64,000 bases of DNA from Arenicola marina (lineage: Eukaryota > Annelida > Polychaeta > Arenicolidae): NCBI GenBank assembly GCA_964019135.1, contig OZ025248.1, forward strand, positions 47,733,670 through 47,797,669. The letters run 5' to 3'. The position numbers and the translations under genes were made by a program. The notes below the pieces were generated by a model, which saw nothing but the letters and a program-made list of their open reading frames with translations, had not been told where the DNA came from and did not search any database. Positions 1 to 64,000 of this stretch are shown piece after piece (positions within the stretch are counted from its first letter, which is position 1; the number at the start of each line of letters is the position of its first letter).

Positions 1-290
1 AAAAATAGATTCAAAATTGTGATTGCAAAAGAAACAAACTACCGGTACATTATACATGTATACGCAGGACGTTACCCATTATCATATGTAAAACGATTGA
101 ATGTTGTTTTAATTTTAAATAGTAACATACCATGACGTGGAGTCGTGGAATAGCCACGGCATTGCCACAATCATACGAATAAGCCATATAGCTGCAGTAA
201 GCTCTCTCGTGACACATATTGATTTGTGTCCCAAGACGCACAAAAAAGTATAACAATGAAAACCGAAAATAGGACTAATGCAATAAGTAC

Positions 291-3200
291 CTGCGAGTCC
301 CTCGTTGTTGTTTCTCGTGGCCTCTTTGAACTCCATATTTAAGTCCTCACTGACTTTGATGTCTTGGAACATACGAGCCAGTTTGTGAACGTAATCTGCA
401 GGCATGCCTACCTCCTGTACGAAAAAAGAACATAAAACGTAACCGAAGAGTCAAGAACTACTATGAATTAGGTACATACATCGTTTGGCATTAAATAAAA
501 AACTCTCGCTACTCAGGCAAAGAAAGCAGTATCAGTTATACTTCAAGTGTCAAAAAGTAAAAAAAAAAATGATATGGATAAGCTCTGGATGTTTCTTGAC
601 AAAATGGTTGTCCCAATCATTACGGTAGTGAAATTTAGGAACACAGTACTCATTCGTGTATAGAAAAGGTTCTGAATCACTTTTGTAGGAGAGTTCTGAA
701 GCTCCCAAGTAACACATCTAGTGTGGCTGCAAGAGGCGAGTGTGGGAGATATGCAATTAAATTTGTATATGTCATCTATCTAAATATAGCATCGCAAATT
801 GTATATATGTACCATGGGCGTTGTGCCCAAAGTACTGAATAAACATTTACTATACTCCCATGTCCACTGTATGAAGAACTCATAGAACAGTATATACCCT
901 ATCATGTAAAATGGGTTTATTTCATTATTGTCCACCATAGATAAAAATCACTCTGCGAATCTAGCTGCATTCGTTTACCACGTCTTCATACTGCACGATA
1001 ACTTCAGCTAGTTATTTGCCTATCTTGTCATCACAGGTTTTTAAAATTATTATTATGCGTACCATGGGCCTCGAGAAGAGAATAACCCACTCTTCAATGG
1101 TCAGGTAAGACACGTTTAACCCAAATACACTATCCCTGGTTTATCCGTCGCCCTCGATGAAAGAGCAACGCGCTCTTCAATGGCCAGATAAGACAGGTTT
1201 AACCTAAATACACTATCCTTAGCGCCATCGGGAAGAAAATACACGATACATAGGAGTATTAGGCCACCATGACGTGTATAATATGCTAAGTCAGTTAAAC
1301 TAAACCTCTGTCCGGTGATAATACGTAGTGCGACGACAGACGACAATCTCTCACCCTCAGCCACTCCACCATGTTCTCCTCCTTCTCGTTGTCAGCTGAC
1401 GTGTCCAGAATAAGTCGACGCGTGAGGTGGGCTTTGTGGTATCGCATGAACACGTCTTTGTTCTGTACATATTTCAACACTAACAGCTGAAATGGAAACC
1501 AAAGGCGATGCAATGCAGGCATGTTATTTAATACACTATTCGCACTGGCATCTCAGGAAATATAGTTACTAACATAGATTACCAAAGAGGACGCAATTAA
1601 GGAATATTACGGGTAACAATATACTATTCACAATACCATATCAGTAAATATAGATACTTAGATGAGTTACCTAAGATGATGCAATGAAGGCAATTTACAA
1701 AGATCGATGCATTATTCACAATGGTATCGCAGTAAATATATTTGCACAGATGGGTGACCTAAGCTGATGCGCTGAAAAAAAAACCTTTCATCTGAGTAAA
1801 CCCCTACTATGGTTAAACCCTCCCTGAACGTCTCAGTTAACACCATAACATACCACATCCTTCAACTTCAGTTCCACTTCTTCCGATGTCAGTTTTTTAC
1901 TGAGTGGCGTCTTCCTGAGCAGCATATCACAGTAGTTTGCAAGGAGTTCAGGGCACTTCGACTCGGGTTGTGTCTTTGTACCAACGCTGTAAAAAACATA
2001 CAACAGATCATCGATCAGAAAGCCATTAAGTCGATTCCCTGTCATGAATCGATTCTTCGCCAATAAATCCCGGGTTACGATGGATTGAACTTTACGGCAC
2101 TTTGCACGCGAAGGTTACGGAACAGTCTTGGGATAATAACAGACATGTGAAATAATCGACATTACATGTATTCAGAAGCTAGGCCAAGCCGATTCTATAA
2201 CTTCAGCTCTTTAACGACTGACTTATAAATATATCCCTCCCCCGCCAAAAAAAGAAAAGCGATACTTTTACACGCGTACTGATAAAAAGTGAAACAGCTT
2301 CACGAAGTTGAGCACTTTATGTACCTACAGATAATACATACCCTTTATTCTTTGATGGCAGTTCTAATTTAAAAATGTCAGTGTCGTTCACTACTTTCTT
2401 GTACGCCTGCAATCAGTAAAAAGTTACAGCAGAATTACTAGTCAATTACAACACCTCTACTCCAGTATTGTTATCTGCCAAATGTGTTTGTGTAAAAAGT
2501 TCAGTCTAAATCATCAATTGTTGCTAGACAACCTTAGTTTTCAACACCAAAATTCAACAAAACGTAACTTACTTTTTTAGTGAAAGAAAACAATAACTTA
2601 CCTTGTCTCTTGCTGTGAGAAATCTTGGATTATCTTTGAAAGCTTCTTTGACTAACAAGCTAAATCTATTGAACAGTTCTAACAACTTCTCTACATATTG
2701 CTCAGAATCCTGCAAGAAAAGACAGAAAAGGAGTTCAGAGTGACATATAATGCAGGCTGTAAAAATAACTGCTACAGGTTTTAAAATCGTTTATAGCAAT
2801 GCAAATCTAGTCCATTAAAAAACCTCTTTCTGATAAAAATTGGTTCAGCGTGACATCTGATTTTTAACAGAAATATTTCTAACAATGCAAACTTAGTTCA
2901 ATAATAATAAGCCTGCAGTTTTCGAGGGTTCTATTGACGTTTCGGGTGGTTTGTAGACAAATACAGACAACACGTGCTCTCTGAACGAGTACGGATCAAG
3001 CTGGTGCCTTCTTTGCACTATGAAGCTTCATATTTTGTTCTTATTAATTCTATACGAGACTATAAGGAGGTAAAGATCAGACATTGAATCGCGTAATAAG
3101 ACAAAGTAAAATGGCGCGGCATTTGCGCGTTATGTTTACAACATAAGTACAATTTGAGACTAACATAATCTATTATTAATATCGCTTACTGAAGTGATGA

Positions 3201-6200
3201 TTTCAGCACAAGCCATCATGTCGGCATGTCCCTGATTGGTGATGTGATCTTCCAGGTCTTCCAGCATGGGCAGAATGCCGTCCGGAACACGGTCCATCAG
3301 GCTGAACATCAACCGCAGCTCTGAAATGAAGTGAAACGTTGGTGTTTTAGGTCAAGTTTGTGTCCATAAAGGCTAACTGGGCCAAAAAACCTCCCGGGAC
3401 AATGAATGGAGTGGGATAAACCTTGCTCCAGATGCACGTGCCAGGGCGTAAACCCATGCAGCTCTGAAAGCACGTGCGAAGAATGTCAAGCTCAGATTAT
3501 GCCAATAGCCATAACTGGGTTCCATGAAATATTGTTACATAACTGTTCATAGAATATGCGCTTATTAACAACGATTTTCATAGCGTTTTTGGTTAAATGA
3601 AAAACCATCATATGGGGATGTAACCATTGTGCCAATAAAACATGAATGCATAAGTACAGACAACTTATCAGTAATATAACTCTTCAACATACAAGCGAAT
3701 CTACCGCTTTATCATTCCATGAATTTTACAAAGAAAGCATGGGGAACTTACTGTCCGTTTCGTTCGCTTTAATCATGTATGCACATTCTGCCAGAATGGT
3801 TTCTTTGAACGCAGTAACGAGGACATCTACACAGCATTCAGTTAGCTGAAAAAGGAAATGACGTTGTTAATAAGCATACTACTTTTAAATATGCACAATG
3901 TATAATCTATGATATGTATCTGTCCTGAGTAAGAGTAGTAAATTGTCTAAGAGTTCGGGTCATGGGTTAATGTGGATGAACATATATGCAGCATAACGTA
4001 GTGCAATGCAATAAACATATGGTTACTGCTAGAAGCATCATATTTACAACACAATCAGCTACTGACCACTGCTACTGAGTTGCACCCAGCTCGTGTCTCC
4101 AGATATCGGCTGGCTCTCTGTTCTTCTTCTTTCAGTTTGATGTCAGCATATCTCATGTAGTTCTGAACACCATTATCAGCGAGATATTCTGGGGCTTTTG
4201 TCTTGTAAAATGACTCAGTGGCGTGAAGATAGGCCTTTTCGAAATTCTCTCTGTAGATTTTTAGTTTGTCGTCAGCATCGCTACTGAGGTTTACTGGAAG
4301 GAGAAAAGGAAGCAATAAGCACCCAGAAATAAAAAAATCTGGTTTGTATATGTTTGTACACATTGGATTGTAATTATCTCTGTATCAACACAAATGTATG
4401 TTGATGCCCTCATCAATTTACATGTACCTAGTCTTTTAAATATACTTTAAACCGCGGTTGCGTTGTAATGCGCCAGCGCGTGCTAAAGTTTCTCTATACA
4501 TAGCCAAACGGACGGCTTCTGGGGCCTGCACAAGCACACCGTATGAACACGCACTGACAGTTATAGGGTACTCAGGGCCTGTAACTGCACCCCGCGTGAA
4601 GGCGCGATCGCGGTTCGACCGTAGTCTAGGTCTGGAGGCGTAAAGAATATAGGCCGTATTACGTACTATAATATGAAAATGTCCTCGCTGGGCTCGCGTT
4701 AGCATTCGCCAATAGCCATTTGGCGAGAAAATTTGAGATTTGGCGATAAGAACTTCCTGGACACTCGCCAAAATGGCGAATATAAAATTTCAACTACAAA
4801 CACATTTTTATTCATGTTTTTTTCAACAAATGGAACCAGAAAATCCTCAAACAAATATTGGCTAATGTTTTTCCACGGAATTAGCCAAATTGGCTAATGA
4901 AAAAAATATCCTAGCGCGAGCCCAGCCTCGGTATGTATCACTACATATAATTACGTAAGGATATCATAGTTTCAATCTGACACACAGAAATAACTATTAT
5001 TCCACTACTATTAATAGATTTCAAATATACCATATGATTCCCGGACGCCTATAACCAATTGCGAGTCAAAGGCTTCTCCATTTCGTTCAGCGTGGACTAG
5101 CTTCATGGCACTTCCTTGCAGTCGATCTTTGATGTTTGAGAAAATACTATGGTTCCAGCTGTCTAACATAAGCTATGGAATACAAAATCTCATTGTAAGT
5201 AAGGAACAACAACAATGTCATTACAAAGACAAAAAATTTCAAGTATAAGCTATGAAATAAAAAAAAATCACTACAACAAAAAATAGTTTTAGGCCCGTTT
5301 TGGGTGGCCAGGCGACAATAAATAATTGAAGGATATATATCGGTAGGTATGCCCTAGATTAGATCGCAAAGGCTGGGTTACGAACATGGGGTCTATTGAT
5401 CTGCAGTCGAGTATGCTACCACTCGTCCACGGAGGCTCCGCGAAATAAAGTACGAGAGAAAAGCATTTACTTTTCTAACTATACTCTCCTCCCCTTGGTT
5501 TTTCTTCTGCATGGTGCTGTGGGCTTTGCCCGCCAATGTGGCTTCTAGTTGACCAAAAGGCTTTGGGAGATAATCGCACTGGGTGAAGAACTTGCCCCAT
5601 TCTGCGATATAGGCCTTCAAGAGTGCTGAATCTTCTTCGTGAGACAACACTCGCTGAAATAATGTCTCCATCAGTTGTGGACTACCAGTCATATTTCACA
5701 TCATAGTTTTTCAAGAGACACTAAAGACACAACTGCTGTATATCTGTCATTCAATTACATCAAATCTACATATGTTTTATAGCATTAGGTAAACTCACAT
5801 ATTTAACTGCCGATATGAACATGTTTATATTCAGATCATAAAGAGGGTGGATACATACATGAGTAAATGATAGATATATATTTTCATTTAAAAAATTGTA
5901 TTGCTTTCTCACTGCTTGAGCCTGTGTGATGAAGTCCAAAATGTCCTCTTGCAAGGCTTGATGAACTTTTGCAGCACCCTTGTCATCCCAAAGGCAAACG
6001 GAATGGACGGACCTTCACAAACAAAAGAGAAACCAACACCAGCATGAAAACAGCATCACAAGATAATTTCGTCATATATGTTTGAAATGAAGCAATACAT
6101 CAACACACGTTTGTAAATTCTAGCTACCCCATTCAACAAAAGGAAACTTGTTTCCAGAAGAGCCAAATCTGGTCAGGATTGGCAATATTCTACCTGTTCT

Positions 6201-9200
6201 ACCTAATTACACTGCAGGGTTACCCATCTCTATGTCATTGAAATTTCTATTTAAATTAATTTTCACTTATGTTCACAAAAAGGTAACCAATTACAACAAT
6301 GGTTGTCACTATCAAAAACTACCATTATTAATACTAACTCATGAACTGGATGCTCTGTAAAAACACTCATCTGTACCAATATTTTATTCACTCTTCACAC
6401 CCTATGTTTCATTATTAATTAGAGTATTTTCCAATGTCATGACAGGACAGCTTTACATACATTGCTATGTACATTAACTGTTCTGAAACTGTTCAATTTC
6501 ACATTTTTTATCTACTTTACATGATGACTGTTGCACAAAGATCAATTGACCTTTCATCAGTACCAAATGTTTGCTTAAAAACAAATCTGAAGAGGCTTTC
6601 AACTAAAAAAGAAAGCACTACTCAGTAAGGAAGTGGCTCAGATATCACACACAAGAAGCTTAGTTGGCATGTGGGCTGAGCTGCATTGACCGGTAGTTAC
6701 TGAGTTGCACCTAATATATATGTAATCAGAAGCCTTGTCAGATAAGCATTGATTGAGTGTTGGTGATACCCCTAGATGCTTTAGGACTCTTTGTCATAGA
6801 AGCATCAGCTGGGACAGCGTGAGTTGAGCATGTTGAGGCAGTCAAAGTTTTGTAAAATGGGCATCAATTGGTTCTACAGGATATGCCAAAGTTAGAAGTA
6901 GAGAACCTGATACCTTAAGGTTGAATGGATATGTGAATGAACCAAATTCACTGACCAGATATTTAAATGTTTGTGGTAGTACTGACATGTGTAATATCAC
7001 ACACATATATAGTAAATATGACATTGTCAATAACAGTCACCTCAAAGGAACCCTCTGAAGGGAGACCATGCAGCATAACTCACACTTGGAGGTATATGAT
7101 ACATACCAGAAAAGATCTTGCCATTCTGCTCGTGTGACTGTTTCTTGACGCAGTAGTTTCAATACTGTGGGCCTCATAGAAGGCCATTTGTCCTCAAACT
7201 TTAACTGACCTTGTTGCTGCAAAGCAATATATAGAGAAGTCATATAAGCATAGGTATTTTTGGCATATATATAAAGATTGAGATCCAGCAATTATTAACT
7301 TATGTTAACTTATGTAATATGTTTTAAATTATTGATTTTATGTATAGTGTTCAATTTTATTATTAAGTTTATAATTACATATATATTTTATTCATAAACT
7401 ATATTTCTAACAGATATGACTTTCTTACTTTCATATAATATATTATTAAGATGCTATTATAATAATATAGCAATAAACCAGGGCTACATAAACAAATTGT
7501 CTGATTAACTGTTGAGTGACCAATAAAGATCAAGGCTTTTTCATTCAAACTGTAGACTGTGAAGGAGATTACTCCTAAAATCAGAAAAAACATTTTCTTA
7601 AATAAAATCAAAAAAATGTAGGGATTGTGAACTACAACCTTACCACTTATATTACAAACAAATATGTGCATTTAAATAAACCTGACCATATATGATAGTC
7701 TCAGATATAATTATGATTTGACACAAATATTGTCTGAACACTTTACATGTAATTTTTTGTACATTACTGATATTTTTTGTTCTTGGATCTTCTGAATTTA
7801 TCATGAAGAGCCATTCGGGAAGAAATAACCTAGGATGGCTGTCACAAGGGATTTCTCTTTCAATGACACCTGCCAATATACGCTGAGAATTTCTTTCAAT
7901 TGCAGAGGTCTATTATATGGGACTTACCTTAACCTGTCTTTTAATTTTCTATTCAATTTACATATGTCACCACTTTCATTGGCTATGATATATTTTTGCC
8001 TGGCTTTATTAATTTTGCATAAAATCTCAGGGCTGCAATCTGCTGATGCCTGCCGACATTTACTGAGGTCTTTCTAAATCGACCAGGCTTATTAGATATA
8101 TGGACAGGATAGCCATACTACCAGAACAACTATATGGATTAGGCTGGGTGGCAGTCTATGGGAGTAGAGGGGTAGAGGGAGGAGGACGCCATGAAGTTAG
8201 CAGCCATATTGATTTGCTGGCTATACGTATACTGAGCAGTCTGGGGTACAGGCAGGGGAGGTTCACACTGGGTATGAAAATGGATTAATTGGCATTCTTT
8301 GATAACAACTAAATCCGAAAAAGGTGATCAAAGAGTTTTTTTACCTAATATTTTATAGATATTTACAAGTCATGTTATTCTGGGATCTGATGATTCCAAT
8401 TCAAATTTCTCCTCTCAAACCACCTTTTACCCCAATCCATACTGTGCCCGGGCTTCAATAGCCCCATTTAATCATTATCACACCCCCTAAACCCATCAGG
8501 TATAAGCAATAACCTCTAGCGATTATGTCAGTCACATGCCCAGAAAGGCACTGGAGGCTCAGGATTAGCTCACAAAGAAATGAATGAAAAGGATGGTTTG
8601 ACTAATATAAGTCAGCCATTTCCTAAGGAGTTCTAGGTAAGGGTGTTGTGTGTGCATAGACAAACTTAGTATAAAGTGCTTGCCTTAACTTCCAAATCCT
8701 TTCCTATTCAGATATATCATAATACCATCATATTTTAATCAATGCACCTTTTTGAAATTTATAAACTATATTTATACCCATTATATAACAATGATTAAAA
8801 AAGGCATTATTTCCATTAAACCAATCCTGCAACTAAAAGGTTTCTTTCAAAGTGCAATGGCTTGATACCCAGGATGGGGTATTGGCCTAAACTTATTATT
8901 GTCTGGCACACCAAACAATCAATACATATTTTGATTACATTATTTCATTGTGAGCTTAATACATATTTAAGCAAAACAAGGCTCTACTGAACATATTTAT
9001 GATTAACCAGATTCTGATTCATCCGGCCATTGCATAACACCTATAGCCAATAGGGTTGGCATTGTCTGAGCGAGTGTGTCAGCCCTGAAGTTTGTGCCAA
9101 TTGTGGACCGACTGTCACTGACACTGCTGTCTATAAACAAAGACGTCTCCTGAACTTCATTCCAATTATTAACATGGTATTGACGTAAATGAGCAGTCTT

Positions 9201-9306
9201 GTGATTCCAAGAACAGAAGTAGTGGAATAGACTACAAATTGGTCACTTGAAGGAGGCATAGGTTGCAAATAATTGGTGAAAGCAGCGCTAAACTTACTCG
9301 TAACAT
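291..9306 (-). CDS. CUL5: Cullin-5, N-terminal two thirds (13 coding exons; C-terminal part off the left edge)
   Basis: Scaffold of the CRL5 ubiquitin ligase: the N-terminal cullin repeats bind Elongin B/C-SOCS-box receptors and the C-terminal domain binds RBX2. Coding exons in transcript order: 9298-9306, 7107-7216, 5913-6012, 5471-5653, 5031-5172, 4067-4293, 3752-3845, 3190-3320, 2602-2709, 2342-2406, 1854-1986, 1355-1486, 291-414. All phases fit, giving 519 residues of the ~780 usual. Diagnostic stretches close to human CUL5 include KFEDKWPSMRPTVLKLLRQE, TQPESKCPELLANYCDMLLR, KYVQNKDVFMRYHKAHLTRR and PADYVHKLARMFQDIKVSED. The start MLR in a tiny first exon is my inference: it has a GTAAGT donor, the right phase and A at -3, but is shorter than the human MATSNLLKNK start. 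The RBX-binding and neddylation region lies beyond position 1. The first intron (7217-9297) is AT-rich with no gene seen. The gene shares a divergent promoter with VBP1. Confidence 0.95.
4687..4926. mobile_element. ~240-bp MITE in CUL5 intron 5
   Basis: The ends are inverted repeats: GCTGGGCTCGCGTTAGC (4687-4703) and CTAGCGCGAGCCCAGC (4911-4926). The trinucleotide CTC on both sides could be a target duplication. The interior holds smaller palindromes such as GCCAAAATGGC and TAGCCAAATTGGCTA. No coding capacity is seen, so the family cannot be assigned. Confidence 0.65.
5362..5438 (-). pseudogene. tRNA-Cys-like pseudogene or tRNA-derived SINE head in CUL5 intron 4
   Basis: Read on the minus strand, GGACGAGTGGTAGCATACTC resembles a D arm, then GACTGCAGATCAA matches the anticodon arm of tRNA-Cys(GCA), and TGTTCGTAACCC is a weak T-arm/B-box. 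The acceptor stem does not pair, so this is a relic. A related relic lies at 18826-18893. Confidence 0.45.
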
Positions 9307-9390
9307 CTTCCTTCGTCTTCCTTTTGGTTGGTCTCGCGTGCCCTCTCTGATTTCAACTTCCGGCGAGAAGTCAACGAGACTAGCACAAAC
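9307..9390. promoter_or_regulatory. Divergent CUL5/VBP1 promoter core
   Basis: Only 84 bp separate the CUL5 start codon (minus strand) from the VBP1 start codon (plus strand). The gap holds a canonical ETS/GABP-type site, ACTTCCGG, at 9356-9363, and a TCTCGCG word near 9332. No TATA box is visible. Short TATA-less divergent promoters with ETS sites are a known class for housekeeping genes. Transcription start sites cannot be seen and may fall within the coding-exon leaders. Confidence 0.7.
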
Positions 9391-12300
9391 ATGGCAGGTC
9401 CCGACTCACTCGCCGTCATAGAAACTGAAAAAGGGTCTTCATCTGGTATCCCTCGTGCAGAATTTGTGGTGAGTTTTCAAGCGCCTTTTCTTTGTCATTT
9501 AAATTCACGGACAATTTTGCTGATGTATGTTTTGACGTAGTCCCATATCCCTCCTATCCCCGCCGACCCGGCTGACTGAGCCCATGTAGATTGGCCTTGC
9601 ATACCAATAAATAATACAACACTGCAGTGTCAGTGAACAGACTAGTAACAGAGTAATACAGCACTCAGCTTTATTATGACGAAAAATTTCAATTTTCGTC
9701 ATATGTCGGTCGGTCGTGTTTGTTTGTCTGTTTCTATATATATATATGTATGTATGTATGTCTGTTTCACGCAAAAACGGGAAGTCTTCTTATGGCCTAA
9801 CAACTGCATGCATCGGTTCGCAGTCTTCAGTACCTTATACTAGCCACGCAGTAGGGTTAGAACATACTCGTCACCCAGGTCAAAAGGTCAAAGGTCAAGG
9901 TCACAGCGATTTTTTGAAAAAAAAACTAAGAATGTATTTATCTCCGTTAATATTAAAGCTAGAGATTCCGGGTGAGTTGCAAAATGTGCTACACTTTAAG
10001 GCGCAGTTTTCGGTTATTGTTCGCTTTTGGGCACATTTGCCATCAAACTATGGCTATGATGTTCTAATATGGTATAGAAATATGAATTGAGATGAGTTGT
10101 GTCGAATGTTAGAGTTCTTTGATGCGTCACGATGACGTCACTTTTGGTACTTAAAAAAAATCAGGAAAAAATTCCAAAAATGAGTGAGTAGCATCATATT
10201 GTAGGAAACATAGTTCCTCGTATAGCTGCAAACTAAAAACAATATGTTCCTATCTTACTTCCGGTTCCAGGGCCGACGGCACTTCTCTATGGGACTTCCC
10301 ATGTTAAAGCGCTGTATCTTTAGGCTGGGAAAAATATTTTCTCGTGTATTTCACAAGTGCCTCCAGCAAGCGACACCGGCATTTTTTTCTTAGTTAAACA
10401 TGATACATAGTAGCCTCAGTGCTTATCGCATGCGATTGGAGCAAATAGTGACGTCACAGGATTTTTTTGAAATTTGGCCAATGGTGAAAGATACAGCTTT
10501 TAGGTGTTAGCAGAGGCTCCCACGGGTGTCCTATTCAAGCCATCACTCAATACTTGCACCTGTGGATGGATAATGCTAAGCTGAGTCATAATCTGTCAAC
10601 ATGGTTCCATAGCCACATTACTTTTCGGTATATAGTCGAAATCGTTTAACATGGGATCCTATGGGGAAAAATGAACTTGATCGAATATGACCTACTTCCG
10701 CTCAAGCTATTTTAGTCTCCTTCGCCACACAGTGAGGTAATATCACCTTAAAGCAAGTTATAAGAAAAACATGGCGATATCTGTATTACTTTTTGTTTCC
10801 ATGGCAACGAAGCCACTGGCCTAATGATAAATATACAGATTCTTGCCATTGAAAGAAAAATCGTCAAAAATCAGATAAAAATGCTAAAATTGCATTTTTT
10901 CGCCAACTAGTTGCCAATAAGCATCTACAGATCACTTAATGCTTCAATCAGGCGGATGTTGCTCAGTTATGGCGCTAGAGTGCTTCAAAGTGGGATGACA
11001 CCTTTGCAGGGCCACCAATGATGAGTGAATGGAGATTGTGTCCATCTTTAAAACAACGTCAAAATTAAGAAAAACATGCCAGAGCTGTGATCTGTACGCC
11101 AAATGGTAGGGACCATCGATCGGCAGAGAACTAGTAAAAGAAACAAATGAGTTGCTATATCACTTCGCATGCAGTGTTCTTTGTTCTTGTCCTAGGTCTC
11201 TGTGTCTCCGCAATGATGAACTAATGCAACTTTTGGCCATTTCGTCAAGCCATAGCTGAAGGACTATTCTTTCTATCGCCTAGCTCTTCAATCGAATAAG
11301 TTGTGGCAGTAAACCTTGGCGTATTGCCACTTGGACGTTGTCGTGTGTCACGTCATAACGTCACTATGACGTCATGACGTCACACATCATACGTAAGCTA
11401 TTACTCAGCTATTATAAGGTATGGCGACTTTCGGGTCGCTTTACGATGCAGGTCGTGTTCAGGGACAGTTTGTGCCGTGTGTAACTGTTTTGGCGCAGAG
11501 GATATGTATGCGTCAAAAATGACGTCATAGCTAACGTGCCCCTACGAAATGTTGGGTTTGCTTTACTTTTAGCTACTTTGGCAATAGCTGTCATAACCTG
11601 AGTTGATAAGTAGACATATTAAAGAAATAGAAGCCATCTTGAGCATTTGTGCGAACGTCAAATGACGTCATGTCACGTCACAATGACATATTATTAGATA
11701 AAAATTAAAATTCGTAGCGCCATTCATAATGAGTCAAGCAATCGCTCTTGAGAACAAAATTTCATGTTCACTTAAACACGTCGTCTTCAGAGACACCTAT
11801 GGCGAGGGGGCTAAGTGTGCGTCAACGTCATAGCTTACGTGCTCCTTCGAAAGTTTGGGCCTGCTTGATGTTCAGCTAATTTGGCAATAGCTACCATCAC
11901 CCACAAGTTCATGAGTTCACCCATGATTTCGTAAGTAGGTATACTTAACAAAATAGAACCCATCGCGAATATTGTCGTGATCGTCAAATGAAGTTTGTGA
12001 AGTCACGAAGACATAATAAATAAAAGATACGAAAGTACCATTAATATTGTTTCAAGAGAAGCGCCTTGGCTTCAAACTGGATGTCCAATTAAGCTCCGCC
12101 TACAGTGCCACACTGCCTGTCGAAGGCAGCATTTAGCCCAAATTGCCCCTATAAGGCCCTTTAGCCAAAATTGGCCCTGACGACTTGTAACGTCGCCATT
12201 AATACAGCTTCCAAATGTACTTATGGATTTTCGTCCTCGACCTATGGTCGAATATCTCTTGTATAAATATAGAGATGATTTAATTCTTCATGTACCAATA

Positions 12301-15300
12301 ACGGCAGAGTATTCATGTGTACTCGGCTCTATATAAATATAGAGATGATTTAATTCTTCATGTACCAATAACGGCAGAGTATTCATGTGTACTCGGCTCT
12401 TTATAAATATAGAGATGATTTAATTCTTTATGTACCAATAATGGTAGATTATTCATACAGCACTTGATCTGCTTTATATAGATATTTAGAGATGATTTAA
12501 TTCTTACATAGACTAATAATATGGCAGACTATTTATGCAGCACTCAGCTCTATATTTAGATAGATGAATGATTCTTCACAGAGAGCAATAATACGGAAAA
12601 TTATATATTCGGCACTTGACTCCAATTTTTCACTATGAATAATAAGCAGACTATTCATACAGCACTCGGCTCCACAATAATCTGTATGTCATGTGCCGTA
12701 CAAATAGTCACATGGCTTATTCATATGGACCTGTATGAATAGTCAAATTGCTTATTCATATGGACCAGCCCATACGAATAGTCCCATGGCTTATTCATAT
12801 GGACCCGTACAAATAGTCCCATGACTTATTCATATGGTCCTATACAAATAGTCACATGGCTTATTCATATAGATCTGTACGAATAGTCACATGGCTTATT
12901 TATATAGACCCATACAAATAGTCGTATGGCTTATTCATATGGTCCCGTTGAATAGTCACATGGCTTGTTCATATGGACCCATACAAGTAGTCACATGGCT
13001 TATTCATATGGACCATGGGGAGAGGGTCCATCCTGGGTGTGTGTGAGGGGTGAGGATGTGGTGGGGGGTCCCTCCTAGGTGTGTGTGAGGGGGAGGGGAT
13101 CCGTCCTGGGTGTGTGTGTGAGGGGTGGGGAGGGGGAGGGGTTCATCCTGGATGTATGTCAGGCTGGACTGGAGGTGGATCCACTAATTAAACTGTTTTT
13201 TTTTGCAGGAGGATGTGGAAGACTTTATGAAGAGTTCTGAAAATGAATCAGCTGAGAAAGTATTAAAAGGATTGGAAGAACAGCACAGCAAATATAAGTT
13301 CATGGAATATAATTTGATGACTAAGAAATCAAGGTAGGTGCTTTTGTGACAGCATTGAATTTATGATGCCAATGCACGCTAATAGATATACTGGCCATGG
13401 AATCTTTTTGCATACAATATCTGATCAATACCAATATCTCTTTCAATAAATGTTGTTCTTTCTTGTAAAATGTTTAGCAAATGTGATAACCAGTACTTGT
13501 AAACATTCTTTAAATGTTCTCAGTCATTAGACATGTTATTAGTCTTTTTGGGTGCAGCCTTCCATGAGCCTGTGTAAGGGGTGCAGGCTTACTTCTGAGT
13601 TCCCATTGCCACGCCACTTGCTCCATAGTGTATGTGGGTCTATTAAATACCTGCTCAACACCCACAAAATTAGGTATATGTAATATTTGTTATAATTGAA
13701 AGAGATTCAGGAGTTATTGGTAGTGCCTGTGTTTGACTAGATTATTTTTTTAAATCAGCAGTTTTGTCATTATTATCATGTTTATTCATCATTATTATCA
13801 TGTTTATTCCATTTAGATTAAAGGCACAGATACCAGATATTCGAACATCTCTGAATATTGTAAAACACATGCAGTCAAAAAAGGTTTGTACAAGGCGCAT
13901 ATGCATTTGTTGCGTTTCATGTTTTCCTGTTCGGGCAAAGTCAAATGAAACAGATTACACATATTGGTAATACATGTAATGGATTGGGCCTTCATAGTGT
14001 TGTTTTAAAAGATAATGTTATTGTCACGCCTTAAGCTTTTGTGTGTGCAGTCAAATAAGACAACTTCTGGAAATAAAGTCCCAGAATCACTAAAGAGGAC
14101 GCTTTGTAGGAATATTGTGAGCATTTGGTAAATATTGATTATTAAAAGAAACGTTTGGTTTTCAGGAAAGTCCAGACCCTATGGAGACTCACTTCCAAAT
14201 GTCAGATAACCTCTATGTGAAGGCTAGGATTCCAGCTACAGACAAAGTTTGTTTATGGCTTGGGGTAAGATTTCTGAGATGCAGTACTTCAGAGGGTATG
14301 GTTAAAACCTGTGGATCATTAGTTGAAAATTTGACGATTTGGAAAAAAAGAATCACATAAGAATCTGTTGTTATATTCATCTATTAATTTCAATTACTGT
14401 TCTTATCCTTAGTCATTTATCTGTGTTACCTAGGGACATGCCTTGTTCAGGCTAGGTGGAAACAATATATTGGAACTGTCCTATTCGTGGAATCTAGGTC
14501 GATGTGTACATCCATCTGTAAATAATAGCAGATGTATACTTAGGGGCTCCCGACCAATGTAGAGGCGGGGAAATCGAAAACATCAATGCAAGTCAATATA
14601 CTTCTTCGATTTCCCAAGCAGTTTCCGAGTCTTAGTTTCATTACATGGTGAGAATCCATTAAAATAATGCTAATTTGAAGTGTTGTCTGCCTTGGGCAAG
14701 AAAGATATTTATATGAGATAATAAATCGCGAAACAAAATGCTCCTACATTTAAAGTACACTTAAGACGTACATGTGAAGGAACCTGTAACTAGACTTCTT
14801 TCTTTCTTTTTGTTTTGCCTGCAAGCATTTAGCTCCTGTTTTTGTTACAGGCTAACGTCATGTTAGAGTACACCCTGGACGATGCCAATGCTTTACTTGG
14901 GAAAAATCTCGAAGCCGCTGTTCAGAGTTTACAGCAAATGGAAGATGATCTGGGATTTCTCCGCGATCAAACTACAACTATTGAAGTCAGTATCCTTTCA
15001 GTGAGACTGGTCGCCAAAGTACTCTCACGTATGTGGCATTATTGGAAGGGGCTTGCCCAAAATGTTTCACGCATCATTCACTCGTTATCATCCAATACCC
15101 GACTGACCAGGCGCAGCTTCCTGGTGTCCCTGCAGTTGAGGTTGTCGCATGTAGTGTGCGCTGGTCTTTAATCTGCAACGATCATACTTAGCCAAGTAGT
15201 TGCATGAGTGGATATATCATCTACTTACAGAACACCACTGCAATGGTAAAATTGCAAAGCATATTGAAAATCATTACTACGTGGCCCGAATGGTATCCAT

Positions 15301-16886
15301 CAACCTGCTGCGTGCATATAAAAGTATTACCTACGATTGGCCTGTTAGACGTTTATCATCTACCATTTCCGTCATATATCAATTTGCGTCTGTGTGCTCT
15401 CTGTGGGTCGCAAAACGCGACATTTCGTTCTGTAATTTTAGGTATCCGACATAGCTCGGTCAAGTTCGTTAAAGGGGTATGTAGGTCCAAGTCACAGGAT
15501 TTTTTTCCTGTTCTTTGACCATTAGCAGACAGTTTGGGAGCTAACGCTTCAACAAAAATACACGTGTTGTCCTTTCGGATTTCTAGTTGTGTGCCAATCG
15601 AAGAACCCAAAAATATCAACTTTAAAGCAGGTGTCCAACCTAATCTTATTCTATTCGCGATCTGCGCCGAAAGTTAATCTTAAAATTAAATTGGCGAGTG
15701 TTAGAGCAAGTGACTTATATTGTGACCCATCATGTGGCGCCGCCTTACGTTATAAAGTTATCTCGCGGAGGGAACTCTTCACAGTGGAGGGACCCTTCAG
15801 GGGAAACGCGTGGTACGAGAGATCAGGGCCGCGATTTACGGATGAGTTGCGGCAGTTTCAGGCCGCGCAGTATTCCATGATCTTAGTGTTTCATGGAAAA
15901 TAGCATCCAAACAGATTCATATACGTCTTGCGATGATTGTCTCCGTAAAAAAGCCAGTAGGCGTCAGTTCCGGTTTGTATATAATTATCGCCTCCTGATT
16001 GGTCAATCGTGGACACCTCCAAAAAGAGCTGCCGCCTGGTTAAGCGGCGAAAGCGTGGCTGGCTGTCTAAATTTCTAAATTTTATTGTAAGCTACAGACA
16101 TGACAGAACAATTCTGTAAATTGTAGGAAAGACACTTGGGGTATTGTATGAATCGGTAAAGCAGCGTTAGAAGCCAGGCTGGCGGCTCCCTTTAACACGG
16201 AACCAATAACATGGGACTGAGGCTACACAGTGGACGCCGCAGTAGGCTTTTCTCATCGCGCGCTCAGCCTGCCTCGGAGAGGTCAAATCTGGATATAAGA
16301 GATCAAATTTAGATCTGATGGACCAAGTCTGGATCTAAGGGGTCAAATCTGGATCTGAAGGGTCAATCCGGTGTATGTGTGTATCGATCTGTAGGTCGCC
16401 TCTGTAGATCGCCAAACATGACATTTCCGTCATCATCCTTCACCCTGATCTGTGGGTAACGATCTCGGACTTACTCATTAAATCCGGACTAAACCGAATG
16501 AATATGCGAAGCAGGAAGATATTAATTTGCCATCCGGTCTAGTTATAGACGATTGATCATTGAACCCAGTTGGATGTACTTAATCGGGCTTATATGAATG
16601 TTCGATGTGTCTTGTTTCTGACGGACTTCAACACAAATATCGAAGATTTATCTTGCCTGGAATGGCTTTGGCTGTATCTGTCTTTATAGTTTCAAAACAA
16701 GAGGTGAGGTTTCTCATGGAACTGTTATTCTGATTTTAATCTGATATAGATGTGTATGTCGTAGATAGAGTTGTTTTTGTGTCCAAATTGTTCTTGACTA
16801 GTCTTTTAGACATGGCGCGCGTGTACAACTGGGACGTCAAACGCAGACAAGGAGTACCAGGAGCATCGGCTGTCACAGCGTCCTAG
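9391..16886 (+). CDS. VBP1: Prefoldin subunit 3 / VHL-binding protein 1, complete
   Basis: Alpha-type subunit of the heterohexameric cytosolic prefoldin, which passes nascent actin and tubulin to the CCT chaperonin; in vertebrates it also binds pVHL. Exons: 9391-9468, 13209-13333, 13817-13883, 14166-14264, 14851-14989, 16810-16886; phases are consistent and the product is 194 residues (human 197). Recognisable blocks are EDVEDFMKS, QHSKYKFMEYNLMTKK, TDKVCLWLGANVMLEYTLDD, EDDLGFLRDQTTTIEV and the C-terminal NMARVYNWDVKRR. The two helical arms flank the central beta segment around ARIPATDKVCLWLGANVMLEY, as in other alpha prefoldins. The start has strong context (A at -3, G at +4). Intron 1 is 3.7 kb of repeats. 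The gene is transcribed away from CUL5 and towards MYCBP. Confidence 0.96.
9640..12030. repeat. Dispersed repeat, internally duplicated, in VBP1 intron 1
   Basis: This stretch has no coding signal but is repetitive at two levels. Two diverged tandem copies of a ~300-350 bp unit lie at about 11340-11700 and 11790-12030; both carry the words GCGTCAA, CGTCATAGCT and TTGGCAATAGCT. A second copy of the family lies in ATM intron 10 (38095-38620), sharing TTTTCGGTATATAGTCGAAA with 10622-10641 and a further ~250 bp. The block contains six TGACGTCA octamers (10133, 10449, 11367, 11375, 11520, 11663). It starts with a short microsatellite (9735-9760) and an inverted repeat (9676-9702). No transposase or reverse transcriptase is recognised, so its class is unknown. 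Confidence 0.6.
12262..12665. repeat. 70-bp tandem repeat, decaying to the right
   Basis: Units beginning TATAAATATAGAGATGATTT start at 12262, 12332 and 12402, exactly 70 bp apart. Further, more diverged units continue to about 12665. The first two are nearly identical, so amplification is recent at the left end. The array lies in VBP1 intron 1. Confidence 0.85.
12690..13013. repeat. 35-bp minisatellite, about nine copies
   Basis: The unit contains GGCTTATTCATATGGACC followed by a variant of GTACAAATAGTCACAT. It repeats every ~35 bp with point variation. It abuts a GT- and GGGGA-rich stretch (13018-13160) that ends only ~50 bp before VBP1 exon 2, so the whole 3' half of intron 1 is tandem repeat. 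Confidence 0.85.
16281..16370. repeat. Short ~22-bp tandem repeat (GGTCAAATCTGGAT core)
   Basis: Four to five degenerate copies of GGTCAAATCTGGATCTAAG lie in VBP1 intron 5. Nothing suggests coding function. Confidence 0.6.
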
Positions 16887-18405
16887 GTCGACGCCAACAG
16901 CTGTTTCAGGCATCGAAGTTGCATCTCAGTTGAGAAGGGACGCTAGAAAACTAAACACCATACCTTTTCATGTCAGTCTTAGTTTGCTGAAATCTTCAAA
17001 TACAGCATTAAGTCACCTACTATTGTCTCGAGAAAAGTTGGGACGGAAGATGGTTTCTGTACATGGTCCCACTGGTGTTTGCTTTCGAAAGTAAACTGTT
17101 TAATTCCCTGCCCATTTTGTAATTATTAATAAAATACTAGCTTTTGTACTAGAGAAGAAATTGTTCATCGCTTTATTAATCCTTTACCAGACTTTGGTTA
17201 ATAAAAATGATCACAATGCGATCTAAACTTGTCAATTACTCTGCTGCTCATATGCCACGGTTATGTTTTACGTTAAATGACCATTGCAATTTTGCAAAAC
17301 GAGAAGAGGATTTGGGTCTTTGAAACGCATCCCGTTGCTGTGAACAGGCTGGCTGCGCAGTAAGGGTTTGAAGAATAGTGAATTCATCTAGTTTTCTGTC
17401 GTCCCGACAATCCTAAATATAGTAAATATACATAAGAGCTGGATTTCTCAAGAATGTGTTTGAAATCTGGTTCGCAGAGGCCGTTGGAAGCTTTGCATTT
17501 TGATCATAATGTGTGGATTTCTGCCAAAAACGAAGAATTCACGCGTGATTGCACAGCAGGCGCATCTCTGATAATAATAGGGATCGCTACCTATGAATAG
17601 GACGACCAGTTCGTCCTATTCATAGCTAAAGGATCGCACACTAGTTCGGATTATATATTTAGTCCTGTGACAGCGAAACACCCATGCAAGTTGCAAGTAG
17701 AAAATGGATCAATATTGCTTCGCAGACGTTGCTCTGAGCTGGCTTCAGAAAATAACTTAGAAAATACGAACATAACGTCATCACATATTTATAAGCAAAT
17801 AACAACTTTTTTTCACCTTCCGAAACTACAGCTAGAACATCCCACAATTATTTGAAAATTCGATTTTATCATCAATCCCAAAGTTAATAAATAACTCAAG
17901 TTACTCGACTCAAGACTGGTCCAATATGTCAGGACCAGACTGAATAAGAAATTAAAATTCCATTTGGAACCCATCGCGCGGAAGAACAGTAACTGGAACG
18001 TATCTTTTATACCTAATTAACATTATTAATCATACACCGCGGGTAACAAAATCCTCATAATGCGTTGATCATACGCATCGGGACGCCTTATATATTAATG
18101 GATACAGATTTATTGTATACGACTCTGGCACGGCGGAATATATCTTATATTCCCTGGTACAAAGTGATTGGAAAGAAAGTCAGTGACACAAAAGCATAAT
18201 AAGCTGTTAATTACCCGATGGTTCAATCTGTCAAAAATTACATCTTAGCGCGTCGAATGACACATGTGAAATATAATATATCAGAAGATTTTGTGTACAA
18301 CTGATATAAAAACACTATGCAAAACATAAGGTATAAAAAGTTTCCTATTAACCAATGATAAATATAATGTACATGAAAACAACTTAGAGACCGATCATGT
18401 TGTCT
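16887..18405. other. Intergenic region between convergent VBP1 and MYCBP
   Basis: No gene is seen. The left part is the VBP1 3' UTR with a polyadenylation signal at 17128-17133. A 15-bp perfect hairpin lies at 17591-17625. The right end should hold the MYCBP 3' UTR. The rest is AT-rich unique sequence. Confidence 0.6.
17128..17133 (+). terminator. Candidate polyadenylation signal of VBP1
   Basis: AATAAA lies about 240 bp after the VBP1 stop codon, a normal distance for a 3' UTR. No transcript evidence is available here. Confidence 0.5.
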
Positions 18406-21400
18406 TCAGTTTTCAGCTTGCTCTTCAGCAGGTTCATATTGAGTAAGCTGCAAAGCAAAGAAAAATATGCTTCAGTTTCATCAAAATCACAGTGAAAGTG
18501 GGAACATGAATATATACTATAGACTGCATGGATAAGCATGATATTTAGCGGAAACCATGCCCCTTAATGTTAATTTTTACAGCTAATCAGTGATATCGTT
18601 ATATCGGTAATAAAATATCTAGATACTAGTGTACGGGTTACAGTAAAATAATACCTTTTGCTTGAGTTCAGAATTTTCTTCCGTCAGTTGTTCCACCTTT
18701 TGCTTCAGTTCTGTGACTTCTAGTTTGAGCGCTTCAACATCAGCGGTTTCGGGTCCACCCGACCCCAAATGTTGCTTCAGGAAACTGGTTCAGGTTAAGT
18801 TAAGTTTACAAAACTAACATCACATATATTCACAAGAACCACGATACAGTTGATCTGCAGCTCAGCTGGCTTGCCAACTGAGCTAGGGAAACTAACCAGA
18901 CCCATACGCGTTCTGCGACTACTAATTCCGACGTCGATCGTACTGTAACACGTCAAACGTCATCTTGCCAAACCACCATAAATTCCATTTATGTCTTGCC
19001 GTGCTATCATCTGTCGTTCAACACTTAGAACCAACTCATTTATCGTGGCCAGCCACCGATTATTCACAGTGAAAGCTAGATTTCTTTCTCTTAGCATATT
19101 GGTCCTTGGTAGCGTTTCATTTCTCGCTACAATTTTAGCTCTGTGATGAGATCGCTGACTGCAAGCACCAGGAACCACTGACAAAAGGCAAAATTCGTGT
19201 AGTTCTCGCATTATGGGGTAAGCCGACCGTTTAAAAAACATAATGCATACCTCCCAGCCATGTTTGGACCTCCAAATATCGAAATTATAGGTGCATGAAA
19301 TATAGGAGCATTTTTTTAATGGATATACCGGTATGAATTTAATGTCATTATTTCATGGAAACAAGTACCATAGTTATTGTATTTTATGGCCACAGTAATA
19401 TTTCTTATGTCACAAACCTTATAACAAATATTGTTGTGGGTCGAAAAAGCGTCAAATGTAGGCAAACTTAACTAAATGATTGGGATAAAATAAAAAAGCT
19501 TATAGACCTTGCCAGACACCATTAAGTTATCTAATGACGTTATAAACACAGGAAAAACATGTAAGGAATTTATATGTATACTACCTGACACTGTAATGTA
19601 TATATTTTAGTTCCATTCAAAGGAATTATGCAAAAAGATAATATAAAAGAATAAGGACATTGAAGCTTAATGATATATGGCCCGAAGCTTAACAACTAAC
19701 AGTAATCCAGCACTGAACATACAGTCCTAGACAAGGCCATCTCTTTGGGCCTACAGCACACATCCAACACATACCAACAACCCAAAATATTGGAATGTGG
19801 CTGAATTATAGGAGTTTTACAGAAAATATGGGAACTACGGGAGTGCTGGGAGGCATAATATAATATATAATATAATAGATATAATAATGTACTAACTCGA
19901 TCTACAAGAGCTGCACACAGGACTATGAACTTAGATATAACTACAAAATTTTAAGTTACAAAAAAATTTATATTTATGATGTCCCCACACAATTCTCAGG
20001 AGGAAGAAAACAAAGATATATACCGGTACCCATTTGGAAATCATTCAGTTGACTTTGAAATTTGATGCCTAATATGCCATCCACCATTTTGTCTACTGTT
20101 GAAATACTGATAGGCTACAGGTTATCTTTGAATTATCCAACAATGCACCCCAATAAATATCACAATCAGATGGGCTTTGGGCTTTTTAACTTTTTATTAC
20201 AAAACATTGCCCTCACTCCGACTCATGAATTACCAGAATCAAAGATGCTGCCACAATGCCATTGAGGCAGAACACACAACTATGCAACTAAGCAAGTAAG
20301 ACATAAAGGTAGTTCTCATTCTGTTACAATTATGAAAAGGGATACTCCAATGCATTGCTTGGTTTTTCTGGTTCTTCATATAGTCCGACCAACACTGAAA
20401 AAAAGGATCACAGAAATATGAACAAATTCAACATAGATGCACTGATTGCAAACGTGGTATGCAGGACTGTGCCCCCTGTATCCATCATAATGGCACTGTA
20501 TGAACACATGGAGAATAGAGGGTCTCAATATCATGTATTTTATATAAGGGGGACACTTCCGCATGTCGCACATCTACTATTGTTACAGGGATTATATCTA
20601 GGTAAAGATGCAAAGTATTGATAATTTCTTTGTACCTTTATTACTGGAGTAGAAAATTTCATATCCATCAAATAAATCCATTACATATTATTCATTGCTT
20701 GTATTACTTTCATCTCATAATCAATGACGTACACAAAGATCAATAAAATGTTACTGTGACAAAATATTGTACCAGTATGTCTTGCAATTTAAGTATATGT
20801 TGTAAATAAAGGTTTTATATAAATGTGTTACGACATCTAGGCAACTTACATTTAGTCAAGACATCCAACACTCCAGCCTTCTCGAGATACTTTCTGAACT
20901 CTTCCCGCCTGGAATCAGCTGGCTGAAAGACAATATTACTATTGGCTTAATCCATACACTTTTGAGCTGAGAACAGTGCCTGGTCAATATCTCTTCCTGC
21001 ATCTGTATTATGAAACTGGAACAACTCAAAGTAATATGAAAATGACAATGTGTATAAACACATATCCTCAGCTTAAAGACACAAAAACATATACCTAACT
21101 AATGCCAGTTTTATATTGATAGTTTGCCTTTATACTCTCAACTCTGTGATTTAGCTTTTTGCCAGCTGGGTACGCATTCGCCACCACCAATTTGTCACTG
21201 CAGTTGTCCAGACAATGCCAACGTCTAGTTTATTCCATGTGGAAACAGAAATAACCCAAAACTCAGAAATAATTATAAGTAGGAGTGAAACTTTGTCACC
21301 TTTGGAAATGTTTGGCATGTGTTCAGCTTTGGGATCTGTTTGTACCAATAACAGCTGCCGTAAACTGCCTATCTGAAGCTGCATACATATTAAAGCCCCA

Positions 21401-24400
21401 CGCCAACTTTGGCCTCAAAACCGTGTTGGCAGGCACCAGAACCATTTCCAGAAAACTACATATTATAAGCCGCACCCAGACCTTAGGCTCTCAACCCACC
21501 CACCCGTATCCATTCTGCCAACCAAATCAATTAATTGTTTATACAAGCAGTCACGACCACTAACAACATATTCACCTGTCCCTCTCCGATCGCACCTCTT
21601 ACCAAGTGTCACACCAGTGGCTGGCTCTCCTGGCCCCTACCAAGCCAATTAATTGTTTATACAAGCAGTCGCGACTACTAAAAACATTCACCCCACTTGT
21701 CCCGCCACGCTCACTTGAAATTGGCAAAAGGCCCTATTTAAAGCTGCACCCTGACTTGTGACTCAAACTTGGAAAGTGCAACCTTCAACTTCCTAATATA
21801 AGCTGCGGCTTCAAATAGGCAGTTTATGGTACATCACTGCTGGCAATCAGTTTCGCAAAATCATGTTTTTTGTTTTCACTACTTGGGATATTGGCTGGCA
21901 CACACCCAGTGATGGTACAGTTAAAAGGAGGTTATGCTACGGAAAAAGATTGATTAATGTAGACAAGATATAAATTATTAACATTGTAAATTATTATATG
22001 CATGTACATCTCGTCAAGTAGGCATTGTTTATACAGGTGGTAGATGCATAGAGTTGTGTTGCATTTGTAGGGAGGGAATGGAGTGAGGGGTCTACCATTA
22101 TTGTTTGCAGGGTGCCCATTAGTTTTACTTGACTCATGAGTAGAAGGAAGGAGTCATGGTCCAGTAAGTGGCAGTCGGCAGGATTATTATAGGCAGTGAT
22201 GCTGGAAGGTAGGCAAGGGTCTGGATAGCGCAGTGATACCGGAAGGAAGGAAGGAAGGCTCTGAGGGACCCAGGAGGATCAAGCAAGGGTCCCTAAGCAG
22301 CACATGGATGCTGATGCCAAAACAAATCGATTGAATGGTCTGCGCCATGTGAGAATATTCTAATATGGCGCTGTGCCATGTGAGAATACTCTAATATGGC
22401 GCTGCGCCATGTGAGAATACTCTAATATGGCGCTGCGCCATGTGAGAATACTCTAATATGGCGCTGTGCCATATAGAAATTCCCACATGGTGCTGTGCCA
22501 TCTAGGAATTGTCACATGAAACTGCCAAATCGGAATCATGTGGAATTCAACCTTTCTGCATTTTAATAATAATAATACATGTAATTGGATTTATTGTCAC
22601 ATAGCTCTGGGCCAATTAAATAAAAAAATAATAATACAATACAATGGCCAGATCAAGTTGGAATAATTCTGATATAGTTCTGGCCCAAATAGAAATTCTG
22701 ATATTTTTTATGGAACCAAGTTAAATGATAAGTCTGGCAATGTCTGCTTCTGGCGATCAAATTCCAACCCATTTACCTGTTCAGCATTCTTACCTTAAGC
22801 CGCGGCTTATATTAGGAAGTTGGAGGGTCAAATTACCGGATTTTAGTCGGAAGTCAGGGTGCAGCTTCAAATAGGGCCTTTTGCAGATTTCAAGTGAGCG
22901 TGGCAGGACAAGCGGGTGGGGGGGGGGGGGGAGTAATGCGAAAATTAAGGGCTACCACCGCCAGGGAGCCTCTTCGAGCTGCGGGGTCTAACAGCCATCT
23001 CAGATCACTTTTTCTTCCACTCTCGGACGACTTGTTTCTCATTGAGATCCAAGTGCTCAGCAGTAGCTCTGTTACTCTGAGACTCAGTCGCATGTTGAAT
23101 AACCTTCAACTTGAAAGCTGCGTTGTAAGATGTTTTTTTCCCAGGCATTGTGTTACCCGGGGCAATCAAGACCGACAATGAGCTACTTATGGTTGTGTTA
23201 TTTATTTATACTGCCACGCGACTCCCCCCACACCTATTGTAGACCAATCATCAGAGGCAAGGTTTCAGGTGGTGTAACTTGATACGGCTGTCGGATTCAT
23301 AAACATGCAGTAGGAGCCAGCCACTGGTGTGACACTTGATAAGAGCAGCGATCGGAGAGGGAGAGGTGAATGTTGTTAGTAGTCGTGACTGCTTGTATAA
23401 ACAATTAATTGGTTTGGTAAGGTCCAGAAGAGCCAGCCACAGGTGTGACACTTGATAAGAGGTGCGATCGGAGAGGGAGAGGTGAATGCTGTTAGTGGTC
23501 GCGACTGCTTGTATAAACAATTAAGTTGGTTGGCCAGATGGATTAAGCAGGAATACAGGGCGGAGGGCGGGCCAGTAGGGGGGGGGTGGAAGGCTAAAGT
23601 CGGGGTGCGGCTTATAATATGTAGTTTTCCGGAAATGGTTCTGGGTGCCGGCCAACCCGGTTTTTAGGCCAAAGTTGGGGTGCGGCTTCTAATATGTATG
23701 CAGCTTCTAATAGGCAGTTTACAGTAATAACATTTAGCAATACATTAAATCTTTCCCGCCAACCAGTGCTTTTGTGTTCTTCAGTATAACAGGGTTGGAT
23801 GGTCCAAATCAAGCCTTAATTGCTGCTTAATTGTTATTAGCTTGCTGCCAAAGACAGGGTGGACTAAGGTCTAATGCCTGTAATCGCATTGAGCTTTAAT
23901 CCATAATGGTTGGGACTATAGCAAAGAGAGTGGCGAAATATATGCTGAGTATTTCCAGTCTTCCAGGTCAACTGTCTGTTGGGTTGGTAGAGATTTTGGC
24001 GGTTCATTCATGTGCAAATGTACTCTGACGCCACTGTTTAGCGCAATATTGTGCATAGACATCTGGATGCTCATTCCCTTCATATTGGTATGGGTAAACC
24101 ACGAAACCTTAGATTTAGCAACGCCTGATGGCACCACTGCAGGTACTTTTTGCTAGATTGTATCTGCAGTGGCACCATCTAGCAAAAAATACCATGTTAT
24201 CAATAAACAAGATGGCAGATGGGTTTGGTGGGTGAAAGATATTACTGCCCTGAAATGTTTGAATTTCCCCTTCCTTGGATATACCTTATTGGATAACATG
24301 TAATACGCTGTAGTTTACAATATTGCATGACCAATACGGGCACCAACCACTCTGTTTTGCCTATTCTTGCTCTGTTTCGCGAAAAGGAGTTGATTTCGTT

Positions 24401-24912
24401 GTTTACCCATACCCCTTTATATGTTGGCAAACAAGTGGTACTTTTGGTGTCATTTTCAAGTATATTTATGTTTGCTCCCAAAAATGTATCGAATGAGCAT
24501 TAAAAGGAAATGTACACTCATATTGTATTAAAATGATATGTTTAATTTTGGCAGCGGCTGTGCACTGCTTTGGGACCCTTTGGAAAAGCTTGAGACTCCT
24601 GGGTCCCTGATTGACACGCCTCAGGGTTAGGGTTCTTACTTACGTGTGTACTGCAAGGTTATCCTTTTTTAAGACTTTAGAGTTTAGGCCTTTAGTAACG
24701 AGACTATTATCATGGCATGGGCATGGCCATGGTGGTTACAATGGTAAGCTTAAGAAGCAAATCATACAACGTCAACGGGCGTCACAAACTCACATGCAGT
24801 TAACATAAAAATGTAAGGAACCGTCAGCAAGTGATAAGATCTAGGCCTACATGTTACACTGATGTAAGTCACTGTTGAGCTTTCATTATAACTGTACCTT
24901 GTATGTAGTCAT
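18406..24912 (-). CDS. MYCBP: c-Myc-binding protein (AMY-1), complete, 102 residues
   Basis: Small helical protein that in vertebrates binds the MYC N-terminus and AKAP/AMAP-type anchoring proteins and is found in cytoplasm, nucleus and cilia/centrosomes. Exons in transcript order: 24898-24912 (MTTYK), 20850-20922, 20346-20394, 18655-18784, 18406-18447; every phase closes. The product contains PADSRREEFRKYLEKAGVLD, LLVGLYEEPEKPSNALDFLK and a C-terminal coiled coil (EALKLEVTELKQKVEQL...ENSELKQKLTQYEP), close to human MYCBP (103 residues). The tiny first exon was chosen because MTTYK matches human MAHYK, its donor GTACAG is correct and A lies at -3. Intron 1 is 4 kb and carries a pogo-like transposon. 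The gene is convergent with VBP1 and divergent from ATM, 8.6 kb away. Confidence 0.95.
18826..18893 (-). pseudogene. Degenerate tRNA-Cys-like element in MYCBP intron 3
   Basis: On the minus strand the A-box TAGCTCAGTTGGC is perfect and is followed by GAGCTGCAGATCAAC, again like the tRNA-Cys(GCA) anticodon arm. The B-box (GTGGTTCTTGTGAA) is degenerate. It is a tRNA pseudogene or the head of an old SINE. Confidence 0.45.
21358..23727 (-). mobile_element. Pogo/Tigger-like DNA transposon remnant with long inverted ends, in MYCBP intron 1
   Basis: The left arm (21358-21835) and right arm (22795-23727) are mutual inverted repeats for hundreds of bases: TAAACTGCCTATCTGAAGC on the left matches GCTTCTAATAGGCAGTTTA on the right. 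The right end stops at a TA. On the minus strand at 23005-23148 a 47-codon frame begins MPGKKTSYNAAFKLKVIQHA and continues NRATAEHLDLNEKQVVREWK. This is the N-terminal Psq/Brinker-type helix-turn-helix typical of pogo-like transposases, and it ends at a stop with no catalytic domain. The right arm carries a ~120-bp internal tandem duplication (23310-23425 and 23430-23545). The centre holds a 31-bp minisatellite. The element is dead and non-autonomous. Confidence 0.75.
22337..22500. repeat. 31-bp minisatellite inside the pogo-like element
   Basis: About five units of GCGCCATGTGAGAATACTC plus CTAATATGGCGCT repeat every 31 bp. Junctions form the palindrome-like GGCGCTGCGCC. The last units are diverged. 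Confidence 0.85.
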
Positions 24913-26300
24913 TTTAACTAAGAATGATTAAAGGAGACGCGACAAAATTCCCGTGGGCCTATTCGATGATTTCGACGTTCCTGCGTGTTCCGACCGCTCG
25001 CGATGTTGCTAGACAGCTGAATCTATGCGCGAAACACACTGCGCAGTCGTTTAGCCGAACTCAGTGATGCTCAGTCGCCGAACTTCAGTCCGAACTTGGG
25101 AACTTGCAGAATCGCATGGGTGCATTCGATTCATGCGCTGCGGCGTGACGTCACAATGACCTTGTGCTTGCGTAAATAAAAGTGCGCGTCCCGCCAGCGT
25201 CCAAAGTGCCGTACAATAGGTCTATATATACAGTTCTCACGCTCGGGCCGCGAGACTTCAGTTTTGGGGACAAACAAACACATGTGCTCCATGTTGAAGA
25301 ATAGCCGGCAGCTATAAGTCAATTTCTTTCCAGGTTTATTCTACAGACTATATGATCTCGAGTACCATTTCACTAATTTAAAACACTATGGGAGATGTAC
25401 GTTAAAATATCTGGAGGCGATGAAGCGCAGAACTTTGGGAATATACAAGGAAAAATCGGTCTTCACAACACTCGAATACTAAAAATAACGTTCTAAATTT
25501 AGCCCTGCACCCGGGCATTTCGCAAGTTCAGCAAACAGCGAGTGACGTCACCGAGTTTCGCGTGCCTCCGCAGTAACAAAACTGCTGAGAGCAAGTGATC
25601 GACTTAACCATTCCGCTGTCATTATGTGCAGTGCATGGAGTATACGTAACAACACACGGGTGCGTCATTAAATCACATGGTAAAGATAAAGTAAGACTAT
25701 TTGGATGCTTTCGTATCAAGACCAAGTCTTTTAATTTTTGTATGTTTTTTCGGTTTGAAGCGTTGCACCGGGGAGAATCCGTGTGACGTCATAAGGCCTC
25801 GTTTTCGTAGGACATGCGAAAAAACGTTAGTTTCTCAGTCGTATTGTCCAGTCGTAACAAATATTCGTCATTGTGATGGCGCAAACGAATAACCAATGTC
25901 ATCTATCCGTTTTGTAAAGCTATATTTCTTAAATATTCTTAATCATAGCGCTAGGCCTTCCGCAATGGACCCACCCCTCGGCGCCTGGCTTTTGCACAGG
26001 TGGCCTGGTTCCCAGTCTCTCTCTTTGCGTAACATACACGTCACTCCTACGTCACAGACAGTCAGGTTACCATGCAGTGTGCGCAGAGATTCTAAACTCG
26101 TTCCGAACACGTGCTTCGTCTGTTTGTCCCCAAAATGAGTAATACGGAAGTCTAAGCGAACGAGACTATATAGCCCTATTTTCGCGGGTTCTATCACATA
26201 TATATGCATTTCCTGCCATGGAAACCCCGTACAGAGGGCGTAGCTAACCGTACACACGTGCGTACACATTGGGCTGCTCAGGCATGTAATTTGATACAAG
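24913..26300. promoter_or_regulatory. CpG-rich upstream region of MYCBP with three CRE octamers
   Basis: The sequence upstream of MYCBP exon 1 is richer in CpG than its surroundings. It carries exact TGACGTCA sites at 25146-25153, 25543-25550 and 25784-25791. No other coding exon is recognised. Calling it the MYCBP promoter is inference from position. A 5' UTR exon of ATM in the opposite direction is also possible. Confidence 0.4.
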
Positions 26301-28116
26301 TGTTTTCATCTCGGAACCTTTTACAAATATGCATGAGGTGCATCATTTCGTCTCACGTGAGACTTAAATGTACGCAAGACACGTCCTTTACGATTTTGTG
26401 CATTGATGTTCCTGTCAATAGAATATTGCCTCGCCCACATTCGGCTCGCACGCATTTTATTCGGAGAAGCGGGTTTCCGATCTCCGCAATTGGCATCGAG
26501 GCATTCTTGTTGATATAGCTTCGCGATAATTTTTTAGGGGTTGTTATCAAGTGCCGCAAATTGAACTGTAGATGTACCGTATCATATTTTAATACGCTAT
26601 TAAACTGTGTTTAATAGCAGGATACGCGGCACGGCAGGCGTAAAGCATTTTTTTACTTCCGATGAAGTCACAGAAATTTGCAGTTTTAGATTTCTTGCGT
26701 TGCAACGAGTATAGGAGTCGCCCGAAATATATTTTACCCAGCCTCTGTGCTCATAACATAGGTTCATGCAAGCTCCCCGCACGGTGGCGCTACGCAAACT
26801 AGCTTTTACATAATGGAGCCTTAGCGGAGTGAGTCGAAGGCAGAGAGTGAGGGTCATGCTCATAACAAACTGTGTAAAAAAGGCGGGTCCGACTGCAGGG
26901 GTACAGAATTCTCAACGCCCCGCGATATTCACGCTACAAAAGAACCACAGAAAAAGTGTTACATTCTCTGAGAATGCCAGTCAATGAGTCTTAGAAGTCA
27001 TGCGGAAAATTTCATGCAACACTTTTCTCTTCATTTGAGCCCAATTTAAAATTTTAAATCGCCATAAAAATGTGTTAAAGTTGCTCATGCAGCAATTTTT
27101 TACTTAAATTATGGTTTTCAAAATATTTTGGAAACACACTTAGAACACATTGTCTGGCTGTATCAATGTAATCTTCCTGAGAAATATATCTGTCATCGCA
27201 TGATGAAAGGTATAAAACTGCCGCAATGTCCATATTTTGATGACGTAGTACACAAGAAAGCCACACTTTTTCACATGGGATGCACTCATTTTGCCCCCAA
27301 AAGGCTTAACAACATATTTGGGTGTCTATTGCATACAATACGTGTACTTCTATCTGCTAAAAATATAAATACGTCACTTCCAATCAAAATAGTTTTTACT
27401 TTTTTCAAGAAAAATATTGCTGGATGAGTAACTTTAAATAGAGATTTTAACGTGACACTTCCACTTTAATGTACCTCAAGGTCTCAGCCAGCGATATGGC
27501 AGAGTCTTGTAAAAGCCGGATTGCCCTTGCGGAAAACGAACAATGTAGGGGCATATATGCACCTACTAAATCACAGAAACGCACCTAGCGTCTATTGCGC
27601 GCAGAGGCTACATATAAGTGTTCTCGTGAGGTCTCGATCAGATCGTGTACTTAGTGACTCAGTCTCGGGAGACCACTCCGTTGGGTCTCGGTTCCAGCTA
27701 GTGCTGAATCATTCAGTCCAAGGTGACTTGTCCCCACAGAGTGATTCAGCACTAGGTTCCAGCGTGTATTTTCCAGGGCTAATTTTCAAAAAGAATAGAA
27801 GAATTTGGAAATTATGAATTATCTAGAGGCACACTGGGGCTACATATATCGCATTTTTGTATAGATCAATCTTTTATCCATCAAATTTTTCCAAACAAGC
27901 AAAAAGATTTCTCATCGTATCTGTGTTAGCTAGACATTTCACGGAGCACCAACGTGCGAACCGGGCGCCGTTTTTTTTTTTTTTTTTTTTTTTGGTGCTG
28001 GTTCCCATGCAATGGCTGGTATATATATGTGGCCAAGTACAGGCCATCAGCGCAGCAATACTGTCCTCACTAAGGGGCGCTGGAGGTTGTGGCCATCGAC
28101 CAGGAGGACTGTCGCA

Positions 28117-28990
28117 CTACACCACGTGACACTCAGCCACTCTGGGGTCAGCTGACTGCCTGTCGCCCTCTTCCATCCAGAGAACAGACTCTTCTCGGAG
28201 GTCCATGAAGCTTATCGACGGCCGTTCTCGTACTAACTGCTTGAGACGCCGTCTCAACTGCGAGTCAAGCACTTCCTCTGCGAATTGGTCACGTGAACGT
28301 GTGTTAGGGCCCAAAACGTCATAGGGATGAAAACGTCAGACCACGGGGTCTGAGCCATCTAGGAGCAAATATACAGTTTCACATTATGCCTCGATCGCAG
28401 TGTCTGTTGATGGGGGCTATGAACATATGAGGCAGTAACTCTTCAGTTTCAGATATATTTAAGTGCTTTCATAAACGATGAAATATGGGTATCGCTCCCC
28501 CCCCCCCCACCCCTCTCTCCGGGTCCATCCCTTGGAACCTTCTATTCCAAGAAACCTTAGATTTCCTTATTTGCCTGCGCCTTAATTCGCAAATTTCGGC
28601 CTCCAAGAGGTCTCTAATTGTTAATCAAGCAATCCTTTAGCCCCGAGTGGCCCGCCCTGTCTCTTTCAGAAACGCCATGCAGGGTTGTGTGAGCGATAAC
28701 CGGGATGGTTAAAATTAAAGTTTAAACTGTATATTTCATTCTACCAAGGTATGACGTTTTGGTCACTATGACGTTTTGGGTTCTAACAAACGTGAACGTC
28801 TTTGGCCTTGACCTTCTCTGCTAGCGATGACAAGGCGTACGAGTACGCGCGCAGAGACTCTGTCGGACTCTGCCTGAAGTCGATCATAGAACGTCCTCGG
28901 CAGCTGTGACAAGGAACGCACTTCGCCGAACACACTGCGCAGGGTGTGAAACACGTCGCTGGCCTCCCGCGGACGAGGTCCTAACAACAC
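28117..28990 (-). mobile_element. Fossil of an LTR retroelement, gag-like part (Ty3/gypsy-type)
   Basis: Two stretches on the minus strand, at about 28766-28990 and 28117-28314, read like successive parts of a retroelement Gag: a helical capsid-like part with VFGEVRSLSQLPRTFYDRLQ and a later part with LRRRLKQLVRERPSISFMDL. The copy is broken and incomplete; no protease, polymerase or long terminal repeats are recognised nearby. It is an old fragment and the family assignment is tentative. Confidence 0.45.
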
Positions 28991-29139
28991 CTCCTGTGGT
29001 GGAGTGCACCGACCGGTCGCAGATTTACGCCGGCGTAGTGGTCCATGAAATATATATGTGGGGAATTCCCCCTTGTTTCGATGGCGGATTTTGAAAAGTG
29101 ACGTTTTTTACAGCTCACAGCTAAATGTAAATTCAAGTA

Positions 29140-29510
29140 TAGGACCCCCCGTCTCTCCTCACCCACACCCAGGACAACCACCCGCACCCCTTCACACAGT
29201 CCGAACGGACCCCCTTCCCCTTACATACAACGAGCACGCACTCCCCTCACGCACCCCTAAGACAATCACCCCCTCCCCGTTCACACCCCTTCGCAGACCC
29301 GCGCCCCCACCCCTCTAACATGCACCCAGGACGCAATCCCCACTATCCCCCTCGTGCGCGCCATGAAATGCCCCCACCCCACCCCTCCGCTCCCGCCCCG
29401 CCCTCCCATACAACCAGTGCGCCCTTCTCTCAAGCAACTTTAGGTTAACTGCTCCCTCCCCTTCACACTCAGCCCGAACGGACCCCCCTGCCGTGGCAGA
29501 CAATGTCAAG
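29140..29510. repeat. C-rich, diverged tandem low-complexity tract
   Basis: This pyrimidine-rich stretch has recurring words such as CGAACGGACCCCC (near 29203 and 29473) and GGAYGCAATCCCC (29328 and 29569). It looks like a decayed tandem repeat rather than random C-richness. There is no gene. Confidence 0.55.
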
Positions 29511-29589
29511 AAATCTATTAAAACCCGGGACAGACCCCCCCCCCCTCACGGTACACCAAGGATGCAATCCCCTCTTTCCCCGGATCTAG

Positions 29590-29790
29590 GAATTTGGCAA
29601 GGGGTGGGAGGGTGCTCTCTGAAAAAATTGCGACCGGGGGCGGGGCGCGTGCTCTCTGGCTAACACTTGCGACCGGGGGGCGGGGGATGGTGCTCTCTTT
29701 TCGCCAAGGCGGGGGTTGCTCTCTGAAAAACTTGCGACCGGGGGGGGGGGGGTGCTCTCTGGCTAAAACTTGCAACCCCCCTAACCCCCC
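29590..29790. repeat. ~40-bp tandem repeat with long G runs
   Basis: About five units of GGTGCTCTCTG, then AAAAACTTGCGACC or GCTAAAACTTGCGACC, each end in a run of 5 to 13 G. The G runs could form G-quadruplexes on the plus strand. Confidence 0.75.
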
Positions 29791-31745
29791 CCCCCCCTGC
29801 ATCCGCCCCTGGGGCTTGACGGCCTAATATCCCAGTTTAATAAAACATTCTGGCATCCACGAGCCTCGACGTACATTACCAAATAGGTCTTTGAATCGGG
29901 GCAGTTGACCACCTCCCAAAAGAGCGGTATTACCATTATTTAAAAAACGGATATGTATCTATATTTTAACAAATGGAGACCCATTTTTTACTCATAGATC
30001 TAGATTATAAACTTATAACCAAAATGTTGGTATTTGTGTTTATTCACTCGAAAGTCAACAACGGATACATGACGAAAGCGCTCTGTACGTAAAAAATTCT
30101 TTAATAAATTACTTCAGGGCCAGAACTGCACTAATTGAAAGTCGTTTACGCTTTGCTTGGAATGCTAACATAGAACGTACGCGAGCTGCCAATACGTACT
30201 GTATTGCCATGTAGAAGTCCCTTTCACATACACTGGTTATATCCTTTGTGGGTCGCGAAATGGAGAGAAACGGCGAAGGAATAGGGGAAAGATGGTGGTA
30301 AAGGGTGGGAACACATGTCCCATAATTTAAATGCGACTTTTACTGGTGTGATGCGCACGAGTATACGAGTAAATTATATTTGGTGACACGCCACGTATGG
30401 TCATCAATCTAAGTAAGCCTATTTACCATATTCAAATAGTAGATCTAACTATATCGTTTCCAAGTCCAGCATAGCAATTTAGCCTAGGAAACTCGACAGT
30501 GGCTCCAACTACCGGTGTGCACTGTGGTCGAAGGCAATCAAGAGAGTGGACTCAACTAGCGGCGTGCAATGAGTCTTTCAATGAATCCAGCCCAGAGCTG
30601 TCCACATATATGACACTGGCAATAAGCGGTTTCGGCTTAATTCCCGGGCCACTAAAAGATTACCCCTTGTTATAATAAGTACCTAGTGATCGAAGCAAAT
30701 AAGTCTACAATTTTTAATTCATATATAATAACAGGGTGGCTAGAACTGGTTGGGGTCGAGTTGGCGCTCGTTGAGTTGTTTGGGCTCAACAACGTCACAT
30801 GGGGCTAGGGTTGAGTTAGCTTGTAATGGGTCGAGCTGACTAGATACCGCGCAAAATACGGCGCCCTAAACTAAATTCCGCAATTGAGAATTACTGGTGG
30901 GTAACCTATAGTTCGGCGTATATTTGCCGAACTTGTCATTATTAGGCGCCGTGGCCCGTGCATTGATGGTGTGTACATTTGTGCAACTTTTGTAAATAAA
31001 CTAACTGACACGATTTGGCAGTTGCTGAAACTGAATTATGAATTGCGTTGCAGTCTGTTTTGTGTGATGTATTGCTGGTTATGGGTAATAGATTGATAAC
31101 AAAAAAGTTTATCGAGACGAATTGCTTCGCTTTGATTATCGCCCATTGATTTTTTTTTTTTTTAGCCTGTTTTTTAACCCTACGGCTTCCCCTTGGCTTG
31201 GACTTAGCCCTCCTGGCTAGCCTAGGCCCTAGGCCTAGCCCTGACATCAAAACCACCACTAAAGGTGAAGGTTTTAAGTAGCACATCACTTTTCGTCCCT
31301 TTTGAAAGCCTATATAAACCATGTCTAATTGACTAGCCTGTTCTATTGTAAATAAGTCTGTGTTGCTAAAGTGAAACTGCTCTGAGTATCCATCAAAGAA
31401 ATATAGTCTATATAGATCTGTCAGTTCTTACGGCCTTTGACAACAAACAGTGTGGAAGTGCCAAGTTAAACGCAATTACGGGCAATAGTTAACAATGGTG
31501 GGTACATGTCAGAATATCAAGTCAGCGGCTTCAGCAAGGCAGAACTGTAAAGTATATATATACCAATACCAGCAGCAATACCAGCAAATCTCACATTGAA
31601 GGTTTGATTTATACACTAATGCGACTTTTATACAGCTCAAGTTTAAATATTTCTCAAAATTGGCAAGTGTGATTTATATACAGAAAATTACGGTATATCT
31701 TAAATTATTAGTTATTAAGATAGGTTTCAAGCTAATATCTATCAA

Positions 31746-32702
31746 TATATAAGGCAAAGTGGGCTCATCTCGACCCCTTAAGACAAAAAAACATCTTTTA
31801 TTTAATAATATGAAATGAGCTTATTTTTTGTTCCAACAGTAAACCATGGTATTAAAAAAATATGATTTTATAGAGAAAACATAAAACCTAGGCAGATTGT
31901 GGGGAGTGCTCATTTTCTGAAAGTCAGTGAGGGCTATGGTCGAACGTCGACCCCCCTGGTCTTAACCTCAAACCCCTGGGATAGGTGGGTGATTTAATCT
32001 GCATATCCTGATTGTTAGTGTGTGAAAGCAACAATATTAATTCACATAACTATGCCTCTTATGCCCAACAATAGATAAAGCAATCCCTTGAAACTATATT
32101 TATTAGTCTTATTACACAGGTAATCATAACGCAAAGTTAGAATACTTCATGGGCCATCATGCCAAGGGAATGCCATTGACTAAGCCAAAATAACTCATTT
32201 ATGTTACAATACATTTAAATATTAGTCAACGTCAGAATATGGGGAAGCAGGGCCGGACAGTTATTGTTGCATGTAATTGTGACCATCCGCTGCTAAAACA
32301 TGATATATTTTTATAACATATTGTTAAAAAATGATTTAAATTGTCATGATGTCACACATGTAAACATCGTCTGCTGTCACTCTTTTTTATTTAATAAATT
32401 ATCATTCTCAGTGTTAATCAGGCATACTGCTTGCTTTTGAAACTCATGTATCTTAACTTTTGAGATAAGCTGCAAAAGTATGTATTAATGTAGGGTTGCA
32501 TGACTTATTTAATTCAAATTGGAAAAAAAATCACATATCTATAATCTAGCTTCTCTGTGTCTAGTTACCAGGGGCATCTCTAAGATTGTTATCGAGAAAT
32601 CAAATTGGCGAAAAAATATGGATTGGTGACATCATCAATGAAAATAACACATGGGGGTCGAGCTTACCCAAGGATCGAAATTAGCCCACTTTGCCTTATA
32701 TA
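31746..32702. mobile_element. 957-bp DNA transposon or MITE with inverted ends
   Basis: The left end TATATAAGGCAAAGTGGGCT (31746-31765) is the exact inverse of the right end AGCCCACTTTGCCTTATATA (32683-32702). Further inward both ends carry a TCGACCCC word. A TA or TATA target duplication is plausible. No transposase is recognised in the AT-rich interior. Confidence 0.75.
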
Positions 32703-33568
32703 TACAGCAATTCTGATAGGTACATGTCCTATGTCATTTGTCACACACAAATTTCACATGATGCATTTCATTGAGCTGTGAGGGGACATGATGACGCATT
32801 GTAAATATATAGTGAGCAGACTGTATATGCAATATTTCATTTCAATTAATGTCCCATCATTTTTGGGATGTCCCATAATTTTATTGAGCTTTGGGATGCT
32901 GGGACTCACCGACTGGCATACCTGTATCTCACTGTATATATCAGCAATATTTTCCCCTGTACTCAAGATCAAGTCCATAGTTGCACTATCAATGCTTGCA
33001 AGTTCCTGTTTTGTAATAAATAATTAATATCAGTACTGCCCTTCATATCCATGGATTTGGGACAAAGGATACATGAAATGGCGAACTGGTACTGATAAAG
33101 TGAAGTTACCTTTGGTGACCTCTCACTTATAATTATTATGTAAGCCTAGTTTATCTAATTTTCTGTGATTAATGTAATATTGCAATTGTGTAGCCTAGGA
33201 AATATCAGATTTGGTCAACTATCTGATGAAAGCAATTTCTGCTTGACATGAGTGTATTGATGCATCTGATTTAAAGGTATATCTTATGTATGATTTATAC
33301 ATTTGTTTTATAACCTTTCTGGTTATGTAAAATATGAATCACTTACATGCAGAATTTTTTTTTTATTTGTGGGTCTGATTTGATAATAAATGCATATTAC
33401 CAGTATATATATTTCACCATTCATATCAATATTTTTTACTTGTTTTGACAAAGCTGCACAAAGTACATTGTCTTGAAGTTAATTGTCTTCAATTCTTCTT
33501 TAATAAAGCCTTTCCAAGCTGATAATATTTATATTTGCATGCAGAAAAGACCAAGGGGCAGAAAAGCC

Positions 33569-36500
33569 ATGGATATCATCTCTGAGCTTGTGCATGTTTG
33601 CCGAGCAACAGACACTGATAAGATTACAGAGAGAAAGGTTGTATTATAATCAATGCTTAATCCTTCTTCCTCTGGCTATCTTTGAACTTTGTTAAACCTC
33701 ACTGTTTGTAATATATACGCTATAAATGAATTCGTTAATTTTTCTACATATGGTTTAGTGTAGTGTCATTGTGAGTATGTTGAATGTAGTACTCTTTGTC
33801 TAGGGTATAGTTACCTTCCAGTTGTATGTGAAAAGCTATACCCTTACACTATTTGTATCTGTATGTTTAGTTTTGTTTGTGCTGTAGTAAAACATTATCC
33901 AAGCTTTGATTACCGAGTATCCCATAATACACTCCATGCTTATGTTAGGTCTTTTTTTCTCAATAGAGACAAACAGAGAAGCTGAAACATTTGCTGAACA
34001 AGCAATCACTTATTAGGGCCTTGGACAAGAACACAGACCAGAAAACAGCAACTAACAAGAAGCTATTCGGATGGGATAGCTTGTTTAAAGTGAATAATTC
34101 TGCTGTTTTAATAATATGCAATGGTTCTTTACTTTGATATGATAGCTAAGCCTTTGGGTTGGTTTATACATTTTATTCTCTTATTCTTATTCTACAGGCT
34201 ACTGACCCTGTTTCATTGGCGCATATGTCTTAGAACATTCCGCAATTTGATCAATTTAATAAACGCTAACCATGATTTCTTGAATAATATTTGAGCCCTG
34301 TTGAAACAGAGCTGTTCTCCAACATAGAAGATTCAAAGTTGTTTATGCCAGCTATAATTTGTTGCCATGGCAGATTTATAGAATGTCACAATTAAAACGT
34401 CTGTCTGGCAACGAATTCTGCAATGCATGCTCCATTTTATTCAGGTTGTAAAGAACTTGATATGGAAAGAGGCCGAGACGATACAGAAAGCCAAGGCCAG
34501 TCAATCTGCCTCTATACAGAAAAAGAAGCAGGATATAGGATCCTTCTTTAAGTTTGTAGTGCGACTGGCGGAAAAGAGTGAGTCACGTGGGTCTCCCCAG
34601 AGTAATTAGTTCGAAACCACAAACAATTATATACGACCTGTTCAACTGTATGTTATAATGTAAAAAACGTATGATAATATCGGTACAAGGACTCCTTCAT
34701 GCCTCGAAAACGATGCAATGACATTCCATATCCACAGTGAAATCGGATCATGATATTGACAAGGTAAAAGCTATTTACGTTACCACAACTTTTTCAAATT
34801 ATTATTATTTGATATAATATTATAATTGATTACTCATGGCCTTTCAGGAGGACCTCGACTCAAGGGAAATGATGTGGTGAAGCACATTTTAGAAATAATG
34901 CAAGACTCATTTTGTCAGTCAGCCTTTGGGCAAGATCATACAGCAATTCTCCTCAAGGATATTTTGGGGGTCAGGACTCATTGCTGTGAGCTGGACACCA
35001 AGCAATGGCACGGTAAGTCAGAATGACGTCATCTGTTAGGCCTACTGTGCGTATGACGTCATCCGGCGTTGCTGATGATGATATGACGTCATCATGCGTG
35101 GCTAGTGAGTCCGTATGGCATGATAAGGTAACAGTTCTAACTAAAGTTCAACGGACACATAATTGCAACAACAAACAATATCCGACTCTTGGGGTTGTTT
35201 CACGAACCAAACATCTCCGGTGTACCGGGAGGTTATTATTTAATTGGCCAATTTATGCGAAATGTAGCAAAACTGATTCGCTCATACTGTCGGTAAAAGA
35301 AAAAGGTCGATTTTATTGAAATTATTCCAACGCTTTGGGCCAGTTCAATAAATCTCTCAAAACCATAACACAACTAATGCACCCGGGTGGTGTTCTTTGA
35401 CGTTTCAGAGTTGCTGGTTCTGTACTGTCATCGACTGCTTGATCTGCCCGCCGGGTTTGACAAGGTCATTGTCGTCAGAACGGTCCATGCCATCTTGGAC
35501 AGAGGACGTCAGCAATGCGACTTCAGGGGGGGCAAGATCTTCCCTCTACTGCAAGATTTCTTTGCAAACATCAAGTAAGACAGTGGAGTATGGCCGAAGA
35601 GTCATTCGTCTGAACAACCTATTTTCATGGTATTTGTATTTTTTTAAGGATTGTGCATTGTTATTTGAATGTTCTTGAGAATGGATATGTGTTTTAAGTG
35701 AATCTATCAGGCTATCTTTGTATGGCGTTCCAAGTACGACTACATCTTGTTGATGTAGCATTGAAAGGACAAACCGCTCTCGATGTAGTCATTTTCACTC
35801 CGATGGCTCCAACAGTCTACGAACAATGGGGGATGACCACTTCTTTTCATGTCATTTATAGCGTTGAGAGCATATTTTTGTGCACCAACATTCGTAGCAT
35901 ACCGTGCGCTGTGCGTGTTATCAGTCCCCACCGGTCAGGATTTCCTGTTGTATCTAGGAACGCTTATTATAGGGAGATAAAATAGCCCATGATATATCCT
36001 TTTTAATGTTACATTTTTGCCATTGATATTTTTTTCAGATCAGAGAAGAGTGTTCCAGTATTAGAACACATCGTCTCTGTTACACATATTGTCTGTGAAA
36101 TCTTTGCCGTCGATTGTCGAATGCAGATCTGTGAACTGGGCGAAAAGATCTTTATTCCATTGCTCTACCTTTGGAACAATAGACCCACGGATAAAATGAA
36201 GGTAAAGTCATGTCAAGGACAAATATTTGTACAGTTAAAGATGGGTCTGATTAATCCGTAATACTAATAGGGTTAATAGAATGTGCTTAGTTCATGTACA
36301 GGGGCCGTATTCATACGCACGAAAAGGACAATTTCCTCTTAGTGTCACCAGGTCGTTGGCGTGGTGTTCAGGATCAAGTTATCATACGCAATATAATTTT
36401 AGCACGTTCCTAATTCAGCAACTCCACCTTTTGGGTGACTACTTACGTATTTTGAACCCGGTAATCGCTGGACTAATGTTCCACTTAGCGCTAAGTCTAT

Positions 36501-39500
36501 TGGTGTAGCCTGAGTGTGGTTTATGAGTATCGCCCCAGGAGTTTTAACACTGAAATCGAAGGCGCCTGCCATCTGAAGCATGATCTTGGGCTCTTGGCCA
36601 AACTTCTTATGCACAAAATTTGCCTAAAATACCCATAATTTCATTTGATTCGTCACATCATCCAAACCCAAATTATGCTTATGTGAGACTCGTCCCTAGC
36701 TTTGAGAGATGACACATGATGGTAACTATGTATTTGTTGTAGGACTCGTTGGTGGATCTGTATCTGCTCCAACTAGCTGTTCACCACCCCAAGGGAGGCA
36801 AGACTGAGGCTGACGGAGCCTTCGCCGCGGACTGGCATCTGTGGAAGGTACGTCGCTTTCTAGAACTAAAGTTTATGGAACATATGGATCTGGTATCACA
36901 AATTACGCAATCACGCTGCCTGTCTCTGTTTAAACACCTTGTATGACAGTAACCACTACATGAAGTGTTGGAGATCACACCCAACCCGATATTATCAATA
37001 ACAAAATTTAACCCAAGCAACTTTACGCATGCGGGTGCGTGCTTCTCCCTCCAGAGCCACCTACGCAAGCTGTACGAATCCATCTACAGAGACATGATGG
37101 ACAGCAAAACCAGGAACAGGTTTTCCGTCAGGTGGCGTGCGGACTGTTTATAATCTCTCTTAGTAAAAGACAGCTATAATATTATTATATAGTAGCTTCA
37201 GTATATAGATATATATTCTTCATGTCGCCGGACACTCGCATTCCTTTATAGGATTCTGGGATGGTCTATGAAACGTATTTGATAGCTGATTTATTCTGAG
37301 CGTTATGAGCCATTGCCGGTTATGTTACCTATTGTCAGTGGCCGATAACCTGTTCAATGATATCGATGTGTCATCTTAATTTTCTTCTTTCCTCTTAGTT
37401 CACGTGATCTGGAACAACTGCTGCTGAAAGAAAATTACCTCCGATTAGCAATTGAACTGTGCAATCAGGTCAATTACCCCAAATGTGCTTTCGCTACCAT
37501 TTTTATGTTCGCTCCATCTGTAACATAATACTACTGTAACAGCCATCGTATTACTGAAAAACAAAGCAAATATCGTACGAATCGCATTTATAAGCCAAAT
37601 ACCCGGTGGTTCACACTGGTTCAAAAGTCTCGGTGAACCACGCATTTAGCCTCTATTTCGCTCGCGATGTAAATCTGTACTATATTGTCAACCGGTCGCA
37701 GCGAGACAAGTTTATTCTTAGTATTTAATGCATCACAACAACAACTCTGATTATTTCTTTTCAGTTGTTTACGGGGTCGTCTTCCCTGATAGAGGTCACC
37801 CAGAATTCCTTTTTAGAATCACAGATGGGCTCAGCTGCAAAAAAACGAAGAGTGGAGTCTGGGTGGGGAGTGCTTCGAGACACCATTACCCAAGCGGCCA
37901 ACGCCCTGTCCAGCCTTCCATGGTTAGTACCGTCTTTAGGATAATCTGGGAATTATTTCAGGTGGAAGTTTTGATTAGAAGACAAGATCCGTTTGTGAAA
38001 TGGACTTCTTCATAAAATGACCTCACTGGAATCTACCTGTTATCTGACTCGTCTCATTGATACATATCCAGGCCAGGCTACAATAGATGACATATCAGGA
38101 TGAGCCGCCAATTGTCAACATTGGGATACAACCCTATTATTTTTCGGTATATAGTCGAAAACATTTAACATGGGACCCCATGGAGATAATGTAACTTTCG
38201 TAGTCTAGGCACCATGTTTCTGCAAAGCGGGGTACCCCGGTCAGTCACTTATGTCAGTACTTTCAGCCTATGGCTGTCTCGTTTGAACTTTGCCGTGCGT
38301 CATGCAATGAGGTCACCATTACGTCATGACGTAATAGTTTGACAAAGGCCATTACTCAGCTATGATATACCACAGCGACTTCCGGTTTATTTGACGTTAT
38401 ACCTTATACCAAGGGACAAGTGCTGCCGCGCGTAACTTGTTTTGCGGTACCGAAACGTGTGCGTCAAAACTGACGTTGTTAAAGTGGGCCGATATAATTG
38501 TGGATTCGCTTCATGTTCACCTACTTAAGTAATAGTTTCCATCGCCATAAGTTCATAAGGAAGTAAAAGGTGTTACGTTTTGGTAATCGTCAGCGACGTC
38601 GTGTGACGTCAGGTTGATGATTCCTTGACAACAGAACTAAGCCCAATTATAAAGTATAGAGATTCCAAATTGGAAAATTCGTTAAAAAGATGAAAAACAA
38701 GCTAGAGCTGCGGTCGTTGCGGTACGCAGTAGGGTAGAGCCATCTCTGAAACTACCTGTGCTCAGCATTGACACAGTATGCTGAGTCTGGAACCAGGGCG
38801 CTGATGGGTAACCCGATCAGTACTTTCAGCCTAGGGCCGTCTTGGTTCGTTTTCTTGTTTAAATCGCTATACAGTACCGTTGGTGACTATATAACTCTAT
38901 GCCTTGTTATCAACCTATGGGCTTGTGTCTGCTTGCTGGAGTTCTCGACTAAATAAACCAGATTCCCCATATATAGATAGCCTTCATTGTATGATGAGAA
39001 CAATTATTCTTATTTTGTAAAGCTTCGGTACAGTTTTTGTGCGTTATTTTGGTGAAGGTTGCAGTTGCTTTGCGAGCTGCTGTCGAGATACCCGAGTTCC
39101 GTCCCTAACGAGGAGGTGCAGCCGTGCCTGGCCATGCTGCACCAGCTGTTGTCGGATTGCAAGAAGATTGACGTGACCAGGTGGCTCCTGCGATGTCTCG
39201 TGGCCTTGGCGACTGCCCAAGTGGTTGTTTCCGAGAACCTGACAGAGTTCACACAAGAGCTATGTCACTCGCTGTGGCACAAGATATGGGCCAATTCCTT
39301 GAGGTAAGCTGGCACCTGAATCAAGACCAGGTTTCATCCAACCACATTGCTTGCTTAGGGTGGCTTGAAACGCCATCATACCGTTTGTAAGAAAAACTAT
39401 TTTTGCAGGAAATTGTTGCACACTTGTTGAGATACAGGACTATTAGTTCTTCTTACTAAGCCGAACGAAATACATAAAGCTTGGCCTTGGTGAAAATACC

Positions 39501-42500
39501 GAGAACTACTTGTGGAGTGATTTAACTTTGTACTGTAAACATAATATAACATAAAATCATACACTATAATTTTACTTACCGTTCTAGGGTTATCAGCTTG
39601 CGTCATGCGGAAACAGAAGCGTTCGCCTTGTTGACAGCGCTATTAACACTGAAGCTCGTCGTGCCTGACCTAGATGTCTGGTCGCTCTTCGCCCACAACC
39701 TGTGCAAGGTGTCCACTCCGGCTGTCACCTTCGTCGCGCAGTACATCAGTCTGTACGAGCTGCCGGAGAAACACCTGGTGCAGGGAATCCTGGCGTCCTT
39801 CACGGTGGAACATCTCATCGACGGCAAATATCCCTTGCGGTCTCAACTCTTGGAGTGGTTGTTGTCCAGCCAGGATTCCGATGTCGACGACAGCCCGGTA
39901 CGAGCGAAAGATGTCCATCTGGATTTACTTGGGGAACTGTTGGTTGCCCTGACCCTTCGCAATACGCGACTGATGCGGATGTCACGGGGCGCGTCTCCAG
40001 AGAGAGACAGGGGCCAGCAGTCGGCGTCTGATGGCATGGACAGTCTGCAAGAACTCTACCTACTGTCGTCATTCAAGAAGCCGCTCGCTGAGGTGTCATA
40101 TGACAGGCACGGGGAGGCCCAAGGCCGCCACTCTCAGGAAACCACGCATTTGAAGAGCTTGCAATGCGCCGTTTTGGAGCACTTGTTTCGCGACGCGAGG
40201 TGGTACATGGACATTGCAGAGCCAGAGGTAATTTTAAGGATACAAGTGTAATGTATGTTAGTTGTGCCGTTGTTTAATGTGCAGTGATGATCGATACGTA
40301 CAATACTTATATCATATAAGGCCCATGGTCATGACATGGCCATGGTAATGATGATCTTCTCCTCAAGAGTGTAATGTAACTGCACGCCACACGTCTCACT
40401 ACGTGCTGTCCCATCATGTCCTGGAGATTTTAACTGAGATGTTATATGGTACAGCCTTACTTGATTAAACTACAGTGGAACCCCGCTATTAAGACCAACT
40501 ACGGGACTGAGCAAAAGTGGTCTCAATAGCGGGGTGGTCTCATTAGCGAAACTTGCCTAATAACAACTGTTAGTGTCATTATCGATGGGATTGCCCTGGA
40601 GTTATTTTAACTGAGATGTTATATGGTACAGCCTTACTTGATTAAACTACAGTGGAACCCCGCTATTAAGACCACCTACGGGACTGAGCAAAAGTGGTCT
40701 CAATAGCGGGGTGGTCTCATTAGCGAAACTTGCCTAATAACAACTGTTAGTGTCATTATCGATGGGATTAAGGGATTATGGGATTATCTCGCGCCAACAA
40801 TGAGGTGGTGAGATGCAGTGTGTGGGTGGGGGGCGGGGGTGGATGTCGGTGATGTAGTACGAAAACAATTGTAGTCTCTGACATTTACGTTTATTACAAT
40901 CAAAAGAACACCCATCTCATTGTTATACTCCAGCAGTGTGCCTGTCATCATGGCTTATGTCATTCGCTTTTGGGTGGAATTGATATGAGTCAAGATGGCA
41001 GTGTTCTGCAGTTTGTCCTCCGCCCCCGAACACATGTTGACAATCTCGGGGGGTGATAACTCATTTCGCGGTCGTTTACGAGGATTACCAGCCATGGTAG
41101 CGATATGAACACTAAGGAACACACTGCATATATGAGAACCTTCAAAATTTCACATTCTTTTATACACATTTTCTGGTATTGAACTGTTAACACCTTCAGA
41201 ATCAACTAGAATCAACCCAGGTATAAATCACTGAACCCGAACGCCTTGGCCAGTTTACAAGCAGTTGATTACTATTACCATGCCTGTTGAATGCAATCAG
41301 TGTTAAATCTGTAAAATAAACATTTCACTAACAAAGACAGAGCCCCCGGCGGTGTCTGATATAACAGATCAAATAACGATGTGTGTTACGATGATGCCTT
41401 TGTACGCATCATTGTTCACACATACAGAACCATCACTACTGTTCATCAGTCGAGAAGAGGTTAATCCGCATCCTTTAAGCCGTAACATAAACATGTCACT
41501 AACAACAAAGACAGAGCCCGCGACCGCGTCGTAAGCTGTTACTCTTTGTTTCGAACAAAATCGCCGAAACTTTGGTGGTCGCATTAGCGGGGTTGAGTTC
41601 CATTGAAATTGATTGGTTGGGTCTGGCCTTGGTGGTCTTAATGCCGGAGTAGCGGGGTGGTCACATTAGCGGGGTTCAGGCCAATGTTAAAGTATAGGCA
41701 AAAATTCGTGACTGGGAAAAAGTGGTCGTAATGGTGGGGTGGTCACACTACCGGGGTGGTCTTAAAGCGGGGTTCCATTGTACTTGATTTCCAGGTAGCC
41801 AACCTGGAAGGAATGGCTGCTCATTGCTGTCTACTGGCGAACGTGGTCAACAGCCTGCTTCATCATGGAGCCATTGCCCGGAAAGACCTTCTCCGCTCGA
41901 ACATAGTCACGTCACTTAAGGTCTTTCTTTCACTTTTTCTCGTCACCTCTGGCTAACTGAACACGTGTTGCTCCTATATGTCTGGATATTTATGGCGAAA
42001 CTGGTTCAGTCTTATTATTCCTATTTATCCATCGTATTTCTTTATACCGAAAATACATAATTGAATTTGATTTTTTGCTGCTTTTATATTAGGCCCTCAT
42101 GGAGAAGGTGGCTGTGTCATTTGTGGAAAAGATCAAACAAAGCGGCCCGGTCCCTCTGCGAAAGGTCACGCAAACGCTGACCTCCCTGTACGACTGGCGG
42201 CAGGCGCCTTCCTTCCAGTCTGAGACTGCAGCTGTCTGCAGACATGTCACTCCAATGCAACTCATTGATAGCGTCATGGTCGCAGTCTATGACAAGGTAG
42301 ATTAGATATGCAACTTATGTACCTTTACCGATGCACCTCCATGTTTAACATCTGCATGTCATAAAATGTGACTAAATGGAGGCGAATCGTTTTGCCGTGG
42401 TTCGCAACCCGTGTCGGAGGAAGACGGGACTGGTCTGGTGCTGGTTGAGTGGGAACATTGTTTCTGCAAAGTCCAACGATTCTCGTTCAACAACATCGTA

Positions 42501-45500
42501 TAAAACACATTTTCACCCCATTATTCATATCAACCGTATTCAATGAGTTTCAATAGCTTTCCTAACCTCGATTTTTCAAGTGGATCTCTTATCTTAGCGT
42601 GTTCTTTGTAGCTTTCTTAATGTTGATCTTTCAAGCGGACCTTTTACCTTCTTATCGTCTTCTGTGTAGCGTTCTTAACGTTGATTTCTTCAGTGGACAT
42701 TGCACCGTCTTAGTGTGTTCTTTATGGCTTTCTTAACGTTGATTTCTCTTTCAGTTCAAGATGAGCAAGCAGACCAGTCTGAACAGCACGGTGTCACTTG
42801 ATGGCGCTATGAACGTGACCCAAGTCCGCCGGGCATCTACTATGGATGACCTTGGCTTTGATGACTTCGGTATGGGAGATACGAATGCCTCCATGGACGC
42901 TGAAAACAGTCGAGACGCTGAAATTGATGACTTCGACATGTCCACCTCTGAATCGCAGGACTCCGAGACCTTATTAGGAGCGAAAAACGGTCTGTTAAAG
43001 CATATTTAGATAACCTGCACGTCACTTCGCTATTGTTTTCATAATAGTTGATGCCAACGAAAGAGGCTACTGGGATTTTACTAGAAAATTCAAATTTGAA
43101 TTTACTTCGCTCCCAGTGGTGTAAAATATTGTCTTGTAGAGTGGACGACGTTTGTAGGTCAGCGATTCGCCAAAATGTATCTGTATGTTATTAGGTTAAC
43201 ATTAACATATTTCTGTATTACACTTGTTGAAAGGGTTCCTATTCCTTGCCATTTGGGGATATTTGTTTTCACTATATTCCCGATTTAAAGTATTTGCAGT
43301 TAGCTATGTATATATAAACAGAACGCCTGGATTACATGGATTAAATCATTCCTGATTCATTGATGATGAACGAGTTCACCATTATTCAGTCCATTACAAT
43401 TTGATCCCTTGGCTTTTTGATCTGGGGATTGTATCAGATTATTCAGTGCATTAGTTTGCTGTAGTCTCCGCATATACATACCAGTAGGATGAAACCTAAT
43501 CCACCCAGTTAGCTCGTAGGACAACCTGGGTTTCACATCTGTCCATATTGTGTGTATTAGCTGTTGTTGGATCCATTTTTATTCCGTCATTTCTATATTA
43601 TGCAATTTAGGTTTCGAAAGTCCTTTCTCCGCCGCCGTCTTGAATGAGCGAGAGACTTGCCAGTTGGAGTTGGTAGACCTGCTCTGCCGATTCTGTGGTC
43701 ACAACCGACTTGACCCGGCGGAGGGCAGCTTGCCGCCGGTAGACACCCTTCCCGTGGTGCAGAGAATTGTCAACCTCGTCAGTCCCGATGAGGGATGGGA
43801 CGCAGCCAAACCATGTGACCTGCAGATGGTGAGCGGCCGTCGTCACTTAACCCTGGTGCTCTGTACTTAACCCTGGTGCTCTGTACTTAACCCTGGTGCT
43901 CTGTACTTAACCCTGGTGCTCTGTACTTCACTCTGGTGCTCTGTACGTAACCTTGGTGCTCTGTACTTAACCCTGGTGCTCTGTACCTAACCCTGGTGCT
44001 CTGTACGTAACCCTGGTGCTCTGTACTTAACCCTGGTGCTTGTACTTAACCCTGGTGCTCTGTACGTAACCCTGGTGCTCTGTACTTAACCCTGGTGCTT
44101 GTACTTAACCCTGGTGCTCTGTACTTAACCCTGGTGCTCTGTACTTAACTCTGGTGCTCAGTACGTAACCTTGGTGCTCTGTACTTAACCCTGGTGCTCT
44201 GTACGTAACCCTGGTGCTCTGTACTTAACCCTGGTGCTTGTACTTAACCCTGGTGCTCTGTACTTAACCCTGGTGCTCTGTACGTAACCCTGGTGCTCTG
44301 TACTTAACCCTGGTGCTCTGTACGTAACCCTGGTGCTCTGTACTTAACCCTGGTGCTCTGTACTTAACCCTGGTGCTTGTACTTAACCCTGGTGCTCTGT
44401 ACGTAACCCTGGTGCTCTGTACTTAACCCTGGTGCTCTGTACGTAACCCTGGTGCTTGTACTTAACCCTGGTGCTCTGTACGTAACCCTGGTGCTCTGTA
44501 CTTAACCCTGGTGCTCTGTACGTAACCCTGGTGCTTGTACTTAACCCTGGTGCTCTGTACTTAACCCTGGTGCTCTGTACTTAACCCTGGTGCTCTGTAC
44601 TTAACCCTGGTGCTCTGTACTTAACCCTGGTGCTCTGTACGTAACCCTGGTGCTTGTACTTAACCCTGGTGCTCTGTACGTAACCCTGGTGCTTGTACTT
44701 AACCCTGGTGCTCTGTACTTAACCCTGGTGCTCTGTACTTAACCCTGGTGCTTGTACTTAACCCTGGTGCTCTGTACTTAACCCTGGTGCTCTGTACTTA
44801 ACCCTGGTGCTCTGTACTTAACCCTGGTGCTTTGTTATGTATTGTAATCCTGGCATCATTTGTAATATAACAAAATAAACTGTTTTTTTGATGTGCCATA
44901 AGTTTTCTATTGTAAGAAATAAAATGAAATGTTGCTGCTTTAGGCCACTTTTGTGTACATAAAGGCTAAACGGGGTCAATATATATAAGAATAAGGAGCA
45001 ATATTATAGGCTCGACCGTCTGTATAGATCCTGTTAACTACGCTCCTGACCTGTAATTATACAGCCGGGTGTGCCTTTGATCGTAGCCGCCGTTAATGCT
45101 CAAGGATTTCCTATTTAGTCAAATTTAATTTGGTTCAATATTTGTGTGGAAGAGCGGAATGTAAATATCAAGTGTTATTCGCAGGTAGCGCAGCAAAATG
45201 TTCCACGTTGATACCATGAATATTGACGCCTTTTACGGAGGCATTCACTTGGTGGTGGATTCTGTTTCATTTCTATTATTGAGTGTTGATACATTGTATT
45301 ACGCAGATGGTTCACATCACCGAGGGATTAAGCAGCGAGGATCGCTGCGCCAGTGATGAGGAAATAGAAGGCTTACAGGATGCGCTCAGGTTAGAACAAC
45401 TCACTTGACTCTAGTCAAGTGAGTTGTTGGCAGTTATATAGCATTTTGTACTGTTTTCCAATTGTGAATAAATATTGTTTACACACAGAAAGTTTGCTTT

Positions 45501-48500
45501 GCAATTAATGTATAAATGATATACCAGGATATAGCAATTAAGCATCCATTAATTTTAATGGAACTCCCTAAATTGTAACAGAATTTGTGATAAGCTCAGT
45601 TACAGGAGATTATGAGTGAGCGTCATTTGTATGGTACACATGTGTGACTTTGACAGATCGATGTGCAAACAGCACAAGAATGACCAGGCAGCCTGTTGTG
45701 TGGCCATCAGGCTGCTGTCCAGACTGGTGACACAGCTGAAGGCCGCTGGGGGCGCCACTGTGTCGGCGTCCAGGGCGGAAGCCAGGGACATCGCTCTCCA
45801 CCTGCTCAAAGTGTTTTGGTTTGTGATTTATACTTCATTATGGCTTGATCATTTAGTGGTCGGGATGTCTGTGCAGCGGCAAAATGTTTCTTTATTATCA
45901 ACATATTATCAACTTGTTTTTGGAGCATCGGTTTGAGTGGCATGAAATAATTGGGTTACACCAGCCAAACGTTACGCACTTTAGCAACTATGTTGGCAGA
46001 CGAGTCTATGACATACGTCAATTCCAAAGAATCGTCGGCTCCGCGTGTCTAACTGTTTTATAAGTCACACTTAAAACAAAGGTGACGATATTAAATGCTT
46101 CAAAATGGGTTTCTGGTTAAGTCAGGATCCTTACATGTTCTCTTTCTGGACACCATTCCGTTCTCATTTGTGCCAGATATATAATTAAATTTACACACAG
46201 GAGATGATTACTGTCTGAGCGGATGACAACTATTTACAGGAAGTTTTCTGTCGATGGTCAGTACGTCCACAGTACACGGTTAGCCCTGGCTGGGTGCGTC
46301 CACGTCATCATTGAGGTGAGTGGTCATGTCCGTTGTTACTGTGACTCTGTAAGGGCCAGCTATGTGTCACCCTGCCCCCAGCGCTCCCGACGATTAAAGC
46401 GAACGTGTTTGCCAACCAGTTCTCATCCACTATGCATCGTACCCAGATACTTATCTAAACGTTCTTGAAGATATGCTTGGTAACGCCCCAATGCTCTTAT
46501 CTCTGATCCCACCCCAGAACGACCTGTTTGTTAACGTCCCAATGCTCGGATCTCTGATCCCACCCCAGAACGACCTGTTTGTTAACGTCCCAATACCCTG
46601 ATCTCTGATCCCACCCCAGAGTGACCCTGTTTGTTAACGTCCCAATGCTCTGATCTCTGATCCCGCCTCAGAACGACCTGTTTGTTAACGTCCCAATGCT
46701 CGGATCTCTGATCCCACCCCAGAACGACCTGTTTATTAACGTCCCAATGCTCTGATCTCTGATCCCACCCCAGAACGACCTGTTTGTTAACGTCCCAATG
46801 CTCTGATCTCTGATCCCACCCCAGAACGACCCTGTTTGTTAACGTCCCAATGCTCTGATCTCTGATCCCGCCCCAGAGTGACCCTGTTTGTTAACGCCCC
46901 AACGCTCTTATCTCTGATCCCGCCTCAGAGTGACCCTGTTTGTTAACGTCCCAATGCTCTGATCTCTGATCCCACTCCAGAACGACCCAGTCTGTTAACG
47001 TCTCAATGCGCTCATCTCTGATCCCACCCCAGAGTGACCCTGTTTGTTGACGTCCCAATGCCCTGATCTCTGATCCCACCCCAGAACGACCGTGTTTGTT
47101 AACGTTCCAATGCTCTGATCTCTGATCTCACCCCAGAACGACCTGTTTGTTAACGTCCCAATGCTCTGATCTCTGATCCCACCCCAGAACGACCCTGTTT
47201 GTTAACGTCCCAATGCTCTGATCTCTGATCCCACCCCAGAACGACCCTGTTTGTTAACGTCCCAGTGCTCTTATCTCTGATCCCGCCCCAGAGTGACCTT
47301 TTTGTTAACGCCCCAATGCTCTTATCTCTGATCCCGCCTCAGAGTGACCCTGTTTGTTAACGTTCCAATGCTCTGATCTCTGATCCCACTCCAGAACGAC
47401 CCTGTCTGTTAACGTCCCAATGCGCTTATCTCTGATCCCACCCCAGAGTGACCCTGTTTGTTGACGTCCCAATGCTCTGATCTTTGATCCCGCCTCAGAG
47501 TGACCCTGTTTGTTAACGTCCCAATGCTCTGATCTCTGATCCCACTCCAGAACGACCCTGTCTGTTAACGTCCCAATGCGCTTATCTCTGATCCCACCCC
47601 AGAGTGACCCTGTTTGTTGACGTCCCAATGCTCTTATCTCTGATCCCGCCTCAGAGTGACCCTGTTTGTTAACGTCCCAATGCTCTGATCTCTGATCCCA
47701 CCCCAGAACGACCCTGTTTGTTAACGTTCCAATGCTCTGATCTCTGATCCCACCCCAGAACGACCCTGTTTGTTAACGTCCCAGTGCTCTTATCTCTGAT
47801 CCCGCCCCAGAACGACCCTGTTTGGTAACGTTCCAATGCTCTGATCTCTGATCCCGCCCCAGAGTGACCCTGTTTGTTAACGTCCCAATGCTCTGATCTC
47901 AGATCCCACCCCAGAACGACCCTGTTTGGTAACGTCCCAATGCTCTGATCTCTGATCCCACCCCAGAGTGACCCTGTTTGTTAACGTCCCAATGCTCTGA
48001 TCTGTGATCTCGCCCCAGAGTGACCCTGTCTGGTAACGTCCCAATGCTCTGATCTCTGATCCCACCCCAGAACAACCCTGTTTGGTAACGTCCCAATGCT
48101 CTGATCTCTGATCCCACCCCAGAACGACCCTGTTTGTTAACGTTCCAATGCTCTGATCTCTGATCCCGCCCTAGAGTGACCCTGTCTGGTAACGTCCCAA
48201 TGCTCTGATCTCAGATCCCACCCCAGAACGACCCTGTTTGGTAACGTCCCAATGCTCTGATCTCTGATCCCGCCCCAGAGTGACCCTGTTTGTTAACGTC
48301 CCAATGCTCTGATCTCAGATCCCACCCCAGAACGACCCTGTTTGTTAACGTCCCAATGCTCTGATCTCTGATCCCGCCCCAGAGTGACCCTGACGGTCTG
48401 TGGAGTCAATGGAGTGTGCAACGTGACGGGGAAGGAGACGCCAGGACCACGAGGCGCGTCGTCGATTATTTATTCCCCAAGTTGCTAGGAGACCGTCACC

Positions 48501-51500
48501 ACGCGGTTCGTCTGTGCGTCGCGCGGCATGTGAAGTGGTAGGTATACAGATCTACATGATGTCGATTTCTTTCAGGGACAAAGAAACTGCTCATATGAAT
48601 GTGCGCTTATACGATGAACTCGTTTTAGTTAAATATTTTTATGTATTAAAGTGAAATGGTGTATTTAGATCCTTATTGCGTGGATTGCAATATGTAATTG
48701 CGTTACATAAATAGTTGTTGCCAGACTGGTGCATCTTGTGTGAGAAAGGATGGCGTTCTTGTGTACTAAGTCGTAAAAATGCGGACATTGCTGCTGCTTT
48801 TGTCATCTGACAACGCGTCCGTTGAACATTTGTCGAGCGCTTATCGGGTACAAAATATTCTACCAGGAGGCAGTTTTTCTGAATTTGGAAAGTGTCAAAA
48901 TTTTATTTAATACAATTTCAGGATTAGGAATCAAGGCAGTATTTATAAGTCACGCGTAATTTACGTGTGGCTTCTGGCAGACCGATGGTGCAGTTACTGG
49001 CCTCATGGCCATTGTATATATAGTGTATATATTGCTAATACTATCGTATCTTATTGAAATGACACGTACAACAACATGTGTCAACATTCTGTTTAATACA
49101 ATTTCTGGATTATTATTCCGACCACTACGGACCGAAGAGGCTACAACGGAAAGGCGTCTGAATTGCCTTCCCGTCTAATTGGCGTATCATCCAGCTTTGA
49201 CTGACACCGCTTGGAGAGTATTGGAAAATGTTGATGGAGGGCTCCATCTTCCTCCATATTGTCATAGTAAGCTTTTGTATTGTCTTTTCGCAGCATGTTT
49301 CAAAGGCAGATTGAGTCTGGCCTGGAGCCGGTTTCCGGAGAGGAACAGAGACGTCGCTTTGATTGCGTCCATGCAGCCTTGTCGGCCCTGATGACCAGCC
49401 AGGTGGGTCTGGTCGTGATGTGTATAATGTACTTCATATTTAACACGGGGCCGGCGCGATAGCTTAGTAGGCTAGAGCGCTCGCATTGAGTGCTCTGGCC
49501 ACAGGAGAGCCTAACGGCACGTGGATCGGTGGTTCGAGCCCTGCGGTGGCCATGTCTGTGGGGTCGCAGGATAAAGATCCCATGCATTTTTTCGCAAAGA
49601 ATAGGGGGATACCCCCGGGGCCATGGCTGCACTCTCCCTTCCTTCTCCCATTGACGCGATATGACCAAAAGTGGTTAAAGCGTCCTGAATAACCAGCCAA
49701 CCAAACACATTGAACACCAAATTACTGTCCCTGTGCAGTCACAGGCGCTCATGCCAACAGTTACCCGTGCATATGGGCAACCAGACGATTCTCATTGAAC
49801 CATTGACTGTATAATCGATGACTGCCAAAGGTTTTTATCATAATATAATGTCCTGAGCCCGCATTTGTAGTCTTTAATTCAAGCTACGCAAAGCTTTAAA
49901 AGCGGCTTCTGGAGAGAGCCTATCCGGCAAAAAATCTGAACTCCGTGACATCTTAATATAGCCAGCTCTCCTTAAATGTACCGGTAAGTCAACAACATAG
50001 CGTTGGGATTATCAACACTGCGGCCACCTATTTGAGAGGCTGGGAGGAATACGCCTGTCTCGCACTGAAGAAGTTCCGGAGGATTATGGATACAGCCCCA
50101 CGTTAATAGCGAGCGCAAGCGAGCTCCTAAAGTAACATGCATGCATATATGTAGTAAAATCCAAGTCCATTTCAAGCATAGGACTTTCATTTTGTGTAAC
50201 AGGCCCCATGAGACTTGTTACTTAGTTCATTGTGAAAAACATGTAATTTTACGCCATTCGCCAGTTAGAAGAAGTCTAGTTGACCTGCTTTCGCACACTG
50301 TCACTGTCGAGTGTCCTAATAACAAGTGTCAAGAATATACCGTCTGAACTATTGAAAGTATTTGTCACTGTCGGGTTGTGTGACTGACCCCTAGCTGCAT
50401 GACCACAATGTGTAGGCGGACCAGGGGCAGGGTTGGATCCAGGGAGGGGGTGGGGGATCCCATTGGGGGTACATGTGAAAATCGTGCTTGTAGGGGTGGT
50501 GGAGGGTTCACGTAAAATATTATGCTCTGGCAGCGATTTAAGCGTAAAATGGAGATGCACACAAAAATTGGCAGAAAAATTGTACGTGTAGGCTGGAATG
50601 GTGAAAGGTTCACTTGAAATGTTATGCTCTGGCGGCGATTTAACATGTTTAACCGTTAAAAAGAGGTGCATACATATATTGGTGGGTTCATATCTAAGAT
50701 GGCATCTAATTTGCATTGAGAAATGACATCCTCTCTCTTAAAAATAATACAGGCCTACATTTCCATTTGTTTTGACATGCAGTTTATGTATATCCATCTC
50801 AATTACAGAATTACACTCCCATAGTTTCCATTGCCTTTTCGAGTACCAATCTTGTGGAGTTATGCATCATGAATGGATAAAAATATTAGCGATTATTATA
50901 GACGATCTGTACTAGAAGTCTGCTACACTTGCCATATTCTCGCCAGATATACCCAGGTAATTCGGTCCTTAATTTAGTCTAGAACTTTTTTCTATATTTC
51001 AATCCGAAAATAGCTGCGCTCACCCTTTTAGGTTTTACCTATATGGCATATTAGATATGATCAATATTGTAAAATGATGTCCATTTGCTTTGTCCGTCTT
51101 CAGGATAGAGATACAGCGGCAGAGGGAGTGGATGAGCAGGTGAACAGGACGAGCGGCCTGTTGCTGACGCTGGCCAATCTGGCCTGTAGCAGCCCGGTGT
51201 GTGAGAAGAGAACCGTATTCGCCATCTGTCGGATGGCCAAGGAACATCTCTTGGACGTGCGGCTCGTCAAACAGGTAACTCATCATTTTGCTTTACGAGA
51301 AAACGTAACAATGTATTTTGCGCGGCTCGTCAAACAGGTAACTTTTTATTTAGCTTGATGAGAAGCGGTAGCATTGTAATTGTTTAAACTTATTTCGGCC
51401 TTTTTTTTGTTACATGAGTTACTTCGATTTCGTCGTAATGCAGCGTTCTTATATCACGCGGCAGAATTGTTTCGTGTTTAATATATTATGCATTTTGGGC

Positions 51501-54500
51501 CTTAATGGCATTCAAAACGGAAATAAATGACCATCATATAATGTTCTTATTGGCATATTTAGAAGGGAGTGGGAGGGGGTAGCAACGACTGTTCGCTGAG
51601 GCTCGCACTTTCGGCTTGTCAAATAAGCGACCAGACATGGCGCCGGGCTTCGAGGGTTGACGCTTTCAAGGTGTGAATGTCCTTGTTCATGCATGATCAC
51701 GTGTCTTCTTGCGGAGCGAGGCAGGCCCGCTGTCTTACCCTTGACCCTTACTTTAGGTCTTGGGCCAAATAGCGACGACTTTGCAGTACACTGATTTGGA
51801 CAGTCTGATGAATGGCCATTTGCCCTATTTGTTGCACCACTGGCTTGAGAACAAGTACGCCATCTCGGACTTCAACCACGAACTGTTTGGCTCGCCTAAC
51901 CTGGCAGCATTTTATGGGTAAGTGAATGCATTTCTCACCTCACCGAATGTATGGAACTTATCCTATCTGGCATCGTAATCACTTCTTCTTTTTATACATT
52001 TGCTGCTGCCAATTGATCTTCCAGCTAATTTGTGTATGCATCCTGGTACATTCTGGGTTGGATCGCGCTTCGTATAGACATGTATATACGAACGGACCAA
52101 CTTTGTTAGATCACCAGGACTTTACCCGATTGCATTATGGCGATCTTTGCTCGGCAGTCAGCACTACAAGACGATCATCCCGTATCTCGTGATGAACAAG
52201 AAGTTAGAGGACATCGGAAGCATCGGCCGCGTGCTGGAGCGCGAGTGGCGCACCCTGGTGGCGGAGAGTGTTCCCACGGTGTTGGTGCACATCCTGCCGC
52301 TGTTTGCGGCCAGCAAGCTGGACGAGATGGCGGCCGACCCCGGGGTCAGAAGGCGGGTCAGGCACGCTAACGAGGGCTACGATGTCCTCACCAAGATCGT
52401 CAAGCAACAGGTACGGTCGCTATCTATATATTACTTCACTCGTTTCTCTACATGTAATGTACGCTAGTTATAAAATAAGTTTTTTGGTACGTTGTTTGAC
52501 GCATTTGACTCGGAAGGAATGGGGGAAGTATCTTCTCAAACAAACGAACGAACCGGAATCAATTTTAAGCCTGAGAGGTGTTAAATTGAAACGTTTTACA
52601 AATAGCCGCTCGCAGGGGACGGAATGGTTTTTTTAGCCTGGAGCTGGTGTCAACATGGACCGCAGCAAAGTGAGCGAGAGAATAATACGTTGTGTCCACC
52701 TGAGATGGATGTTTGGTTTGAGGAGGATTATTAATCGGTTTCGGGTATTGCGCATTTATGGGAATCCACAAGACTGGAGCCTTGTCGCCCAGGGCGTACC
52801 CCAAACTCTTTTCAAAGGAGGACAAGGCCCATGGGAAATCATCAGTTTTATCCCATGTTTGAACATGTATGCATCTATGTGTCCATCCATGCTTCTTCAC
52901 TAGGCCAAATAATAGCTCTTCTGATGTTGTCCCTTGATGCTACGTTTGTAGGACGTGGAGCAGTCCATTGTTAACAACCTTCAGAGTATTGTGGTGGACA
53001 TGTTGATGACCCTGCACGACCCGGAGTACCTGACAGACACCAGACTCATGTAAGGCCATCAGTCAGGTGTTCTTATTTCATCCACCTGAGAGCCTAACGG
53101 CACGTGGATCGATGGTTTGCGCCCCGCTGTGGCCATGTCTGTGTGGCCGCAGGATAAAGTTCCCATGTCTTTCTTCGAGTAGGGGGTTACCCCCCGGGGA
53201 CATCGCTCCATTCTCCATGGCTCCAGAAGTGGTTAAAGCGTCCTGAATATACAAACAACAACCTATTTCATCCTTATTACCAACTCGGTTATGGCCGCTC
53301 AAATATACATGATCTAATGTGAATTATTTAGATACCGGTTCTATCTCGCCTTCTTCAAGAATGTACTATGCCTAACCAATACACTCCACTGACTCCAGTA
53401 TAACTATAGTTGGTTAAGTAAAGGTTTGAAGAATGAAGAAACACATGAGGTAACATCATCGTATCTTATCCTGTTTACTTATTGCTGTCCTCGCCTAGTG
53501 ACAGGACGCCAGAACCGAGTCCGCCAAGCTACATGACCTTGACCGTGACGGCCACGCTGGATTACCTGACTGAAGGTCACACATCTAACGCCAAGTCCCT
53601 TGTAGCTCTCCTCTCCAAGTCACAGGTCAGCCAACGCGCAGCGACCCGCGCGCTAACACGCCCGTGATGAAAGCGAATTATTGAGCCAGCCAAGAAGGGA
53701 TTTATTGATTAATTTGATTTATGCCTGACGTTGAACGGATCGAAAGCGAAAGCGGGATTCTACACACCTACTTCTCTGTAAATACCAGATCGTCATGTTG
53801 AAACCATTATTTCCATACATCGATGACATATCTCATTAGCCAACATGTAATCGGTACTTGTGTGATGGTCGCTTGTCAGATATTATTCAATTACTGTGTA
53901 TATTCTCTTACCAAATCACGTTTTCCATAAGTTGATGAAATCAATAATGTATGATATTTTCTTATCACAGTTCAAGTGTTCAAGTGAGGTTTGTGTTGTA
54001 TTTCAGGATGGCATTCAAAGGATTCTGCTGGCGTTGTCCACGCAGCTGTTCCGGACTCACTGTCTACACGAAAAGCTGCGCGTCCTCTTTATGTATCGTC
54101 TCTTTGTGAAGCTCGTCCTCAAGGAGTTCCACGACCAGCTGGGCGGCAGCTGGGCCTTCGTCCTCCGTGACGTCATCTACACACTGCTCCACGTCATTCA
54201 GGGCGTCAATGCTAGCAGGTAGGTCATCATTTCTATGTAACGCCAATTTCGGCCCCCGTGACGACATCTTCGTCCGCATCTTTGTCCTCTGTGACGTCAT
54301 CTTCGTCCGCATCTTTGTCCTCCGTGACGTCATCTTTGTCCTCCGTGGCGTCACCAATACAATGATCCTTGTCATTCAGTGCGTCAACACTATCAGGCGA
54401 ATCACCAGTTGGCATCCGTCCGTCTGCGAAAGGAGGTGGATCTGCAGCTTTTGTTTTGGTTTAAGCAGTAAGATTTGTTTCGCGGCATTTGCGCTTATGA

Positions 54501-57500
54501 CTAAAGCCTATCTGTGACCGACGGAGCTTCCCGCAGTCGTCACTTCGATGACCTGTCTAGGTTTATACTCACTGGATGCCTAGATTAGCGTTTCAAATCC
54601 AGTTTCTCAAACCAGAGCTGGTCGTGGCGAGCCATTCCCACTCGCGCGAGACGTGCCCATTCCCTCTTTTGGAATGCTAGATCCTTCCAAGAATTCGAAT
54701 CGATACCGAAAGCGTTTATGTCACGCTTACAAACATCTTTAAACCTGAGCTTTGGCCGTCCAGTTGACCTTAAGGTCGCCGTAGAGCACATCCTCTGGAA
54801 TGCGTTCATTTTGCATGCGATGAACGTTCCTAAGCCAACGAAGACTTGTTTTACAAGAGCAAGAATGCTTGGTAGGCTGGCCCTGGCTAACAGTTCATGA
54901 TTTGTTACCTTGTCTTGCCAAGATAAGCCTAAAATGTTTCGCAAGCAACAAAAATGGAAATTGTTCAATTTCCTATCTTGGCCACAATATGTAGTCCACG
55001 TTTCACCGCCATACAACAGGCTACTTAGAACACACGCCCCGTAGATTAGCATTTTGGTGCAAATGGTTAGTTTTGAATTTTTCCAAGCACGTTTGTTTAA
55101 CCTACCAAAGGTGGTGGCTGCCGTCCCAATGCGAGTGTTTATTTCCTCGTCCAGGGATAGATTATCTGTAATGGTACTTCCCAGGTAACAAAGCTTGTTA
55201 ACCACCTTCAATGGCTTATTATTCAGTGTAATCCCTGGCGGTGTGATAGCCCCTTGGCTCAGCACGACTGTTTTATTATGTTATAATCCCCTCGTAAGTT
55301 ACGCACGAAAAGGGCGTTTTCATGTTAGCCTCACCAGCTCGTTGTGGTGGTGCTCATGATGAAGAAATCGTCTTCAATCTAATTTTAGCACTTTCTTAAT
55401 TAAAAAAACTCACTTTTTGGGTGACTACATTTGTATTTTGAACCCGATAATCGCTCGACACATCTTCCACTTAGCGCTAAGTCTAGTGGCGTAGCCTAAG
55501 TGGTGATTATGAATACGGCCCCTGGCCATCAAGGGGGCTGTTTTAGTGACCGTGGGGCCCATGGCTTTATTAATTCCAATGTACATGGCCCGCATATTAC
55601 CTCTGTCAGCAGCGTCCTGGATCTCCTCGCAGAGGCTTATCCAGTATTGGTTGCCGCAATAATGCGCAGTTTTTTGGTCCTATGTGTCTCTCGCCAGCCA
55701 CAACTGTAACAGAGACGGCTTGTTGGGTTTAGGTTGTGATGTATGTGTTTTCATTCTTGGCTTCGATAACTGGTTCCATCTCTGCTGAGTGAGTGGCGAG
55801 CCAATCCTTGTTGTCAGATTTCATTTTCCCGAACGCTGTCATCGCAGCGCCGTAAATGGCAGAGCGCACTGTTTCCCAGCATTCTTCTACATCAGAATAT
55901 TGATTAGTTGGTTTTTAGTTGATTAGCTGGCATCGTCTGCTCCAACTTCTGCAGAAATTGACGACGTTTGTCGCTCTCCTGCGTGCCACGTGTATCAGTA
56001 GTGTTGTTTTGTAGTTTTGGCACCACTCAAGGTGAGGCCATTGGCATCACCTAGATCTGGGCCGTCTCCTAAACACACGAGCGTAACACTGCAGATTGCG
56101 ATACCAATCGCTCGCTCGTCGGGAGTAAAGTAATGATTACCCCTAGGCAACTCGTCATCTTGGTTTCATACATGTGACGTCATCTACACACTGCCCCACG
56201 CCATCCGGAACGACAACACAATATGGTGGTTCCTTGTGACGTCCATGTGACCCGACCCCGGTCCTTCTACTTTCTTGGTTACCTCAATACGGAACCATGC
56301 TGACATTGTTGTTATTTCAGGCGCCACACCCTCCACGTCAATACCCTGGATTGGCGTCCATTTAAAACAGTGTCTCATGGCCATTGTTTTTTCTCTTTAT
56401 CCGTTGCAGACTCTGTGGGCCGACGTTTGACAGCACGTTGGTGGTGGTGAGCTGCGAGGTGTTGGGGATGGTGTGTAGAGTGGCACTGGAGTGCTGCACC
56501 GAGGTAGGCAGCAGTACTAACCCGCCGTGCACCCGTGCACTGAACTCACCGCTAGGCTTCATTTCAACAATCATCGGGTCTGCATTGGGTCCTTGAATTG
56601 CGTCATGACACCTTCCCCGGACAAACCTTTTTCGGGGTCGAACCCTTCACTTGTTTGTCTGCAGCTTATCTCGCTTACCAACTGAAGGTATGCAGAACCA
56701 CTTAAGAGTCCCAGAATGGTTTGTATTGCACGCCCCTCTTATTTATATCTTAGACATGGCGTATTATGTTATTATGTTGCTTAGGTTTTATTGAAATCAT
56801 AGGGTTCTCGGCCGGGCAGAGATTTCCATTTTAGGAATGAGGGGCGAGTCATGTGGACATGTGCAGCTCTGGTTATTAAGTTTATTGGTTCTGACGATAT
56901 GGTGAGGCAACGTTAGAAGCTGTATATATCCCACACCCTAAAGTGTAATATTGTCCAACGAGCATCAAGGCTCTCCAGCAGATTTAAAAATGGGTTATGG
57001 CGCATTTATTTTACAACCCTCAATACGCTGGCTTCTCGTAACTAAAGCCAGAAAGTACTGCGATAGAACACAGCCCTGCAATAAACTGCGCTTATCCGCC
57101 TTTCACCCACTTTTTCACCGAGTTTCTCATCCTCCGCGGCTGTTTCGAGGAACCGTTTCGAGAGACCCCCTCTGCACATTCTTGAGATACTCTCCGCATC
57201 ACCTTACCAGGCCAGGGGCCGGCGCGACAGCTCAGTGGGCTAGAGCGCTCGCATTGAGTGCTCTGGTCACCTGAGAGCCTAACGGCACGTGGGTCGGTGG
57301 TTCGAGCCCTGCTGTGGCCATGTCTGTCTGGTCGCAGGATAAAGATCCCGTGTCTTTCTTCGTAAAGAGTAGGGGGTTACCCCCGGGGACATGGCTGCAC
57401 TCTCCCTTCCTTCTCCCATTGACGCGATATGACCAAAAGTGGTTAAAGCGTCCTGATTAACCAACCAACCAACCTTACCAGGCCTGTCTCTAAGTTATCA

Positions 57501-58578
57501 CGGGGTGCCGTTGTCTTTGCTGTCTTTGCGGTGTTGCAGCGCATATTGGCGCGGCTGGCGCTGATCTAATAAATTTGGCCATAAAAAATCCTGACATTGC
57601 AAGTTACGATAATGAATCAAAGTATTTTCTTTCCGTCAGGTCAGTATATTGCATAAGGATTCTGGAAAGATGCATATTTTGTCGGATAGTTAAAAACTGT
57701 GTGCCCTATACGCGAAAATATACGCTGCAACACCGCACAGACAGCAAATGCTGCCTGGCTCTAACAGCACACATGCTGCTTAGAGGCAGGCCCGGTAACG
57801 CTTCACCCTGCACATAGCTAGATGTCTTCACGTGACACCAAGAAAGAAACACTAACCATGCAGATCACTGGGGAATCAATGCAGAATAACGTATGGTACA
57901 TCTCAACAACAACGAGGTCCTCAGAAATGTCCAGTGTTAGTGATGCATTGACTGAGTACTATGTATGGGTGCGTCCGTGTGGCATCGGTTGTTTCCTCTG
58001 TGACATCATCTACACACTTCACAATATTGATTTACATAGTATGGGCGCAATGCATGTCAATAAAGTTTAAGATAATGCTCAGTTAATGCCGTATGTAATT
58101 GTCTAATCACAATTTATGGTTAGTGTCGACTCAAACCACACAGTTAAATGCCAGGATGCTGGCATTTAGTGGTAGGACTTCAGAATAAAAATGTAGAGAA
58201 CGTGAATGGGATCACAATCGCGACGTCGGATTGTTTTTACTAAGCCCCCCCCCCCCCGTCACCGTGTCCTCCCCGCATGACCCTCACTCAACAAGATATC
58301 TGTCAACATATGCAGAGAAGCATATCCATCATTTGCCGCAACATGTTTGTGTTCTGAACTCTTCAGCACTACGTTGTCCTATAATGATGCAAGTATTATT
58401 ACAAACATTGTTTTATTATATTTTGGTTATATATGTTTTTATTGTGATTATTATTATTATTATTATTAGAATGACTTTATTATTTTTGATATTTTTCCAG
58501 GAGATGGGTCGCTTCCTCTCCGTCATCCTGAGCACCCTGGTCCCGCTGGCGTGTGGCACAGGGCACGTGGCCCACAAG
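33569..58578 (+). CDS. ATM: ATM serine/threonine kinase, N-terminal half (29 coding exons; kinase half off the right edge)
   Basis: PI3K-like kinase that signals DNA double-strand breaks. Exons: 33569-33637, 33967-34089, 34445-34577, 34848-35012, 35409-35574, 36039-36201, 36743-36847, 37055-37131 (or 37119), 37399-37468, 37765-37922, 39058-39303, 39588-40227, 41795-41920, 42093-42296, 42755-42989, 43611-43828, 45307-45389, 45657-45818, 46240-46315, 48383-48537, 49294-49402, 51104-51274, 51757-51917, 52158-52410, 52952-53049, 53499-53625, 54007-54218, 56410-56503, 58501-58578. All phases agree: 1,559 residues, matching about human 1-1395. Landmarks are the TAN motif region (TERKRQTEKLKHL, spanning the first intron as in human), HTAILLKDILGVR, HHPKGGKTEADGA, SSPVCEKRTVFAICRMAKE, WAFVLRDVIYTLLHVIQ and VILSTLVPLACG. 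This part forms the helical-repeat solenoid; FAT, kinase and FATC domains are beyond 64000. Exon 15 adds an acidic, S/TQ-bearing linker (SESQDSE). The start has strong context (G -3, G +4). Confidence 0.97.
35024..35091. promoter_or_regulatory. Three CRE octamers at exact 30-bp spacing in ATM intron 4
   Basis: TGACGTCA occurs at 35024-35031, 35054-35061 and 35084-35091, starting 12 nt after the exon 4 donor. A fourth, degenerate word (TGGCATGA) follows 31 bp later. They may be intronic CREB/ATF sites or simply the conserved core of a decayed 30-bp tandem repeat. Confidence 0.5.
36299..36537. mobile_element. ~240-bp MITE, copy 1, in ATM intron 6
   Basis: The left end is CAGGGGCCGTATTCATACG and the right end TTATGAGTATCGCCCCAG, an imperfect inverted repeat. 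A full-length relative lies at 55280-55524, sharing GCACGAAAAGG, TTTTGGGTGACTAC, TTTTGAACCCG and CCACTTAGCGCTAAGTCTA. There is no coding capacity; family unassigned. Confidence 0.75.
38095..38620. repeat. Second copy of the VBP1-intron dispersed repeat, in ATM intron 10
   Basis: TTTTCGGTATATAGTCGAAA, TTAACATGGGA, ATTACTCAGCTAT and a GTGCGTCAAAA..TGACGT block occur in the same order as in 10620-11600, without the intervening ~700 bp. The copy carries one TGACGTCA at 38604-38611. Confidence 0.6.
40427..41782. mobile_element. Pogo/Tigger-type inverted-repeat element in ATM intron 12, left end duplicated
   Basis: The left end CAGTGGAACCCCGCTATTAA occurs at 40473 and again at 40650, because ~164 bp including its flank was duplicated in tandem (40427-40590 and 40604-40767, offset 177 bp). 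The right end TTAAAGCGGGGTTCCATTG stops at 41780 and is followed by TA, matching the TA before the left end. Sub-terminal GGTGGTC..AGCGGGG words recur inside both ends. A 46-codon minus-strand frame (start at 41095, MAGNPRKRPRNELSPPEIV) is not recognisable as transposase. The right end lies 14 nt before ATM exon 13. Confidence 0.75.
43850..44835. repeat. 20-bp minisatellite, about 49 copies, in ATM intron 16
   Basis: The unit is TTAACCCTGGTGCTCTGTAC, with GTAACCC and 19-bp CTTGTAC variants that recur in a mosaic order. The array starts ~20 nt after the exon 16 donor (43829). The mosaic of variants implies expansion by repeated unequal exchange or slippage. Confidence 0.95.
46470..48390. repeat. 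52-bp minisatellite, about 37 copies, ending in the ATM exon 20 splice acceptor
   Basis: Each 51-52 bp unit runs GTTAACGTCCCAATGCTCTG, then ATCTCTGATCCCACCCCAG, then AACGACCCTGTTT or AGTGACCCTGTTT. The final unit's CCCCAG is the 3' splice site of ATM exon 20, which begins AGTGACCCTGACGG. Nearly all other units therefore carry a pyrimidine tract, AG and the first exon bases. Open frames seen in the array are by-products of its composition. Confidence 0.95.
49447..49704 (+). mobile_element. tRNA-derived SINE, copy 1, ATM intron 21
   Basis: The head holds a pol III A-box (TAGCTTAGTAGGC) and B-box (GGTTCGAGCC). The body runs through CAGGATAAAGATCCCATG and CCATTGACGCGATATGACC to an AACCAGCCAACCAA tail. 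It is full length and starts 44 nt after the exon 21 donor. It closely matches the copy at 57214. Confidence 0.85.
53082..53250 (+). mobile_element. Same SINE family, 5'-truncated copy, ATM intron 25
   Basis: It aligns to the other copies from CACCTGAGAGCCTAACGGC to GTGGTTAAAGCGTCCTGAAT, lacking the A-box. Its B-box is mutated (GGTTTGCGCC) and there is a ~30-bp internal deletion near the end. It starts 32 nt after the exon 25 donor. Confidence 0.8.
54219..54405 (+). repeat. Echo of ATM exon 27 tail, with a 33-bp tandem duplication
   Basis: Directly after the exon 27 donor the intron repeats exon-like sequence. A 33-bp unit at 54268-54300 and 54301-54333 ends GTCCTCCGTGACGTCATC, as in the exon at 54160-54177. 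It is followed by TGATCCTTGTCATTCAGTGC, like the exon end. Translated, it reads FVLRDVIFVLRG and VIQCVN beside the exon's FVLRDVIYTLLHVIQGVN. Confidence 0.65.
54585..56130 (-). mobile_element. LINE (endonuclease-reverse transcriptase type) remnant with internal deletion and a nested MITE
   Basis: On the minus strand 54585-55265 is one open frame matching the C-terminal part of a widespread animal non-LTR retrotransposon ORF2: LCYLGSTITDNLSLDEEINT, ACVLSSLLYGGETWTTY, LRNILGLSWQDKVTNHELLA and RPKLRFKDVCKRDINAFGID. At 55540-56050 the same strand carries an earlier part of ORF2 (WETVRSAIYGAAMTAFGKMK, YWISLCEEIQDAADRGN). The reverse-transcriptase core between them is missing and a MITE sits at the junction. 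The earlier part has stops. The copy is dead and lies in ATM intron 27. Confidence 0.85.
55280..55524. mobile_element. ~245-bp MITE, copy 2, nested in the LINE remnant
   Basis: The right end TTATGAATACGGCCCCTGG is intact, whereas the left end is decayed. It aligns along its length with the element at 36299-36537. Its position inside LINE sequence shows it arrived after the LINE. Confidence 0.7.
57214..57471 (+). mobile_element. Same SINE family, full-length copy with target duplication, ATM intron 28
   Basis: A-box ACAGCTCAGTGGGC and B-box GGTTCGAGCCC are present, and the tail is AACCAACCAACCA. The 13-bp ACCTTACCAGGCC flanks it on both sides (57201-57213 and 57472-57484), a clean target-site duplication, so this is the youngest of the three copies. 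Confidence 0.9.
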
Positions 58579-61500
58579 GTCAGTTACTGGCATGCCTTCA
58601 CTGAGAGCCCCACACACAAGCCATGCATAGCTGGGCGGCCATAACACGTTACACATTGATTTAACGATCCACCGTACACTCATCATGGCCCTGCACCTTC
58701 CATTATTAAAAGTCTGATGTCAAATTCTCGAGAGCGAGCAAAAACAGGAAATACGCTGCTAAGCCGTCTTCTCCTGACTCGTGATCGCTTTCCGGCTTCG
58801 TCTTTTTAAACAGTTTCCATTGATGTAATTTCCAAGTCCTACGCGGCGTGAATGTGGATGTAATGGATGGCTTGCTTCCCGTCAAATGCTCTGGCGACTT
58901 TCTAATGGGCCTTTAAGTGCTTCTGACAGGGCTGAAGCTTAAGGGGTTTCTAGCATTGGTCGCCCGAGAACGCAGCCTTTGCACCTACGTATTGGTAAAT
59001 GTATGGCTTACTATAATAGTGGTAGATACATCAGGGCTATTTGATACCGGCATAGGTGCTCAAGCCCGTTAAATGTCTTCTTTTTTAACACTGAAGTTGG
59101 CCAGTTATCCCCCTGTTGTTGACGTTATAAAATATAACGTACTACATATATGGCCGATATATGATGCCACGATGGCGGTCGTCTGCCCTGGCTAGCTGTG
59201 TCTACCTTGTCTACTGGCTGTACTTGTTGTGTAAACATTTCACTGGTTGTGCACTGAGAGGGCGTTGACTGGGTGATGGGTGTTAAATAGTTCGCGTCAA
59301 TTTGTTAAATCTTCAACGTATGTTTTTGTCATTGTCAACGTTAAAAGTCGTTCATTTCATGGATTGTAGTGTTTCAGGTTGAGGTGAATGAAGATATTGT
59401 GGCGTGTGCATGACGTGGTAATGGATTCTTTTTTATGCCCTGCATAACAGAACCACGAATTGTTATGTTGGGAGAGGAACATAGCATGAAAGAAACATCT
59501 CATATTTCAATAGTCCTATCATATTTCAATACTTTCTAGATTCTCTCATTTGGAGAAAATTTTATGGCATGCAAGTGCTAAATTTATGGCCTTGGCTTGC
59601 GACACTTTGGCTGCTCACAGTCACGGGTGGGTGTACATCGAGGTCTGTCTGTTTGTTCAACATGTCCACTCTGAATAATGTGGCGGAGAAATCAATTCGC
59701 GACCTGTCACACCCTTTCTTCTTCATACTTTTTTATTTTCTTTTTCTGCCGGTTTTTGATGCCGGTATAACCATTAATATTCTGACTGCCGAGTGTTGGA
59801 GTGAGAGCTACATTATAGCCGAGAGTGAGCTGGACTTCTTTCATCCGAATATGCATTCACGTAACAACCGTCTACCTAACATTGAGTAGCCACTCCTGGG
59901 GACTTTCGCGATTGCAATGGCATGTAGGCCTAACACGTAGCCTTGACTCACCATTTTGCGTGATGCACAAAGACAGGGCGTGTCGGAGGCACTCGTAACA
60001 TTCTTGCGACGTAAGACCTTTATGCTATAACGGTGTTTATGGTTAGACACTTCTCTGACCCTGCTGTTACACCCTGCCTTATACGTACTCCATGACTCTG
60101 GCCTTTCGTTTCAGATAACATTTCGCTTTTATTTCGGTGTACACATTCGCAATAATGTTGCTCTCATATGGGACACAGTGATCGCCTGCCCTTTTTGTCC
60201 TCGTGCATTCCTTCTCATATGGTCGTTTTAATTCCTATGGCGTCCGTGACATTGACTTCTTAATATCCTCTGTGTGAGCTGAGATTTTAGATGTTTACAC
60301 AGTCGCAAGAGAACTGGTGTTTTCCATTCGGGATATATACCTATGTCTGGGGATTAAGTTAATACAATATCATATGATTTTATAGCTTAGATTTGTCCAC
60401 GTAGAACCATCCGGGCCTCATATAACCATCAAACCCAGCCTCCATTGGATACCCTAGCCCCATTGGAGCGGGTCTCCCGAGGCTAAGTCAAACCTCAAGT
60501 GTTTCCCTTTCACTCTCGTCATATTAATCCTACTAATTCCTTCATTGGTGGCGGTTACTATAGCTTTGCAGCGGATTTCCACATAATGTCACGAGTACAA
60601 AATCCTGCGCCTTTCGGTCGCTTTGCCGAGTTCACGTGCCGATTGCCAGGATACTATGCTGCACATTACACGTATGATCGCGTTTTAACCTTTTGCACAC
60701 CTGGCGTGCCTTCGATGTACAATCCATTGCTAACCAGGCCGACAATAGGCCACCGAGAGGTAACGATCAATACCAGTTAATCTCCATCGACTGTCGCATT
60801 CGTCACTTTCTATTGTAGCAACTGCCCATGCATCTAAGGTCATCCATTTTTCTCACAATCTATATCAGTGAGTTATTGCACTACGTTTTCGATCGAACAG
60901 AATGTATCCCCAAACGTAACCCGATGAGCATTACGTCATCAGAACTCGGGGTGTTTCCTGACCTACATAGATACGTTTGCGGGATCCGTTTGCGGGACAA
61001 CGTATACATCGCCTTCCTAACGTTTTGCCCGTACGTATCACAGCCCAAAGGGATTTCCTTCACATTTTTATTTTTCTGCGAATGCATGTCTGTTTTTACA
61101 GTTATCGGGATATATATATATATATATATATACTTTTCATACATGTAAATGAAACAATGAATGAAGTAACTATTTGCAGAAGGTGTTTTTGTGGAATTGT
61201 TATTTCATCATCTGTCCTAATCCATGACAGAATTAGTCCTGAAGACACTGCTCTGTTCCAGTTTGTGCTTTTGTTTGATTAAGGGAAAGATAGCAAAAGA
61301 AGCAATATAAATAACCAGATATAAACACTTTTAAACACAACTGTTTAAATTCTTTTTTCTAGTTGTATTCAAATCTGTTTTTATTGTGGTTGCCTTCGTA
61401 CATTGTGAAGAACGCCAGCCGTCGCTTTACGCTTGTCGACAGAATACCGACTGCAATAACTCATTTGTGCGCCGCGCGAGAGCGCAAAACCGAAACGTAT

Positions 61501-61891
61501 ACGTATCGGCGCTAAGGGATCGGGATGCGTATCAGTGGCGCGGAAACGTAGTGCAATAACTCTCTAATAACGAATCGCGACAGTTCAAACACTTTTAAAA
61601 GCACTGCTGAATATATGTTATTTTCAAGATAATTAAAGACCGTTAGTTTTGAAGTGGTCAATACGAGGTTATAACCACGTGATTAAGACTGAACGCCGCT
61701 TATACAACATTTGTTCACATATAGGCCGATAACGTCCAACATCTATCTTGGAACATACTTTCATGTATTATCTGATCTTCAGACGTAAGGCACTTTGCCC
61801 ATCTGAGACGCACCAGCCTGGCGAAAACATGTCACTCGAGTATATTGGCCACTCTTTTTTTGAACTGGGGACATGAACTGGATGCATGAGA
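58579..61891. other. Non-coding stretch after the last visible ATM exon
   Basis: The next expected ATM exon (equivalent to human ...LLKYLVIDNKDN...) was searched for by eye and not found, so ATM intron 29 probably spans this stretch and the TRIM gene. A TA microsatellite lies at 61112-61130. A TTTATT at 61380-61385 could be the polyadenylation signal of the minus-strand TRIM gene, ~510 bp after its stop. Open frames around 59569-59889 and 60499-60780 resemble nothing I know. Confidence 0.5.
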
Positions 61892-64000
61892 TTAGGCTTT
61901 CGTCGTGATAGTGCAACTGTACAAGTAGAGCCCCGTGGAGGTGGATACGAGGAGGTTGTCTGCCGGGTCAGTGGCCACGCTCTGCGGGCACCCGTCGGTG
62001 TGGACGATGTGGCGGATGAACTCTCCCTCGGCGCTGTACAACGTCACCCCGCCGTAGGCCTGGTCGGCCACGACGATGTCGTCTTGGCTGGTGACGCTCA
62101 CTCCCTGCGGCCGCATCAAACCGCCGCCGCCCACCACGTCGGCGCTGAAGCCCAACAGCTCCGTGCCCTGGCGGTCGAAGATCTTGACGCAGTTGTTCTC
62201 GGTGTCCGAGACGACGATGCGGTCGCGGTGGTCGATGGCGACGTAGGACGGGGTCATTAGCTGGCCGCGGTCTCGGCCGCGCGGCGCGAACTCACACACG
62301 CGCAGACCGGTGGGCAGGTGGATGCTGATCTGGTAGCGCCGGTCGCCGCAGTCCGTGATGACGAACTCGCCGGAGCGCATGACGGCCACTCCGCAGGGCT
62401 TGTGGAACATGCGCCGCCACACGGGCGAGCTGGGGTACTGCGGGTCGAGGATCTTGACGCAGCTGTCGCCGTGGTCCGTGACGATGACCGAGGTGGCGCT
62501 GCCGTTCATCGCTACGCCCCAGGGCTTGTTGATGACGTTGGAGTAGGTGAGGAGGGCCCTGTACGACCCGTCGGCGCGGTCCACGAGGTGCAGCTTGTTA
62601 CCTCTGTGGCTGCACTCTGCCGCTATGATCTCGCCGTCCGGCCTGAACGTGACGTCGGTGATGCCGCTCAGGTCCCGATTTGCCCATAGGAGGGTGTAGG
62701 GGCCGCCAGGAGAGGCGTTGGTGTCGGCGTCGGCGTCGGCGACAGCGAAAGCAGCATCGGGATTAGAGTCTGCGTCGGAGTCGACGTCGTTCGTTGTGAC
62801 GTCATCAGTGCTAGCGGTAACGACGCCGTCGCTCACTTCGAACACCTCATCTTGGTCGCCCTGCTCGGCGTCGCTGAAGACCACTGGGCTCGCCGGCGGT
62901 GACGGCGGTAGGGCTGCCGTCATGGCCGCCGCCTCCTCGTGCACCAAGGTCCCCAGCGCCGGCTCAGCCTCGCACGCCTCAAACCGGCTCACCATGGTGA
63001 CTGTGGCCGGGATCTCGTGGACGCCGCCCTCGGCCGCTCTGCGCATGCGCTCCTCGAAGTCGCGCCCGTCAGCCAGGAGCCTGACCGCCTGGCCCGGCAG
63101 CAGGATGTCTTGTGCCTTGTCGTACAGCCCCGACAGGCTCTCCTGGGCCGAGTGCAGGTTCTCCTTGACCTTAGCCAGTTCCTTGGTCGTGTCCCTGTGC
63201 GTGGTGTCCAGTCTCCGGATCGTGTCGGCGGCCTGAGTCTGCACGCTGGCCACCAGCGCCGCCTCCTGCTCCCCGACGCGCCGCCGCGTCTCCTGGAACC
63301 GCTGGTCGTGCTCATCCAGCAGGAGTTCCAGCCGCTGCGTGTGGCGCGCGTTGTGCTGAACCCGCTGTCGGATCTGCTGGAGGAGGCGGTTGATCTGGCG
63401 CCGGCGGTGCTCCAGCGCCCGCTGGAGGTCCTCCATGCGGTGGTCGGCGTGCTGGACCAGGGCGCACACCGTGCACAGCGCCACCTCGCACTCCATGCAG
63501 AAGTAGCGCACGTCCTCCCCGTGCTCCCGACACCCCAGCATATCCAGATCGTCGGCGCCGGCCAGCTCCACGGTGCTGTGCTCCCGAAAGACGCTGCTCC
63601 GCCGGTGCGGCTCCAGACACGCCACGCACAGGTACTTGCAGCACTGCATGCAGTACGCATGCGCGAACGCATCGCGGCTATCGTGGCAACAGACGTCGCA
63701 CGTGGACCCTTTGGCCTTACTTCCGGAAATGTTGATTTTATCCAGGAAGTCCTGGATCTGGGTAACCTTGAAGTCGGTCGGGAAGCTCTCGATGCCGCCC
63801 TGGGGCACGAAGGCCATCTTGCGGCAGGACGGGCAGGGGAAGTTGCTGACGTGCATGATGCGCTGCTGGTTACAGCTGTTGTAGTAATGGCGTAGGCATG
63901 GCAGGCAGAACGTGTGTTGGCATGGCAACACCTTGGGCGACTTGAAGTGGTCGGCGCAAATGGCGCAGCTGACCAGGGCCTCTGCACCCTTCTGGATCTC
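61892..64000 (-). CDS. TRIM-NHL E3 ubiquitin ligase, single exon, N-terminus off the right edge
   Basis: The frame is open from the window edge to the stop at 61892-61894, 702 residues seen. Order of domains (numbering from the edge): RING C3HC4 at 12-59 (C12, C15, C27, H29, C32, C35, C56, C59); B-box 1 at ~101-147; B-box 2 at ~157-195 (C157, H160, C168, C171, C176, C179, H184, H187); coiled coil ~195-330; an acidic, Asp/Ala-rich linker ~345-435; then a C-terminal NHL beta-propeller with blades containing GVAMNGSATSVIVTDHGDSC, YVAIDHRDRIVVSDTENNCV and GVSVTSQDDIVVADQAYG. No filamin domain is evident, so it is closer in layout to TRIM32/TRIM56-type proteins than to TRIM2/3/71. Family members are ubiquitin ligases, some RNA-binding through NHL. 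It is GC-rich and intronless beside AT-richer, intron-rich neighbours. The true start is just past the edge. Confidence 0.92.
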   Translation of the reverse strand, partial: EIQKGAEALVSCAICADHFKSPKVLPCQHTFCLPCLRHYYNSCNQQRIMHVSNFPCPSCRKMAFVPQGGIESFPTDFKVTQIQDFLDKINISGSKAKGSTCDVCCHDSRDAFAHAYCMQCCKYLCVACLEPHRRSSVFREHSTVELAGADDLDMLGCREHGEDVRYFCMECEVALCTVCALVQHADHRMEDLQRALEHRRRQINRLLQQIRQRVQHNARHTQRLELLLDEHDQRFQETRRRVGEQEAALVASVQTQAADTIRRLDTTHRDTTKELAKVKENLHSAQESLSGLYDKAQDILLPGQAVRLLADGRDFEERMRRAAEGGVHEIPATVTMVSRFEACEAEPALGTLVHEEAAAMTAALPPSPPASPVVFSDAEQGDQDEVFEVSDGVVTASTDDVTTNDVDSDADSNPDAAFAVADADADTNASPGGPYTLLWANRDLSGITDVTFRPDGEIIAAECSHRGNKLHLVDRADGSYRALLTYSNVINKPWGVAMNGSATSVIVTDHGDSCVKILDPQYPSSPVWRRMFHKPCGVAVMRSGEFVITDCGDRRYQISIHLPTGLRVCEFAPRGRDRGQLMTPSYVAIDHRDRIVVSDTENNCVKIFDRQGTELLGFSADVVGGGGLMRPQGVSVTSQDDIVVADQAYGGVTLYSAEGEFIRHIVHTDGCPQSVATDPADNLLVSTSTGLYLYSCTITTKA

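Follow-up and report, generated by a model that had tools for sequence, protein, structure and literature searches.

The window described here (the whole stretch of 64,000 nucleotides, whose position 1 is position 47733670 of contig OZ025248.1 of the polychaete Arenicola marina) was analysed along with its flanking DNA, 20 kb on the upstream and 120 kb on the downstream side (204 kb in all), positions above 64000 lying downstream of the window. It holds part of a gene for ATM, an assignment already made in an earlier note on this DNA, which is borne out by protein comparisons: a search of the Protein Data Bank with the exons in the window returned four matches, all of them ATM, and the peptide encoded across exons 19 and 20 found ATM in the best four of its eight matches (E about 5e-8), the remaining four being engineered GFP proteins at E 0.026 to 0.5. 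This peptide (...CVHVIIE/SDPDGLW..., the stroke marking the exon junction) aligns with human ATM, CLKTLLEADPYSKW, free of gaps over the junction (phmmer E 5.4e-8). A spliced protein-to-genome alignment over 73 kb, made by our own program from human ATM as the query with splice matrices of a generic kind, lays out 59 exons between 33569 and 106620 and agrees on the borders of exons 19 and 20; the exon numbers used below are those of this gene model, in which the uncertain exons include 13, 14, 18, 26, 31, 33, 35, and 36.

The 3′ end of intron 19 is a minisatellite that runs over the intron-exon border into exon 20. Tandem Repeats Finder (TRF) reports a 52-bp period with 37.0 copies, 90% matches, and a score of 3013, and when the array is cut at the acceptor it falls into 37 units, of which 30 are 52 bp and seven 51 bp long. 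The earlier note had described an array of about 37 copies whose last unit supplies the acceptor of exon 20, and to this extent its description stands; however, it had the array end exactly at the exon with about 11 exon bases in the repeat, whereas the array ends 10 nt into exon 20 and the exon bases within it number 10 (AGTGACCCTG). The unit thus spans the border, and in all 37 units [C/T]AG is followed by A[A/G][C/T][G/A]ACC, the trinucleotide being CAG in 36 units and TAG in one, with one unit reading AACAACC after it. A border lying outside the repeat unit would have overturned the reading of the array as a set of acceptors, and the protein alignment with human ATM puts the border inside the last unit. 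The features of the locus and of the other arrays discussed below are collected in Table 1.

Table 1. Exons, splice sites, and tandem arrays in and around the Arenicola marina ATM gene (window coordinates; exon numbers of our own gene model)
Feature	Position	Strand	Unit length	Copies	Basis
Degenerate array stopping 7 nt short of exon 15	42592–42747	+	58 bp	2.7	TRF, by eye
Array starting 16 nt past the exon 16 donor	43845–44835	+	20 bp	50	
ATM exon 19, ending ATTGAG/GTGAGT	46240–46315	+			Sequence, spliced alignment
Minisatellite across the intron 19/exon 20 border, reaching 10 nt into the exon	46477–48392	+	52 bp	37	TRF, unit table, unit alignment
36 decoy acceptors, one per unit	46477–48330	+			Unit tables, matrix scores; branch-point reading by motif only
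Predicted true acceptor of exon 20 (CAG), within last unit	48380–48382	+			Protein junction with human ATM, spliced alignment
ATM exon 20, 155 nt, phase 0, SDPDGLW..., then GTAGGT	48383–48537	+			Protein and spliced alignment
Array at exon 32, starting 1 bp past the junction, without donor copies					
Array at exon 35/36 border; model splits the border inside it			88 bp		
Donor array, exon 41			47 bp	23	
Donor array, exon 50, repeating exon end and donor	90537–98975		41 bp	205.8	TRF
Acceptor array, exon 52	101039–102537		27 bp	56	
Donor array, exon 53			51 bp	4.5	
Acceptor array, exon 54			61 bp	7.3	
Array repeating end and donor of ABC-transporter exon	128555–128843	−	68 bp		
Array repeating exon end and GTGAGT donor, asparaginase-like exon	177275–183282	−	53 bp	113	
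Array repeating apparent acceptor of the same asparaginase-like exon, upstream of it	with the preceding array, within 177275–183996	−	64 bp		

The exonic part of the unit bears on where the repeat came from. Its Asp-Pro codons match an Asp-Pro at the same place in human ATM, so that the right end of the unit is old coding sequence and the repeat most likely copied the exon, not the reverse; with the border lying inside the unit as well, the exon as the source of the repeat is the best reading, and growth by tandem duplication across the border, which the earlier note had proposed, is well supported. It is extremely improbable that a pre-existing satellite was instead inserted beside exon 20, its likeness to the start of the exon being fortuitous: although tandem arrays are dense here (they take up 37% of the span of ATM and 27% of the whole 204 kb, against 17% and 9% of two other 10-kb stretches), the exon part of the unit is conserved coding sequence, arrays at other exons likewise include the border of the exon at which they lie, and a 264-bp piece of the array, searched against the 867-Mb assembly by a method that scores the best candidates only and skips very common words, gave 10 matches, all within the focal array. 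A search with exon 20 and its downstream flank gave 40 matches, only one of them full-length and the other 39 short and in the intron flank, so that no second haplotype of this segment was seen in the assembly. Genome-wide, a loose acceptor pattern occurs at 881 forward and 872 reverse places and its reversed form at 365 and 434, counts that are not used in any conclusion here.

The units vary in the manner of ordinary minisatellite turnover. Variants within the units are partly linked, CCCACCCCAG followed across the border by AAC and CCCGCCCCAG followed by AGT being common types, a three-unit pattern recurs in the middle of the array, and mean unit identity, which is 0.90 between neighbours, peaks at lags 3 and 8 (0.918), with identical units at lags 1, 3, 7, 8, 9, and 10. 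Unit 8 equals the last unit across the columns compared, and length polymorphism of the array is to be expected. Since unit variants are spread along the array, homogenisation could reach the coding sequence of exon 20, whose first codon (within 48383–48392) is AGT (Ser) and for which conversion to AAC (Asn), as in the other unit type, is conceivable. The same variation weighs against the array, or its copy number, being an artefact of assembly, which would otherwise be a natural concern with a single assembly and with tandem arrays as a usual place of error; with units that differ at this level of neighbour identity, and with several unrelated arrays built alike, a pattern scarcely to be expected of an assembler, we regard such an artefact as very unlikely.

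Each of the 36 units upstream of the last one carries a decoy acceptor arranged like a 3′ splice site: TTAAC and CTGAT stretches that resemble the branch-point consensus, a pyrimidine-rich stretch, [C/T]AG, an exon-like A[A/G][C/T][G/A]ACC(C)TG, and then a stop. The units therefore hold splice signals able to act as cryptic sites, and the earlier description of them as near-identical acceptor copies holds. The AG is kept in 36 of 36, and only three of the 36 are identical to the true site across positions −20 to +3. Scored with a matrix built from 46 other ATM acceptors, the true site reaches 4.5 bits against a decoy mean of 5.2; 32 of the 36 decoys equal or surpass it, a level also attained by 11.6% of 3167 further AGs in introns, and when a generic matrix is used instead the number of such decoys is 14 of 36. 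Local sequence thus hardly separates the true site from the decoys and does not favour it. The possibility that a weak true acceptor is the point of the system was considered and dropped, because the two matrices disagree: by the gene matrix the exon 20 acceptor lies below 40 of the 46 acceptors of the training set (below 34 of 46 on leave-one-out), whereas by the generic matrix it is mid-range, with 22 of 57 other acceptors lower and 35 higher, and no claim is made about its strength. Two further ideas found no footing in the data. RNA structure hiding the decoys is not indicated by folding 523 nt of the array (z 0.68; 79 of 100 shuffled versions equal or surpass it), and recursive or dual-specific splicing does not fit a unit that lacks AGGT and in which [C/T]AG always runs into AA or AG.

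When the reading frame of exon 19 (phase 0) is carried into any of the 36 decoys, it hits a stop before the array ends, after five codons in 29 cases and after 10 to 27 in the other seven, so that use of any decoy would bring a premature stop. The earlier note had argued from the length of the unit that a decoy would usually shift the frame, and it is true that 52 is not a multiple of three and that 27 of the 36 decoys shift the frame; nevertheless, the nine that lie at multiples of three are stopped too, and since all 36 decoys stop regardless, the indivisibility of 52 by three is idle. These stops, together with the intact AGs and the decoy scores given above, would suit a system in which the decoys are used appreciably and form a poison sink, stop-containing RNA rising and ATM protein falling as copies are added. 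Such a dependence on copy number has a parallel in the 37-bp repeat in intron 7 of human factor VII (F7), which adjoins the true donor, repeats it in every unit, and comes in few copies, and whose polymorphism is linked to expression, copy number being said to affect it; it is like the exon 20 array in repeating a splice site in each unit and unlike it in that the site is a donor and the copies are few. Against an appreciable use of the decoys, the AG is invariant in all units but so are 25 of the 52 columns, so that its conservation is uninformative on decoy use or selection, and selection on the decoy AGs, which was considered, receives no support. At exon 54 of the same gene the AG is lost in all six counted decoys (CCG in each), and the gene therefore holds both states, decoys kept at exon 20 and decoys lost at exon 54. 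The amphioxus arrays of similar anatomy are reported to leave regular splicing undisturbed (PMC3087553, PMC3902484). A regulatory role through copy number is possible, the intact decoys being the sole point for it, but the tuning of ATM splicing that the earlier note had suggested is not supported, and a poison sink seems to us rather improbable.

The exon 20 array is not peculiar to intron 19; the same arrangement recurs along the gene. The ATM span contains 19 non-redundant arrays (at least 2.5 copies and at least 60 bp), 27,001 bp in total, of which eight have a model junction inside them or within 5 bp and ten within 20 bp, the remaining nine lying at distances of 30 to 4924 bp from any junction. 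If an array fell at random on array-free intron (37,085 bp), it would be expected to land so close in 1.5% (5 bp) and 6.1% (20 bp) of cases, which gives binomial P values of 1.8e-10 and 3.6e-8; these are post hoc values, computed after the pattern had been noticed, and concern one gene and our own gene model. Removal of the focal array leaves 7 of 18 (P 5.1e-9) and 9 of 18 (P 3.2e-7). The array at the exon 35/36 border is the eighth of the junction arrays, and its case is ambiguous, since the donor may equally well lie in the first unit (79547); it was for this reason left out, along with the focal array, in a control count, which still stands at 6 of 17 (P 1.3e-7).

The arrays at these junctions repeat donors as well as acceptors, and the outcomes of using their decoys differ, the counts given here covering only the decoys caught by our search patterns. 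The largest, at the exon 50 donor, contains 138 matches to AGGTNAGTG; the first and true donor reads GTCAGT, while the array has 119 instances of GGTGAGT and 38 of GGTCAGT, and all 99 caught decoys, about half of some 206 units, lie behind a stop. The same holds for the 22 of 22 caught at exon 41 and the four of four at exon 53, one of which is without GT. At exon 52, by contrast with these stopped decoys, the 37 caught (of 56 units) are all in frame and open through 504 codons, so that their use would lengthen the protein in nine-residue steps. The donor array of exon 53 and the acceptor array of exon 54 together occupy most of the intron between them (103316–103993). Near the focal array, the degenerate array before exon 15 shows by eye a CTTAAC-like stretch, a T-rich stretch, and an AG in its units and is perhaps an older, degenerate acceptor array, and the donor consensus is absent from the unit of the array past exon 16.

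Junction arrays are also present in neighbouring genes. Outside ATM, 30 arrays of the 204 kb were scored for donor-like units, and the edges of five, chosen for such units, were inspected; three proved to be junction arrays (those with 53-, 64-, and 68-bp units), and the two at 145502 and −8926 were without a coding flank by eye. The exon at the 53-bp array matches a portion of the asparaginase C-terminal domain (Pfam E 1.8e-13), with a 60 kDa lysophospholipase as its best match in the Protein Data Bank, and the exon at the 68-bp array matches an ABC-transporter transmembrane domain (Pfam E 2e-14). Elsewhere in the window, the minus strand at 54585–55280 has an open frame that by eye resembles the end of a reverse transcriptase from a LINE-type element.

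Arrays of this anatomy belong to a known kind, the 'mirage' minisatellites of amphioxus, which have been described in Adh3, in troponin C, and in the globins BflGb6 and BflGb9, with similar repeats in PGBD5 (PMC3087553, PMC3902484). They are described as minisatellite-like duplications of intron-exon borders, both acceptors and donors, have unit lengths of 10–72 bp (Adh3) and 150–160 bp (globins), are considered a possible source of new introns, and show haplotype and somatic instability (PMC3087553, PMC3902484). The likeness to the exon 20 array is close, the unit spanning the border and carrying exon bases and the AG or GT signals being present in many of the amphioxus copies that are described; the differences are the annelid host, the many junctions of one gene that are hit here, and the size, since the two haplotypes described for BflGb6 have 6 and 3 units against 37 at exon 20 and about 206 at exon 50. 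Two other systems share less with the array. In UBC and VCX3A tandem repetition likewise multiplies splice signals, through dual-specific sites in which AGGT serves as donor and acceptor and, in UBC, with coding units (PMC10809524), whereas the acceptor here is continued by AA or AG and forms no AGGT. The metallothionein repeats of earthworms (mean monomers of 178 and 181 bp) are, like the present ones, large intronic tandem arrays of an annelid, but they lie within intron 1, and their description does not mention a splice site in the repeat (PMC12783039). A search of the open-licence literature for border-spanning arrays gave, among the matches listed, no annelid case, the cases found being those of amphioxus, and the recurrence in an annelid is the point of note.

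We consider it likely that the exon 20 array is a junction-spanning ('mirage') minisatellite, that its decoys are mostly silent, and that it is a by-product of duplication anchored at the junction. On this account, the final 42 nt of intron 19 plus the 10 nt beyond the border, about 52 bp in all, would have been duplicated in tandem; the copy joined to the exon body would have kept its function as acceptor while the others turned into intron, and unequal exchange or slippage would then have brought the array to 37 units. Expansion would have cost little, because the copy furthest downstream is always the one attached to the real exon. As the sites are nearly indistinguishable by local sequence, the choice among them must depend on position and exon context, and the spliceosome most likely picks the copy beside exon 20 through exon definition, since that copy alone precedes the exon body and its donor. 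Since decoy use inserts an early stop, mis-spliced RNA would be non-productive and is probably degraded. On this view the array would have no regulatory part to play.

An array of decoys beside a single true site is a natural experiment on splice-site choice. The recurrence in a distant phylum, at many junctions of a single gene, and with arrays as large as about 206 units hints that tandem duplication is drawn to splice junctions, an idea that can be put to the test by scanning annotated genomes. We would give roughly even chances to the broader view that splice junctions are preferred birthplaces of minisatellites throughout the genome of this annelid, many genes carrying tens to hundreds of copies of their own splice sites and the machinery routinely selecting the copy joined to the exon body though its neighbours are locally as good. 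Caution is also called for in gene prediction, as repeat masking would here delete sequence that contains several of the exon borders. As a side observation on the same assembly, the mitochondrial contig (15,942 bp) reads, on one strand, nad4L-nad4-(tRNA-Val, large rRNA)-nad1-nad3-nad2-cox1-cox2-...-nad6-cob-atp6-nad5, with nad6 below the Pfam cut-off and nad5 named by eye. This is the order common among annelids and is unlike that of chordates.
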